Assembly: GCA_022563885.1 (NCBI GenBank)
Contig: JADFMM010000015.1
Coordinates: 1 to 46,355 of the forward strand
Origin: Planctomycetota bacterium
GTDB taxonomy: Bacteria > Planctomycetota > Phycisphaerae > Sedimentisphaerales > Anaerobacaceae
Reading direction: 5' to 3'
DNA length: 46,355 bases
Shown here piece by piece: positions 1-46,355 of the stretch. The translations under genes and the position numbers were made by a program. A model generated the notes under the pieces. The model made no database searches. It worked only from the letters and a program-made list of their open reading frames with translations, and was not told where the DNA came from. Positions within the stretch are counted from its first letter, which is position 1. Each line of letters opens with the position of its first letter.

Positions 1-111
1 GTTTTCTATCAACGGTCTTTTCTTGGGCCTGATGCGCTCCCATGCCTTTTTGATGGCATTGGAAATCAGATCCGGGATTAGGCTTTGTATTATGCTAAGT
101 AACAACGACAT
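1..111 (-). CDS. N-terminus of an unidentified protein, cut by the window edge
   Basis: An open minus-strand frame starts with ATG at 111 and stays open for 37 codons to the window edge. It reads MSLLLSIIQSLIPDLI, then an amphipathic stretch, then a basic segment with WERIRPKKRP. The hydrophobic or amphipathic start followed by Lys/Arg looks like real protein, but I do not recognise a family. I see no strong ribosome binding site before the ATG. An inverted repeat 100 bp upstream (213-247) could be part of its control region. The short length means it could be a chance frame. Confidence 0.35.
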   Translation of the reverse strand, partial: MSLLLSIIQSLIPDLISNAIKKAWERIRPKKRPLIEN

Positions 112-493
112 GACGTGCTGCGAATTCAACAAGTTCTTATATGCTTTTCCCGATAACACCGGAAAGAGGCGTCATCTGAACCCGAAAAATCGACCTTCTT
201 CGAGTTTCTCTATCTCGATAACACTCCGTACATGCATGTTATCGAGAAACCTGCCATCATCGATCTGTCGCGAGTTTGCGATAGATCCGGAGTGGAGACC
301 TTCTATTCTCCTGCAACTCCAAGGTGATTTTCCGTTTGTCTGAGGATTGTGTCAAGGGATATTCGTACGCCACTCGATCTTGAACTTGTGGGAAGGTCTC
401 TCAATCGCATAGAACCATTGCGAAGCCAGCGTCAACCCTTCGCGATCTTCGTGGTAAGGAATCGCCTGGGTAGGCGTCACCGCCGGCCGCGGG
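112..493. other. Region without a recognisable intact gene
   Basis: This stretch holds the inverted repeat at 213-247. It also holds a minus-strand frame of about 48 codons ending at 352, with a peptide containing AIPYHEDREGLTLASQWFYA and ending in IEWRTNIP. That peptide could be the tail of a decayed gene next to the broken sialidase, but I do not recognise it. The plus-strand frame at 23-343 has no family resemblance and is taken as chance. Confidence 0.4.
213..247. repeat. Perfect 10-bp inverted repeat
   Basis: TCTCGATAAC at 213-222 is the exact reverse complement of GTTATCGAGA at 238-247, with a 15-nt loop. No T-run follows either arm, so it is not an obvious terminator. It lies upstream of the minus-strand frame that starts at 111 and could be a regulator binding site or an mRNA hairpin. 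Confidence 0.5.
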
Positions 494-958
494 TCAAAGC
501 CCTTGGATCTCCAACCCGCCGGTGACCCGCTTCGGCCACACGCCATCTTTCATCGGGACGGTTTCCAGCGCGGCGGGATCAAGCACCACGTGCTTGATTC
601 GTTCGCGATGCCAGGTGTAAACGATGTGCACCCGCCCGTCCGCGGCTTGAATCACCGAGGGATAGGAGAACTGCTTTCCAGGCTGGTCGAGGTAGTCCAA
701 CACCAACGCCGCCGCCCATGCCTTGCCGTCGTGGCTCACCGCAGACATTTAAGATGCCGCGGGCTTTGTGTCCCATGCCCGGCTGTTCGCGGGTGGAGTG
801 GTTGTAAGCCAGCAGGAAGCGGCCATCCTTTAGCGCCACGGCGTCGAGACCGGAATTATTGTTGGGCAGCACCCCGTCTGTTCTTCAGCGAGAGCGCCTA
901 TCGACGCCAGAGCGATCAGCGCCAGAACGGCGAGTTTTAGCGTGTTACAGCTTGTCAT
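494..958 (-). pseudogene. Decayed secreted sialidase (BNR family) remnant
   Basis: At 958 an ATG preceded by GAGGA opens a clean signal peptide (MTSCNTLKLAVLALIALASI, then GALAEEQ). The frame then runs straight into a different frame carrying PNNNSGLDAVALKDGRFLLA, which is the late part of the bacterial sialidase family (about 400 residues when intact). A second frame change near 750 moves to AVSHDGKAWAAALVLDYLDQ and then to SYPSVIQAADGRVHIVYTWH, the typical sialidase C-terminus. Most of the propeller between the signal peptide and the C-terminal third is therefore missing, and at least two frame breaks are present. It lies 72 bp downstream of the esterase-DUF1080 gene on the same strand, so it was probably the last gene of that operon. 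Confidence 0.8.
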
Positions 959-1030
959 GGTGACCCGTTCCTCATGACTGTGAACTGGGGTTCAGCTGCT
1001 CGCGGAATAGTGGCGATTGATATGAGCAAT

Positions 1031-2569
1031 TCAGTTCAGCTTCTTAATTCGGAAATGACGGTACTCAATCGTCATGGGCGGTCCTACATGGACCTGCACC
1101 CCAAGCATGCCATCCGTCCTCCTATTCATCAAATCATTGTCAGTGACATCGCTCATCAAAACACCATTGACGATGTGTTTCATTCTATTTCCATTTATGA
1201 TAAGGTGATATTCATTCCAATCACCATCTTTGACTTTTGATTGAAGGAACTCGCGACTTCCCAGGGAACCCGTTGTCTCTCTGGCTTTCCAATTATTTCT
1301 TTCTCTATAGAGTTCCAATGAGCCACTGTCTTTAGCGTTGGATACCACTACAATTTCTCCCTGGTAGGCGAGAGTGGTTCGCCCGCGTTCTTCGTAATTA
1401 CTGCCAATGTGCCGTTTTCTACCATCTATATCTGCTTGATACCCTTTCAATGCATGAGGAACGCCATCGACCAATTCACTGCGATAGTTGATGCCACTGT
1501 TACCTCGGCTGGAAACTCTGTATTCTACCTTGAGTTCGAAATCGGGTGGCATATCGCCTTGCCAGATAAGAAATGTGTTGCGATCGACAACTGTTTCGGG
1601 AGTGATTTCCCCAAATATAGCACCATCTCTAACACTCCAATAGGTGGAGTCTCCTTTCCATCCATTTAATGTTTTTCCATCAAAGATTGAAACAAATCCT
1701 TCTCTGTCGGGGTTTTGAAGGTCTTGCATCCACTCGTACAGGCGGTCCGGCCAGCCGGCGACCGCCCCGCGGGTCCTCTCGCGCTGTCCGAAGCCATGTC
1801 CCGCCTTGGCATAGATGTGAAGTTCGGCGGGCACTCCGACTTCCTTGTACTTGAGATAAAGCTCGGCCATACCTTTCGATATGTCAGGCCGATCACCGTA
1901 GCCGCAGACGATGAAGACCGGCGGAGAGTCTTTGGAAGCCTCGTATCGGGACGAACGACCCGGATAGATCAGAGCCTGATAATCGGGTCGAGACGAGTGT
2001 CGCTCGACGATGTCGACGGCGCCTTTGTCACCGGCATCATAACGCATGGCGGCCAGCGCAGCCACTTCTCCCCCTGCTGAGAAGCCCATCACACCCACCC
2101 GGGAGGGATTGATGTGCCACTCCTGGGCACGGGATCTCACGAGCCGAATCGCCCGCTGCATATCGGCCAGCGAGTGGTCGTCCACGGTGTAGGTCGAGTT
2201 CGGCTCTCGCGCCAGCCGATACTTCAATACGAAGGCGGCGACGCCCCGTTCCTTCAACCAGCGGGCCACATTGTGACCCTCATGATCGCTCCAGAGTTCG
2301 CGATGCCCGCCGCCCGGCGCAACGATGACGGCCGCGCCCGACGCTTCACCCGCCGCCGGTAGGTAGGGCGTAATCGAGGGCCGATGGATATTCGAGATGA
2401 CGTGCTCCCCCCCATCTGTCACCCGAACGGTCTCGTCACCGGTCTTTCCTTCAGAGCCGGGGGCACCATGGGGCCACAGGGGTATCTCCGCCGCCCCCCC
2501 GGAGGAAGCAACGGCCCAGAGGACCAGAAGCGTTACGGCGGGATGGATGGCAACTCGCAGGCTATTCAT
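1031..2569 (-). CDS. Secreted alpha/beta hydrolase (esterase-like) fused to a DUF1080 domain
   Basis: Predicted 512-residue exported enzyme. The start is ATG 2569, with AGGAG seven bases upstream; a TTG 18 bp earlier gives a longer but less likely start. A signal peptide (MNSLRVAIHPAVTLLVLWAV and onward) precedes an alpha/beta hydrolase domain of about 270 residues of the acetyl-xylan-esterase or BD-FAE type. That domain shows an HGAP entry motif, the oxyanion stretch APGGGH, the nucleophile motif GFSAGG, an Asp in CGYGDRPD and His in AGHGFG. The last 200 residues are a DUF1080 (3-keto-disaccharide hydrolase, concanavalin-like) domain starting at FVSIFDGKTLNGW. The two domains often occur as separate proteins in Planctomycetota; here they are joined. 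A role in deacetylating or cutting complex glycans is inferred, with the SIS, SDR and Gfo/Idh genes upstream handling released sugars. Confidence 0.88.
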   Translation of the reverse strand: MNSLRVAIHPAVTLLVLWAVASSGGAAEIPLWPHGAPGSEGKTGDETVRVTDGGEHVISNIHRPSITPYLPAAGEASGAAVIVAPGGGHRELWSDHEGHNVARWLKERGVAAFVLKYRLAREPNSTYTVDDHSLADMQRAIRLVRSRAQEWHINPSRVGVMGFSAGGEVAALAAMRYDAGDKGAVDIVERHSSRPDYQALIYPGRSSRYEASKDSPPVFIVCGYGDRPDISKGMAELYLKYKEVGVPAELHIYAKAGHGFGQRERTRGAVAGWPDRLYEWMQDLQNPDREGFVSIFDGKTLNGWKGDSTYWSVRDGAIFGEITPETVVDRNTFLIWQGDMPPDFELKVEYRVSSRGNSGINYRSELVDGVPHALKGYQADIDGRKRHIGSNYEERGRTTLAYQGEIVVVSNAKDSGSLELYRERNNWKARETTGSLGSREFLQSKVKDGDWNEYHLIINGNRMKHIVNGVLMSDVTDNDLMNRRTDGMLGVQVHVGPPMTIEYRHFRIKKLN

Positions 2570-2688
2570 GGCTCTACTCCTCGTCAAACGGTAATGGTTG
2601 TGTGGATTGAACGACGTCCACTGTGTTCAGTTCTATTTCTGTCGTAGTTCGCGATCCGAGGCGTGTGACTCCTCCGATGCCCGGCGGA

Positions 2689-3474
2689 TCAAGCGGATTC
2701 TGGAGGGAAGTCATACACCTTCATCAGGCGTCGGGCATGCTCATCGTAGGCGGCTTCGAAGAGTTCGGTCGCTCGCTCCGGTCCGACAACGGCAGCTGCG
2801 GTTAGGACCTTCGGCGGTCTTCCCGCGGCAGTGAGCCGCTGGGCCACTTCGGCCTTGATGGCATTGATCAGCAGGCAGCCTCCCACGGTCGAACCGGGGG
2901 CGACCGGTGTCTCCAAGCCCTCGATAGAGATCATGGCATCACCGACGGGCGCGCCCGTGTCCAAGGTGACATCGGCAAAGTCCATCAACTTCCGCCCGGA
3001 GGGGTGTTTGCTCTCGGTGGCCTCCGCATGCTGGCGACTGACGAGGGCCACCACTCGAATACCGTGCTTCTGAAAACACTCCGCCATCTCAATGGGCACG
3101 ACAGTGCAGCCACTCGATGAGGCGACCAGGGCCGAATCCTGGGCTGACAGCACGAAGTTTCGGATGATCCGTTCCGCAAGCCCGCTGACGTTTTCAATGA
3201 ACATGGCCTGACGCTGTCCGTTGCTGCCGACAACGGGATTGTGAAAGGTCAGCGACAATTCGACGATGGGATTGAATCCGGGGAAGGAACCATAGCGCGG
3301 CCACATCTCTTCGACAAAAATTCTACTGTGGCCGGAGCCAAAGAGGTGCACCATGCGGTCATTGAGAATGGTTTGGGAAAACCAATCGGCAACGGTTCTT
3401 ATCGTTTCAAGTTGCCCTTCAACGGTATCGACGAGCTGGCGAGATTTCTGCAGATAGTCGAGAGCAGGGTCCAT
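2689..3474 (-). CDS. SIS-domain sugar-phosphate isomerase-like protein
   Basis: A 261-residue cytoplasmic protein of the sugar isomerase (SIS) superfamily, which binds phosphorylated sugars or amino sugars. The N-terminal helix is followed by VHLFGSGHSRIFVEEM, the usual phosphate-binding loop of the larger SIS family with a conserved HSR. A second SIS strand-loop is seen around ALVASSSGCTVVPIEMA, and the C-terminal half has SIEGLETPVAPGSTVGGCLL. The start at 3474 is preceded by GGAGG at ten bases. It is the third gene after the Gfo/Idh/MocA and SDR genes, from which it is separated by a 180-bp inverted-repeat element. Substrate unknown; a sugar phosphate or amino-sugar phosphate is the family expectation. 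Confidence 0.85.
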   Translation of the reverse strand: MDPALDYLQKSRQLVDTVEGQLETIRTVADWFSQTILNDRMVHLFGSGHSRIFVEEMWPRYGSFPGFNPIVELSLTFHNPVVGSNGQRQAMFIENVSGLAERIIRNFVLSAQDSALVASSSGCTVVPIEMAECFQKHGIRVVALVSRQHAEATESKHPSGRKLMDFADVTLDTGAPVGDAMISIEGLETPVAPGSTVGGCLLINAIKAEVAQRLTAAGRPPKVLTAAAVVGPERATELFEAAYDEHARRLMKVYDFPPESA

Positions 3475-3556
3475 AGGGCATTACACCTCCGTGGGTCTTT
3501 TTCTGATTGAGTTTCAACGATTCTCTTGAATGGGCACACGCTCGGACCATCGCTTA

Positions 3557-3736
3557 GGGATCTTCAAGGAATAAGTTGTGCAGTTTGAGGTCCAAGTGTG
3601 CCCCATATTTGGTCGCGCCCGACTGAGCGAAACCACAGGCGTAGCTGTCCTACGTCGCGGATTTCGCGACTGAGAAGCGGTCAAAGATGGGGTGCAATTG
3701 GGCATTCAAATGCGGAAGTTATTTCTTGACGATTCC
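3557..3736. mobile_element. MITE-like element, family A, copy 1 (full length)
   Basis: A 180-bp core bounded by imperfect inverted ends of about 25 bp. The left end begins GGGATCTTCAAGGAATAAG; the right end on the other strand reads GGAATCGTCAAGAAATAAC. TTA flanks both sides (3554-3556 and 3737-3739), a possible 3-bp target duplication. The right-hand TTA is the TAA stop codon of the SDR gene. The interior is almost identical to copy 3 at 38334-38513, including a short palindrome around GTCGCG-CGCGAC. No plausible protein is encoded, although both full copies keep a matching chance frame. Confidence 0.8.
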
Positions 3737-4528
3737 TTAGGGACCGTATTGCCCTTCGCTAACGGTCCAGCCGCCGTCGACCGCCAGGACCTGCCCCGTG
3801 GCAAACTTCGAACCATTGGACATGAAATAGATCGCTGCCTCGTCAAGATCTTCGGGGCGACCGATTCGGCCACCGTCCAGGGGTTGCTTCGTCGAGATGA
3901 ATCTGCGGATCTCGTCGTCCGAACTGACGCGTGCGGACATAGGCGTTTCCACCAGGGCCGGGGCGATGACATTGACTCGGATATCGTCCTTCGCGTAGTA
4001 GGCGGCGACGGATTTCGAAAGACCCACGATGGCGGCCTTGGCGGCCGCGTAGGCATGTGTCGAAAAATGGCGCGGCGAAGGAGAAAAACCGAGTACGGAA
4101 CTCATATTCAGAATCGAACCCGGCGTTCGATCCCTTAGGAACGCCTGCACGGCGGCGCGATTCGAATAGACGAGCGAGTTGAAGTTAAGCGACATCGTCT
4201 CAGTCAGCCCGGCATCGGTCAGTTCGTGCAGGGGACCATCGCCCATGCTTCGACCGCTGCCGCCGGCCACATGATAGAGGCCATCGAAGGTGCCAAAGGA
4301 CTCCTTAGCGGTCGCAATGGCCTTGGGTGCCGTGCTCGAGTCGGTGGCATCTCCTACCAGGGCGACACCCTGCTTGCCGAGGTGCTCTGCCGCGGCGTCC
4401 ACACTCTGGGGACTGCGGCCAACCACAACCACGCGAGCCCCCTGCCCTACGAAGGCTTGGGCCGCGGAGAGCCCCAGACCGGTCGTCCCCCCGATGACGA
4501 CAAGGGTCTTTCCGGCCAGTCGTGTCAC
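3737..4528 (-). CDS. Short-chain dehydrogenase/reductase (SDR)
   Basis: A 263-residue classical SDR, a cytoplasmic NAD(P)-dependent oxidoreductase. The cofactor loop is GGTTGLG (residues 13-19), the stabilising motif is HVAGG where NNAG is usual, and the catalytic set is Ser143/144 in NMSSVLG with Tyr160 and Lys164 in YAAAK. The C-terminus carries the usual [10 protein letters not shown]. The start is GTG at 4528, overlapping the stop of the preceding Gfo/Idh/MocA gene by four bases (GTGA), so the two are translationally coupled. The TAA stop is the base triplet at the edge of the family A element. Oxidation of a sugar or sugar acid is likely from context; the substrate is not known. Confidence 0.92.
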
Positions 4529-5727
4529 GCGGTGGCCTCCCGCTGGATGATCTTGCCGTTACTCTTGTCCTTCAGTATCTGGAAGGTGCGGCCATCGGGC
4601 ATCTTTTCCTCTTTGATGAGAATATACTTCCCGTCGATGAGGGTCTCTTTGGCCAGATCCTCCACGTCGTCTCTACCGCGCCAGTCCTCGAGTTCGACGG
4701 GCTCCCACCGCTTGGATTTCGCCGAGCGATAGCAGGCATCGATGATGGTATTCACCACATAGCCATCGTAGAAGGTCTCTTGAGGGGCTTTCTGCCCGTC
4801 GAGCGAATCCAGCATGTCACGAAACATTTCCACATAGCCCAGCGCACCGACCTCGTCACCCACCGGGAAGAGCCAACCGGTGTCACTTTCTGCCTTTTCC
4901 GCCACATACCCACCCTGCCCCACCGCCGAAAACATTTCGAAACCGGTGCGCAACCAGTGATTCAGCCAAATCGTGCCTTCGGTCCCCGAGACTTCATCAC
5001 GCAGGTCCATGCCGCCTCGGAAGGTCCAATTGACCTCAAACTGACCGATGGCCCGGTTCTGAAAGCGAATCAGGCCGATACCGGAATCCTCGGCTTCAAT
5101 CGGATGCACGAGAGTGTCCGCCGTACACATGACCTCGAGTGGCCGAACATCCTTACCGATGAAATTGCGAATGATCTCGATGCAGTGGCAGCCCATGTCG
5201 ATGATGGCACCGCCCCCTGCTCGTTTCAGATCCCAGAACCAATCACTATGGGGGCCGGGATGAGTCTCGCGGGAACGCACCCACAGGACTTTGCCAATGG
5301 ATCCATTGCGGACCGACTCCAGGGCCTTTAGGGTCTTCGGCGTATAGGCCAGGTCTTCGAGATAACCTGCAAAGACGCCGGCCTTTTCCACAACCGTCAG
5401 CATCTCTCTGGCCTCGGCGGCGGTCCGCCCCAGCGGTTTGGTGCAGAGGACGTGTTTGCCGGCTTCGGCCGCCATCACGGCGGCTTCCCGGTGTCGATCG
5501 TTGGGAATGCCAATCACGACGACATCGGTATCCGGATCGCAAATCGCCTCTTCGAGATTTGCGGTTGCCCTAGGGATACCATTTTCTCGAGCGAATGTCT
5601 CGGCACGCTTGGCGTCGCGAGAGAATACCGTGTGCACCCGGTCCCTGCTGCGCAGACCGTGCAAGGTCGCCGTGTAGAACTGGCCGATGAGTCCCGTCCC
5701 CAACATCGTCATCCGGTGTGACGTCAT
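4525..5727 (-). CDS. Gfo/Idh/MocA family oxidoreductase
   Basis: A 400-residue NAD(P)-dependent sugar or inositol dehydrogenase-like enzyme. The Rossmann motif is [11 protein letters not shown] near the start. A TKPLG motif sits where EKP with the catalytic Lys is usual, and the C-terminal domain contains [17 protein letters not shown], the typical GG..D.G.H pattern. The start at 5727 is preceded by AGAGG. It heads a minus-strand set followed by SDR, SIS and esterase-DUF1080 genes. Many planctomycete genomes carry large expansions of this family next to sulfatase or glycoside genes; here the likely job is oxidation or epimerisation of a sugar released from a glycan. Substrate unassigned. Confidence 0.92.
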
Positions 5728-5762
5728 ACTTAACCTCTGAATACTTGGCTATGTGGGCTCCG

Positions 5763-5945
5763 TCAAATCCGAAATTCAAAACGCGAAATCCGAAACAAAT
5801 TCAAAATCATAAAATCCGAATGACAAAAACAGGGGATAGCCGCCATTCGACGACACAGAACTCGCCGTTCAGGATTTCGGTCATTTAGATTTCGGATTTG
5901 TTTCGAGTTTCGATATTCGTATTTCGAATTTCTTCTCTGGTGCAC
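5763..5945. repeat. Long AT-rich imperfect inverted repeat
   Basis: Two arms of about 55 bp rich in GAAATCC/GAAAC words face each other. The left arm near 5766-5824 contains CCGAAATTCAAAACGCGAAA and ends CCGAATGAC. The right arm near 5878-5935, read on the opposite strand, contains GAAACTCGAAACAAATCC and ends CTAAATGAC. The middle of about 50 bp is GC-richer. The base composition is unlike the genes on either side. It lies between the BNR protein stop (5967) and the Gfo/Idh/MocA start (5727) and may serve as a hairpin spacer or be a decayed mobile element. Confidence 0.65.
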
Positions 5946-5966
5946 CCTCCCCGGCTGGCCCTCGGG

Positions 5967-7118
5967 TCAGTGGAGGAGACGAAAGACTCTCTGCTCCTGG
6001 TCGTAATACGCCGCCGCAAAGCTCCATACCGGCACGCCGGCAGGCAGACGTTGGGCATCCCCCAAGGGGAGCATCGCGGCGTCATACGCTTGCCACGCCA
6101 CCGAACCTCCCTTGGCCCAGCCGGTGCCCTCCGTCCACGCCAGCAAAAAGCCACCTTGGGGTGTCGCCGCAAAGACAGGATGCTTTCCGCCCTGGGCCCC
6201 TCCGGGCGGGGACATAATCGGACCCGCCTGGGCCGTGCCTTTCGCAACGGAGGTAAACCTTATCTGTCCCTCTGTTTCCCAGCCCACCAATATGCTATTC
6301 TCCGTCTCACAAAAAGCCATGCTGCTCATGGGACAAGCATCCAGCCGCCAGCGATCCAAGGTCAGGTGTTTGAAACTCACCCCGGCATCCTTCGACACCA
6401 GAAGATCGATATCTCTCTGAATGTTCTTATCCGCAGCGCGATAGACCACGTAAAGAGTCCCTTTTTCATCAACCGTCGCCTGCATGGAACAACAGGGACA
6501 AACGCCCCGTCCCGAAGCACCGATCGCCCGTCCATCGCCGAAGGTCTTGCCGCTGTCGTTGGACACGCTCATATAGACCTGCCGATCCTCTGCGTGTGAC
6601 CCCGGGGGCGCTGAATGCCAAAACACAAAGACACGACTCGAATGGTCCACCGCTACGGCACCCCCGCCATCAACAAGCCACGGGCCGGAAATAGGCCGTT
6701 GCGGCGTAAACGAATTGAAATCCTTCGTGAGCCGCGCGTAGTACATCGGAGGGTGGGAAGACGCATGGGTGACCTTCCTGGACCCATTCCACACCACGTG
6801 GACCGTTCGACTCGGATCCACGGCAAGCTGCGCCCCCCGTATGCTTCCCATACAAACGGCGCTGTTGGCAACGTCGTTGACGCGCAAGGGTTCGGAAAAG
6901 AGGCCTGCCCTGGGTCGGTAGCAGTAAAACAGGTCGCCGCCCTGAGGATCGCCCCGGTAGTAGATCAGATGCACGCCCTGCATGTCATCCACGACAAGCT
7001 TGGGTTGTCTCCCCCCCTGGGGCGTTTCTACCAGCTGCACGGCATCATTTGCCGCCGCATTCAGAACGCAGATCGAAGCGACAAACGCCAGACCTACCAT
7101 TGGAGTCTCGATTTTCAT
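5967..7118 (-). CDS. Secreted BNR-repeat (sialidase-like) protein
   Basis: A 383-residue predicted exported beta-propeller. The start ATG 7118 has AGAGGA six bases upstream; the TTG six bases earlier is less likely. The signal peptide is MKIETPMVGLAFVASICVLN, then AAANDA. Asp-box-like motifs SNDSGKTF and SKDAGVSF and repeated V-HVVW / LYVVYR strands mark the sialidase/BNR fold. A CPCC cluster lies mid-protein (GRGVCPCCSMQ). I do not see the arginine triad of true sialidases clearly, so enzymatic activity is uncertain and it may be a binding or structural propeller. It is the first gene of the minus-strand cluster. Confidence 0.8.
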   Translation of the reverse strand: MKIETPMVGLAFVASICVLNAAANDAVQLVETPQGGRQPKLVVDDMQGVHLIYYRGDPQGGDLFYCYRPRAGLFSEPLRVNDVANSAVCMGSIRGAQLAVDPSRTVHVVWNGSRKVTHASSHPPMYYARLTKDFNSFTPQRPISGPWLVDGGGAVAVDHSSRVFVFWHSAPPGSHAEDRQVYMSVSNDSGKTFGDGRAIGASGRGVCPCCSMQATVDEKGTLYVVYRAADKNIQRDIDLLVSKDAGVSFKHLTLDRWRLDACPMSSMAFCETENSILVGWETEGQIRFTSVAKGTAQAGPIMSPPGGAQGGKHPVFAATPQGGFLLAWTEGTGWAKGGSVAWQAYDAAMLPLGDAQRLPAGVPVWSFAAAYYDQEQRVFRLLH

Positions 7119-7706
7119 GGCCAATCCTCTTCAGCGAACCACGGCCGACCCGCCTGAAGCCCACGAGGTTCTCGTTTTCGGCTGAATACCGGTCTTCTAA
7201 CCAGGTGAAAAACCGATGGAGGCAATCATACTGTTTTATGTTTGGAAACCCACACTTTTCTCAATGCGCGGACTTGGAGCCTTAGTGCGTGCAAGACAAT
7301 AAGTGACCGAATGATCCCGCACAGCCAGGGACGCGAGGCGTCTAAACGACCCAGACTTGGCCCTCCTGAACTCCGAGTGGCCCAAGCTGCCAACACACAT
7401 CAAGGAGGCCGTCAAGACGCTTGCCGAGGCAAGAGGTGGGGGCAACAGGGAGGGCCGCCACCGCAGGGCAATCGCAAGTAACTTTCTCTGATATGAACCG
7501 TCCTTTTTTCAGTCGCTTCCCCGCGTATCTCACCGGTAGTAATCAGTAATCAGTAATCAGTGGCAAAGTAATCAGTTTTTGGCACAGATACTCTTCTGAT
7601 TACTGATTACTTCAACTGTGGGAACTCTAGATCAGTGGCGTTCACGCCGAAAAGTACACGAATCCGGTATCTATATGCGATAGCTCTGTCCGCCCCATCC
7701 GTGGGT
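7119..7706. other. Intergenic region between divergent genes
   Basis: About 590 bp with no coding frame that resembles a protein on either strand. It separates the minus-strand BNR gene from the plus-strand L,D-transpeptidase. Apart from the GTAATCA repeat at 7538-7611 I see nothing assignable. It must contain the promoter of the BNR gene, which I could not pick out. Confidence 0.5.
7538..7611. repeat. Tandem and inverted AGTAATC repeat
   Basis: AGTAATC repeats three times at 7538-7561 and once more near 7567. The reverse complement, CTGATTACTGATTACT, follows at 7596-7611. The two sides could form a stem of about 16 bp. It lies in the non-coding space between the divergent BNR and L,D-transpeptidase genes. 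It is probably a dispersed intergenic repeat of the genome, although no second copy is seen in this window. Confidence 0.7.
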
Positions 7707-7735
7707 TTGCCTCGTCCGCGGATAACCGGTATACT
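7707..7735 (+). promoter_or_regulatory. Sigma-70-type promoter of the L,D-transpeptidase
   Basis: TTGCCT at 7707-7712 (-35, four of six consensus bases) is followed after 17 bp by TATACT at 7730-7735 (-10, five of six). Transcription would start near 7742, directly at the ATG at 7743, and no Shine-Dalgarno sequence precedes that ATG. The mRNA would be leaderless. Confidence 0.5.
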
Positions 7736-7742
7736 GCCCTGA

Positions 7743-8390
7743 ATGTTTTCAGAGAGAGCCGCAATAGGCACAGGATTGTGCTGGCCGGCAGCCCTTGTTT
7801 TGGTTTTTGCCGCCGGTAGCCTTTCTGCCGAAGAGCAGGGTGCGGACTCAGCACGGGCACTGACGTCTGCGGAGATCGCGTCATTGAATCGTCAGGGCTG
7901 GGATGCTCGAGTCAAGTCGTCACTGGGCGTGTGGGTCAGGGCCGACCTGCAGAGGTTGCTCTTGATTCAAGATCATCGCGTGATCAAAGCGTATGTCTGT
8001 TCCACCGCCATGGCGGGGATGGGCAATGAGAATGGGTCGGGCAAGACGCCTGTGGGGTGGCATGTTGCCCATCGCAAGATCGGCGAGGGGCTGGCCCGAG
8101 GGGCGATCTTGAAAGGGCGCCGCTGGACCGGCAAGATCTGGCGGGAAGGAGGCAGTTCGAAGGCGGATTTGGTGTTGTCGCGGCTGATCTGGCTGCGTGG
8201 GCAGGAACCGGGCAAGAATCTGGGTGGGGAGGTGGACACCTGGAAACGCTATATCTATATTCATGGGACGAACCATGTGCAAGACCTGGGCAAGCCGGCA
8301 TCTCACGGCTGTGTCCGCGTCGACCCGGGCGTTGTGATCGATCTGTTTGATCGCATCCCCCAGGGGGCTCGTGTGTTAATCACGGAGTAG
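7743..8390 (+). CDS. L,D-transpeptidase (YkuD family)
   Basis: A 215-residue exported peptidoglycan enzyme that makes or remodels 3-3 cross-links or attaches proteins to the wall. The signal peptide is residues 1-29 (ending GSLSAEE). The YkuD domain begins near residue 60 (VWVRADLQRLLLIQDHRVIK) and has the active-site block IHGTN followed by ASHGCVRVDP with the catalytic Cys. No LysM or other binding domain is present. The start lacks a ribosome binding site and fits a leaderless mRNA from the promoter at 7707-7735. The next gene, a secreted propeller, starts 12 bp after the stop, so the two are probably co-transcribed. Confidence 0.93.
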   Translation: MFSERAAIGTGLCWPAALVLVFAAGSLSAEEQGADSARALTSAEIASLNRQGWDARVKSSLGVWVRADLQRLLLIQDHRVIKAYVCSTAMAGMGNENGSGKTPVGWHVAHRKIGEGLARGAILKGRRWTGKIWREGGSSKADLVLSRLIWLRGQEPGKNLGGEVDTWKRYIYIHGTNHVQDLGKPASHGCVRVDPGVVIDLFDRIPQGARVLITE

Positions 8391-8402
8391 GAGCACTACA
8401 CT

Positions 8403-9683
8403 ATGAAAAGAAACCAGTGGGCAATCTCTGTGTGTGTCCTTGCGGTATTGGCATCTAGCGCGTGGGGTCAGGAATGGACACGTTTTCGCGGCCCCGACGG
8501 TCAGGGCAAAGGCGCGGCTGCGCAGCTCCCGGTCCAGTGGCGTGAAACCGACATCGCCTGGAAGACGAAACTCCCAGGCGAGGGACACTCGTCACCGGTC
8601 CTCTGGGGTCACCGGGTCTTCGTCACCACTTGGGACAAAGAACGGGGCGAAGGCGGGGTGATGGCATTAGATGGGTCTACGGGCCGCATACTCTGGCAAC
8701 AGTCCTACCCGCTGGGCCGATCGAGACTCCACCGTGACAATAGCTACGCTTCGTGCACACCGGCCGTGAACCAGGAAAGCGTTTTTGTCTCTTGGCTCGA
8801 TGGTGACCGGTTGGTCTTGGTGGCGTTGGGGCATGACGGCCAGCAGAAATGGACCCGCGACTACGGCAGGGTCCAAGGTCAGCATGGAATAGGTGGCTCC
8901 CCGGTTCTCTATCGAGGGCTTGTCATACTGACCCAGGAGCAATGGGAGGAGAATAACGATGACCTCCAAAGCCGTTGGTTGGGGGTTGATCAGGTGGATG
9001 GGGCCATTCGCTGGGAACTGCCCCGTCGCAATGGGAAGACCTCCTACGGTACACCCAGTCTGTTCACGGATGCCTCCGGCCGGGCTCAGCTCATTTTCAC
9101 CAGCCAGGCGCACGGCATCACGGCGATTGATCCGGCTCAGGGTAAGGTGCTGTGGGAGATCTCGGACTGTTTCAAGGATCGTACTGTTGCTTCGCCGGTG
9201 GTGGCAGGGGATCTTATTGTAGGGACAGCCGGCGGTGGCGGCCTGGGAAGGACCCTCGTGATTGTGAAATCGGGCCGATCAGGAGAGCCACCGAAGCTGC
9301 TCTACGCCACTGACAAGAAAGGGCAGATTCCCTATGTCCCCAGCACGATTGCGATTGGGGACCGCCTCTATCTTTTCCAGGATAGAGGAAACATCTCTTG
9401 CTGGGACTTGCCGACAGGCCGGACCGTTTGGTCCGAGTCCATTAAGGCCAGATTCTATGGTTCGCCAGTGGCCATTGGCGATATGCTCTACTGCGTCACA
9501 CTCAAGGGAGAGTTGGTGATTATCAAGGCGGGTGACGAGTTTCAGCTCCTAGCGGTCAATCCGCTGGGCGAGGCCTGTCAAACGACACCTGCCGTCGCCA
9601 ACAACCGTCTCTACGTGCGCACGTTGTCGTCGCTGGTCTGTGTCTCCGGGACAAGACTATCCAAGCGTACCGCTGTTCGGTAG
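8403..9683 (+). CDS. Secreted PQQ-binding-like beta-propeller protein
   Basis: A 426-residue exported protein with signal peptide MKRNQWAISVCVLAVLASSA, then WGQEW. The mature start WTRFRGPDGQGKG is the hallmark of the large planctomycete family of outer-membrane-protein-assembly-like (BamB or PQQ) propellers. Blades with G-V-W / GKVLWE / GRTVWSES motifs recur through the protein (for example ALDGSTGRILWQQ, QVDGAIRWELP and DLPTGRTVWSES). It starts 12 bp after the L,D-transpeptidase with GGAG upstream. There is no sign of the extra catalytic residues of quinoprotein dehydrogenases. The role is probably protein interaction at the envelope; the specific function is unknown. Confidence 0.88.
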   Translation: MKRNQWAISVCVLAVLASSAWGQEWTRFRGPDGQGKGAAAQLPVQWRETDIAWKTKLPGEGHSSPVLWGHRVFVTTWDKERGEGGVMALDGSTGRILWQQSYPLGRSRLHRDNSYASCTPAVNQESVFVSWLDGDRLVLVALGHDGQQKWTRDYGRVQGQHGIGGSPVLYRGLVILTQEQWEENNDDLQSRWLGVDQVDGAIRWELPRRNGKTSYGTPSLFTDASGRAQLIFTSQAHGITAIDPAQGKVLWEISDCFKDRTVASPVVAGDLIVGTAGGGGLGRTLVIVKSGRSGEPPKLLYATDKKGQIPYVPSTIAIGDRLYLFQDRGNISCWDLPTGRTVWSESIKARFYGSPVAIGDMLYCVTLKGELVIIKAGDEFQLLAVNPLGEACQTTPAVANNRLYVRTLSSLVCVSGTRLSKRTAVR

Positions 9684-9940
9684 TGTCAATCTTTTTCGCC
9701 GCGCAACTTGATATTTGCTGGGATGGAGCTACAATACCCCCGTTGTTCGCACGGTGGTTATTGGCTTTGGGTGTATGACAATCGCATCTGGGCCCAATCA
9801 GGCCGCTCGTCTTCGACCCCGAGGCGCCATTCGGCCCGACCTCATGGCCCAGGGCAGCCGAGGGGAAACCAATTCGAGTCTAGGGACAGAGACTTGCTGA
9901 CCAGGCAAGGCCGGCGGATCCATGGAAAGGAACACGTTTC

Positions 9941-12493
9941 ATGCCCTATGCACCGCAGAACAGACGCGTTGGCCCCCGCAAACGGATGCCGGCGACCGGT
10001 GTGCGGACCGGTTCACGCGTCCAGGATTTTAAGCGTTCGTTTCGGGACAATCTCTTCTGTTCTCTGGGCCGAGTGCCCAGGGCCGCCACCCGCAACGATC
10101 TATACACAGCCTTGGCGTTGACGGTGCGCGATCGGGTGCTCAAGCAGGGCGTCCGCACTCTGGAGACCTACACGGAAAAGGATGCCCGTGTGGTGGCCTA
10201 TCTATCCGCAGAGTTTCTACCCGGACCCCACCTGGAAATCAACCTGCACAACCTCGGCATGATGGCGCAGGCGCGTCAGGCGATGGAGGAGTTCGGTCTC
10301 AACCTAGAAGAGATCTTCGAGCAAGAGGAGGAACCCGGGCTGGGCAATGGCGGCCTGGGACGGTTGGCTTCCTGCTACATGGACTCCTTGGCCTCCATCG
10401 AGATACCTGCGATCGGGTATGGTATACGCTACGAGTTTGGCATTTTTGATCAGCTCATTCGTGACGGGTGGCAGGTCGAAAAGACAGACAAGTGGCTCCG
10501 TTTCGGTAATCCCTGGGAAATCGCACGCCCCGAATTGGCCTTCGACATTCCCTTCGGCGGAGGGACGGAAAACTTCAGGGACGATCAGGGCCGGCCGCGG
10601 GTCCGTTGGATGCCCGATACCGTGGTCAAGGGCGTGGCCTATGATACGCCCATCCTGGGCTACCGAGTGGGGACCTGCAATAGACTGCGGCTTTGGAAGG
10701 CCGAGGCAGTGGAGTCCTTCGACTTTTCCGCGTTCAACCATGGCGACTACTATCGTGCCGTGGAAGACAAGATGGTCTCGGAGAACATCACCAAGGTCCT
10801 CTATCCCAATGATGAGCATTGCGCCGGAAAGGTGTTGCGCCTACAGCAGCAATTCTTCTTTGTCAGTTGCTCACTCCAGGACATGATCCGTGTCCACTTG
10901 AGCCTCGGACGTTCCTTGGACCGGTTTCACGAGCACTGGGCTGTGCAGCTCAATGACACCCATCCGGCGATTGCGGTGGCAGAATTGATGCGACTGCTGG
11001 TCGATGAACACCGCATGGACTGGGCCAAGGCCTGGGAGGTGACACGCAATACCTGTGCCTATACGAACCACACCCTCCTACCGGAAGCCTTCGAAACCTG
11101 GCCCGTGCCCCTCTTTCGTGACTTGCTGCCGCGACACCTGCAGATCATCTACGCGATCAATCACAGTTTTTTGCAGGAAGTTAGGGCTCGCTTCTCGGGC
11201 GATGAAGACCGTGTCGAACGTATGTCGCTGATTGGTGAGCAAGGAGGACGGTGTGTGCGTATGGCCCATCTTGCGACCGTGGGAAGCCACCGTGTCAATG
11301 GCGTGGCCGCCCTGCATTCCGAGTTGCTCAAGAAACGTGTGATGCAGGATTTTGCCGAGATGTGGCCGCAGAAGTTCTGCAATGTCACCAACGGTGTCAC
11401 CCCACGACGATTTGTGGCCGTGAGCAATCCACCCTTGGCGGAGTTGTTGGACGACGTGATCGGTGAGGGTTGGCAACGTGATCTCGACCAGCTTCGCAAA
11501 CTCGAACCCTATGCAGACGATACCGAGTTTCACCGCGCCTGGCGTGAAGTGAAACAAACGGCCAAGTGTCGGCTGGCCGAGCTGATTGGCCTGCGTGTGG
11601 GTGTGACTGTGGATCCGGAGTCTCTGTTCGACATCCAAGCAAAACGCATCCATGAGTACAAGCGGCAGCATTTGAATGCATTGCACATCCTTACTCTATA
11701 TTTGCGTCTCAAGCGGAATCCCCGGGTGCAGTTGCCCGCCCGCACCTTTATCTTCGGCGGCAAGGCGGCACCGGGATACTATCTGGCCAAGCTCATTATC
11801 AAGCTCATCAATGATCTCGCGGGCCTGATCAACGACGATCCGGATGTCGCGGGACGGATCAAGGTCGTCTTTTTTCCCGACTACAACGTCAAGAACGCCC
11901 AGCCCATCTATCCCGCGGCGGATCTCTCGGAACAGATTTCCATGGCGGGCAAAGAGGCGTCCGGCACGGGTAATATGAAGTTCTCTCTCAATGGCGCCCT
12001 GACCATCGGCACTTTGGACGGCGCCAATGTGGAGATCAGGGAGGAAGTCGGCGCCGAAAATTTCTTCCTCTTCGGTCTTGATGCGGAACAGGCCCATGCA
12101 CTGCAAGGGCAGGGGTATCGGCCGCAAACAATCTACGATCAGAACGAGACACTACGGGAGGTCCTGGACTTCTTGGAATCGGGCGCGCTGGCCGGCGGCG
12201 ATAGACGACTCTTCCGGCCTCTGGTTGACAATCTGATGGAATCAGACCCCTTCCTGGTATTGGCAGACTACCAGGCCTATGTCGATTGCCAGGAGCGAGT
12301 CAGTAAGCTGTGGCAGGACCCGGTGGGGTGGACCCGCGCGAGCATTCTCAACGTCGCGCGGATGGGCAAGTTTTCCTCCGATCGTTCGATCCGTGATTAT
12401 TGTCGGGAGGTGTGGCATGTTGAGCCCATCTCCATCGATATGGAGGCGATCGAACCTTGTCTCGCCGATGAGGGGGACTCGGTGGATCTCTAA
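9941..12493 (+). CDS. glgP: Glycogen/starch/alpha-glucan phosphorylase
   Basis: An 850-residue GT35 enzyme that cleaves alpha-1,4-glucan with phosphate to glucose-1-phosphate. The N-terminal part has the strongly conserved AEFLPGPHLEINLHNLG, GLGNGGLGRLASC and GYGIRYEFGIF. The pyridoxal-phosphate lysine is Lys680 in EASGTGNMKFSLNGALTIGT, followed by DGANVEI. Length matches the family (about 800-850). The start at 9941 has a GGAAAGGAAC stretch upstream. It is followed 37 bp later by phosphoglycerate dehydrogenase and then the phosphohexosamine mutase, all on the same strand, suggesting one transcript linking glycogen breakdown to sugar-phosphate use. A secreted GH13 amylase lies 10 kb away. Confidence 0.97.
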   Translation: MPYAPQNRRVGPRKRMPATGVRTGSRVQDFKRSFRDNLFCSLGRVPRAATRNDLYTALALTVRDRVLKQGVRTLETYTEKDARVVAYLSAEFLPGPHLEINLHNLGMMAQARQAMEEFGLNLEEIFEQEEEPGLGNGGLGRLASCYMDSLASIEIPAIGYGIRYEFGIFDQLIRDGWQVEKTDKWLRFGNPWEIARPELAFDIPFGGGTENFRDDQGRPRVRWMPDTVVKGVAYDTPILGYRVGTCNRLRLWKAEAVESFDFSAFNHGDYYRAVEDKMVSENITKVLYPNDEHCAGKVLRLQQQFFFVSCSLQDMIRVHLSLGRSLDRFHEHWAVQLNDTHPAIAVAELMRLLVDEHRMDWAKAWEVTRNTCAYTNHTLLPEAFETWPVPLFRDLLPRHLQIIYAINHSFLQEVRARFSGDEDRVERMSLIGEQGGRCVRMAHLATVGSHRVNGVAALHSELLKKRVMQDFAEMWPQKFCNVTNGVTPRRFVAVSNPPLAELLDDVIGEGWQRDLDQLRKLEPYADDTEFHRAWREVKQTAKCRLAELIGLRVGVTVDPESLFDIQAKRIHEYKRQHLNALHILTLYLRLKRNPRVQLPARTFIFGGKAAPGYYLAKLIIKLINDLAGLINDDPDVAGRIKVVFFPDYNVKNAQPIYPAADLSEQISMAGKEASGTGNMKFSLNGALTIGTLDGANVEIREEVGAENFFLFGLDAEQAHALQGQGYRPQTIYDQNETLREVLDFLESGALAGGDRRLFRPLVDNLMESDPFLVLADYQAYVDCQERVSKLWQDPVGWTRASILNVARMGKFSSDRSIRDYCREVWHVEPISIDMEAIEPCLADEGDSVDL

Positions 12494-12530
12494 TGGATGC
12501 GGTCGTCGGGTCCCACAGGAGCTAGCGTCT

Positions 12531-13712
12531 ATGAGTCGGGTGTACAAAATCCAAACCCTCGACAAAATCTCGGCCAAAGGGCTGGAGCTTCTGCCACGAG
12601 AGGGGTATGAAGTTGGCTCCGAGATTCCCAGTCCGGATGCCATCATTCTCCGCAGCCACAAAATGCACGACCGGGCGATTCCGCCCTCCGTGCTCGCCAT
12701 CGGCCGAGCCGGTGCCGGTGTCAACAACATTCCCGTTGACGCTTGCAGCGCATTGGGCATCGTCGTCTTTAACACGCCTGGGGCCAATGCCAACAGCGTG
12801 AAAGAGATGGTGCTGATGTCTCTGTTCCTCTCGTCCCGGAGAGTGGCGGACGGCATGGCCTGGGTCAAGTCTCTCGTCGGACAGGGTGCCGAGGTTCCCA
12901 AGCTCGTCGAACAGCGAAAGTCTGACTTCGCCGGCCCGGAGATCAAAGGAAAGAAACTGGGCGTGATCGGGCTCGGGGCCATCGGCGTGATGGTGGCCAA
13001 TGACGCCACTGCCTTGGGCATGGAGGTTACCGGCTATGACCCCTTCATCTCAGTCGATGCCGCTTGGGGGCTGTCACGCGCGGTCAAGCGGGCGGGCGGT
13101 CTGAGTTCCTTGACCGCCGAATCCGACTATCTTACCGTGCATGTGCCGTTGAACGAGAAGACCCAGGGCTTGATTAACCGTGAGACCTGTGCGCAGATGA
13201 AAAAGGGGACCCGGCTGTTGAATTTCTCCAGAGGCGGCTTGGTCAACAACGACGCCGTTAGAGAGGCCCTGGCCTCCGGGCAGATTGCCAGCTATGTGAC
13301 CGATTTTCCGGACGAGGAACTGCTCAGCGAACCCAATGTGATCGCCTTCCCCCATCTGGCGGCCTCCACGCCGGAGGCGGAGGAAAACTGTGCGACGATG
13401 GCAGTGACACAGGTACGAAACTATCTGGAATTCGGTACGATCGAAAACTCGGTCAATTTCCCTCAGTGCCAGATGGCCCCGTCGGCCTCGCAACGCATCG
13501 TGGTGGCCAATAGCAACGTGCCGAACATGGTGGGCCAAATCACGACGCTCCTGGCGGAGTACAAGATCAACATACAGGACATGATTAACAAGAGCCGCGG
13601 TGATTTTGCCTACAACATCATCGACGTTGATAATGAGGTCAGCGAAGACCTCCTGCAGAAGATCCGTGCCGTCGACGGTGTGGTCATGACGCGGCTCATT
13701 GAAATTGAATGA
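12531..13712 (+). CDS. serA: D-3-phosphoglycerate dehydrogenase with ACT domain
   Basis: A 393-residue cytoplasmic enzyme for the first step of serine synthesis from 3-phosphoglycerate. The start is ATG 12531 with AGGAG at 12517-12521; an in-frame extension back into glgP is rejected. The substrate and NAD domains show GRAGAGVNNIPVDA, the Rossmann motif GLGAIG, the catalytic Arg in NFSRGGLVNN and His in FPHLAASTPEAEEN. The C-terminal 75 residues are an ACT domain (NVPNMVGQITTLLAEYKINI), the usual serine-sensing module, so feedback control is likely. It is the compact type without the intervening domain of longer PGDHs. It sits between glgP and the mutase gene with only 3 bp before the latter. 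Confidence 0.95.
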   Translation: MSRVYKIQTLDKISAKGLELLPREGYEVGSEIPSPDAIILRSHKMHDRAIPPSVLAIGRAGAGVNNIPVDACSALGIVVFNTPGANANSVKEMVLMSLFLSSRRVADGMAWVKSLVGQGAEVPKLVEQRKSDFAGPEIKGKKLGVIGLGAIGVMVANDATALGMEVTGYDPFISVDAAWGLSRAVKRAGGLSSLTAESDYLTVHVPLNEKTQGLINRETCAQMKKGTRLLNFSRGGLVNNDAVREALASGQIASYVTDFPDEELLSEPNVIAFPHLAASTPEAEENCATMAVTQVRNYLEFGTIENSVNFPQCQMAPSASQRIVVANSNVPNMVGQITTLLAEYKINIQDMINKSRGDFAYNIIDVDNEVSEDLLQKIRAVDGVVMTRLIEIE

Positions 13713-13715
13713 TTC

Positions 13716-15101
13716 ATGGCGCAAGCATTGATCATCAGTGTCAGTGGTCTGCGGGGCATCATCGGTGAGAATCTGACGGCGGCGATCGCCACCGACTATG
13801 GCTGTGCCTTTGGCTCCTACCTCAGATCGAGTGGTGATGATTCCCAAAAGAGACTGAGTGTTTGTCTGGGACGGGACTCGCGCCCGAGTGGGCCGATGAT
13901 CCAGGCGGCGGTGACGGCGGGTCTGTGCAGTGTCGGCATCGACGTCACTGATCTGGGCATCGTGACGACGCCCTGTGTCGGTATCATGCTGAGGGAACTG
14001 GCCTGCGACGGGGGCGTGGTGATCACGGCTTCCCACAATCCCATCCAGTATAACGGGGTCAAACTGCTGCTCAGCGACGGCATCGCCCCACCGGCCGAAG
14101 TCGCCGCCGAGATCAAGGCGCGGTTTCAAAACAAAGACTTCTCCCTGCAAGGATCGGCCCAGTGTGGCAGACGCTTTGACAACGATCAGGCGGACCCGAT
14201 CCACATCGACCGAGTCCTGGCGATCGTGCGGCCCGCAGAGATTGCGACCAAACGCTTCAAGGTCGTACTCGACAGCGTCAATGGCGCCGGCGGCCGGATT
14301 GGCCTGCGTCTGCTGGAGGCCCTAGGCTGCGAAGTGATTCCCGTCAATGGTGAACCGACCGGTTTCTTTGCGCACGAACCGGAGCCCACCGAAGCGAACT
14401 TGCAAAGCCTATGCGATATCGTGCGGCGGGAACGTGCCGTCATCGGCTTCGCCCAGGACCCCGATGCCGATCGCATCGCCATCGTCGATGAGAACGGCCG
14501 TTACCTCGGCGAGGAGTATACATTGGCTCTGGCCGCGAAGTATGTCTTGGGGACCGAAGGCGGCAGCACCGCCGCCAATCTCTCGACCTCGCGCATGCTC
14601 GATGACATCGCCCATACAGCGGGGGTCACCGTCATTCGCACTCCGGTGGGCGAGGCTTATGTCGCCAAGGCCATGCTTGAGCACCAGTGTGTCGTGGGCG
14701 GCGAAGGCAACGGCGGCATCATCGACCTGCGCGTCGGTCCGATCCGTGACAGCCTGGTGGCCATGGCCCTGGTGTTGCAGTTGATGGCGACGGAAAACCA
14801 AACGGTGGGGCAGTTGGCCGATCAGATCGGCGGCTATGCCATGCTCAAAGAAAAATTCTCCGCCACATCCGAACAGGCGGATCGCATCATCGAAGAGGCC
14901 AAAGCCCTGTTCCCGGATGCCAAGGTCAACACGAGCGACGGATGTCGCTTCGATTTCAGCAATAGCTGGATACACCTGCGGCTCAGCAATACCGAGCCGG
15001 TCATGCGCGTGATCGTGGAAGCCCCCGATCAGGCGGCGGCGGAGGATTACGCTCGGCAGGTTGGAACATTGCGAGACCAGGTTTTGGGGCAAGTGACTTA
15101 G
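13716..15101 (+). CDS. glmM: Phosphoglucosamine mutase / phosphohexomutase
   Basis: A 461-residue alpha-D-phosphohexomutase. SVSGLRGIIGENL is the N-terminal substrate motif, and TASHNP with Ser106 is the phosphoserine loop. DPDADR is the Mg-binding loop, and GEGNGG replaces the GEESGH sugar-specificity loop of phosphoglucomutases. GEGNGG is typical of the phosphoglucosamine mutase group found in archaea and several bacterial phyla; a phosphomannomutase or phosphoglucomutase role cannot be excluded. The C-terminal phosphate-binding loop RLSNTEPVMRV is intact. The start is 3 bp after the serA stop, so translation is coupled. After glycogen phosphorylase, a mutase of this family could convert glucose-1-phosphate or supply amino-sugar phosphates for peptidoglycan. 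Confidence 0.88.
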   Translation: MAQALIISVSGLRGIIGENLTAAIATDYGCAFGSYLRSSGDDSQKRLSVCLGRDSRPSGPMIQAAVTAGLCSVGIDVTDLGIVTTPCVGIMLRELACDGGVVITASHNPIQYNGVKLLLSDGIAPPAEVAAEIKARFQNKDFSLQGSAQCGRRFDNDQADPIHIDRVLAIVRPAEIATKRFKVVLDSVNGAGGRIGLRLLEALGCEVIPVNGEPTGFFAHEPEPTEANLQSLCDIVRRERAVIGFAQDPDADRIAIVDENGRYLGEEYTLALAAKYVLGTEGGSTAANLSTSRMLDDIAHTAGVTVIRTPVGEAYVAKAMLEHQCVVGGEGNGGIIDLRVGPIRDSLVAMALVLQLMATENQTVGQLADQIGGYAMLKEKFSATSEQADRIIEEAKALFPDAKVNTSDGCRFDFSNSWIHLRLSNTEPVMRVIVEAPDQAAAEDYARQVGTLRDQVLGQVT

Positions 15102-15137
15102 GCGCGGCTCGAAGTGTCTGAATACAGCATGGCAGAA

Positions 15138-15179
15138 TCGTACTCGTGCTCATACTCAGCGCAGCGGTACTCGTAATCG
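15138..15179. repeat. Tandem GTACTC-type repeat, copy 1
   Basis: Hexamer-like repeats of TACTCG flank a core GCGCAGCG. The stretch TACTCAGCGCAGCGGTACTCG is shared with the repeat at 25386-25423. The sequence lies in the short gap between the converging glmM and small membrane protein genes. It has no coding sense and is a dispersed intergenic repeat. Confidence 0.65.
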
Positions 15180-15203
15180 AAACACCTACCGGCCCGGCCT
15201 ATG

Positions 15204-15608
15204 CTACTCGGCCTGAAACTCACCCTGTTCACGCCAGAGCACCGTGCCGTCCAAATGCATGACGATATACCCGCTGTTGACGAAGAGGGATCGGTAGTGT
15301 TGTTCGGTGTAGGCCAAGATCTCGTCGTCGGCGGAGTCCAGGGTGATTTCGGCGGCTCGATAGGTGAGTTTTCCCAGGCGTACGTGACCTGAGAGGGTGG
15401 GGATCTGGGCGTCCACAAAGTCCCGGGCGGGGACGGACTGGTAGGTGGTCCGGTAGTCCTGGATGCTCTCGGCGAGCTGGTGCATGGCCCGCATGGCCTC
15501 GCGCCGATTGATCCAGTCCTTAAGGTTGAGCATGCCGATGAGCACAGCCACGGTGACGGATAAGACCACCACGGTTTCCCGAAGCAGTGCCTTTTGTCGT
15601 CGGTTCAC
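15204..15608 (-). CDS. Small membrane protein of unknown function
   Basis: A 134-residue protein that I do not recognise. The likely start is GTG 15608, preceded by GGAGAGG at five bases; upstream in-frame codons overlap the RNase HI-PurN gene and are rejected. A basic N-terminus (NRRQKALLRE) leads into one transmembrane segment (TVVVLSVTVAVLIGMLNL, about residues 12-29). A helical stretch and a soluble C-terminal domain follow, with ITLDSADDEILAY and YIVMHLDGTVLWREQGE. The layout resembles a pseudopilin-like or septum-type bitopic protein, but no specific motif supports either. It starts 26 bp after the RNase HI-PurN stop and is probably the last gene of that operon. Confidence 0.65.
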   Translation of the reverse strand: MNRRQKALLRETVVVLSVTVAVLIGMLNLKDWINRREAMRAMHQLAESIQDYRTTYQSVPARDFVDAQIPTLSGHVRLGKLTYRAAEITLDSADDEILAYTEQHYRSLFVNSGYIVMHLDGTVLWREQGEFQAE

Positions 15609-15634
15609 GGTGCCTCTCCGTTCGGGTTCGACCC

Positions 15635-16699
15635 CTAGGTTTGGGCCGCTGCCGCCGCCCGTTTGGGGTTGACCGACAGTTTGCCCTGGGCAAAGAGGTT
15701 GACGGCCTCGGGATAGGCGATGCACTCTTCCCCGAAGACGCGGGCCGCCAAGGTGTCCGGCGTGTCTTCGGGCTCGACGGGACAGGTTCGCTGGAGGAGG
15801 ATGGGACCCTGATCATATTCATCCGTACAGAAGTGAACGGTGCAACCGCTGACTTTGCAGCCTGCCTTCAAGACCGCCTCATGGACGTGGGGGCCCCACA
15901 TGCCCTTGCCGCCGAAGCTGGGCAGGAGGGCTGGATGGATGTTCATGACACGATTGTGAAACTGCGTGGGGATTTTCCACAGGCACAACCATCCCCCCTG
16001 GAGCACCAGATCCACGCGAGCGGCGATCAGCCTTTCTTCAATGGCCCGGCTGAAGCGATCGATGTCCGGATAGTCTTTCCTGCCGATGATCGTCACCGGC
16101 AATCCCGCGTCGCGCATCCGCTGGTTCCCCGAGACGTCGGAGCGGGAGCTGATCACAATGGGGAGTTCCGCGTGGATGCTCCCCCGTTGAATGTGATCCA
16201 CGATGTTTTGCAGGGTCCTGCCGCTGCCGCTGATGAGCCCGCCGATGCGGAGTTTCGGTCCCTCCGGCTGTGCCGCGGCCTCTTTGATGAGAATGTCGGT
16301 GCCCGCGTCGAGGCATTGATTGACCATGGCATCGGCTTCCTGGTTTGCCCCGCGGAGGACGTGGGTAAACTCCCAGGCGTCGAAGGCCTCCAGCAGGCGG
16401 ACCACCTCCTGATGGAGGGGTTTGAGCGTCGGGCTTTTGACGCGGTAACTTCCCTTGATTTGCTTCACCAGCAGTTCGCTGTCGCAAAAGACCTCGATGG
16501 TCTTGGCCTTGAGTTGTGTCGCTCTCATCAGGGCTTTGACGACGGCGCTATACTCGGCGACGTTGTTCGTGCTTTTGCCGAGATAGACACCCTCGCAGTG
16601 GAGCAGGTTCTTCTGAGTGTCATAGAGACAGATGCCCGCCGCCGAGGGCCCCGGATTGCCGCGACTGCCTCCGTCCGTATAGGCAATGATCTTGTTCAA
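15635..16699 (-). CDS. RNase HI fused to phosphoribosylglycinamide formyltransferase (PurN)
   Basis: A single 354-residue frame carries two enzymes. Residues 1 to about 140 are an RNase HI domain with the complete DEDD site (Asp9 in YTDGGSRGNPG, Glu49 in NNVAEY, Asp73 in VFCDSELL and Asp123 in ANQEADAMV). It would cut RNA in RNA-DNA hybrids. Residues 149 to about 340 are a PurN-type transformylase, which formylates GAR in purine synthesis. It has LISGSGRTLQNI for phosphate binding and the catalytic Asn253 and His255 (NIHPALLP) and Asp296 (DEYDQGPIL). Both halves look intact. The domains are joined by a short Ala/Pro/Glu-rich linker. The gene lies 52 bp after a zinc-ribbon protein gene, and only 26 bp separate it from the next gene. 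No frameshift separates the halves, so the fusion looks genuine. Confidence 0.93.
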   Translation of the reverse strand: MNKIIAYTDGGSRGNPGPSAAGICLYDTQKNLLHCEGVYLGKSTNNVAEYSAVVKALMRATQLKAKTIEVFCDSELLVKQIKGSYRVKSPTLKPLHQEVVRLLEAFDAWEFTHVLRGANQEADAMVNQCLDAGTDILIKEAAAQPEGPKLRIGGLISGSGRTLQNIVDHIQRGSIHAELPIVISSRSDVSGNQRMRDAGLPVTIIGRKDYPDIDRFSRAIEERLIAARVDLVLQGGWLCLWKIPTQFHNRVMNIHPALLPSFGGKGMWGPHVHEAVLKAGCKVSGCTVHFCTDEYDQGPILLQRTCPVEPEDTPDTLAARVFGEECIAYPEAVNLFAQGKLSVNPKRAAAAAQT

Positions 16700-16751
16700 G
16701 ACAAAGGGCCTCCGCTATCGAGTCGCGAGAAGGTGTGATGGGGCGTGGCTG

Positions 16752-17483
16752 TTAGGATTTGGAGAGAACGAGGATGCGTGTGCAATTGGAGCATCGGACA
16801 ATCTCATCCCTTGTCATGAGTTGATTGACGCACTCGGCCGTCACGCTCATGAAGCAGCCACCGCAACTGTAACTCGATGTCTTGCTGGAGTGCTGCGTGT
16901 CCACTTCAACCACGGCTTCTCCGTCGTAGGTATCGGCGACTCGGTTGAAGGTCTCCAGAAACTCGGCAGGAATGTCTCGGGCGGCATCATCCCACTCGGC
17001 TTGCATGGCGGTGACTTCCTCCTCCAGTTTGACCGAGGCGACCTCTGCGTCATGGCGCACCTTGTCGAGTTGCGCCTTCTGCTCATCCATGGTTGCAACG
17101 ATCTTATCACACTCGGCCTGGTCTGTTTCAACGTCTCTCATCAGTTCCAGGATCTGTGTTTCCAACTTGGAGTTGTCCGCCTTGTTGGTGTTGAGAAGGG
17201 TTAGCAGAGAGGCGTATTCTTTGTTGGTCTTGGCGCCGTTCAGCGCCGCACGCAGCTTGGCAATCTCGGCGTCACGGCTCCTGAGTTCGAGTTCCAGACG
17301 ATCGCTTTGCAGTTTGGTCAGCTGAACCTCTTCCTTTTTGGCTTCCAACGCGTTTTGTTCCGTTCGTATCCGGTTCTCTTGCACAACCACGCTGCGTCGG
17401 CATCGGGCCAGTTTGGCCTTGGCGGCCCGTAAGCGACTTTCCACGCTCTGAAGCTTCGTCAACCCACTTAGTAAAGAACTCAT
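16752..17483 (-). CDS. Coiled-coil protein with C4 zinc ribbon (COG1579 type)
   Basis: A 243-residue cytoplasmic protein. Residues 1 to about 165 are a long heptad-rich antiparallel coiled coil (for example LQSVESRLRAAKAKLARCRR and KLQSDRLELELRSRDAEIA). The C-terminus has a zinc ribbon with two CxxC pairs: CGGC and, about 22 residues on, CSNC. The family (zf-RING_7, COG1579) is widespread, and a nucleic-acid or RNA-related role has been suggested but not settled. The start at 17483 has AAGGA upstream. It heads an operon with RNase HI-PurN, which fits a link to RNA metabolism but does not prove it. Confidence 0.85.
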   Translation of the reverse strand: MSSLLSGLTKLQSVESRLRAAKAKLARCRRSVVVQENRIRTEQNALEAKKEEVQLTKLQSDRLELELRSRDAEIAKLRAALNGAKTNKEYASLLTLLNTNKADNSKLETQILELMRDVETDQAECDKIVATMDEQKAQLDKVRHDAEVASVKLEEEVTAMQAEWDDAARDIPAEFLETFNRVADTYDGEAVVEVDTQHSSKTSSYSCGGCFMSVTAECVNQLMTRDEIVRCSNCTRILVLSKS

Positions 17484-17920
17484 CTGTGATCCTTATGACC
17501 CACTTCTGTCTGTCTCCGGGCAACACGCCGCTCGATGCCGGGCCACGTTTCCAGACGAAACCTCGCATTATGCGTATAAATCGGTATCGCTGCAAGCTCT
17601 ATTTCCGGTCCTTTTTTCCCAACGCCCCTTGAAACGGAGCTGTCTCGCGAGCGCCCACTCGTGTGGAGAGGGATGTTTTGCTTGAGAGGGTGTCTGAGAT
17701 TCGCAGCGACAAATGCAAAGTATATGGGCGTTTATGTCGATATCAACTTAGGGCTCAAGGAGTCTAGGCTCTGTCTGAAGTCCCCGTTTTTCGACTCCGA
17801 GGGGAAGCTAGATCGAGTTTTCAGATCAAGCCTCAGGTGGGCAAGGTGAACTTTTTGACCAGAGGAGCAATATAAACGCCTATGATCGTGATAGGGAGAA
17901 AAGTTGATTGGATTCAGCTA
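17484..17920. other. Intergenic region upstream of clpC
   Basis: This space separates the divergent zinc-ribbon and clpC genes. It contains the diverged family B element at 17767-17833. A plus-strand frame at 17661-17849 (62 codons) shows no family resemblance, runs through that element, and is not taken as a gene. The promoter of the minus-strand operon must lie here but was not identified. Confidence 0.5.
17767..17833. mobile_element. MITE-like element, family B, copy 3 (short, diverged)
   Basis: The left end GGCTCTGTCTGAAGTCCCCG matches the left ends of the two full family B copies. The right end, read on the other strand, is AGGCTTGATCTGAAAACTCG, a weaker match. Only 67 bp separate the outer ends, so the copy has lost most of its interior. 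TA precedes the left end, as in copy 1. It lies about 90 bp upstream of the clpC promoter. Confidence 0.55.
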
Positions 17921-17948
17921 TTTACAGGGTGGTGGGATGGATTATAAT
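17921..17948 (+). promoter_or_regulatory. Sigma-70-type promoter of clpC
   Basis: TTTACA at 17921-17926 (five of six consensus bases) is followed after 16 bp by a perfect TATAAT at 17943-17948. The start of transcription would be near 17955, giving a leader of about 63 nt to the clpC ATG. No CtsR-type or CIRCE operator was recognised nearby, so housekeeping expression is the simplest reading. Confidence 0.65.
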
Positions 17949-18017
17949 TGGCGTGTGATTCTACTATGGACCAGACAAACGCAATAATAGCGACATTTAG
18001 GATGCTGAGGTAACGAA

Positions 18018-20528
18018 ATGTTTGAGCGCTTTACAGATAGGGCCCGCAAGGTCATGGCGTTGGCGAATCAGGAGGCACAGCGATTCAACCATGAGTATAT
18101 TGGGACTGAGCACATTCTCTTGGGCTTGGTCAAGGAGGGCAGCGGGGTGGGCGCCACGGTTCTTAAGAATCTGGACGTCGACATCAAGAAGCTTAGGTTG
18201 GAGATTGAAAAGCTGGTTAAGAGTGGTCCTGACATGGTTACCATGGGGAAATTGCCACAAACCCCCAGAGCCAAAAAGGTAGTCGAATACGCGATTGAAG
18301 AGGCCCGTGCATTAAATCACAATTATGTAGGCACTGAGCACATCCTCTTGGGGCTTTTGCGAGAGAGCGAAGGCATCGCCGCGCAGGTGCTCATGAATTT
18401 GGGACTCAAACTGGAAGAGGTCCGCCAGGAGGTGCTGAACCTTCTGGGAGCAGGTGTTGATGATACCCCCACGAATCTGGGCATGAAAATGGGAAGTGGC
18501 AGCACCCGAAGCAAGACGAAGAGCAAGACCCCGGCCCTCGACAGTTTCGGCCGAGACCTCACCCAACTGGCCATTGAGGGCGAATTGGACCCGGTGATTG
18601 GGCGTGCCAGAGAAATTGAGCGGCTCATTCAAATTCTCTGTCGTCGTACCAAAAACAATCCTGTGCTCTTGGGAGAGGCGGGCGTGGGCAAGACCGCCAT
18701 CGTCGAAGGCCTCAGTCAAAAGATCATCAACAAGGAGATCCCCGAGCTCTTGAAGGACAAACGTGTCGTGGTCTTGGATCTGGCCATGATGGTCGCGGGC
18801 ACCAAGTATCGAGGACAGTTTGAGGAGCGGATCAAGGCGGTCATCAACGAGGTCAAGCGAGCGGGCAATGTCATCCTCTTTATCGACGAGTTGCACACAC
18901 TGGTCGGCGCCGGAGGCGCCGAGGGCGCCATTGATGCGGCCAACGTGCTCAAGCCGGCATTGGCCCGGGGCGAGGTCCAGTGCGTCGGTGCCACCACTCT
19001 GGATGAATACAGAAAATACATCGAAAAGGATGGCGCCCTGGAAAGGCGCTTCCAGACCATCATTGTTGAACCCCCCTCGAAAGAGGAAGCCTTGGATATC
19101 CTCCGCGGCCTGCAGGATCGCTACGAGGCCCATCATCGCGTGAACTTCACCGAGGAGGCTCTATTCCAGGCCGTCGAGTTGTCGACGCGCTACATTGCCG
19201 GCAGGTGTCTTCCCGACAAGGCTATTGATGTCATGGACGAGGCCGGGGCGCGGGTGCGGCTCAAGAACATGACGCCGCCCCCGGACTTGACCAAGCTCGA
19301 GGGCAAGGTCGAGAAGCTGCAGCGGGAAAAAGATGAAGCCGTTCGCAATGCAGACTACGAGCGCGCCGCGTCTCTGCGGGATGAGGCTCAGCAACTCTCA
19401 GAAGAAAAGAATGAGCTGCACAAGAAGTGGTATGAGGAAAATCGGGAATCCACCGGCGTCGTCGACGTAGAGGTCATCGCCGAAGTGGTCAGCAATATGA
19501 CCGGCGTGCCCTTGACACGCCTGGAGAAGAAAGAGACCCAGCGCCTGCTGGAATTGGAGTCGGAATTACACAAAACGGTCGTGTCGCAGGATGAGGCGAT
19601 TCACGCCGTGTCCAAGGCCGTGCGTCGCAGCCGCAGCGGCATGAAGGATCCGAATCGTCCCATGGGCTGCTTCATCTTCCTCGGTCCCAGTGGCGTCGGC
19701 AAGACCCTATTGGCCAAGGCCTTGGCGGAGTTCCTGTTTAATGACAAAAATGCCCTCGTGCGGATCGACATGAGTGAGTTTATGGAGAAGCACAACATCA
19801 GTCGGCTGGTGGGAGCGCCTCCCGGATACGTGGGGTACGAAGAGGGCGGGCAACTCACCGAGCGGATTCGCCGTCGTCCCTACGCGGTGGTGTTGCTGGA
19901 CGAAATCGAAAAGGCGCATTCCGATATCTACAATATGCTCCTGCAGATCATGGACGAAGGCCACCTGACCGACAGTTTCGGTCGCAGCATCGATTTCAAG
20001 AATGTCATCCTCATCATGACCAGTAACATCGGCGCCGAGCTGATCAAGAATCAGGGCGGTTTCGGCTTTGGCAAGAAGGGTCCCGAGTCCGACTTCGACA
20101 GGATGAAGGAGGTTTTGAACAAGGAAGTGGAACGTCACTTCCGACCCGAGTTCCTCAACCGGCTGGACGCGACCATCGTCTTTCGGCCCTTGACCCGGGA
20201 AAACCTGACCGACATTGTCGAGTATGAATTGGCCAAGGTCTTCAAGCGCCTCACGGAGCACGGTCTGCATCTGGAACTCACGGATCAGGCCAAGGAGTTT
20301 CTCATCGACAAGGGCTACAACCCCGAGTTCGGCGCCCGACCCCTGCGAAGGGCCATCGAGAACTACATCGAAGATCCGCTCTCCGAGTCCTTCCTGGCCG
20401 GACATTTCAAAGAGAAGAATTTCGTCAAGATCGACGTCAAGGATGAGGACAGCCTCAAGTTTGACGGCGAGCAACTCGACAAGCCTGAAGAAGAAGCCGC
20501 CGAAGCCCCGGTGGCGGGGGCACAGTAG
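18018..20528 (+). CDS. clpC: ATP-dependent Clp protease ATPase subunit ClpC
   Basis: An 836-residue Hsp100 unfoldase that feeds proteins to ClpP. In order: two Clp-N repeats ([20 protein letters not shown] with [13 protein letters not shown], then [15 protein letters not shown]), AAA1 with Walker A GEAGVGKT at about residue 219, and the UVR/middle domain near 425-460 ([20 protein letters not shown]). AAA2 follows with Walker A GPSGVGKT at about residue 556, then the C-terminal D2-small domain. The UVR motif marks ClpC rather than ClpA or ClpB. GAGG lies just before the start. The gene has its own promoter (17921-17948) and a strong terminator (20559-20590), so it is a single-gene unit. ClpP is not in the window. 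Confidence 0.97.
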
Positions 20529-20558
20529 ACTGCTGTGCCAACCGGACAACGAGTCATG

Positions 20559-20590
20559 AGGCCCGAATCGGTTGATTCGGGCCTTTTTTT
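20559..20590 (+). terminator. Rho-independent terminator after clpC
   Basis: AGGCCCGAATC at 20559-20569 pairs perfectly with GATTCGGGCCT at 20574-20584 around a GGTT loop, followed by a run of T to 20590. It starts 31 bp after the clpC stop. The facing gene ends at 20617 on the minus strand; the A-run needed for termination in that direction is absent, so it works mainly for clpC. Confidence 0.92.
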
Positions 20591-20616
20591 GTCGGAGGGT
20601 TTTAGGCGAAAGGTAA

Positions 20617-22470
20617 CTACTCCTTCTTCTTACGCCCACCAAAGAGGGCCTTGAGACCTTTCTGGAGACTGTCCTGCAGATTGCCATTGCCCGTGTCGAT
20701 GATCGCCTTGATCTCTTCGGGGACCTTGTGGCCGAGATTCTTGTCGATGACTCGCTTGAGTTCATCCGCGGCTTTTTGTTTGCCCAGGTCCAACAGCTTG
20801 GCCTGCAAGGTCTCCTGAAGGGCCTTGCTGTCGAATACCAATCGGGGGGCGGTAATCGGGCCGACCAGGCGTAGGCTGAGCTCCAGATCGTCGATCTGCT
20901 CGAAGAGGTCGTTGGCGGTCTTGGCATCGAGACCCAGGAACCCCCGTCTGCCCGTGCTAGCCTGTAGGCCGGAGAGCGTCGTGCCAATCGTCAGATCGAC
21001 GCGATCTCGATTGAGAAAGCCCGTGATCGTGCCGGAGGCCTTCCCCTGCTGAAAGGTCAGGTCGTTATCCCGCTTGAGGCCCTGTTGCAGCTTGGCCAGA
21101 TCGATCGCCGTGAATGCTCCGGTCACCCTCCCGGCGGTCTCTTCCTCCTCAAAATGCAGCGTCAGTTGGAGTCTAGGTCCCTGCTGGGACTGCAGTTCAA
21201 ACGCAATGGGCAGCTTGGCCGCCATCGGCGCGTCGTTCAGATTTGTGATGGTGATGTCACTGAGACCGAATTGGGGATCGTTCAGTTGCACCTGATCGAG
21301 CAGGATTCGTTTCACCAGCACCCGCACCTTCGGGAGCGTATCCACGCGGGCTGCAAGGTAGCTTAGGTAGGAAGGCGGCGGCTCAGGCGGCAGTAGCTCC
21401 TTCTCCTCGCTGTCGGGCAGCCAGGGGCGGATCTTCTCGATCCAGGCCTTGATCTTCTTGGCGTTTTCGAAATAGCCCTCCAGCTTGTCGAGGTCATTGG
21501 CGTCGATACCGACCCCCGTCCCTGCCGAAGCGCCGTCCGACTCGCCGCCCTGCGAATCCGGCTTGGCGACGAGTGACCCGGGTGACTGTCGGGGCTGGTC
21601 AAATCGCAGGCCCGAAACGCGGACCTCCTCCATTACCAGCTTGCCCAGGGACATCTGATAGACATTGGCCTGCGAACTTAGTTCCGCGATTTGCAGCTTG
21701 TTCTGTTGTAGGTTGTCGGTATCGGTCAGGGCGAGACCCCTCAAGGCTACTTTACCCGTCAGGAGCGAGAGACTCAATGCTCCCAGGTCCACCGTGGCCC
21801 CATTGACCCGGGTCAGTCGGTCCGCCGCTTTGGTGCGGATCCTGTCCTTCAGGAAAGTCGCGCCCAGCCCGAAGCAGAGCAGCAGGATCACTGCCAGGAT
21901 CACACCACCGGTCCGCAACGGTTTCGTCTTTGCCGCCAATGCTTTCGCGGCATCGCTGGCTCGTTTACCCACCACAATGCGATCGAGAAGCCGGACCCAG
22001 CCCTGGTTTTGCCAGGCTTCGAATTTTGCAGATTTGCCCTGCAGCTTGAGCCAGGTCTTCCTAAAGCCGAGTACGGAAAAGCCCATCACAGATCCTAACA
22101 CCAGCCCGCTCACCGGTCCCACTAATAGCGTGCCGACCAGGGCCGGTCGACTGAAATCCGTGATCGCCACCACGGGAATGAGGCGGTTGATGTCCAGCAG
22201 CCAATCCGCTTGTTCCATCACCATGAGCCCTAGATGGTAGAGCAGTGGCGCAGCGGCCAGCGAGGCGGCCTTGCCGATGCCGACAGACAGAATGAACATG
22301 CCGACGGGGAGATTGAGCAGAACCAGGAGGACCGCTAAGCAGGCATGGATACCGTAGAACCCCGGCGTCAGTCCAAACCAGAAACCCAAGCCCACTGCCA
22401 GGCCGGCCAGCACCGGCGAGACCTGTCCCCGGAGCACGGCGACGATCTTTCGTATTTTTCTGAAGAGCAT
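20617..22470 (-). CDS. Membrane protein with DUF2062-like N-terminus and AsmA-like C-terminal region
   Basis: A 617-residue envelope protein. The first 170 residues contain several hydrophobic segments (for example LAGLAVGLGFWFGLTPGFYG, HACLAVLLVLLNLPVGMFIL and LVGTLLVGPVSGLVLGSVMG), resembling TIGR03546/DUF2062. After a basic linker comes a further membrane segment (GGVILAVILLLCFGLGATFL). A long soluble part then has strands such as VDLGALSLSLLTGKVALRGL, VRVSGLRFDQP and VDLTIGTTLSG, as in AsmA-like or TIGR03545 proteins. From memory, TIGR03545 and TIGR03546 are neighbouring genes in proteobacteria; here they would be one chain. The C-terminus is lysine-rich (GGRKKKE). A role in lipid or envelope transport is plausible from the AsmA relation, but unproven. 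It diverges from the GH13 gene with about 200 bp between starts. Confidence 0.72.
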   Translation of the reverse strand: MLFRKIRKIVAVLRGQVSPVLAGLAVGLGFWFGLTPGFYGIHACLAVLLVLLNLPVGMFILSVGIGKAASLAAAPLLYHLGLMVMEQADWLLDINRLIPVVAITDFSRPALVGTLLVGPVSGLVLGSVMGFSVLGFRKTWLKLQGKSAKFEAWQNQGWVRLLDRIVVGKRASDAAKALAAKTKPLRTGGVILAVILLLCFGLGATFLKDRIRTKAADRLTRVNGATVDLGALSLSLLTGKVALRGLALTDTDNLQQNKLQIAELSSQANVYQMSLGKLVMEEVRVSGLRFDQPRQSPGSLVAKPDSQGGESDGASAGTGVGIDANDLDKLEGYFENAKKIKAWIEKIRPWLPDSEEKELLPPEPPPSYLSYLAARVDTLPKVRVLVKRILLDQVQLNDPQFGLSDITITNLNDAPMAAKLPIAFELQSQQGPRLQLTLHFEEEETAGRVTGAFTAIDLAKLQQGLKRDNDLTFQQGKASGTITGFLNRDRVDLTIGTTLSGLQASTGRRGFLGLDAKTANDLFEQIDDLELSLRLVGPITAPRLVFDSKALQETLQAKLLDLGKQKAADELKRVIDKNLGHKVPEEIKAIIDTGNGNLQDSLQKGLKALFGGRKKKE

Positions 22471-22674
22471 GATGAGACTCCTGATAGGGTCGGTAGAATT
22501 GTAAAATGTCCGTTGCTAGATTGTATGATTCGAGGGGGCATGTGCCTAGGGGATTATTGCGAGGTGCGCGCCGATGCCATGCGACGTTCAGCGGCAAGGC
22601 TTGCCGCGGGATTGACACCGGCTACAATAGACACTCATAGGTATAGCAGCAGGTCGACTGCAACGAGAACTTCG

Positions 22675-24927
22675 ATGAAGCTGAAATTCAACAAACGCAT
22701 CTTGCGGGTTCCAGTTCTCTCGTTGAGGATGGCCACGATCTCCACATGCCTATTAATAACAGCGACCCTTCTGGCGGCTCCCACCCTTGTCACCGCCTCC
22801 ATCAACCGTCCCCCAGAGGACGAAATCATCTATTTCATCATGCCCGACCGATTCCTGGATGGAGACCCCACCAACAACTTTGGCGGCGATGAGCGGCAAG
22901 GCTTTACCCGAGAAGATGTCCTGAGGCATGGCTACCTCCCCACCCATAAGGGCTATTATCACGGCGGCGACTTGCGCGGCGTCATGATGGCCCTGCCCTA
23001 TCTGCAGGATCTCGGTGTCACGGCCATCTGGCTGGCACCGATCTTCAAGAACCAAACGGTGCAGCCCGACCGCTCCAGCCTCTACGGGCATTCGGCCGCC
23101 TATCATGGCTATTGGATCCTGGATTTCCTCAACGTGGATCCGCATCTCGGCACCAATGATGAATTCCGGGAACTGGTTCGCCAGGCCCATACGCGGGACA
23201 TGAAGGTCTACCTCGATATCGTCACCAATCACACGGCCGATGTGATTCGTCTGAGGCCGTGGCCACAGCGGAGCTATGAGGGCAGGGGAGGTTACGTCTC
23301 CAAATCCCTCATGCCCTATCGCGACAGCCAGGGAGAGCCCTTTGACGATGCCGCCTTTGCCTATGACGGCCGTACTCAGAGACCCTTCCCACGCATGACG
23401 GACGAGGGCTTTCCCTACCAGGCGGTTGTGCTGTCGCAGGACACAGCCGCGAAACATCCCGACTGGCTGAACGATCCTCAGTACTATCACAATCGTGGAA
23501 ACTCGCGTTTCGCTGATGAGAGTTCGCTCTACGGCGATTTCTTCGGCTTGGATGATCTATTCACCGAGCGCCCCGAGGTGGTGCGGGGCATGATCGCCAT
23601 CTATCGGCATTGGATCGAAGCGTATCACGTGGACGGTTTCCGCATCGACACGACGCGCCACGTCAATGTCGAGTTCTGGCAGGCCTTCGCCCCGGCCATG
23701 CAGCAGGCGGCCAAAGACAGCGGCATCGAGCATTTCATTGCCTTCGGTGAGGTGGCGGACCGGCGACCGGAGGTGCTCAGTTACTTCACGACCCAGGCTC
23801 GACTACAGAGCGTCTTGGATTTTGGCTTTCAAAAGGTGGCGCGTGCCTTTGCCTCCGCGAGCGGATCCTCCGATCGGCTTCGGGCCTTCTTTGCGCTGGA
23901 CGACTACCATACCGATGCCGATAGCGACGCCTATTGCCTGCCCACCTTCCTGGGGAACCATGACATGGGGCGTTTCGGCCGTTTCCTTCTACAAGACAAC
24001 CCCGACGCCTCGGACGAGGAACTCGTCGCCCGCTCGATCCTGGCCCATGCCCTGATGTTTTTCGCCCGGGGCACACCCGTGATCTACTATGGCGACGAAC
24101 AGGGCTTTACCGGCGACGGGGGGGACAAGGACGCGCGCGAGGACATGTTCGCCAGCCAGGTGGCGGTCTACAATGACAATCGCCTCATCGGGACGCACCG
24201 CAGCACGGCCGAGTTGAATTTCGATCCGTCCCATCCCCTCTACCGGGCGTTTCAACGTCTGGCCAAGGTCTACCGCAAACATGCCGGTCTGCGGCGAGGC
24301 GCTCAGTTTCATCGTTTCAGTTCCGAAGGGCCGGGTCTCTATGCCTTCTCCAGGATCGATGCCAAGGACAAGGTGGAATATGTCGTCGCCTTCAACAACA
24401 GCGGCGGAGGCCGGCCTACGGAGGCCCTTGTCCCTACCTTTTGTCCCGGGGGCGCGTTTGATCTCATCTTCAGTCAACCTGCAGGATCGAGGGATTCCAT
24501 TGTTGCCGACGACGAGGGGCGATTGCCTCTGCGGCTGGCGCCTTTCGGCGTGGCGGTGTACCGGGCAGTGGATGCGTTGAAGGCGCCTGGTGCATTACCC
24601 AAGCTGGTGATTGCCGTTCCAGCGGCGGGTGAAACCCTCCTCGCCAGCCAACGCTATGAGTCGGGATATCCAATGCCCGCTCGCATAGAGATACGCGCAG
24701 AACTTGACCGTCCCCTGTTTGGCAGGGTCCTGTTTCAAGTGAGTGTTGATGATTCTGACTACCGGCTCTTGGGCATAGACCGGTCGCCCCCCTATAGGCT
24801 CTTCCTGGATCCGTCGCAGTTTCCCGAGGGCAGCCGAATCAGCATTCAAGCCACGTTCGAAGACAGCTTTGGCGAGTCTTGCAGGGCCAGCGTTGAAGGA
24901 TTGCGGGTCCGCGCGGCCTTGCCTTGA
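22675..24927 (+). CDS. Secreted alpha-amylase family (GH13) glycoside hydrolase
   Basis: A 750-residue exported enzyme acting on alpha-glucans. ATG 22675 is chosen because it opens a signal peptide (basic start, then SLRMATISTCLLITATLLAA); the frame is open further upstream but overlaps the divergent gene. ATG 22732 is an alternative. The catalytic set is complete: nucleophile Asp325 in DGFRIDTTRH, acid/base Glu359 in AFGEVADRR and transition-state Asp430 in GNHDMGRF. VTAIWLAPIFKN and DIVTNHTADV are the early GH13 motifs. After the barrel and the C-domain (to about residue 640) the last 110 residues look like an Ig-like or fibronectin-type beta-sandwich (FGRVLFQVSVDDSDYRLLG). It would supply malto-oligosaccharides for uptake; glgP is nearby. 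Confidence 0.93.
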   Translation: MKLKFNKRILRVPVLSLRMATISTCLLITATLLAAPTLVTASINRPPEDEIIYFIMPDRFLDGDPTNNFGGDERQGFTREDVLRHGYLPTHKGYYHGGDLRGVMMALPYLQDLGVTAIWLAPIFKNQTVQPDRSSLYGHSAAYHGYWILDFLNVDPHLGTNDEFRELVRQAHTRDMKVYLDIVTNHTADVIRLRPWPQRSYEGRGGYVSKSLMPYRDSQGEPFDDAAFAYDGRTQRPFPRMTDEGFPYQAVVLSQDTAAKHPDWLNDPQYYHNRGNSRFADESSLYGDFFGLDDLFTERPEVVRGMIAIYRHWIEAYHVDGFRIDTTRHVNVEFWQAFAPAMQQAAKDSGIEHFIAFGEVADRRPEVLSYFTTQARLQSVLDFGFQKVARAFASASGSSDRLRAFFALDDYHTDADSDAYCLPTFLGNHDMGRFGRFLLQDNPDASDEELVARSILAHALMFFARGTPVIYYGDEQGFTGDGGDKDAREDMFASQVAVYNDNRLIGTHRSTAELNFDPSHPLYRAFQRLAKVYRKHAGLRRGAQFHRFSSEGPGLYAFSRIDAKDKVEYVVAFNNSGGGRPTEALVPTFCPGGAFDLIFSQPAGSRDSIVADDEGRLPLRLAPFGVAVYRAVDALKAPGALPKLVIAVPAAGETLLASQRYESGYPMPARIEIRAELDRPLFGRVLFQVSVDDSDYRLLGIDRSPPYRLFLDPSQFPEGSRISIQATFEDSFGESCRASVEGLRVRAALP

Positions 24928-24995
24928 CGAATAGAGTACACCACAGAGGACACAGAGGTCACAGCTCGGCCTTTGGCGGGTACCAAAAAGCTTAA

Positions 24996-25076
24996 CTCTC
25001 GCGGAGATCGCAGAGACCGCCGAAAGAAGATCCACATTTGCTTAGATCTCTGCGTGCTCTACGATCTCTGCGAGAG
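24996..25076. repeat. Inverted repeat of CTCTCGC-GAGATCG type
   Basis: CTCTCGCGGAGATCGCAGAG at 24996-25015 faces an imperfect reverse copy at about 25048-25076 (on the other strand, CTCTCGCAGAGATCGTAGAG). The arms are about 24 bp with a 30-bp middle. It belongs to the repeat-rich region between the GH13 gene and dnaE. Confidence 0.65.
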
Positions 25077-25385
25077 ATTATTTAACTGCGGATGATCAAA
25101 GAGATGGGAAACCAGATGCCTCATTACCTGGACAGAATTTCAAGTTCTTGCGAGCTTGTTGCACAGAGACTCACTGCTTTGCAGACAGTTTTCTCCGTGC
25201 CTCTGCGGCTCCGTGAGGCCAATTTTCGGGTCCGGCCAGAGGCCGGGTCAGCCGCAGTTGTTTACGGTGGTCTACGTCTGCTTCTCTCCCCGTCATCCTA
25301 GATTTTCATAGCCACCCCCAGCCGGCCCGAGTATAGTGTTGGTCAGGAGAACGACAACGCACGGTGCTGCTTTTTGTGGCGTTTT

Positions 25386-25423
25386 GTCGTACTCGTACTC
25401 AGCGCAGCGGTACTCGTACTCGG
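25386..25423. repeat. Tandem GTACTC-type repeat, copy 2
   Basis: GTCGTACTCGTACTC, then AGCGCAGCG, then GTACTCGTACTCGG. The core is shared with 15138-15179. It lies 36 bp before the dnaE start, so it would be in or near the dnaE leader. Confidence 0.65.
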
Positions 25424-25458
25424 CTTTTTCACGACGACAGCTAAAGGATTGACGCTCC

Positions 25459-28400
25459 ATGCCAGATAAGGGATTTGTTCACCTGCACTTACACACCATG
25501 TATTCCCTGCTCGACGGGGCCATTGCGCCGACGAAACTCTTCGACCGCTGCAAGGAGTTGGGCATGGATACGGTGGCGGTGACCGACCATGGCAATATGT
25601 TCGGGGCGGTGGATTTCTACTGCCGGGCCAAAGCCGCGGGGATCAAGCCCATCATCGGCTGCGAGGCCTACGTGGCGCCGCGGAGCCGTCTTGAAAAGTC
25701 GAGTTCGGGGATCAAGAAGACGGCCTACCACCTAGTCCTGCTAGCGGAGACGATCGAGGGCTATCACAACCTGATCAAGCTGATCAGCATCGGTTATACG
25801 GAGGGGTTCTACTACCGACCTCGCATCGACAAGGAGATTCTGGCGGACCTTAGCCAGGGGATCATTGCCACCTCGGCCTGTATTGCCGGAGAGATCCCCG
25901 CGGCCTTCCGGCACGGCGAGGACGACAAGGCCTATGAACTCCTGGAGCACTATGTGAAGATCTTCGGGCCCGATCACTTCTTCATCGAGATCCAGAGGCA
26001 CGAGGGCGATGTGCCCGATGTGAACGAGCAGTTGATCGACGCGGCGCAGCGATATGGCCTGGGCCTGGTGGCGAGCAATGATGTGCATTTTCTGGAGGTG
26101 GGGGACTACCACGCCCATGACTGTCTGACCTGTATCAGCACCGGCAAGAACGTGGACGACGAAAACCGCATGAAGTATCCGCCCAATGTCTTCCTGAAGG
26201 GGCCGGATGAGATGCGGGCCCTCTTTGCCGATCATCCGGACGCGTTGGACAACACGCTGGCCATCGCCAATCGCTGCCATGTGGAGATCGACTTGTCGAC
26301 CCAACATGCCCCCCGCTACCAGCCCCCCGATGAGATGACGCCGGAGGACTATCTGACCAAGCTGGTCTATGAGGGGGCGAAGCGGCTCTACGGTGAGATG
26401 ACACCGGAGGTGGAGGAGCGGATCAAACATGAACTCAATGTGATCGAAGGGAAGGGCTTTTCCAGTTATTTCCTGATCGTCTGGGATTTTTGTCGCTATG
26501 CCCGAGAGCGTGACATCCCGGTGGGGGCGCGGGGAAGCGGCGTGGGGACGATTGTCGGCTATGCCCTGGGCATGTGTGACGTCGATCCCATCAAGTACGA
26601 TCTGCTCTTCGAGCGCTTCATGGATCCCGAACGCAACGAGATGCCGGATATCGATATCGATATCTGTCAATCCAATCGTCAAAACGTGCTGGACTACGTG
26701 CGTCAGAAATATGGTCAGGTGGCCCAGATCATCACCTTCGGGACCATGAAGGCCAGGGCGGTGATTCGGGATGTCTGCCGCGTCAAGGGCATCCCGCTGG
26801 ATCAGGCGGATAGGTTGGCCAAGCTGGTCCCGGCCGACCTGGGCATGACGCTCGACAAGGCCCTGGAGGTGGAGCCGGAACTGAGGCAACTCTGTGAGCA
26901 GGACCCGAAGATCCAATCCGTCATTGAGGTGGGGCGCAAACTGGAGGGCCTGACCCGTCACAGTTCGGTTCATGCGGCGGGGGTGGTGATAGCGGATTGT
27001 CCCCTGGTCGATCATGTGCCACTTTATAAGGCGCCGGGTTCGGACGATCTGATTACTCAGTATGAAGGGCCGTTGGTGGAGAAGGTCGGCCTGTTGAAGA
27101 TGGACTTTCTGGGGCTCAAGACCCTGAGCGTGATCCGGCGTTCGCGGGAGCTGATCCGCGAGAATCATGGCGTGGATATCGATGTGGAGAAGATCGACCA
27201 TGACGATCCGGAGACCTTCGAGATCTTCTGCGCGGGCCGGACCAAGGGGGTGTTTCAGTTCGAGTCGGAGGGCATGCAGAACCTGCTGATCAAGATGCGG
27301 CCCGACCGTATCGAGGATCTGATTGCGGCCAATGCGCTCTATCGGCCGGGCCCGATGGTCTTGATCCCCGACTATATTGCGCGGAAACACGGCGCGACAT
27401 GGGAGTTGCCCCATGAGATCATGACCGATGTCCTGGGCGAGACCTATGGGATCATGATCTATCAGGAACAGGTGATGCGGATCTGCAATCGTCTGGGCGA
27501 CATCCCCCTGCGCGAGGCCTACAAACTGATCAAGGCGATCAGCAAGAAGGATACCAGTCTCATCGCGAAGGAACGGGAACGCTTCATGAAGGGCTGTATG
27601 AGCAAGGGCCTGACCGAAGCGCAGGGCACGGAGGTTTGGGAGATCATCGAGCGTTTCGCGGGCTACGGCTTCAACAAGAGTCACTCGACCCGCTATGCCT
27701 TTATCGCCTACCAGACGGCCTATCTGAAGGCCCATTACCCGGTGGAGTTTATGGCGGCCCTGCTGACCTATGATTGCGATGTCACGGAGAAGGTGGTGGA
27801 CTATATCACCGAGTGCAAGACGGACCTCAAGATCGACATCTTGCCGCCCGACGTGAATGAGAGCGGGGCGCTGTTTACTCCCATCTACCAAGAGAATGCC
27901 CAGGGCGAACGGGAGGGGGCGATCCGCTTCGGTCTGGCCGGCGTCAAAGGCGTGGGTGAGAAGGCGGTGGAACGGATCATCGCCGCGCGAGAGGAGGTGG
28001 GCCGTTTTAGAGATCTCTATCACTTCTGCGAGACGGTCGACTCGCGGGCAGCCAACAAGCAGGTGATCGAAGCGCTGATCAAGGCCGGCGCCTTCGATCA
28101 TCTCGGTGGCAATCGGAACCAGATGGTCACCGGCCTGGAGGCGGCTATTCGTTGCGGAGCCAGCCTGCAGTCGGACCGGCAGAGGGGGCAAATGAATCTC
28201 TTCGGTCAGATGGCCGAGCAGGAAGAAGAGGAAGTACGCCTGCCCGATGTGCCTCCCTGGCCGGAGGCGCAGTTGCTGGCCTATGAGAAGGCCGTGTTGG
28301 GCTTCTACGTCACCAGCAATCCCTTGAGTCATCATGCCGAATTGATAGATGTCTATTCCCATGCCAACACGGCCGAACTGGCAAATATCCAACAGGACCG

Positions 28401-28908
28401 AGAGATCGTGATCGGCGGCATGATCACCAAGATCCGCTTCAATACGATCAAGAAGGGACGCAATGCCGGCCAGAAGATGGCCGTGTTTTCATTGGAGGAC
28501 CTGCAGGGGTCTGTCGATGTGGTGGTTTTCCCCGGTGAGTTGCAAAAGTATGGTTCGCTCATTGAGACGGACCAGATCGTCTTTGTGAGGGCCAAGGTGG
28601 ATCAGTCGCGGGAACGTCCCAACCTCCTCACCGATGAACTGATCCGAATGGATGAGGCCACCGAAAAGCTCGCCGCCCGCGTGGCCATTAAATTGGAGGC
28701 GGGCACCATTACCGAGGATCGCATCAGCGAGATACGGAGCCTGTGCGAGACCCATAGAGGCAAGAGTCCGCTGCTGGTGGCGATTCACACCAAGAAGGGC
28801 AGGGTCTATGCCAATGCGGACAAGCGTCTGAGTGTGAATCCCAGTGTTGATTTCTGCAAGAAGATGAAGCACTTGATTGGCCAAGAGAACGTCGTACTCA
28901 CCAAGTAG
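25459..28908 (+). CDS. dnaE: DNA polymerase III alpha subunit
   Basis: An 1149-residue replicative polymerase. The N-terminal PHP domain keeps what looks like the full metal set: HLHLH and SLLDG, TDHGN, GCEAY, YHLVLL, TSACIAGE and NDVHFL. It may therefore be an active proofreading nuclease, as in DnaE of mycobacteria; no dnaQ is seen in the window. The polymerase core has GARGSGVGT and the Asp motif PDIDIDIC. Helix-hairpin-helix and OB-fold parts follow (FGLAGVKGVGEKAVERI, then VIGGMITKIRFNTIKKGRNA). Length is standard for DnaE1. The tmk start lies 7 bp after the stop, so dnaE, tmk and holB probably form one replication operon. Confidence 0.97.
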   Translation: MPDKGFVHLHLHTMYSLLDGAIAPTKLFDRCKELGMDTVAVTDHGNMFGAVDFYCRAKAAGIKPIIGCEAYVAPRSRLEKSSSGIKKTAYHLVLLAETIEGYHNLIKLISIGYTEGFYYRPRIDKEILADLSQGIIATSACIAGEIPAAFRHGEDDKAYELLEHYVKIFGPDHFFIEIQRHEGDVPDVNEQLIDAAQRYGLGLVASNDVHFLEVGDYHAHDCLTCISTGKNVDDENRMKYPPNVFLKGPDEMRALFADHPDALDNTLAIANRCHVEIDLSTQHAPRYQPPDEMTPEDYLTKLVYEGAKRLYGEMTPEVEERIKHELNVIEGKGFSSYFLIVWDFCRYARERDIPVGARGSGVGTIVGYALGMCDVDPIKYDLLFERFMDPERNEMPDIDIDICQSNRQNVLDYVRQKYGQVAQIITFGTMKARAVIRDVCRVKGIPLDQADRLAKLVPADLGMTLDKALEVEPELRQLCEQDPKIQSVIEVGRKLEGLTRHSSVHAAGVVIADCPLVDHVPLYKAPGSDDLITQYEGPLVEKVGLLKMDFLGLKTLSVIRRSRELIRENHGVDIDVEKIDHDDPETFEIFCAGRTKGVFQFESEGMQNLLIKMRPDRIEDLIAANALYRPGPMVLIPDYIARKHGATWELPHEIMTDVLGETYGIMIYQEQVMRICNRLGDIPLREAYKLIKAISKKDTSLIAKERERFMKGCMSKGLTEAQGTEVWEIIERFAGYGFNKSHSTRYAFIAYQTAYLKAHYPVEFMAALLTYDCDVTEKVVDYITECKTDLKIDILPPDVNESGALFTPIYQENAQGEREGAIRFGLAGVKGVGEKAVERIIAAREEVGRFRDLYHFCETVDSRAANKQVIEALIKAGAFDHLGGNRNQMVTGLEAAIRCGASLQSDRQRGQMNLFGQMAEQEEEEVRLPDVPPWPEAQLLAYEKAVLGFYVTSNPLSHHAELIDVYSHANTAELANIQQDREIVIGGMITKIRFNTIKKGRNAGQKMAVFSLEDLQGSVDVVVFPGELQKYGSLIETDQIVFVRAKVDQSRERPNLLTDELIRMDEATEKLAARVAIKLEAGTITEDRISEIRSLCETHRGKSPLLVAIHTKKGRVYANADKRLSVNPSVDFCKKMKHLIGQENVVLTK

Positions 28909-28915
28909 GAGCCAT

Positions 28916-29524
28916 ATGGGCGGCAAGCTAATCGTGTTGGATGGTCCGGACGGCTGCGGCAAGAGCACGCAGGTAAGAATGCTGTGCCAGTGGCTGCTCG
29001 ACCAGGGCACTGATGCCATCGCCCTGCGGGATCCGGGCGACACGGAGATCGGCGAGCGGATTCGCAAGATTCTCCTCAGTGGCAGTTCCCGGGATATGGA
29101 CACCATGACCGAGTTGCTGCTCTACATGGCCTGCCGGGCGCAGCTTTGGTCCCAGCGGATCAAGCCGGCCCTGCAGGCAGGGCGCTGGGTCGTCATGGAT
29201 CGCTGGGTGTCCAGCACCTGTGCCTACCAGGGCCATGCCGGCGGCTATGGCATCGACCGTGTGCTGGCCATCGCCGAGAACGCGCTGGAACGTGTCTGGC
29301 CCGATTTGACCGTGATCCTGGATGTGGGCGTGGAAGTCGCGGCGGGACGGATGGGGGAGGACCTCGATCGCATTGAGCAGCGGGGAGAGGATTACCATCA
29401 GAAGGTCCAGGAAGGGTTTCTGCGTCTGGCGGAGACGAATTCGGGTTTCGTGGTGGTCGATGCCCGCGTAAGTGTCGAGGCCGTCCATGAGCACGTGGTG
29501 CGCGAGATCGATGTGCTTTGCTAG
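28916..29524 (+). CDS. tmk: Thymidylate kinase
   Basis: A 202-residue enzyme that makes dTDP from dTMP with ATP. The start is ATG 28916 with AGGAG directly upstream; the longer frame into dnaE is rejected. The P-loop is LDGPDGCGKSTQ, and the TMP-binding DR motif is seen in VVMDRWVSSTCAYQG. DPGDTEIGERIR is the conserved early segment (usually REPGGT). LDVGVEVAAGRMGEDLDRIE is the lid region. The DPGDT variant, in place of the classic REPGGT, fits the Planctomycetes-type enzyme in my recollection. It sits between dnaE and holB, in line with a shared replication-linked transcript. Confidence 0.95.
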   Translation: MGGKLIVLDGPDGCGKSTQVRMLCQWLLDQGTDAIALRDPGDTEIGERIRKILLSGSSRDMDTMTELLLYMACRAQLWSQRIKPALQAGRWVVMDRWVSSTCAYQGHAGGYGIDRVLAIAENALERVWPDLTVILDVGVEVAAGRMGEDLDRIEQRGEDYHQKVQEGFLRLAETNSGFVVVDARVSVEAVHEHVVREIDVLC

Positions 29525-29530
29525 GCTGCT

Positions 29531-30637
29531 ATGTCTTTTCGTGAGATCTTCTGTCAAGACAAACCGATTGCCCTGCTAGCGCAGGCCTTTGCCTTGGACC
29601 GCGTGGCACACGCCACCATTTTTTCGGGAATGGAGGGTGTGGGGAAGTTCAAAACGGCAAGCGAGTGGGCCAGGCTCTTGCTCTGTCACGAGCCCCGAGC
29701 CCCTGCGGTGCAAGGTCCAAACGAAAGCTGCGGTCGCTGCGCGTCCTGTTGTGCCTGGGAGGGCGGGACGCACCCCGACTTTCACCACGTGTACAAGGAG
29801 TTGCGTCAGTTCACCGCGGATGGCAAAGGCAAGCCCGCGCCGGTGGATCTGCCCATTGACGTGATCCGTGAGTTCCTCATCGAGCGGGTCGCCAGCCGAC
29901 CCACACTCTCCGCCAGGAAGATCTTTGTGGTTGACGAGGCGGAGAAACTTAATACCTCCTCGCAGAACGCCCTGCTCAAGGTACTGGAAGAGCCGCCCGG
30001 CTATTGCTGTATCATTCTGTTGTGTACCCGCTTGGAAAAACTGCTGCCGACGATCAAATCTCGGACACAGGTCGTTCGCTTTGGCCCGATCGATGAGGCC
30101 CGGGTGGTGGACCACCTACGGCGGAAAGGCCTGGAGGATTTCAAGGCTCTTTTCTTCGCTCGCCTTGCGCAGGGAAGTCTGGGGCTGGCCGATCAGTGGG
30201 GCGCTCTGGAAGCTGCGGAGGGCCGGCTCTATGACACCAAACGGCGGATCGTGGCGGGCATGGCCAGGCTGCAACTCGCCGACACACTCGATTTCGCCGG
30301 TCAATTGCTTGACGATGCCAAGGCCCTGTCGGAGAGTTGGGCCGGTCTGGGGGGGCTGACCAGTCGAGCGGATCTGAATCGACGGAGCCAGAAAACGATT
30401 GTGCGGATCCTGGTCTCTTCTCTGGACGATGTCATGAAGTTGCCTTTGGGGCTCGACCGGCGGCCGGTGAATGCGGACCAATGGGATTGTATCGAGGCCC
30501 TCGCATGCCGCATCGGGCCTGAACAGGCGGCGGCGCGGATTGTAGACGGCTATGAGTCGATGCAATGGATCGAAGCGGGCGTAAACGATCGGCTCAATCT
30601 TGAGCGACTCCTTCTGAAGATTGTGAAGGGGATGTAG
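29531..30637 (+). CDS. holB: DNA polymerase III delta-prime subunit
   Basis: A 368-residue clamp-loader subunit. The AAA+ fold has HATIFSGMEGVGK, where the P-loop Lys is followed by Phe rather than Ser/Thr, fitting the non-catalytic delta-prime. A zinc module shows SCGRCASCC, and the helix with VDEAEKLNTSSQNALLKVLE and EEPPGY is typical of delta-prime and tau/gamma. The SRT motif (KSRTQVVRF) stands in the sensor/SRC position. It begins 6 bp after tmk. The TAG stop at 30635-30637 shares its last base with the left end of a family B element. The next gene is the PSP1/RicT homologue. Confidence 0.93.
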   Translation: MSFREIFCQDKPIALLAQAFALDRVAHATIFSGMEGVGKFKTASEWARLLLCHEPRAPAVQGPNESCGRCASCCAWEGGTHPDFHHVYKELRQFTADGKGKPAPVDLPIDVIREFLIERVASRPTLSARKIFVVDEAEKLNTSSQNALLKVLEEPPGYCCIILLCTRLEKLLPTIKSRTQVVRFGPIDEARVVDHLRRKGLEDFKALFFARLAQGSLGLADQWGALEAAEGRLYDTKRRIVAGMARLQLADTLDFAGQLLDDAKALSESWAGLGGLTSRADLNRRSQKTIVRILVSSLDDVMKLPLGLDRRPVNADQWDCIEALACRIGPEQAAARIVDGYESMQWIEAGVNDRLNLERLLLKIVKGM

Positions 30638-30796
30638 GCTCTGTCTGAAAACCCGACCTGGCTTCGAGCGGCCCTTTTTCCGCCTGGCTGCATCCGGCTG
30701 CATCGACGATAGAACAAACATCGCCTGCTTCGCCGCCTTTGCCGGGCGAAAAAATTGCTCGCTCTCGGGCCGAAGGACGGGGTTCCAGAAAGGGCC
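30637..30796. mobile_element. MITE-like element, family B, copy 1 (full length)
   Basis: A 160-bp core with inverted ends. Left GGCTCTGTCTGAAAACCCG; right, read on the other strand, GGCCCTTTCTGGAACCCCG. It is flanked by TA on both sides (30635-30636 and 30797-30798). The interior is nearly the same as copy 2 at 44175-44334 (for example CCTGGCTGCATCCGGCTGCA). It begins in the last base of the holB stop codon and ends about 68 bp before the PSP1/RicT start, so it sits inside the presumed operon. Confidence 0.8.
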
Positions 30797-30865
30797 TAGT
30801 TCTGGTATACTCCACCGTCATCGAAATTAGGGACTAGAAACCGAATCATTAAATCAGGTGATAAT

Positions 30866-32077
30866 ATGCCGGAAAGTATAGCCACGATATCAGCGACAAG
30901 CGGCGCTAAGAAGCAGATGTACGTAAGAATAGGCCGTATGCATAAAACGGGATATTTTGATCACAGCGAGTCGGAAATTCCCAAGATAGACACCAGCGTT
31001 ATTGTCAAGACTCAGAAGGGGCTGCAGCTCGGGTCCATTGTCGGCACCAGCACTTCCTATTCGGGAGGCAAGTGTAATTGCAGCTGCGGAAAGGCCAACG
31101 ATTACTACGAGGCCTCGGACACCACGACCAGGGTAGAGACCTTGGGGAAGTTTGTCCGCTTCGCGACCCCTGAAGACTTGCGGGAGGAAGCCCACCTCAA
31201 GAATATGGCGAAAGATGAAATCCGGACCTCTCAGCGCATTGCGAAGGGCATGGGGCTAAGCATGAAGATCGTGGACGCCGAACATATCATTGGCGGCGAG
31301 CGCATCATTTTTTACTTTATGGCCGAGTCCCGCGTCGATTTTCGAGAACTGGTCAAGAAGCTGTCCTACGAGTTCCAGACGCGGATTGAAATGCATCAGG
31401 TCGGTGCCCGAGATGAGGCCCGGATTGTAGGAGATATCGCCAGTTGTGGCCAAGAGCAGTGCTGCAAGCGATTTCTCAAGGATCTCAATCCTGTCACCAT
31501 GAGGATGGCCAAGACGCAGAAGGCGAGTCTGGCGAAGGATAGGCTTCTGGGCATGTGTGGGCGAATCAAGTGTTGTTTTCGTTTTGAAGACAAAACCTAT
31601 ACGGAGCTTCAGAAGAGCCTACCCCGCAACAACAGTCGCGTCATGACCCCGGACGGCCCCGGCAAGGTCCTTGAGACCCAGGCGCTGACCCAGCTTGCCA
31701 TAGTGCTCTTGGACAATGGTGAACGCGTCCCCTGGGGCGTTGAACACCTCTCACCAGCACCCGATCTACCCGCCGTTGCTGCCCCGCCCGTCCTGAGCCC
31801 GTCGAGGGACCCGTCCCGAGCGGGAAATCCGACTCGCGGCGGCCAGACGGACAGGACAGATCGTGGCGACAGATCAAGTGCCCCGAGTCGCGGAAGAAGG
31901 CAGGCCAGAGGCGGTCGATCGGACAGAAAGGCTCCGGGGCACAGGGGCGATTCCGCTCCCCAAGGCACCCGGCCCAGTGGGACGACACGGGAAGGGAAGG
32001 CGCAGCGAGACTCTGACTCCCAGCCGCTCGGTGGGTCGCCCGGGGATGTGTCCGGCGATCCGCAAGGGAGCCCATGA
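30866..32077 (+). CDS. ricT: PSP1 family protein (RicT/YaaT-like)
   Basis: A 403-residue homologue of RicT (YaaT), which in Bacillus acts with RicA and RicF as an iron-sulfur complex stimulating RNase Y-dependent mRNA processing. The PSP1 domain spans residues about 60-290 with IASCGQEQCCKRFL and MCGRIKCCFRFE, the conserved cysteines. An extra cluster, GGKCNCSCGK, is near residue 72. The last 100 residues are a disordered Arg/Gly/Pro/Ser-rich tail (RGGQTDRTDRGDRSSAPSRG) not found in Bacillus RicT, and it may bind RNA. It overlaps metG by four bases (ATGA). The tmk-holB-ricT-metG order resembles Firmicutes, in line with an old conserved cluster. A TATACT at 30808-30813 could serve as a -10 box. 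Confidence 0.9.
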   Translation: MPESIATISATSGAKKQMYVRIGRMHKTGYFDHSESEIPKIDTSVIVKTQKGLQLGSIVGTSTSYSGGKCNCSCGKANDYYEASDTTTRVETLGKFVRFATPEDLREEAHLKNMAKDEIRTSQRIAKGMGLSMKIVDAEHIIGGERIIFYFMAESRVDFRELVKKLSYEFQTRIEMHQVGARDEARIVGDIASCGQEQCCKRFLKDLNPVTMRMAKTQKASLAKDRLLGMCGRIKCCFRFEDKTYTELQKSLPRNNSRVMTPDGPGKVLETQALTQLAIVLLDNGERVPWGVEHLSPAPDLPAVAAPPVLSPSRDPSRAGNPTRGGQTDRTDRGDRSSAPSRGRRQARGGRSDRKAPGHRGDSAPQGTRPSGTTREGKAQRDSDSQPLGGSPGDVSGDPQGSP

Positions 32078-34107
32078 CCCGAAAGATCGTTGTTACGTCG
32101 GCATTGCCTTACGCGAACGGTCCCATCCATATCGGTCACTTGGTAGAGTATATCCAGACCGATATTTGGGTTCGTTTTCACAAGCTCTGTGGTCATGAGT
32201 GTCTCTATTTCTGTGCAGACGATACCCACGGTACGCCTGTGATGCTGAGTGCTCGGGCTGCCGGGATCCCCCCGGAGCAGCTTATCGAGAAGGTGCACAG
32301 AGAGCATGTGCAGGATTTTGAACGCTTTCACGTGGCATTTGACAATTACTACTCAACCCACTCCCCCGAGAATCAGCACTTCAGTGAACTGATTTTCAAG
32401 CGTCTCGATGAGGCGGGCTCCATTGTCAAACGGCAGGTCGAACAGGCCTTCTGTGAGACCTGCAACATGGCCCTGCCGGACCGCTACGTCAAAGGGACCT
32501 GCCCCCGCTGTAAGGCAGAAGATCAATACGGCGATTCCTGCGAGGTCTGCAGTGCGACCTATCGTCCCACCGATATGGTCAATCCCACCTGCGCCACCTG
32601 CCGGGCCGTGCCGGTGCTCAGAAGCTCAGAGCACTACTTCTTCAAGCTGGCGGACTACGAGGAACGGCTCAAGGTGTTGATCGGGCAGGGGTATACGCAG
32701 CCCTCGGTTGCAAACAAGCTGCAGGAGTGGTTTGATGCCGGCCTGAAGGATTGGGACATTTCCCGGGACGGTCCGTACTTTGGTTTTAAGATTCCCGGCG
32801 AGTCGGACAAGTATTTTTACGTGTGGCTAGACGCTCCGATTGGCTACATAGCCTCCGCCAAGAACTACTGCGATCGAGAGGGGCTTGACTTCAATCGCCT
32901 CTGGCCTGGGGAGCATGCTTCCCCCAGTGACAGCGATGAATATGAACTCTACCACTTCATCGGTAAGGACATCGTGTACTTCCACGCTCTCTTTTGGCCG
33001 GCCATGCTGCAGGGTGCCGGCTTCAAGACGGCAAAGAAACTCTTTGTGCATGGCTTCCTAACCGTGAACGGCGAGAAGATGAGTAAGTCGCGTGGTACCT
33101 TTGTGACGGCGGCGACCTTTGCCGAGCATCTCGATACGGAATACCTGCGTTACTACTATGCGAGTAAACTCAACGACAGCGTGCACGATCTGGACCTGAG
33201 CATCGAAGATTTTGTCAACAAGGTCAACTCCGATCTCGTAGGCAAGTTTGCCAATCTGGCATCGCGATCGGGACCCATGTTGACGAAAAAGCTGGAAGGG
33301 CGGCTCGGGGAACTTGACGCGGACGGCCGGGCCCTGATCGATCGGATGGTGGCGGAGAGGTCCCAGATTGTCCAGGCGTATGAAGCACTCAAGTATGGCG
33401 CAGTCGTTCGCCACATCGTGGCCTTGGCGGATGAGGCCAATCGATACGTCGAGTCGAAGAGACCGTGGGACACCCTCAAGACCGATCCCGAACTCACCCG
33501 CGTGACACTGACTGCGGTCATCAATGCGGTGCGGGTATTGGCTGTCTACCTGAAACCCATACTGCCGGTGTATGCTCGGAAAGTGGAACGGTTTCTGGGC
33601 TTGAGCGAACTCACCATGGCAGATCTCGATAGTGTCTTGGAAAATCACAGTATCAATCCCTTTGAACACCTCTTCAAAAGAGTCGAAGCGAAACAGGTCA
33701 AAAAAATGATTGAATCGAGCAAAGAACCTGAGACGAGTGGATCGAGTGGCGATTCGTCGAACGACACCCCATCCTTTAAAGAACAATGTGACATGAGTGA
33801 TTTTGGTAAGATAGACCTGCGCGTCGCGGCCATCAAGGAGGCGGATACCGTGGAGGGGGCGGACAAACTCCTTCGGTTGACATTGGACGTCGGGCGTGTC
33901 GATCGTAACGTGTTGGCCGGCATTGCCTTGGCCTACAAACCCGAGGATCTGGTGGGCCGTAAGGTCGTCTATTTTTCCAATTTGAAGCCCAGGAAGATGC
34001 GATTTGGCGTCTCCGAGGGTATGGTCTTGGCCGCCGGTGGAGGCGGCAAAGAAGTCTATCTGCTGGAGCCCGACGACGGGGCGCAGCCGGGAGATGAGAT
34101 TCGATGA
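32074..34107 (+). CDS. metG: Methionyl-tRNA synthetase
   Basis: A 677-residue class I synthetase with all expected parts. PYANGPIHIGHLVEYIQTDI contains the HIGH motif, and KMSKS occurs at about residue 333 (NGEKMSKSRGTF). Two zinc knuckles are seen (CETC-CPRC and CEVC-CATC). An anticodon-binding helical domain is followed by a C-terminal tRNA-binding (EMAPII-like) domain starting near residue 575 (FGKIDLRVAAIKEADTVEGA). The linker before that domain is acidic and Ser-rich, as is common. The start overlaps the end of the PSP1 gene. The gene is followed by a Minf_1886-type reading frame that is broken by a stop codon. Confidence 0.97.
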   Translation: MTRKIVVTSALPYANGPIHIGHLVEYIQTDIWVRFHKLCGHECLYFCADDTHGTPVMLSARAAGIPPEQLIEKVHREHVQDFERFHVAFDNYYSTHSPENQHFSELIFKRLDEAGSIVKRQVEQAFCETCNMALPDRYVKGTCPRCKAEDQYGDSCEVCSATYRPTDMVNPTCATCRAVPVLRSSEHYFFKLADYEERLKVLIGQGYTQPSVANKLQEWFDAGLKDWDISRDGPYFGFKIPGESDKYFYVWLDAPIGYIASAKNYCDREGLDFNRLWPGEHASPSDSDEYELYHFIGKDIVYFHALFWPAMLQGAGFKTAKKLFVHGFLTVNGEKMSKSRGTFVTAATFAEHLDTEYLRYYYASKLNDSVHDLDLSIEDFVNKVNSDLVGKFANLASRSGPMLTKKLEGRLGELDADGRALIDRMVAERSQIVQAYEALKYGAVVRHIVALADEANRYVESKRPWDTLKTDPELTRVTLTAVINAVRVLAVYLKPILPVYARKVERFLGLSELTMADLDSVLENHSINPFEHLFKRVEAKQVKKMIESSKEPETSGSSGDSSNDTPSFKEQCDMSDFGKIDLRVAAIKEADTVEGADKLLRLTLDVGRVDRNVLAGIALAYKPEDLVGRKVVYFSNLKPRKMRFGVSEGMVLAAGGGGKEVYLLEPDDGAQPGDEIR

Positions 34108-34168
34108 ATGACGGGGGCAACGGGCGTTCAGCTTGCGGTCCCATGGCGTCTGTCCGAGTATGGGTCCA

Positions 34169-34522
34169 ATGAAAAAGACACCTGAAGAGATTGCAAGAGT
34201 GGAGGGCAGGTACACGCCGGGCGCTTTTCGATTCGTGTATGAGGGGCTGGGGTACACGGTGAAGGAGCTGCGTGACGAACCGGGGCATGTCGGTGGTTCG
34301 GTTCTGGCGGAAGGGTTGCGGCGGTTTGCGCTGGAACGCTGGGGAAAGATGGCCAAGTTCGTGCTGGCGAGTTAGGGCGTGACAACGACCCGTGACTTCG
34401 GCGAAATTGTCTATTCCCTGATCGAGCACGAATGGATGAGCGCTCAACCGGACGACACCATCGAGGACTTCCAGGATGTCTACAGTTTTCACGTGGCCTT
34501 CGTGGATGGGTTCGAGTTTTAG
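34169..34522 (+). pseudogene. Minf_1886-type small protein, interrupted by an in-frame TAG
   Basis: The first 68 codons read MKKTPEEIARVEGRYTPGAF, then VYEGLGYTVKELRDEPGHVG and FALERWGKMAKFVLAS. A TAG follows at 34373-34375. Past it the same frame continues as GVTTTRDFGEIVYSLIEHEW and on to VDGFEF, ending at TAG 34520-34522. Related proteins of the Minf_1886 family have Trp-Gly at this point (..EWGI..EDFGEIVF), so one base (TGG to TAG) would repair the frame. TAG is used as a normal stop by many genes here (dnaE, tmk, holB, clpC), which argues against recoding. Function of the family is unknown. The gene lies 61 bp after metG; a TTG/ATG upstream gives slightly longer starts. Confidence 0.8.
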
Positions 34523-34543
34523 GGCGTGCAAGACAATACGTTA

Positions 34544-34621
34544 GGGATCGGCAAGAAATAAGTTGGGCAAGATGGGGTGCAATTGGGCGTTCAAAAGTCC
34601 AAGTTATTTCTTGACGTTCCC
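34544..34621. mobile_element. MITE-like element, family A, copy 2 (internally deleted)
   Basis: A 78-bp core with the same ends as the full copies: left GGGATCGGCAAGAAATAAG, right on the other strand GGGAACGTCAAGAAATAAC. TTA flanks both sides (34541-34543 and 34622-34624). Compared with copies 1 and 3, 102 bp of the interior, next to the left end, are missing. It begins 18 bp after the stop of the broken Minf_1886 gene and ends about 50 bp before the convergent motB stop. Confidence 0.8.
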
Positions 34622-34676
34622 TTATTGTTGTGCGGGTCCTTGGGGATGCTGACTGAGCACTCCATCCGCTAGACGG

Positions 34677-35405
34677 TCAACTCTTGAGCACCGCAATGAC
34701 CACGTGCGAGTGCTTCTGCATCACGCCGTCGCGACCTGTCCACCGCCCACCCGGACCCGCACCCCAGCTGTAAACGGCCCAATCGGCGGACCGCGGGAGT
34801 TGTTTGCGCAGGAAGGTGGCCACGGCCGCTGCCCGGTGGGCGGAGAGCAGGAACCGGTCCCGATCCGATCCCGTCGTATCGCCCAGTGCCAGGACGTAGA
34901 CAATGGTGTTCTTGGGAATGGCCGTTTGTTGTAGGTTTAACGCGAAGTCACGAATCTCGGCTTGCGCCGGCGTACCCAGAGCGGCGCTTGCCTGGAGGAA
35001 ACGAATAGGGACCGTCGCGAAGGTGGTCTGTCGAGCACTCAGTTGCGCGGGCAGGGTGGTCATCGTTTTCTCGATCTCTGCAAAGAGACGACGCAGTTTT
35101 TCACCCTCTTCGTCTACGGTGCGATCGGAGTCCTCCGCCTCTGCCACTTGGTAGCGAGTCTTAACGTCATCAAACCCGCCTGACATCCTGCCGCCGGTCA
35201 TGAGACCCAGGCCGTAGTTGTCCATGGATCTGACGAAGGAATCACGTCCCTTGTTGAACAGCTCCGGGTCCTGCACGTCGGCTATGCTGAGCAACATCAC
35301 AAAAAATGTCAGCAGTAGCGTGATCATGTCCGAGAATGTCACGATATAGGTCGGGACCTTGTCCGCAGGGTTCGGGGGTGCCTTTTTTTCTTTCTTCCAG
35401 CTCAT
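34677..35405 (-). CDS. motB: MotB-like flagellar stator protein (1)
   Basis: A 242-residue stator protein. One membrane helix near the start holds the proton-pathway aspartate (Asp26) in VTFSDMITLLLTFFVMLLSI. A flexible part is followed by an OmpA-like peptidoglycan-binding domain with LSAHRAAAVATFL, an exact fit to the LSxxRAxxVxxxL motif. It would anchor the MotA ring to the cell wall. The start overlaps the stop of the second MotB-like gene by four bases (ATGA), so both are made together. It is the last gene of the flagellar cluster on this strand; a family A element lies beyond its stop. Confidence 0.92.
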   Translation of the reverse strand: MSWKKEKKAPPNPADKVPTYIVTFSDMITLLLTFFVMLLSIADVQDPELFNKGRDSFVRSMDNYGLGLMTGGRMSGGFDDVKTRYQVAEAEDSDRTVDEEGEKLRRLFAEIEKTMTTLPAQLSARQTTFATVPIRFLQASAALGTPAQAEIRDFALNLQQTAIPKNTIVYVLALGDTTGSDRDRFLLSAHRAAAVATFLRKQLPRSADWAVYSWGAGPGGRWTGRDGVMQKHSHVVIAVLKS

Positions 35406-36079
35406 TGGCAGATGTTTTTATCCAGAAGAACGATTTCCAGGAGTCGTCCGGTCTGGCTCTGTTTGAGGCGGGGCGGCAGGTTGCGATAGGGAACCGTACT
35501 CGTGCCACTAATGGCAAAGCGGTTCTGATCAAGTGGCCCCTCTTGGACCAGGAAGCTCACGGTGGACCAGGCACGGTTGAATCCCTGCGAACTCGGATGG
35601 TCTTGACTGCGCAATGGGTTTTCACTCACCACGATCTTGTTGGGATAGAACCTAAGGAATTTGGCGATGGTGGAGAGCACTTTTTTCCCGGAGTTGGAAA
35701 AGCGCGTGCCTTGCAGCTGAAAGACGTCTCCGGACGGAATCAGGAAGACCTTACGATCCTGAAAGTTGATCGCGACACTCTCTTTGACATGGCCATCGAC
35801 TCTGCCATCCTCGGTCGGGCTTTCACTGCCTTGGGTGCGATCTGGTTGAAATATGATTTCGTTTCGCGTGAAGAGAGCATCCCGGCCGCGAGTCTCCGCC
35901 GTGCTGACCGAGGGGAGCGCGGTCGAGAGCGCGGTTGTCATCTTGCGAAAGGACTTGTCGTCGAAGGAGGAGAAAGTCAGCAGTAAGACGAAGAAGGTCA
36001 GCAGCAGTGTCATACAGTCACTGAAGGTGACCATCCATTTCGGTGCGCCCGGCGGACCATCCTCTTCATCGGCAGCCAT
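35402..36079 (-). CDS. MotB-like flagellar stator protein (2), with a divergent wall-binding motif
   Basis: A 225-residue relative of MotB with the same membrane helix and aspartate (Asp21 in MVTFSDCMTLLLTFFVLLLT). The C-terminal domain is OmpA-like in outline (VFLIPSGDVFQLQGTRFSNS). The place of the LSxxRAxxV motif reads QGFNRAWSTVSFL, so binding to peptidoglycan may be weak or different. It could pair with the first MotB in a mixed stator dimer. The start codon shares one base with the motA stop (TAATG), and the end overlaps the next motB by four bases. Confidence 0.85.
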   Translation of the reverse strand: MAADEEDGPPGAPKWMVTFSDCMTLLLTFFVLLLTFSSFDDKSFRKMTTALSTALPSVSTAETRGRDALFTRNEIIFQPDRTQGSESPTEDGRVDGHVKESVAINFQDRKVFLIPSGDVFQLQGTRFSNSGKKVLSTIAKFLRFYPNKIVVSENPLRSQDHPSSQGFNRAWSTVSFLVQEGPLDQNRFAISGTSTVPYRNLPPRLKQSQTGRLLEIVLLDKNICQ

Positions 36080-36849
36080 TATGTCGTCGCCTTCATGTCT
36101 GTCCGGGCGCCTTGCGATACGAAGGCCTGAAGTTTATCTCTGACGATGGTGGGATTGTCGCCTTTGGCGATAGCGCAGACGCCTTCGGTAATCATCTCCA
36201 TCACCACGCATTCCTCCTTGGAGTAGATGCCACATTTTCCCGCCAAGGGCGTGAAGACGAGATTCGCCATCAAAGCCCCATAAAAGGTGGTGAGCAGGGC
36301 GACCGCCATACCGCCGCCGATGTCATCGGGGGAGGAAAGATTTTGCAGCATCTGCACCAATCCGATCAGTGTCCCGATCATGCCGAAGGCCGGCGCGGAG
36401 GCGGCCATGAACTCGAGAATCGACTTTCCCGTGGCGTGCCGGTCACTCAGGTAGGAAATCTCCGGCTCGAGGAGGCTGCGAATCGTGTCCACGTCCTGAC
36501 CGTCTACCAGCATCTGCATGCCCTTGACGAAGAAGGGATTGTCCAATTTGCTGATTTCAGGCTCCAGCGCCAGCGTGCCGTCCCGGCGGTTGATGGTGGC
36601 GAAGTTGATCATGTTTTGAATCACTGCCGTCTTGGAGGGCAGACTGGTAATCACGGTTTTCTTGATGATGGAAAAGGTGCTCAAGACCTGGGACAAGGAA
36701 AAGTGGATCAGCGAGGCGCACATCATGCCTCCCATCGTGATCGCAAAGGAGGGAACGTGCACGAAGGACTTTGCTCCACCCCCAATGATGATGGATCCCA
36801 CGATAATAAAAAAACCGACCAGAATTCCAATGATGGTTCCGATATCCAT
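36079..36849 (-). CDS. motA: MotA flagellar stator protein
   Basis: A 256-residue four-helix membrane protein that, with MotB, forms the ion-driven stator. ATG 36849 is chosen, preceded by AAGGTG; the 12-residue upstream extension is basic and unlike the family. Membrane segments: MDIGTIIGILVGFFIIVGSI, FAITMGGMMCASLIHFSL, then APAFGMIGTLIGLVQML with the conserved Pro-Ala-Phe-Gly-Met-Gly run, and GGGMAVALLTTFYGALMANL. The cytoplasmic loop carries charged residues for FliG contact. It starts 247 bp after the motE stop, so it may have its own promoter; I saw none of the sigma-54 type there. Confidence 0.94.
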   Translation of the reverse strand: MDIGTIIGILVGFFIIVGSIIIGGGAKSFVHVPSFAITMGGMMCASLIHFSLSQVLSTFSIIKKTVITSLPSKTAVIQNMINFATINRRDGTLALEPEISKLDNPFFVKGMQMLVDGQDVDTIRSLLEPEISYLSDRHATGKSILEFMAASAPAFGMIGTLIGLVQMLQNLSSPDDIGGGMAVALLTTFYGALMANLVFTPLAGKCGIYSKEECVVMEMITEGVCAIAKGDNPTIVRDKLQAFVSQGARTDMKATT

Positions 36850-37096
36850 GTGGCACCTTAATCCTCGACGCGTTCTGCTTCGCAACGATACAGGGCAACA
36901 GGCGGACGCATCCTGTCATCAATGCAACCCATGCAATCGCTCTGCTCTTATCGGCTGCAATGGGGGGAGATATGACTAGCAAACAAAAAAACATGGCGAC
37001 GATTAGGGACGGGCGAGGCAGGTACGTCTGATAAACGTATCGAAGTAGGGCCAATGTGGAACCGTCGCGCCGCCGCGATTACCGGTCCCCGATCGG

Positions 37097-37819
37097 TCAC
37101 TGCTCGAGTTGAATGAACTTTATTCTTCTGCCGAGGTCGGCAGCCAGTGCCGCTTTTTTGTCCTTGATCAGGGCATCAAAGAGTTTAGCCTGCGCTTTGG
37201 GCTGCATCATGTAGATATGAGCCGCCGCCTCATCTATACCGGGCCTCACCTGCGGATCTTGGCCCTCCGCTTGTTCGCTCATCGTGGAGATCCAGGTTGC
37301 TGCATAGTTGGCCTTCATCGTGCTCAAAACTCCCGCCATGACTTTGAGATTTGCGTTCTCCTCTTTTTTGACCCTTATTTTGGCTTCCTCCAGAGACTGT
37401 TTCTCTTTTTTCAAGTTGGTAAGCGCGTAGGCAATTTCGATCCGCATGTCATCGAGCCGCTGGAAGTCTTCTTGGGCGGCTTCACGCACCTCTGCAATCC
37501 GCTCTTCTTCCTTTCGCAGGTCCCTGGTCTTTTTCTCATACGCCTGCCGTTTGTCATTCATGTCGCGTATGACATCATTGAGTTCCTGCGTGAGTTTATT
37601 CTGCCTAGCCCGCCTCTGCTGTTGGACCTCGGAAGGGACGGTCCTTGCGGCCCCGAGCCCCAGTTCCGGCAGTTGTTCCGCGGCGTTCCGGGCCGTCGTT
37701 TGGTTAGGCTCGGCCGACGGCGCGGGCGCGAAAAGGGTGGCCATCAGAAACCCGCAACCCAAGCTGGCCACCGCCGACACCGGCACAATGACAAATAGAA
37801 GCAGTTTATTTCTGTTCAT
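37097..37819 (-). CDS. motE: MotE-like flagellar protein (MgtE-N-type tail)
   Basis: A 240-residue bitopic protein. A hydrophobic segment near the N-terminus (LLLFVIVPVSAVASLGCGFL) is followed by a Pro/Ala-rich stretch and a long charged coiled coil (about residues 60-155). A C-terminal helical region reads LKVMAGVLSTMKANYAATWI and AAHIYMMQPKAQAKLFDALI. This is the pattern of the MotE/FlaA-region family often found next to fliJ, whose members assist the motor protein MotC or stator assembly in alphaproteobacteria. The start at 37819 has AAGGAGA upstream. It lies 31 bp after fliJ. Confidence 0.75.
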   Translation of the reverse strand: MNRNKLLLFVIVPVSAVASLGCGFLMATLFAPAPSAEPNQTTARNAAEQLPELGLGAARTVPSEVQQQRRARQNKLTQELNDVIRDMNDKRQAYEKKTRDLRKEEERIAEVREAAQEDFQRLDDMRIEIAYALTNLKKEKQSLEEAKIRVKKEENANLKVMAGVLSTMKANYAATWISTMSEQAEGQDPQVRPGIDEAAAHIYMMQPKAQAKLFDALIKDKKAALAADLGRRIKFIQLEQ

Positions 37820-37850
37820 GATCCATCTCCTTGATTCGTGCTCCCAGACG

Positions 37851-38300
37851 TCAGCTAGGGTTCCTTCTCTTGTGAGCGAAAGCGGAATTCGCTAGGTCGT
37901 CGCTCTCCTTCTGTTGTCGTTTTTCCTGTTGGGTCTCAAATGCTCGTTTCGCCTCCGTTCTCATCTTCTGCATGCCCTTCCGGGCCTGCTTGAGTTCTAC
38001 CAACTCCGCGATCTTCTCTTTCTGTAGCGCTTCCATTTTCTGTAGGGTCAGGCTCTGCTGCCCTAGGCGTTCGTTGTCGTATGCGGCATACTTCAGGAAA
38101 AACTGCTGCTGTGGCAGCCTCTTGCCAGGACTCGACTTCCCGATCGCCGTCATTGTTTCATGCAGCTGTCTCTTTTCTTGAAGATAGACCATCTTGGCAG
38201 CTGTAAGCTCCACGGCCAGGCGGAGCAGTGCGGCCTCCTGTACCTTCTCGACTTTCTCTTTCAGATCGAGTACGCGTTGTAATCGCCAAACGAATTGCAT
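37851..38300 (-). CDS. fliJ: Flagellar export protein FliJ
   Basis: A 149-residue coiled-coil protein of the flagellar type III export ATPase complex, placed in the centre of the FliI ring. The start MQFVWRLQRVLDLKEKVEKV is typical of FliJ, and the rest is charged helix ending in a basic tail (AFAHKRRNPS). No clear ribosome binding site precedes the ATG at 38300. Unlike its neighbours it is separated from fliI, by 213 bp that hold a full family A element, so expression of the distal genes could be altered by this insertion. Confidence 0.82.
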   Translation of the reverse strand: MQFVWRLQRVLDLKEKVEKVQEAALLRLAVELTAAKMVYLQEKRQLHETMTAIGKSSPGKRLPQQQFFLKYAAYDNERLGQQSLTLQKMEALQKEKIAELVELKQARKGMQKMRTEAKRAFETQQEKRQQKESDDLANSAFAHKRRNPS

Positions 38301-38333
38301 CTAGTTTGTCCATGGTGGGGCCGGTGATCTTTG

Positions 38334-38513
38334 GGGATCGGCAAGAAATAAGTTGGACAATTTGGGGTCCAAGTGTGCCCCATATTGGGTCGCGTCCGAT
38401 TGAGCGAAACCACAGGCGTAGCTGTCCTACGTCGCGAATTTCGCGACTGAGAAGCGATCAAAGATGAGGTGCAATTGGGCATTCAAAAGTCCAAGTTATT
38501 TCTTGCCGTTCCC
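38334..38513. mobile_element. MITE-like element, family A, copy 3 (full length)
   Basis: A 180-bp core, the same length as copy 1 and closely similar throughout. Left end GGGATCGGCAAGAAATAAG; right end on the other strand GGGAACGGCAAGAAATAAC. TTG precedes the left end; TTA (38514-38516) follows the right end and is the TAA stop codon of fliI. It contains the same GTCGCGAA-TTCGCGAC palindrome as copy 1. It lies inside the flagellar operon between fliI and fliJ. Confidence 0.82.
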
Positions 38514-39881
38514 TTACTGTCCGGCGGGCACGGTGATCAGTTGGTCCCATTGCTCGGTGATGTCCGACAGACGCCGAACAGTCGTTTCGAAGTCTGTCTG
38601 TTGCCCGGCCGGTTGTATGAGGAATTCACGAATACGGTCGATGAGTGTCACCGCGCCGTCAATGCGTCGGTTGCTCCCCGAGGAAAACGCACCGATGTTG
38701 ATCAGGTCCTCGGCATCACTGTAGGTCGCATAGATCTCCTTGAGTTTCAGTGCGGCCTCTTGGTGGGCAGGTTGGGTCACCACGGTCATTAGCCGACTGA
38801 TGCTTTGCAGGATATCGACGGCCGGATAGTGACCTCGCTCGGCAAGTTTGCGCGATAGCACGATGTGGCCGTCCAGCAGGCTCCGTGCGCTGTCGGCAAC
38901 CGGATCAGCCAAGTCGTCATTTTCCACCAGGACGGTGAGGACGCCGGTGATGCTTCCAGAACTGGCATTTCCCAAACGCTCAATGAGTCTCGGCATCAGG
39001 GCGAACACGCTGGGGCAGTAGCCCTTAGTGGTGGGGGGTTCCCCGGCCGCCAGGCCAATTTCGCGTTGAGCCTGAGCAAAACGGGTGAGCGAATCCATCA
39101 TGAAGAGTACGTTTTTAGATTGATCCCGAAAATATTCGGCGATGGTGACCGCCACAAAGGCCGCTTTGACGCGTTGGATGGGGGGGGTGTCTGAGGTGGC
39201 CACCACCACCACGCTACGAGCCAGACCCTCCGGGCCTAGGTTCTCTTCGAGGAATTCACGGACTTCACGACCTCGCTCCCCGATTAGGGCCACGACGTTC
39301 ACATCCGCCGCACTCGAGATTGCGATGTTACCCAACAGGACACTCTTACCGACACCGCTGCCGGCGAAGATCCCCACTCGCTGTCCCTTGGCACAGGTCA
39401 AGAGCCCATCAATGGATCGAATCCCCAAAGGTAGGGGTTCCGTGATGCGCTCCCTTGACAAGGGCGGGGGACTCTGGACATCGAGGGGTTGCTTGTGTTC
39501 CCGACTCAGCGGTCCTTTGTCGTCGATGGGTTCTCCCAGGCCGTTGAGGACGCGTCCAAGAATAGAAGGGCTCAAATAAATGTGACGCGGTGTCCCTCGG
39601 GCGGTGACGGGGTCGCCGGGGCTAATGCCTTCTATATGTTCCATCGGGAGCAGGACCAAGTGAGCTTCCCGAAACCCGACCACCTCGGCCAGGACTCGTC
39701 GGCCGTCACGCAGGTGGATGCCGCAGAGGTCTCCCAGACTGACCGCCGGCCCTGCACTTTCCACCGTTGAACCAATGACGCGGACGACGTGTCCCTGGCA
39801 GATCAATGTGTTCATATCACGGAGGGTGGAGAAGAGTTCGTCGAAATCCACTGCCGCCGTTTCGGATAGGTTGTGTGCCAT
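38514..39881 (-). CDS. fliI: Flagellum-specific ATPase FliI
   Basis: A 455-residue export ATPase that powers unfolding and delivery of flagellar substrates. P-loop GIFAGSGVGKSVLLGN near residue 173; Walker B region NVLFMMDSLTRFAQAQREIG; EPPTTKGYCPSVFALMPRLI is the conserved stretch of FliI and F1-beta relatives. The start lies 3 bp after the fliH stop. The stop codon TAA is also the flank of the family A element; the C-terminus (TEQWDQLITVPAGQ) has about the usual length, so little or nothing was lost by the insertion. Confidence 0.96.
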   Translation of the reverse strand: MAHNLSETAAVDFDELFSTLRDMNTLICQGHVVRVIGSTVESAGPAVSLGDLCGIHLRDGRRVLAEVVGFREAHLVLLPMEHIEGISPGDPVTARGTPRHIYLSPSILGRVLNGLGEPIDDKGPLSREHKQPLDVQSPPPLSRERITEPLPLGIRSIDGLLTCAKGQRVGIFAGSGVGKSVLLGNIAISSAADVNVVALIGERGREVREFLEENLGPEGLARSVVVVATSDTPPIQRVKAAFVAVTIAEYFRDQSKNVLFMMDSLTRFAQAQREIGLAAGEPPTTKGYCPSVFALMPRLIERLGNASSGSITGVLTVLVENDDLADPVADSARSLLDGHIVLSRKLAERGHYPAVDILQSISRLMTVVTQPAHQEAALKLKEIYATYSDAEDLINIGAFSSGSNRRIDGAVTLIDRIREFLIQPAGQQTDFETTVRRLSDITEQWDQLITVPAGQ

Positions 39882-39884
39882 AGA

Positions 39885-40472
39885 TTACTCCGCTTTCAGG
39901 AGGGCGTTGCTGATCTGTTCGAGTTGCTCACTGATGCAGGATTTCACCGACCCCGTGGGGGTCTCGACCCGGCACTCTGCCGGGGGAACGGCGGGATCGG
40001 CCAGGAACTGTATCTGCGCCAACGCGCTGTCCGGTTGCCCCTGCTGAAGCGTTTGACAGGGTGCGAGGTCGTCGGGGTGGACGTGGACGGTCATTTCCGA
40101 GTGCGCGGGTGCGGCGTTTAGGGCCTCCTGTACGATGGACACGATTTCGTAATCGTGATCTTGCACTTTCTGGGCCAGGATTTTGCGAGCGATTTCGATG
40201 GACAGCCGTGCGATATCTTCGCTGTGAGAGGCCAGGCTCCGTTCGTGAAACTCTTTAATTTTGGCGGCGACACTGTTGAGGACCTGACAGGTCTGAGCCA
40301 ACTGGGCCTGGAGATCGTCGACGAGCACTGCGGTCTTCTCGGCCGACACGCTTGATGTCTCGATCGCAGGAGGGTCTGTGCTGTCCGGCGCCGGTAGCGG
40401 AGCCCCTCCTTGATCCACCAAGTTGACGGATTGGACTTGCCTCGGGAGTTGGATTCGGATGGCACTGGCCAT
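39885..40472 (-). CDS. fliH: Flagellar assembly protein FliH
   Basis: A 195-residue FliI partner that holds the ATPase at the export gate. The Pro/Ser-rich N-terminus is followed by a helical region with DLQAQLAQTCQVLNSVAAKI, then the FliH/HrpE-type domain (ARLSIEIARKILAQKVQDHD and TVHVHPDDLAPCQTLQQG). Sequence conservation of FliH is low; position between fliG and fliI settles the call. The start is 6 bp after the fliG stop. Confidence 0.85.
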   Translation of the reverse strand: MASAIRIQLPRQVQSVNLVDQGGAPLPAPDSTDPPAIETSSVSAEKTAVLVDDLQAQLAQTCQVLNSVAAKIKEFHERSLASHSEDIARLSIEIARKILAQKVQDHDYEIVSIVQEALNAAPAHSEMTVHVHPDDLAPCQTLQQGQPDSALAQIQFLADPAVPPAECRVETPTGSVKSCISEQLEQISNALLKAE

Positions 40473-40478
40473 AGGGCA

Positions 40479-41477
40479 TCAATCGTCGAACACAAGTTCA
40501 CCTTTGCTGTTGAGGTCTCTCATAAGGACGACAATGGTCTCTCTCGCGTCGCTCACGTCCTTCTTCTTGGGGGCGGTCATTAGAGAGGCCTCCTCGTCTA
40601 CCAGGGATGCCGCCCTCTCGGATATATTGCCTTTAATCTTGTCCAGAATAGCTTGGTCGGCCTCGTGGAGGGCCAGTGCCAGTTTCCGCTCGTCGACGCC
40701 GCGTAGCGCCTCCTGCAGGGAGCGATCTGACACCGATGCCACATCCTGCCAGACCACCATCATCTCGCGGACGGAGTCGGCTTTTTCGGGATCGGAGTCT
40801 CCCACGGCGCTGAGCACATTGTTACGGATATCGGTGTCCATATTGCGGAGCACCACAGCCACTTTGCGAATCGATTGCTCGGACGTTTCCCGTACCAGAC
40901 CAGTTTTCTGGGCAGCCAACACACTTTCGATCTTGTCGCCCACCATTTCGGCGATGCGGGTCTTAGCTTCCGGCGGTACCGCATTGATGTTGGTCATGCG
41001 ACTGATCGTGCTGAGTCGAACCCCTTCGGGAAGCCCACTGAGGATATCGGAACTCTGCTTGGGTGGTAGCTCTGACAAGATGACCGCCACGGCCTGGGGG
41101 TGTTCGGTCTCCAGCACACTCACTAAGGTCTCCAAGTCCGTGGTCCGTGCCGTCAACAAGGGGTCTTTCTTCTTGAGCAGGCTCTGTAGGTCCTTTTTTA
41201 TCTCCATGGCCTTTTGCTCACCCACGGTGTTCATGAGGATCCTGTCGAGGAAACTCTTGATTTCAAATTTTGGTTTTTCCTGCAGTGCCTCATAGAATTC
41301 CTCGGTGATCTCCAGATTTTGCTGGTCCGTGCAGTGCCCGGCTGCGTCGAGGTAACTCAACTCGACGGCCAAGTCCTTGATCGTCTCTGGTTCGAATCCC
41401 TGCAGCAACTCGGTCGCGGTCCCGACATCCAGACTGGTCAGTAGCATGGCTGCTTTCTGCTTGCCTGTCAGCGCCAT
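40479..41477 (-). CDS. fliG: Flagellar motor switch protein FliG
   Basis: A 332-residue C-ring protein that couples rotation to the stator. Start MALTGKQKAAMLLTSLDVGT; the middle-domain EHPQ motif is in LETEHPQAVAVILSELPP; the C-terminal domain has SDRSLQEALRGVDERKLALA, with the charged torque helix, and ISERAASLVDEEASL. Length is normal. The start is 7 bp after the fliF stop. Confidence 0.95.
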   Translation of the reverse strand: MALTGKQKAAMLLTSLDVGTATELLQGFEPETIKDLAVELSYLDAAGHCTDQQNLEITEEFYEALQEKPKFEIKSFLDRILMNTVGEQKAMEIKKDLQSLLKKKDPLLTARTTDLETLVSVLETEHPQAVAVILSELPPKQSSDILSGLPEGVRLSTISRMTNINAVPPEAKTRIAEMVGDKIESVLAAQKTGLVRETSEQSIRKVAVVLRNMDTDIRNNVLSAVGDSDPEKADSVREMMVVWQDVASVSDRSLQEALRGVDERKLALALHEADQAILDKIKGNISERAASLVDEEASLMTAPKKKDVSDARETIVVLMRDLNSKGELVFDD

Positions 41478-41484
41478 CGGGACC

Positions 41485-42981
41485 TTAACCCTCCTGGAGC
41501 CAAGCCGCGAACAACTGTCGGACCTGGTCCGGATCGTTCTTCAATGTGGCGGCAATTTTCTTGCGTATCACCCCCGCCTTCAGGGCGCCCTCCTCGGCAG
41601 GCTCCCCGGGAAGCAGCCCGGCAGTCTCAGCCCCGGCCAGTCGCACCTGCTCGGCGGCCGTGACAGCCGCCTTCTTGCGAGCCCGCTGCAGAATCATCAG
41701 CGTTACCAAGGCACACAGGGCCAGCACACCGGTGGAGGCCCGCTCCGCCAGGGCCAGGTACCACCGCCAATGGACAGCGGGGTCGTTCTCTAGCGTGTCG
41801 CGAGGCCGGTAGAGCACCGCGTCGATGACGGTAAGTTTGTCTGCTGGGCCGAGTCCCAGGGCCTGAGTGACTAGGTTGTTCACATCGGCAATTGTCATGA
41901 CGGGCGCCACAGGGGTACCGTCGGCCTCATTTGCATCGGGCGGCCGGAGATCCACGATGACCGCCACGGTCAGGGATGTGACGCCGCCGGGTGTTTCGCT
42001 GTGTTCGGACACCTCCACATCGGGTTCCCACGTGGTGATCGTTTTGCTGTCGATCAATTCTTCCGGCTCGCCGGGCTGTCCGTCGGCGGCAGTGATGGGC
42101 TTTGTTTCGGTAATTTCATCAATTTCTTCCATCGTCGGAGAACCCTGGGTGTGTTTGGTCGAATGCACCGTGAGATTGTTGGTGTCGATGACGACGCTCA
42201 CCGTCACCTTGGCCCTCCTCGGTCCCAGGGTCGCTTCCAGCATCGCTTCGGCCTTCAGTTCCAGACTCCGTTCGACACGCTCCTTGTAATCTTGGAGTGT
42301 CCCCGCCTGACCCCCGAAGAGTTCATCGTTCGTGTTCGAGAGCAGCGTGCCATGGGTGTCAACCACGATGACGTTACCCGGGACCAGGCCTGTGACACTG
42401 GCCGCGACCAGGTTTCTGATGGCCACCACATTGCCCGGCGTCAGCCGGTAGCCCGGTTTGACACTGAGGGTCACCGAGGCGGAGGTCTCAGTCTCGTTTC
42501 TCCGAAAGAGGCGGTTTTCTTCGTCGCTGATATGGACCCGGGCGGACACGATGCCGTTGATGGTCTGTATGGTGAAGGCCAGTTCTTCCTGCAGCGCGCG
42601 TTTAATATTGATGTCCTGCGCTGCCGGGCTGATGCCGATGGGCTGATTCTCGAGGATCTTGTATCCCCTGTTCTGGTTCGAGAGCAATCCCGCCCCCGAG
42701 ATGGACAGACGGGCCTCGTTGATATACTTGGCCGGCACCTTGATGACACTGCCACCCGCTTCAATCGCCAGGGGAATATCCGTGGCGTCGAGGTGGTCCC
42801 GGATCCTGGAGGCCTCTTCCGCACCCAAGCCGCCATACAGCAACTGCATGTCCGGACGTCTGGCCCAATGGACGATCAGCCCCACGCCGGCGACAGCCGT
42901 CAGAGCGATCGCGATCAGCAAGACGCGTTGCGTCATGCTGACCTTCGTCCAGACGACCATTATTTTTTGCAGAAATCCCAT
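41485..42981 (-). CDS. fliF: Flagellar MS-ring protein FliF
   Basis: A 498-residue inner-membrane ring protein. Membrane helices near residues 19-39 (RVLLIAIALTAVAGVGLIVH) and about 425-445 (RASTGVLALCALVTLMIL) flank the periplasmic ring-building motifs (LLYGGLGAEEASRIRDHLDA, then LEEL-like RALQEELAFTIQTINGIVSA and VHISDEENRLF). The last residues, DPDQVRQLFAAWLQEG, are the FliG-binding tail. The start follows the fliE stop by 9 bp. Confidence 0.95.
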   Translation of the reverse strand: MGFLQKIMVVWTKVSMTQRVLLIAIALTAVAGVGLIVHWARRPDMQLLYGGLGAEEASRIRDHLDATDIPLAIEAGGSVIKVPAKYINEARLSISGAGLLSNQNRGYKILENQPIGISPAAQDINIKRALQEELAFTIQTINGIVSARVHISDEENRLFRRNETETSASVTLSVKPGYRLTPGNVVAIRNLVAASVTGLVPGNVIVVDTHGTLLSNTNDELFGGQAGTLQDYKERVERSLELKAEAMLEATLGPRRAKVTVSVVIDTNNLTVHSTKHTQGSPTMEEIDEITETKPITAADGQPGEPEELIDSKTITTWEPDVEVSEHSETPGGVTSLTVAVIVDLRPPDANEADGTPVAPVMTIADVNNLVTQALGLGPADKLTVIDAVLYRPRDTLENDPAVHWRWYLALAERASTGVLALCALVTLMILQRARKKAAVTAAEQVRLAGAETAGLLPGEPAEEGALKAGVIRKKIAATLKNDPDQVRQLFAAWLQEG

Positions 42982-42990
42982 TTACTGTCG

Positions 42991-43305
42991 TTAAATCTGC
43001 ATGTTCATGGTCTGCTTGTAGGCCTCGATGAGTTTGTTTCGCACGCCGACCAGCAGCTTGAAACTCATGTCCGCCTTGGCCACCGCGGAGACCACCTGGG
43101 TAATGTCGCTGTTCCTGCCCGCCAAGAGGTCTTTGATCGAGACCTCCGAGGCCACCTGCAGGTCATCGACCTTGGCCACCAGCTTGCCCACGGCTCGGGT
43201 TGCATCGGCAAACTGGCTACCGGATTGCTGCTCCGGCCCAGTGTTTTGCTTTATGGACGGGCTCGGGCCGGGGATGTTGTTGATCTGGTTGTTCGTGTTT
43301 ATCAT
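42991..43305 (-). CDS. fliE: Flagellar hook-basal body protein FliE
   Basis: A 104-residue rod/MS-ring junction protein. The Asn/Gln-rich start is variable; the conserved C-terminal helix reads ADMSFKLLVGVRNKLIEAYK, then QTMNMQI. GAGGAG precedes the ATG at 43305. It follows flgC by 17 bp. Confidence 0.92.
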   Translation of the reverse strand: MINTNNQINNIPGPSPSIKQNTGPEQQSGSQFADATRAVGKLVAKVDDLQVASEVSIKDLLAGRNSDITQVVSAVAKADMSFKLLVGVRNKLIEAYKQTMNMQI

Positions 43306-43322
43306 GGTTCAGTCTCCTCGGC

Positions 43323-43727
43323 TTAACGGAGCAGGTCGAGTGCGTTCTCGACAATCTGTTGGTACCGTCGCAAGATGGCGGCATTGGCCTGGTAGGCCTT
43401 GGTCGCAATCGTGAGATTGACCATCTCCGACGGTAGGTTGATGTTGGGCATCTGCACAAACCCCTGGCCGTCAGCGGCCGGATGGCCGGGTTGGTAGAGT
43501 TTTTTGAACGCGCTCATGTCTTCTTCGAGTTCCTCGACCATGACCCCGCCGAGTTCGCCATCCATGGCCTTGAAGATGGCTTCCAATCGGCGATAGGGTT
43601 CGCCCTTGCCGTTGTCTGTGGTTCGGGAGTTAGCGACGTTTGAGAAAATCGCGGATATGCTCTTGTTTTGGGCCCGCATGCCGGAGATCGCGATATCAAT
43701 AGGGCCAAACATATTGTTGCTTGCCAT
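43323..43727 (-). CDS. flgC: Flagellar basal-body rod protein FlgC
   Basis: A 134-residue proximal rod protein. The N-terminal rod motif IAISGMRAQNKSISAIFSNV, then ANSRTTD, and the C-terminal helix LPSEMVNLTIATKAYQANAA, then ILRRYQQIVENALDLLR, are classic. It starts 10 bp after flgB. Confidence 0.95.
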   Translation of the reverse strand: MASNNMFGPIDIAISGMRAQNKSISAIFSNVANSRTTDNGKGEPYRRLEAIFKAMDGELGGVMVEELEEDMSAFKKLYQPGHPAADGQGFVQMPNINLPSEMVNLTIATKAYQANAAILRRYQQIVENALDLLR

Positions 43728-43737
43728 CGTCTAGTCC

Positions 43738-44100
43738 TCAGCTCTTGGTGTCCATGGCCAGGGCCATCTGTTGGTAGATCTTGCTCATTAAGCGCAGGTA
43801 GGTCTTGTGGCGAATCGAGTTTTTCATCATGTGGCCGACCTCCTCCTCCCAACTGACGTCGTTGCCGTTGGCCTTCAGTTCTGTGGTCTTGGGCCTATAA
43901 AGCTCCGCCTTGAGTTCTTCTTGGCTCACCGGTTTGCCCGAGTCGAGTGCCTTTTCGAGGAACTCTTCGAAACGAATATCCACGCGCCGGTAGCCGGGGG
44001 TCTGCAGGTTGGCGATGTTCGAGGCGATGGCCTGGTGACGCAGTCCTTCGGCCCTGGCCCCCGCCTCCAGCAGACTCAATATATTGTCTGTCCTTGCCAT
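43738..44100 (-). CDS. flgB: Flagellar basal-body rod protein FlgB
   Basis: A 120-residue proximal rod protein and first gene of the cluster. ATG 44100 is preceded by AGGAGG; the longer upstream frame runs through the promoter and the family B element and is rejected. The rod motif is GLRHQAIASNIANLQTPGYR, the mid-part reads KPVSQEELKAELYRPKTTEL, and the C-terminus is HKTYLRLMSKIYQQMALAMD. Transcription is expected from the sigma-54 promoter at 44155-44170. Confidence 0.94.
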   Translation of the reverse strand: MARTDNILSLLEAGARAEGLRHQAIASNIANLQTPGYRRVDIRFEEFLEKALDSGKPVSQEELKAELYRPKTTELKANGNDVSWEEEVGHMMKNSIRHKTYLRLMSKIYQQMALAMDTKS

Positions 44101-44154
44101 AAGTAGCCTCCTAGATGGTCCGACCATTGCACATGCACATTTTCGAAATCTTAT

Positions 44155-44170
44155 CGCAATCTGCATGCCA
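44155..44170 (-). promoter_or_regulatory. Sigma-54 (-24/-12) promoter of the flgB operon
   Basis: On the minus strand TGGCATGCAGATTGCG fits TGGCAC-N5-TTGCW with one mismatch, and the GG and GC dinucleotides are exactly 10 bp apart. Transcription would start near 44144, giving a leader of about 44 nt with AGGAGG before the flgB ATG. A family B element begins 4 bp upstream of the -24 box, where enhancer-binding sites would normally lie further out. Confidence 0.75.
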
Positions 44171-44174
44171 CACG

Positions 44175-44334
44175 GGCTCTGTCTGAATACCCCATCTGGC
44201 TCCGAGCGGCCCTTCTTCCGCCTGGCTGCATCCGGCTGCATCGACGATTGAACAAACATCGCCTGCTTCGCCGTCTTTGCCAGGCGAAAAAATGGCTCGC
44301 TCTCGGGCCTACGACGGGGTTTTCAGAAAGAGCC
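44175..44334. mobile_element. MITE-like element, family B, copy 2 (full length)
   Basis: A 160-bp core, the same length as copy 1. Left end GGCTCTGTCTGAATACCCC; right end, on the other strand, GGCTCTTTCTGAAAACCCCG. The interior matches copy 1 closely (CGAGCGGCCCTT, CCTGGCTGCATCCGGCTGCA, AACAAACATCGCCTGCTTCG). It lies between the two divergent sigma-54 promoters, only 4 bp from the flgB promoter. The TA flanks seen at copy 1 are absent here. Confidence 0.8.
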
Positions 44335-44648
44335 AAGTTAAAACAGGTAGGGTTGGTCGGCGGACAGGTTGAGGGCTGCGAAAAAGGCGGGCGCTATGTT
44401 CCATAAGTTTTTGGACTTGGGTGGGCTGTGTCAGGATTCTATACAACCCAGTTCACCTATTCAACACACACCCTGAACACCCGATCCCATTCAGCGATCC
44501 ACCCGGCAAAAACTTCCCTGTACCGGCAAGATTCTCCATGCTTCGGACAACGGCCTATCAGGGATGAGGTCCTGCGAACACTCAATATCTACGTAAGTTT
44601 ATTATTGCAAATTAGTTACAGTCCTATCGTTCTGGTTGGGATGCACTG

Positions 44649-44664
44649 TGGCATTGAGTTTGCG
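44649..44664 (+). promoter_or_regulatory. Sigma-54 (-24/-12) promoter of the fliK-like gene
   Basis: TGGCATTGAGTTTGCG again matches TGGCAC-N5-TTGCW with one mismatch (the same A-T in place of A-C as the flgB promoter) and exact 10-bp GG-GC spacing. Transcription would start near 44676, about 75 nt before the fliK start. Confidence 0.75.
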
Positions 44665-44751
44665 TACTCTCCGACGACGTGACATCAAAAAGCGAGTGAC
44701 AGGCTCCAAGGAGACCGAGCTGTCACCGCAACTCGAGACGTGGGCATGGGC

Positions 44752-46355
44752 ATGACCATGAGCATTCAATTGAGCGAAAATCTGTTCGGCGACACGGGCC
44801 CTTCCGGAACAATGATTTCGTCCCAATCCATGTTCTCAGCCCATGACTCTGCGCAGGCGACCCGGCCCGATAGTGACCTCTCTTCCCACCCCACGCGGCC
44901 GTCCGTATACGACGATTGGCAGGCACCTGCCCCAGACGATTTCGAGCGAACGCTCAACCAGCGGATTGATTCTCTAGAGCGACGCGAGGAAGAAAAACCG
45001 GACCCGTCCCCGAGGGCAGACGTAGCGGCACGAAACGATGACCGCCCTGTCCATCGGAACGAAGGGACCCAAGAGATCCGACGTTCCGACCCTACTGGTG
45101 CTGCCGACGAACCCCCATCGGCCAAGGCGACGCGAAAAGAGTCGGTCAATCCGCCACGGGAGGGCGCCAAGTCTCAGACACCGCAAGTGTCCGTTGAGAC
45201 GAAGATGCTGGTCGACCTGCCTGTCCATGCGGTCATGACGGTCACGGAAAAATCATCCCACCCCAGGACACAGGTCAAATCAAACCCGAGAGAGACGGTC
45301 GGTAACGGCGCTGAGACGAGCGACAGGAGCACCCTATTGGCGTCTCTGCGGAGCAGAGAGCAGGGCTCCGGTCGGGGCGTGTTCCATCCTGAAGTGACCC
45401 TTAAGCAGCATCCAAAAGAGCTTCAGGGTTCCTCTCTCGTGAAGGCTCAGCTTACTGCTCAGGGTGCCCCGAAGGAGGTGGCGTCGGTTGCGAAAAACCA
45501 GGCGGGGGAGATGACCCAGCCCGCCAAGGCGGCTTTCTCCGGTTCTGTCGAGTCAAACACGGCTCCAGCCGGGCCTGAGAAAAACACGACGTCACGCGCG
45601 GAGGGCGTGAAACCGGCAATGGGCCAGACCCCATCCAGCGTGTCAGGCAGCGGGCGACTTGATCTGGAAGGTCTTAAACTGCAGACATTGACCCAGCCCC
45701 ATCAAGTGGCTGCACCCGCCAAACAACAGCCGCATGATCTGGCAGAGGCAAACAAAGGCAAGCCCTACGAGGTTTTGGAAGAGCTTCCCACTCGCAAGAG
45801 CGAGCCGTGGGTCACCCGTTCCGGCAGCGCACAGGGCTATTTGTCGGGGAAGCGACCGAAACTTGTCCCCTCTCCGACGGCCGTGACGCCAACCCTCTCA
45901 ACCGGCGGCGAGCAGTCTAGTGTCTTGCCAAAGATCGGCCTGGCAGCGACTCCGGGCAGTGCTCTGGTGTCGCCGCCGGTGGATGCACCTTTCGGCGAGA
46001 TGCCTCTCACAAGGGCCGTACCCGTCAAGGGGACCGACGCGCAGTTGGAGGCCCTCTCCACGAAAGACAACTCTGCCAGCGTCTCCAAGCAGATCATGGA
46101 GTCGATCCACGCTTCGGTCCAGCACGGGCAGAGACGTCTGACGATTGCCTTGCACCCGGCAGAATTGGGCCGCGTCGTCGTCACGCTGGAAGAGGAGAAT
46201 GGTAGCCTCTCGGGCCGGTTGGAGGTGAGCCAGAAACAGACCCGTGCGGAAATCGAGCGGGCCTTGCCGGGCATTCTGCAGAGTCTGCAGAGTTCCGGTG
46301 TGCAGATCAAGAGACTCGACGTCACCCTCAGCAATAATGGCAACGATCCCGGGCC
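44752..46355 (+). CDS. fliK: Flagellar hook-length control protein FliK (3' end cut by window)
   Basis: An open plus-strand frame runs from a stop at 44680-44682 to the window edge, over 530 codons. Three in-frame ATGs (44746, 44752, 44758) and a GTG at 44740 compete as starts; none has a clear ribosome binding site. The first 400 residues are low-complexity, rich in Ser, Thr, Pro, Ala, Lys and Gln, as in FliK. Near the end is the conserved Flg_hook domain: RRLTIALHPAELGRVVVTLE, then SGRLEVSQKQTRAEIERALP and LQSSGVQIKRLDVTLS. It would be exported and set hook length. The sigma-54 promoter at 44649 fits flagellar control. The C-terminus and following genes lie outside the window. Confidence 0.88.
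   Translation, partial: MTMSIQLSENLFGDTGPSGTMISSQSMFSAHDSAQATRPDSDLSSHPTRPSVYDDWQAPAPDDFERTLNQRIDSLERREEEKPDPSPRADVAARNDDRPVHRNEGTQEIRRSDPTGAADEPPSAKATRKESVNPPREGAKSQTPQVSVETKMLVDLPVHAVMTVTEKSSHPRTQVKSNPRETVGNGAETSDRSTLLASLRSREQGSGRGVFHPEVTLKQHPKELQGSSLVKAQLTAQGAPKEVASVAKNQAGEMTQPAKAAFSGSVESNTAPAGPEKNTTSRAEGVKPAMGQTPSSVSGSGRLDLEGLKLQTLTQPHQVAAPAKQQPHDLAEANKGKPYEVLEELPTRKSEPWVTRSGSAQGYLSGKRPKLVPSPTAVTPTLSTGGEQSSVLPKIGLAATPGSALVSPPVDAPFGEMPLTRAVPVKGTDAQLEALSTKDNSASVSKQIMESIHASVQHGQRRLTIALHPAELGRVVVTLEEENGSLSGRLEVSQKQTRAEIERALPGILQSLQSSGVQIKRLDVTLSNNGNDPG

Follow-up and report, generated by a model that had tools for sequence, protein, structure and literature searches.

The DNA between the divergent flagellar genes flgB and fliK of this planctomycete is quite likely a bidirectional sigma-54 control region, in which one shared enhancer would loop to both promoters and in which the insertion of a MITE has been tolerated. 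In the mechanism that we propose, sigma-54 RNA polymerase would wait at a divergent pair of -24/-12 promoters, which serve the basal-body operon flgB-fliI and fliK, respectively. A flagellar NtrC-type activator, the product of gene L014 or L019, would most likely bind the tandem-dyad enhancer, loop to either promoter and open it. Only in this species has the MITE inserted here, at 4 bp from the -24 box of flgB on its upstream side, and the flgB loop would thereby have been stretched from 181 to 351 bp; such activation would normally tolerate the longer loop, and fliK would be unaffected. Activator occupancy, looping, continued flgB expression and the identity of the acting activator are the parts of this mechanism that we infer from sequence as the most likely ones.

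Divergent sigma-54 promoters of flgB and fliK

The window, by which we mean the whole stretch of DNA that was analysed (G000:C239:1-46355; 46,355 bp), belongs to a genome of 6.5 Mb in 470 contigs. Among named records, the relatives of its FliF belong to Planctomycetota/Phycisphaerae, several of them to Sedimentisphaerales, and the nearest is from a Planctomycetota MAG (JADFHU010000049.1; 91% FliF identity). Pfam assigned the leftward genes as flgB, flgC, fliE, fliF, fliG, fliH and fliI, and the rightward product as FliK. The first gene of the flgB-flgC-fliE-fliF-fliG-fliH-fliI operon, flgB, occupies 43738..44100 on the minus strand (Flg_bb_rod), while the hook-length control gene fliK, whose start codon is uncertain, occupies 44740..46353 on the plus strand and extends to the window end (PF02120 Flg_hook, 1.9e-14). 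A search of Rfam gave 0 matches in 43900-44900.

The original prediction had placed two sigma-54 sites here, facing apart, with exact GG-N10-GC spacing and about 480 bp from each other. We found both of them at their places, at a distance of about 481 bp from GG to GG, and both carry GG-N10-GC in a TGGCAY/TTGC context. The putative flgB promoter TGGCATGCAGATTGC (44170-44156, minus strand), about 70 bp ahead of the flgB start codon, was called from the pattern and its conservation, and the putative fliK promoter TGGCATTGAGTTTGC (44649-44663, plus strand) from the pattern and the presence of a divergent partner in relatives. Because TGGCAY-N5-TTGC occurs 54 times in the genome versus 19 times for a reversed control, a lone pattern match is weak evidence; it is the conservation of predicted sites at orthologous promoters that decides whether the sigma-54 sites are real.

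We identified flgB in 40 loci and scored the 600 bp upstream of it, with a threshold of 17.6, the 99th percentile of shuffles. A flgB-facing sigma-54 site scoring at least 17.6 was present in 40/40 loci, usually 60-105 bp before the start codon. Most of the 40 loci also have a fliK-facing partner site, and the simple pattern gave a divergent pair in 36 distinct loci, all of these being raw counts that ignore kinship. Judged by this predicted distribution, the pair of promoters is of ancient origin. The flgB -12 element of the present species ends in TTGCG, off the order consensus, and the core keeps TGGCATG-N4-TTGC. Moreover, this genus, including the sister species that lacks the MITE, shows erosion of the T/A-rich block that in the family is typically located 20-60 bp ahead of the -24 box of flgB. 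The TTGCG ending and the eroded block suggest that flgB control may have relaxed, and since the erosion is seen even in the element-free sister, the relaxation may already have occurred in the genus.

Tandem dyads and candidate activators

When the inter-promoter DNA of relatives was aligned, one strong internal block appeared, GGAGAAATATTCC-N(4-8)-AGGAAAGAATTTCCGG, which comprises, throughout the order, two dyads two helical turns apart with about 6 bp between them. In the window these dyads are GGCAAAAACTTCC (44505..44517; GGAAGTTTTTGCC on the minus strand) and GGCAAGATTCTCC (44525..44537; GGAGAATCTTGCC on the minus strand), which lie 20 bp apart from centre to centre, 130 bp from the fliK promoter and 351 bp from the flgB promoter. 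By the dyad matrix they score 13.6 and 12.5 and rank 2 and 4 among all window 13-mers. The stretch 44500-44540 is identical to the sister at 41/41 positions, and identity at fourfold sites of neighbouring genes is 87-94%. Against the order consensus the window dyads match at 20 of 29, which is below most loci and is reached by 3/1050 shuffles. This consensus was derived partly from the same flgB/fliK loci, and the flgD set is a separate check: the flgD sigma-54 promoter is preceded, at 122-142 bp, by the same dyad pair in 18/27 genomes versus 34/540 shuffles, and the flgD promoter of this genome has GGCAAGATCTGCC/GGAAAATTCTACC about 116 bp upstream. No dyad pair was found at the promoter of the operon that contains L014. 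With tandem, helically phased dyads at least 70 bp upstream and a motif recurring in the predicted regulon, the site is a putative enhancer of the NtrC type.

This enhancer appears to be common to the flgB and fliK promoters. From its centre to the fliK -24 box the distance is 118-142 bp in 35/36 loci, whereas to the flgB -24 box it takes values between 142 and 520 bp and is most often near 197 (36 loci), two relatives having spacings of 430 and 520 bp. The fixed 130 bp to fliK together with the free spacing to flgB suggests that the geometry of fliK constrains the position of the site. Activator sites had been expected 80-150 bp upstream of flgB, and this expectation was not supported: the dyads originally lay about 181 bp from flgB and now lie 351 bp from it, their distance from fliK being about 130 bp. 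It is a rather doubtful extension that the unequal loops from one enhancer, rigid at 130 bp for fliK and drifting over 142-520 bp for flgB, set how strongly relative to each other, and in what order, the two operons are expressed, so that flgB-side MITEs would be a recurrent evolutionary dial and not neutral passengers.

Two further candidates for the flgB side were rejected. Helical phasing of the spacing is weak, with R = 0.46 at 10.5 bp, common descent is a confounder, and 170 bp corresponds to 16.2 turns. IHF sites upstream of flgB show a modest excess in relatives, where 10/36 have at least 8 matches as against about 6.7% of shuffles; this lineage does not show it.

The genome encodes one rpoN with all three domains (AID, core-binding and DNA-binding) and nine complete sigma-54 activators. 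Two of the nine, L014 and L019, are located in a second flagellar cluster that includes flhA, fliM/N, flgD, flgE, flgG and a sigma-70-family gene (likely fliA). They are HTH_8 activators whose genes lie next to flgD and flhA, L019 being divergent and adjoining flgD. Both carry a sigma-54 AAA+ domain with GAFTGA and a Fis-type HTH; L014 has a receiver domain, and L019 has a divergent N-terminus with no Pfam receiver match. A close homologue of L019 is present in 73/77 genomes with flgC versus 4/42 without a close flgC (119 genomes; raw counts, kinship ignored). In the fetched loci of relatives, no activator gene adjoins flgB or fliF. The enhancer-binding activator is most likely to be sought in L014 or L019, two of the nine and both candidates only. 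The original prediction had proposed RpoN-type control and suggested looking for rpoN and for a FlgR/FlrC-type activator in the genome; the complete rpoN, the two NtrC-type candidates inside the flagellar cluster and the order-wide conserved promoters agree with it.

The MITE and its possible effect on flgB

Between the enhancer and the flgB promoter lies a 160-bp palindromic MITE of family B (44175..44334, plus strand) with terminal repeats GGCTCTGTCTGAATACCCC / GGGGTTTTCAGAAAGAGCC. Its distance from the T of the -24 box of flgB is exactly 4 bp, just as predicted. Repeat comparison located a second window copy at 30637..30801 (plus strand), and a stringent end pattern detected at least 141 genome copies, the one at 44175..44334 among them, versus 0 for a control pattern. 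The element is non-coding, has terminal inverted repeats GGCTCTGTCTGAAAAC and measures 160 bp in 34/39 copies; it folds end to end as a palindrome (z = -10.3). TA flanks it on the left in 19/39 copies, on the right in 29/39 and on both sides in 14/39, the window copy itself having CG/AA. The MITE is also present in congeners and in further genera of the family. Because of the terminal repeats, TA flanks, palindromic fold and many copies, we consider it most likely a non-autonomous MITE of the IS630/Tc1-mariner type. A parent IS with matching terminal repeats was not found in its own genome, where only a broken DDE_3 fragment is present, or in five relatives: the DDE_3 genes of G001, G042 and G068 have no matching terminal repeats around them, and G002 and G028 have no DDE_3 gene.

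We then compared the filled site with empty ones, as the original prediction had proposed. The element is absent at this locus in the sister (L054 = G001:C522) and in the more distant congener G002, both of which have the two promoters, so that of these three genomes this one alone carries the insertion. These filled and empty sites, with the terminal repeats, the TA ends and the at least 141 copies, fit the mobile nature that had been ascribed to the repeat. An assembly artefact was rejected, as synteny with the sister holds on either side of the element and identity to this copy does not go beyond 93% in any other copy that was scored. The enhancer-to-flgB spacing was increased from 181 to 351 bp by the 170-bp insertion, which left the enhancer and both promoters intact. 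The insertion had been supposed to have moved or replaced the activator sites of flgB. They were moved, but since the enhancer is intact and outside the element, they were neither replaced nor supplied by it, only placed farther away, and they appear to be common to flgB and fliK. Nor did the suggestion that the element itself carries activator sites hold up, as nothing inside it scores above 4.7 by the dyad matrix, versus 13.6 and 12.5 in the enhancer, and the only dyads of the region lie outside it. As NtrC enhancers are reported to act at 1000 bp or more (PMC7408454), flgB is expected to stay controlled. Another long spacing, the 520 bp of L156 (G028:C230), includes about 320 bp of unrelated inserted DNA, at a locus with a poor FlgC match; it is an independent large insertion, possibly at a decaying locus.

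The main alternative, which we regard as unlikely, is that a near-perfect 160-bp palindrome by the -24 box, through cruciform formation or displacement of the flank, cripples or insulates flgB with fliK remaining active, which would mean poor motility or a decaying system. Such damage would fit the distance of 4 bp, the strong fold, the displaced T/A-rich block and a core promoter that is off the order consensus at -12. However, the core keeps its TGGCATG-N4-TTGC, every flagellar gene tested, whether from the window or from the second cluster, is open and of full length, and other genomes have spacings of 430 and 520 bp, although the one with 520 bp (G028) is that with the poor FlgC. The element may isolate the two promoters, as had also been suggested, but it left the enhancer and both core promoters intact, and those two relatives have even longer flgB-side spacings. 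We favour a shared looping enhancer with a tolerated MITE. It is very improbable that the genes are transcribed mainly from sigma-70-type promoters, with the sigma-54 sites being minor. One match, TTGAAT-N17-TAGAAT at 44464-44436 (minus strand), does lie in a block that is 58/60 identical to the sister, but 0.5 matches are expected by chance and a transcript from it must cross the MITE hairpin, whereas the sigma-54 pair and the enhancer are conserved across the order. That MITE-borne activator sites or an outward promoter rewired flgB is hardly credible: some bacterial MITEs do carry promoters or IHF sites (PMC2229807), but besides the low dyad scores inside this element, the promoter scan detected no sigma-70 site in it and the IHF-like matches of the window copy are not above background.

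A preference of the MITE for insertion near sigma-54 promoters was considered as well. Three cases, the flgB/fliK region, flgD and rpoN, were counted among the 54 pattern hits, but about 2-3 such cases are expected by chance from the copy number and the intergenic preference (a rough estimate), so no preference is claimed.

Known systems and further elements in the genome

Each of the components is already known: sigma-54 enhancers made of tandem dyads, NtrC-type regulators of flagella, and MITEs flanked by TA. The region resembles the NtrC/glnA enhancers in that its dyads stand in tandem at 20 bp and one promoter is about 130 bp away, and in the proposed looping, but here the enhancer lies between two divergent flagellar promoters, with one distance fixed and the other free. 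In Caulobacter, too, ftr sites are common to the divergent promoters of flbG and flaN, and those of flbG lie downstream of the promoter. The activator there is FlbD, an NtrC-family flagellar protein acting at defined ftr sites of sigma-54 flagellar promoters (PMC3930126). In contrast to that system, the present one belongs to another phylum and uses another motif. L014 and L019 are like the FlrC, FleR and FlgR activators in their domains, that is a sigma-54 AAA+ domain with GAFTGA and a Fis-type HTH, and in being encoded in a flagellar cluster. FlrC and FleR are flagellar NtrC-type regulators, and the same is documented for FlgR. (For FlgR, see PMC3930126.) The FlgR of H. pylori has no DNA-binding domain, whereas L014 and L019 both have one. 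In architecture the MITE is similar to RUP of pneumococcus and to the Correia/NEMIS MITEs, which are 100-200 bp long, palindromic, high-copy and non-coding with TA-ended terminal repeats; RUP has been attributed to an IS630-type transposase (PMC2229807).

A sigma-54 survey reports, in the portion considered here, motility enrichment for the class Planctomycetia (PMC12316311), and our literature search, which included that portion, found no site-level description of the flagellar enhancers of this order. For a planctomycete order that is large and uncultured, the present analysis provides a predicted RpoN regulon of flagellar genes, including an enhancer motif and candidate activators. With filled and empty promoters in sister species and relatives at 142-520 bp, one can measure directly how much distance a natural sigma-54 enhancer tolerates, and the MITE between the enhancer and the flgB promoter offers a natural insertion experiment on control flexibility in a known kind of system.

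Several further elements were observed. A second dispersed repeat family with inverted-repeat structure is present in the window at 3554-3751, 34541-34636 and 38331-38528. Elsewhere, a MITE derivative of about 75 bp (L113 4063-4137, G000:C159) lies just upstream of rpoN, with a sigma-54-like site at 4206 (plus strand) pointing away, and another family-B MITE (L110 12970-13123, G000:C228) lies directly upstream of the flgD enhancer. The latter site is empty in the sister G001, and the enhancer and promoter are essentially unchanged. In three of the nine activators (L015, L017 and L018), the loop that contacts sigma-54 has GAFTDA or GTFTDA in place of GAFTGA. In L114 (G000:C130, 1-17778) there are four sigma-54 sites, each preceded at about 85 bp by tandem dyads (for example GGGGATTATTACC / GGGGATTTTTTCC), near a GAFTDA-variant activator gene and genes resembling hemerythrin, ScdA and cytochrome proteins; these sites apparently form a stress regulon apart from the flagellar one, with a different enhancer motif.

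The fliK leader contains TGTCACTCGCTTTTTGATGTCAC (44679..44701, minus strand), whose counterpart TGTCACTCGCTTCGACGTCAC lies between the flgD enhancer and the flgD promoter. For the motif TGTCACTCGCTT-N(4-6)-GTCAC, the fliK leader has one occurrence, the only one in the window, and there is one at L110 13181 (plus strand); it is a possible candidate site of a second flagellar regulator. An inverted repeat, GTGACAGGCTCC...GAGCTGTCAC (44696..44726, plus strand), was also recognized by eye in the fliK leader, and the sister keeps its arms with the loop changed.
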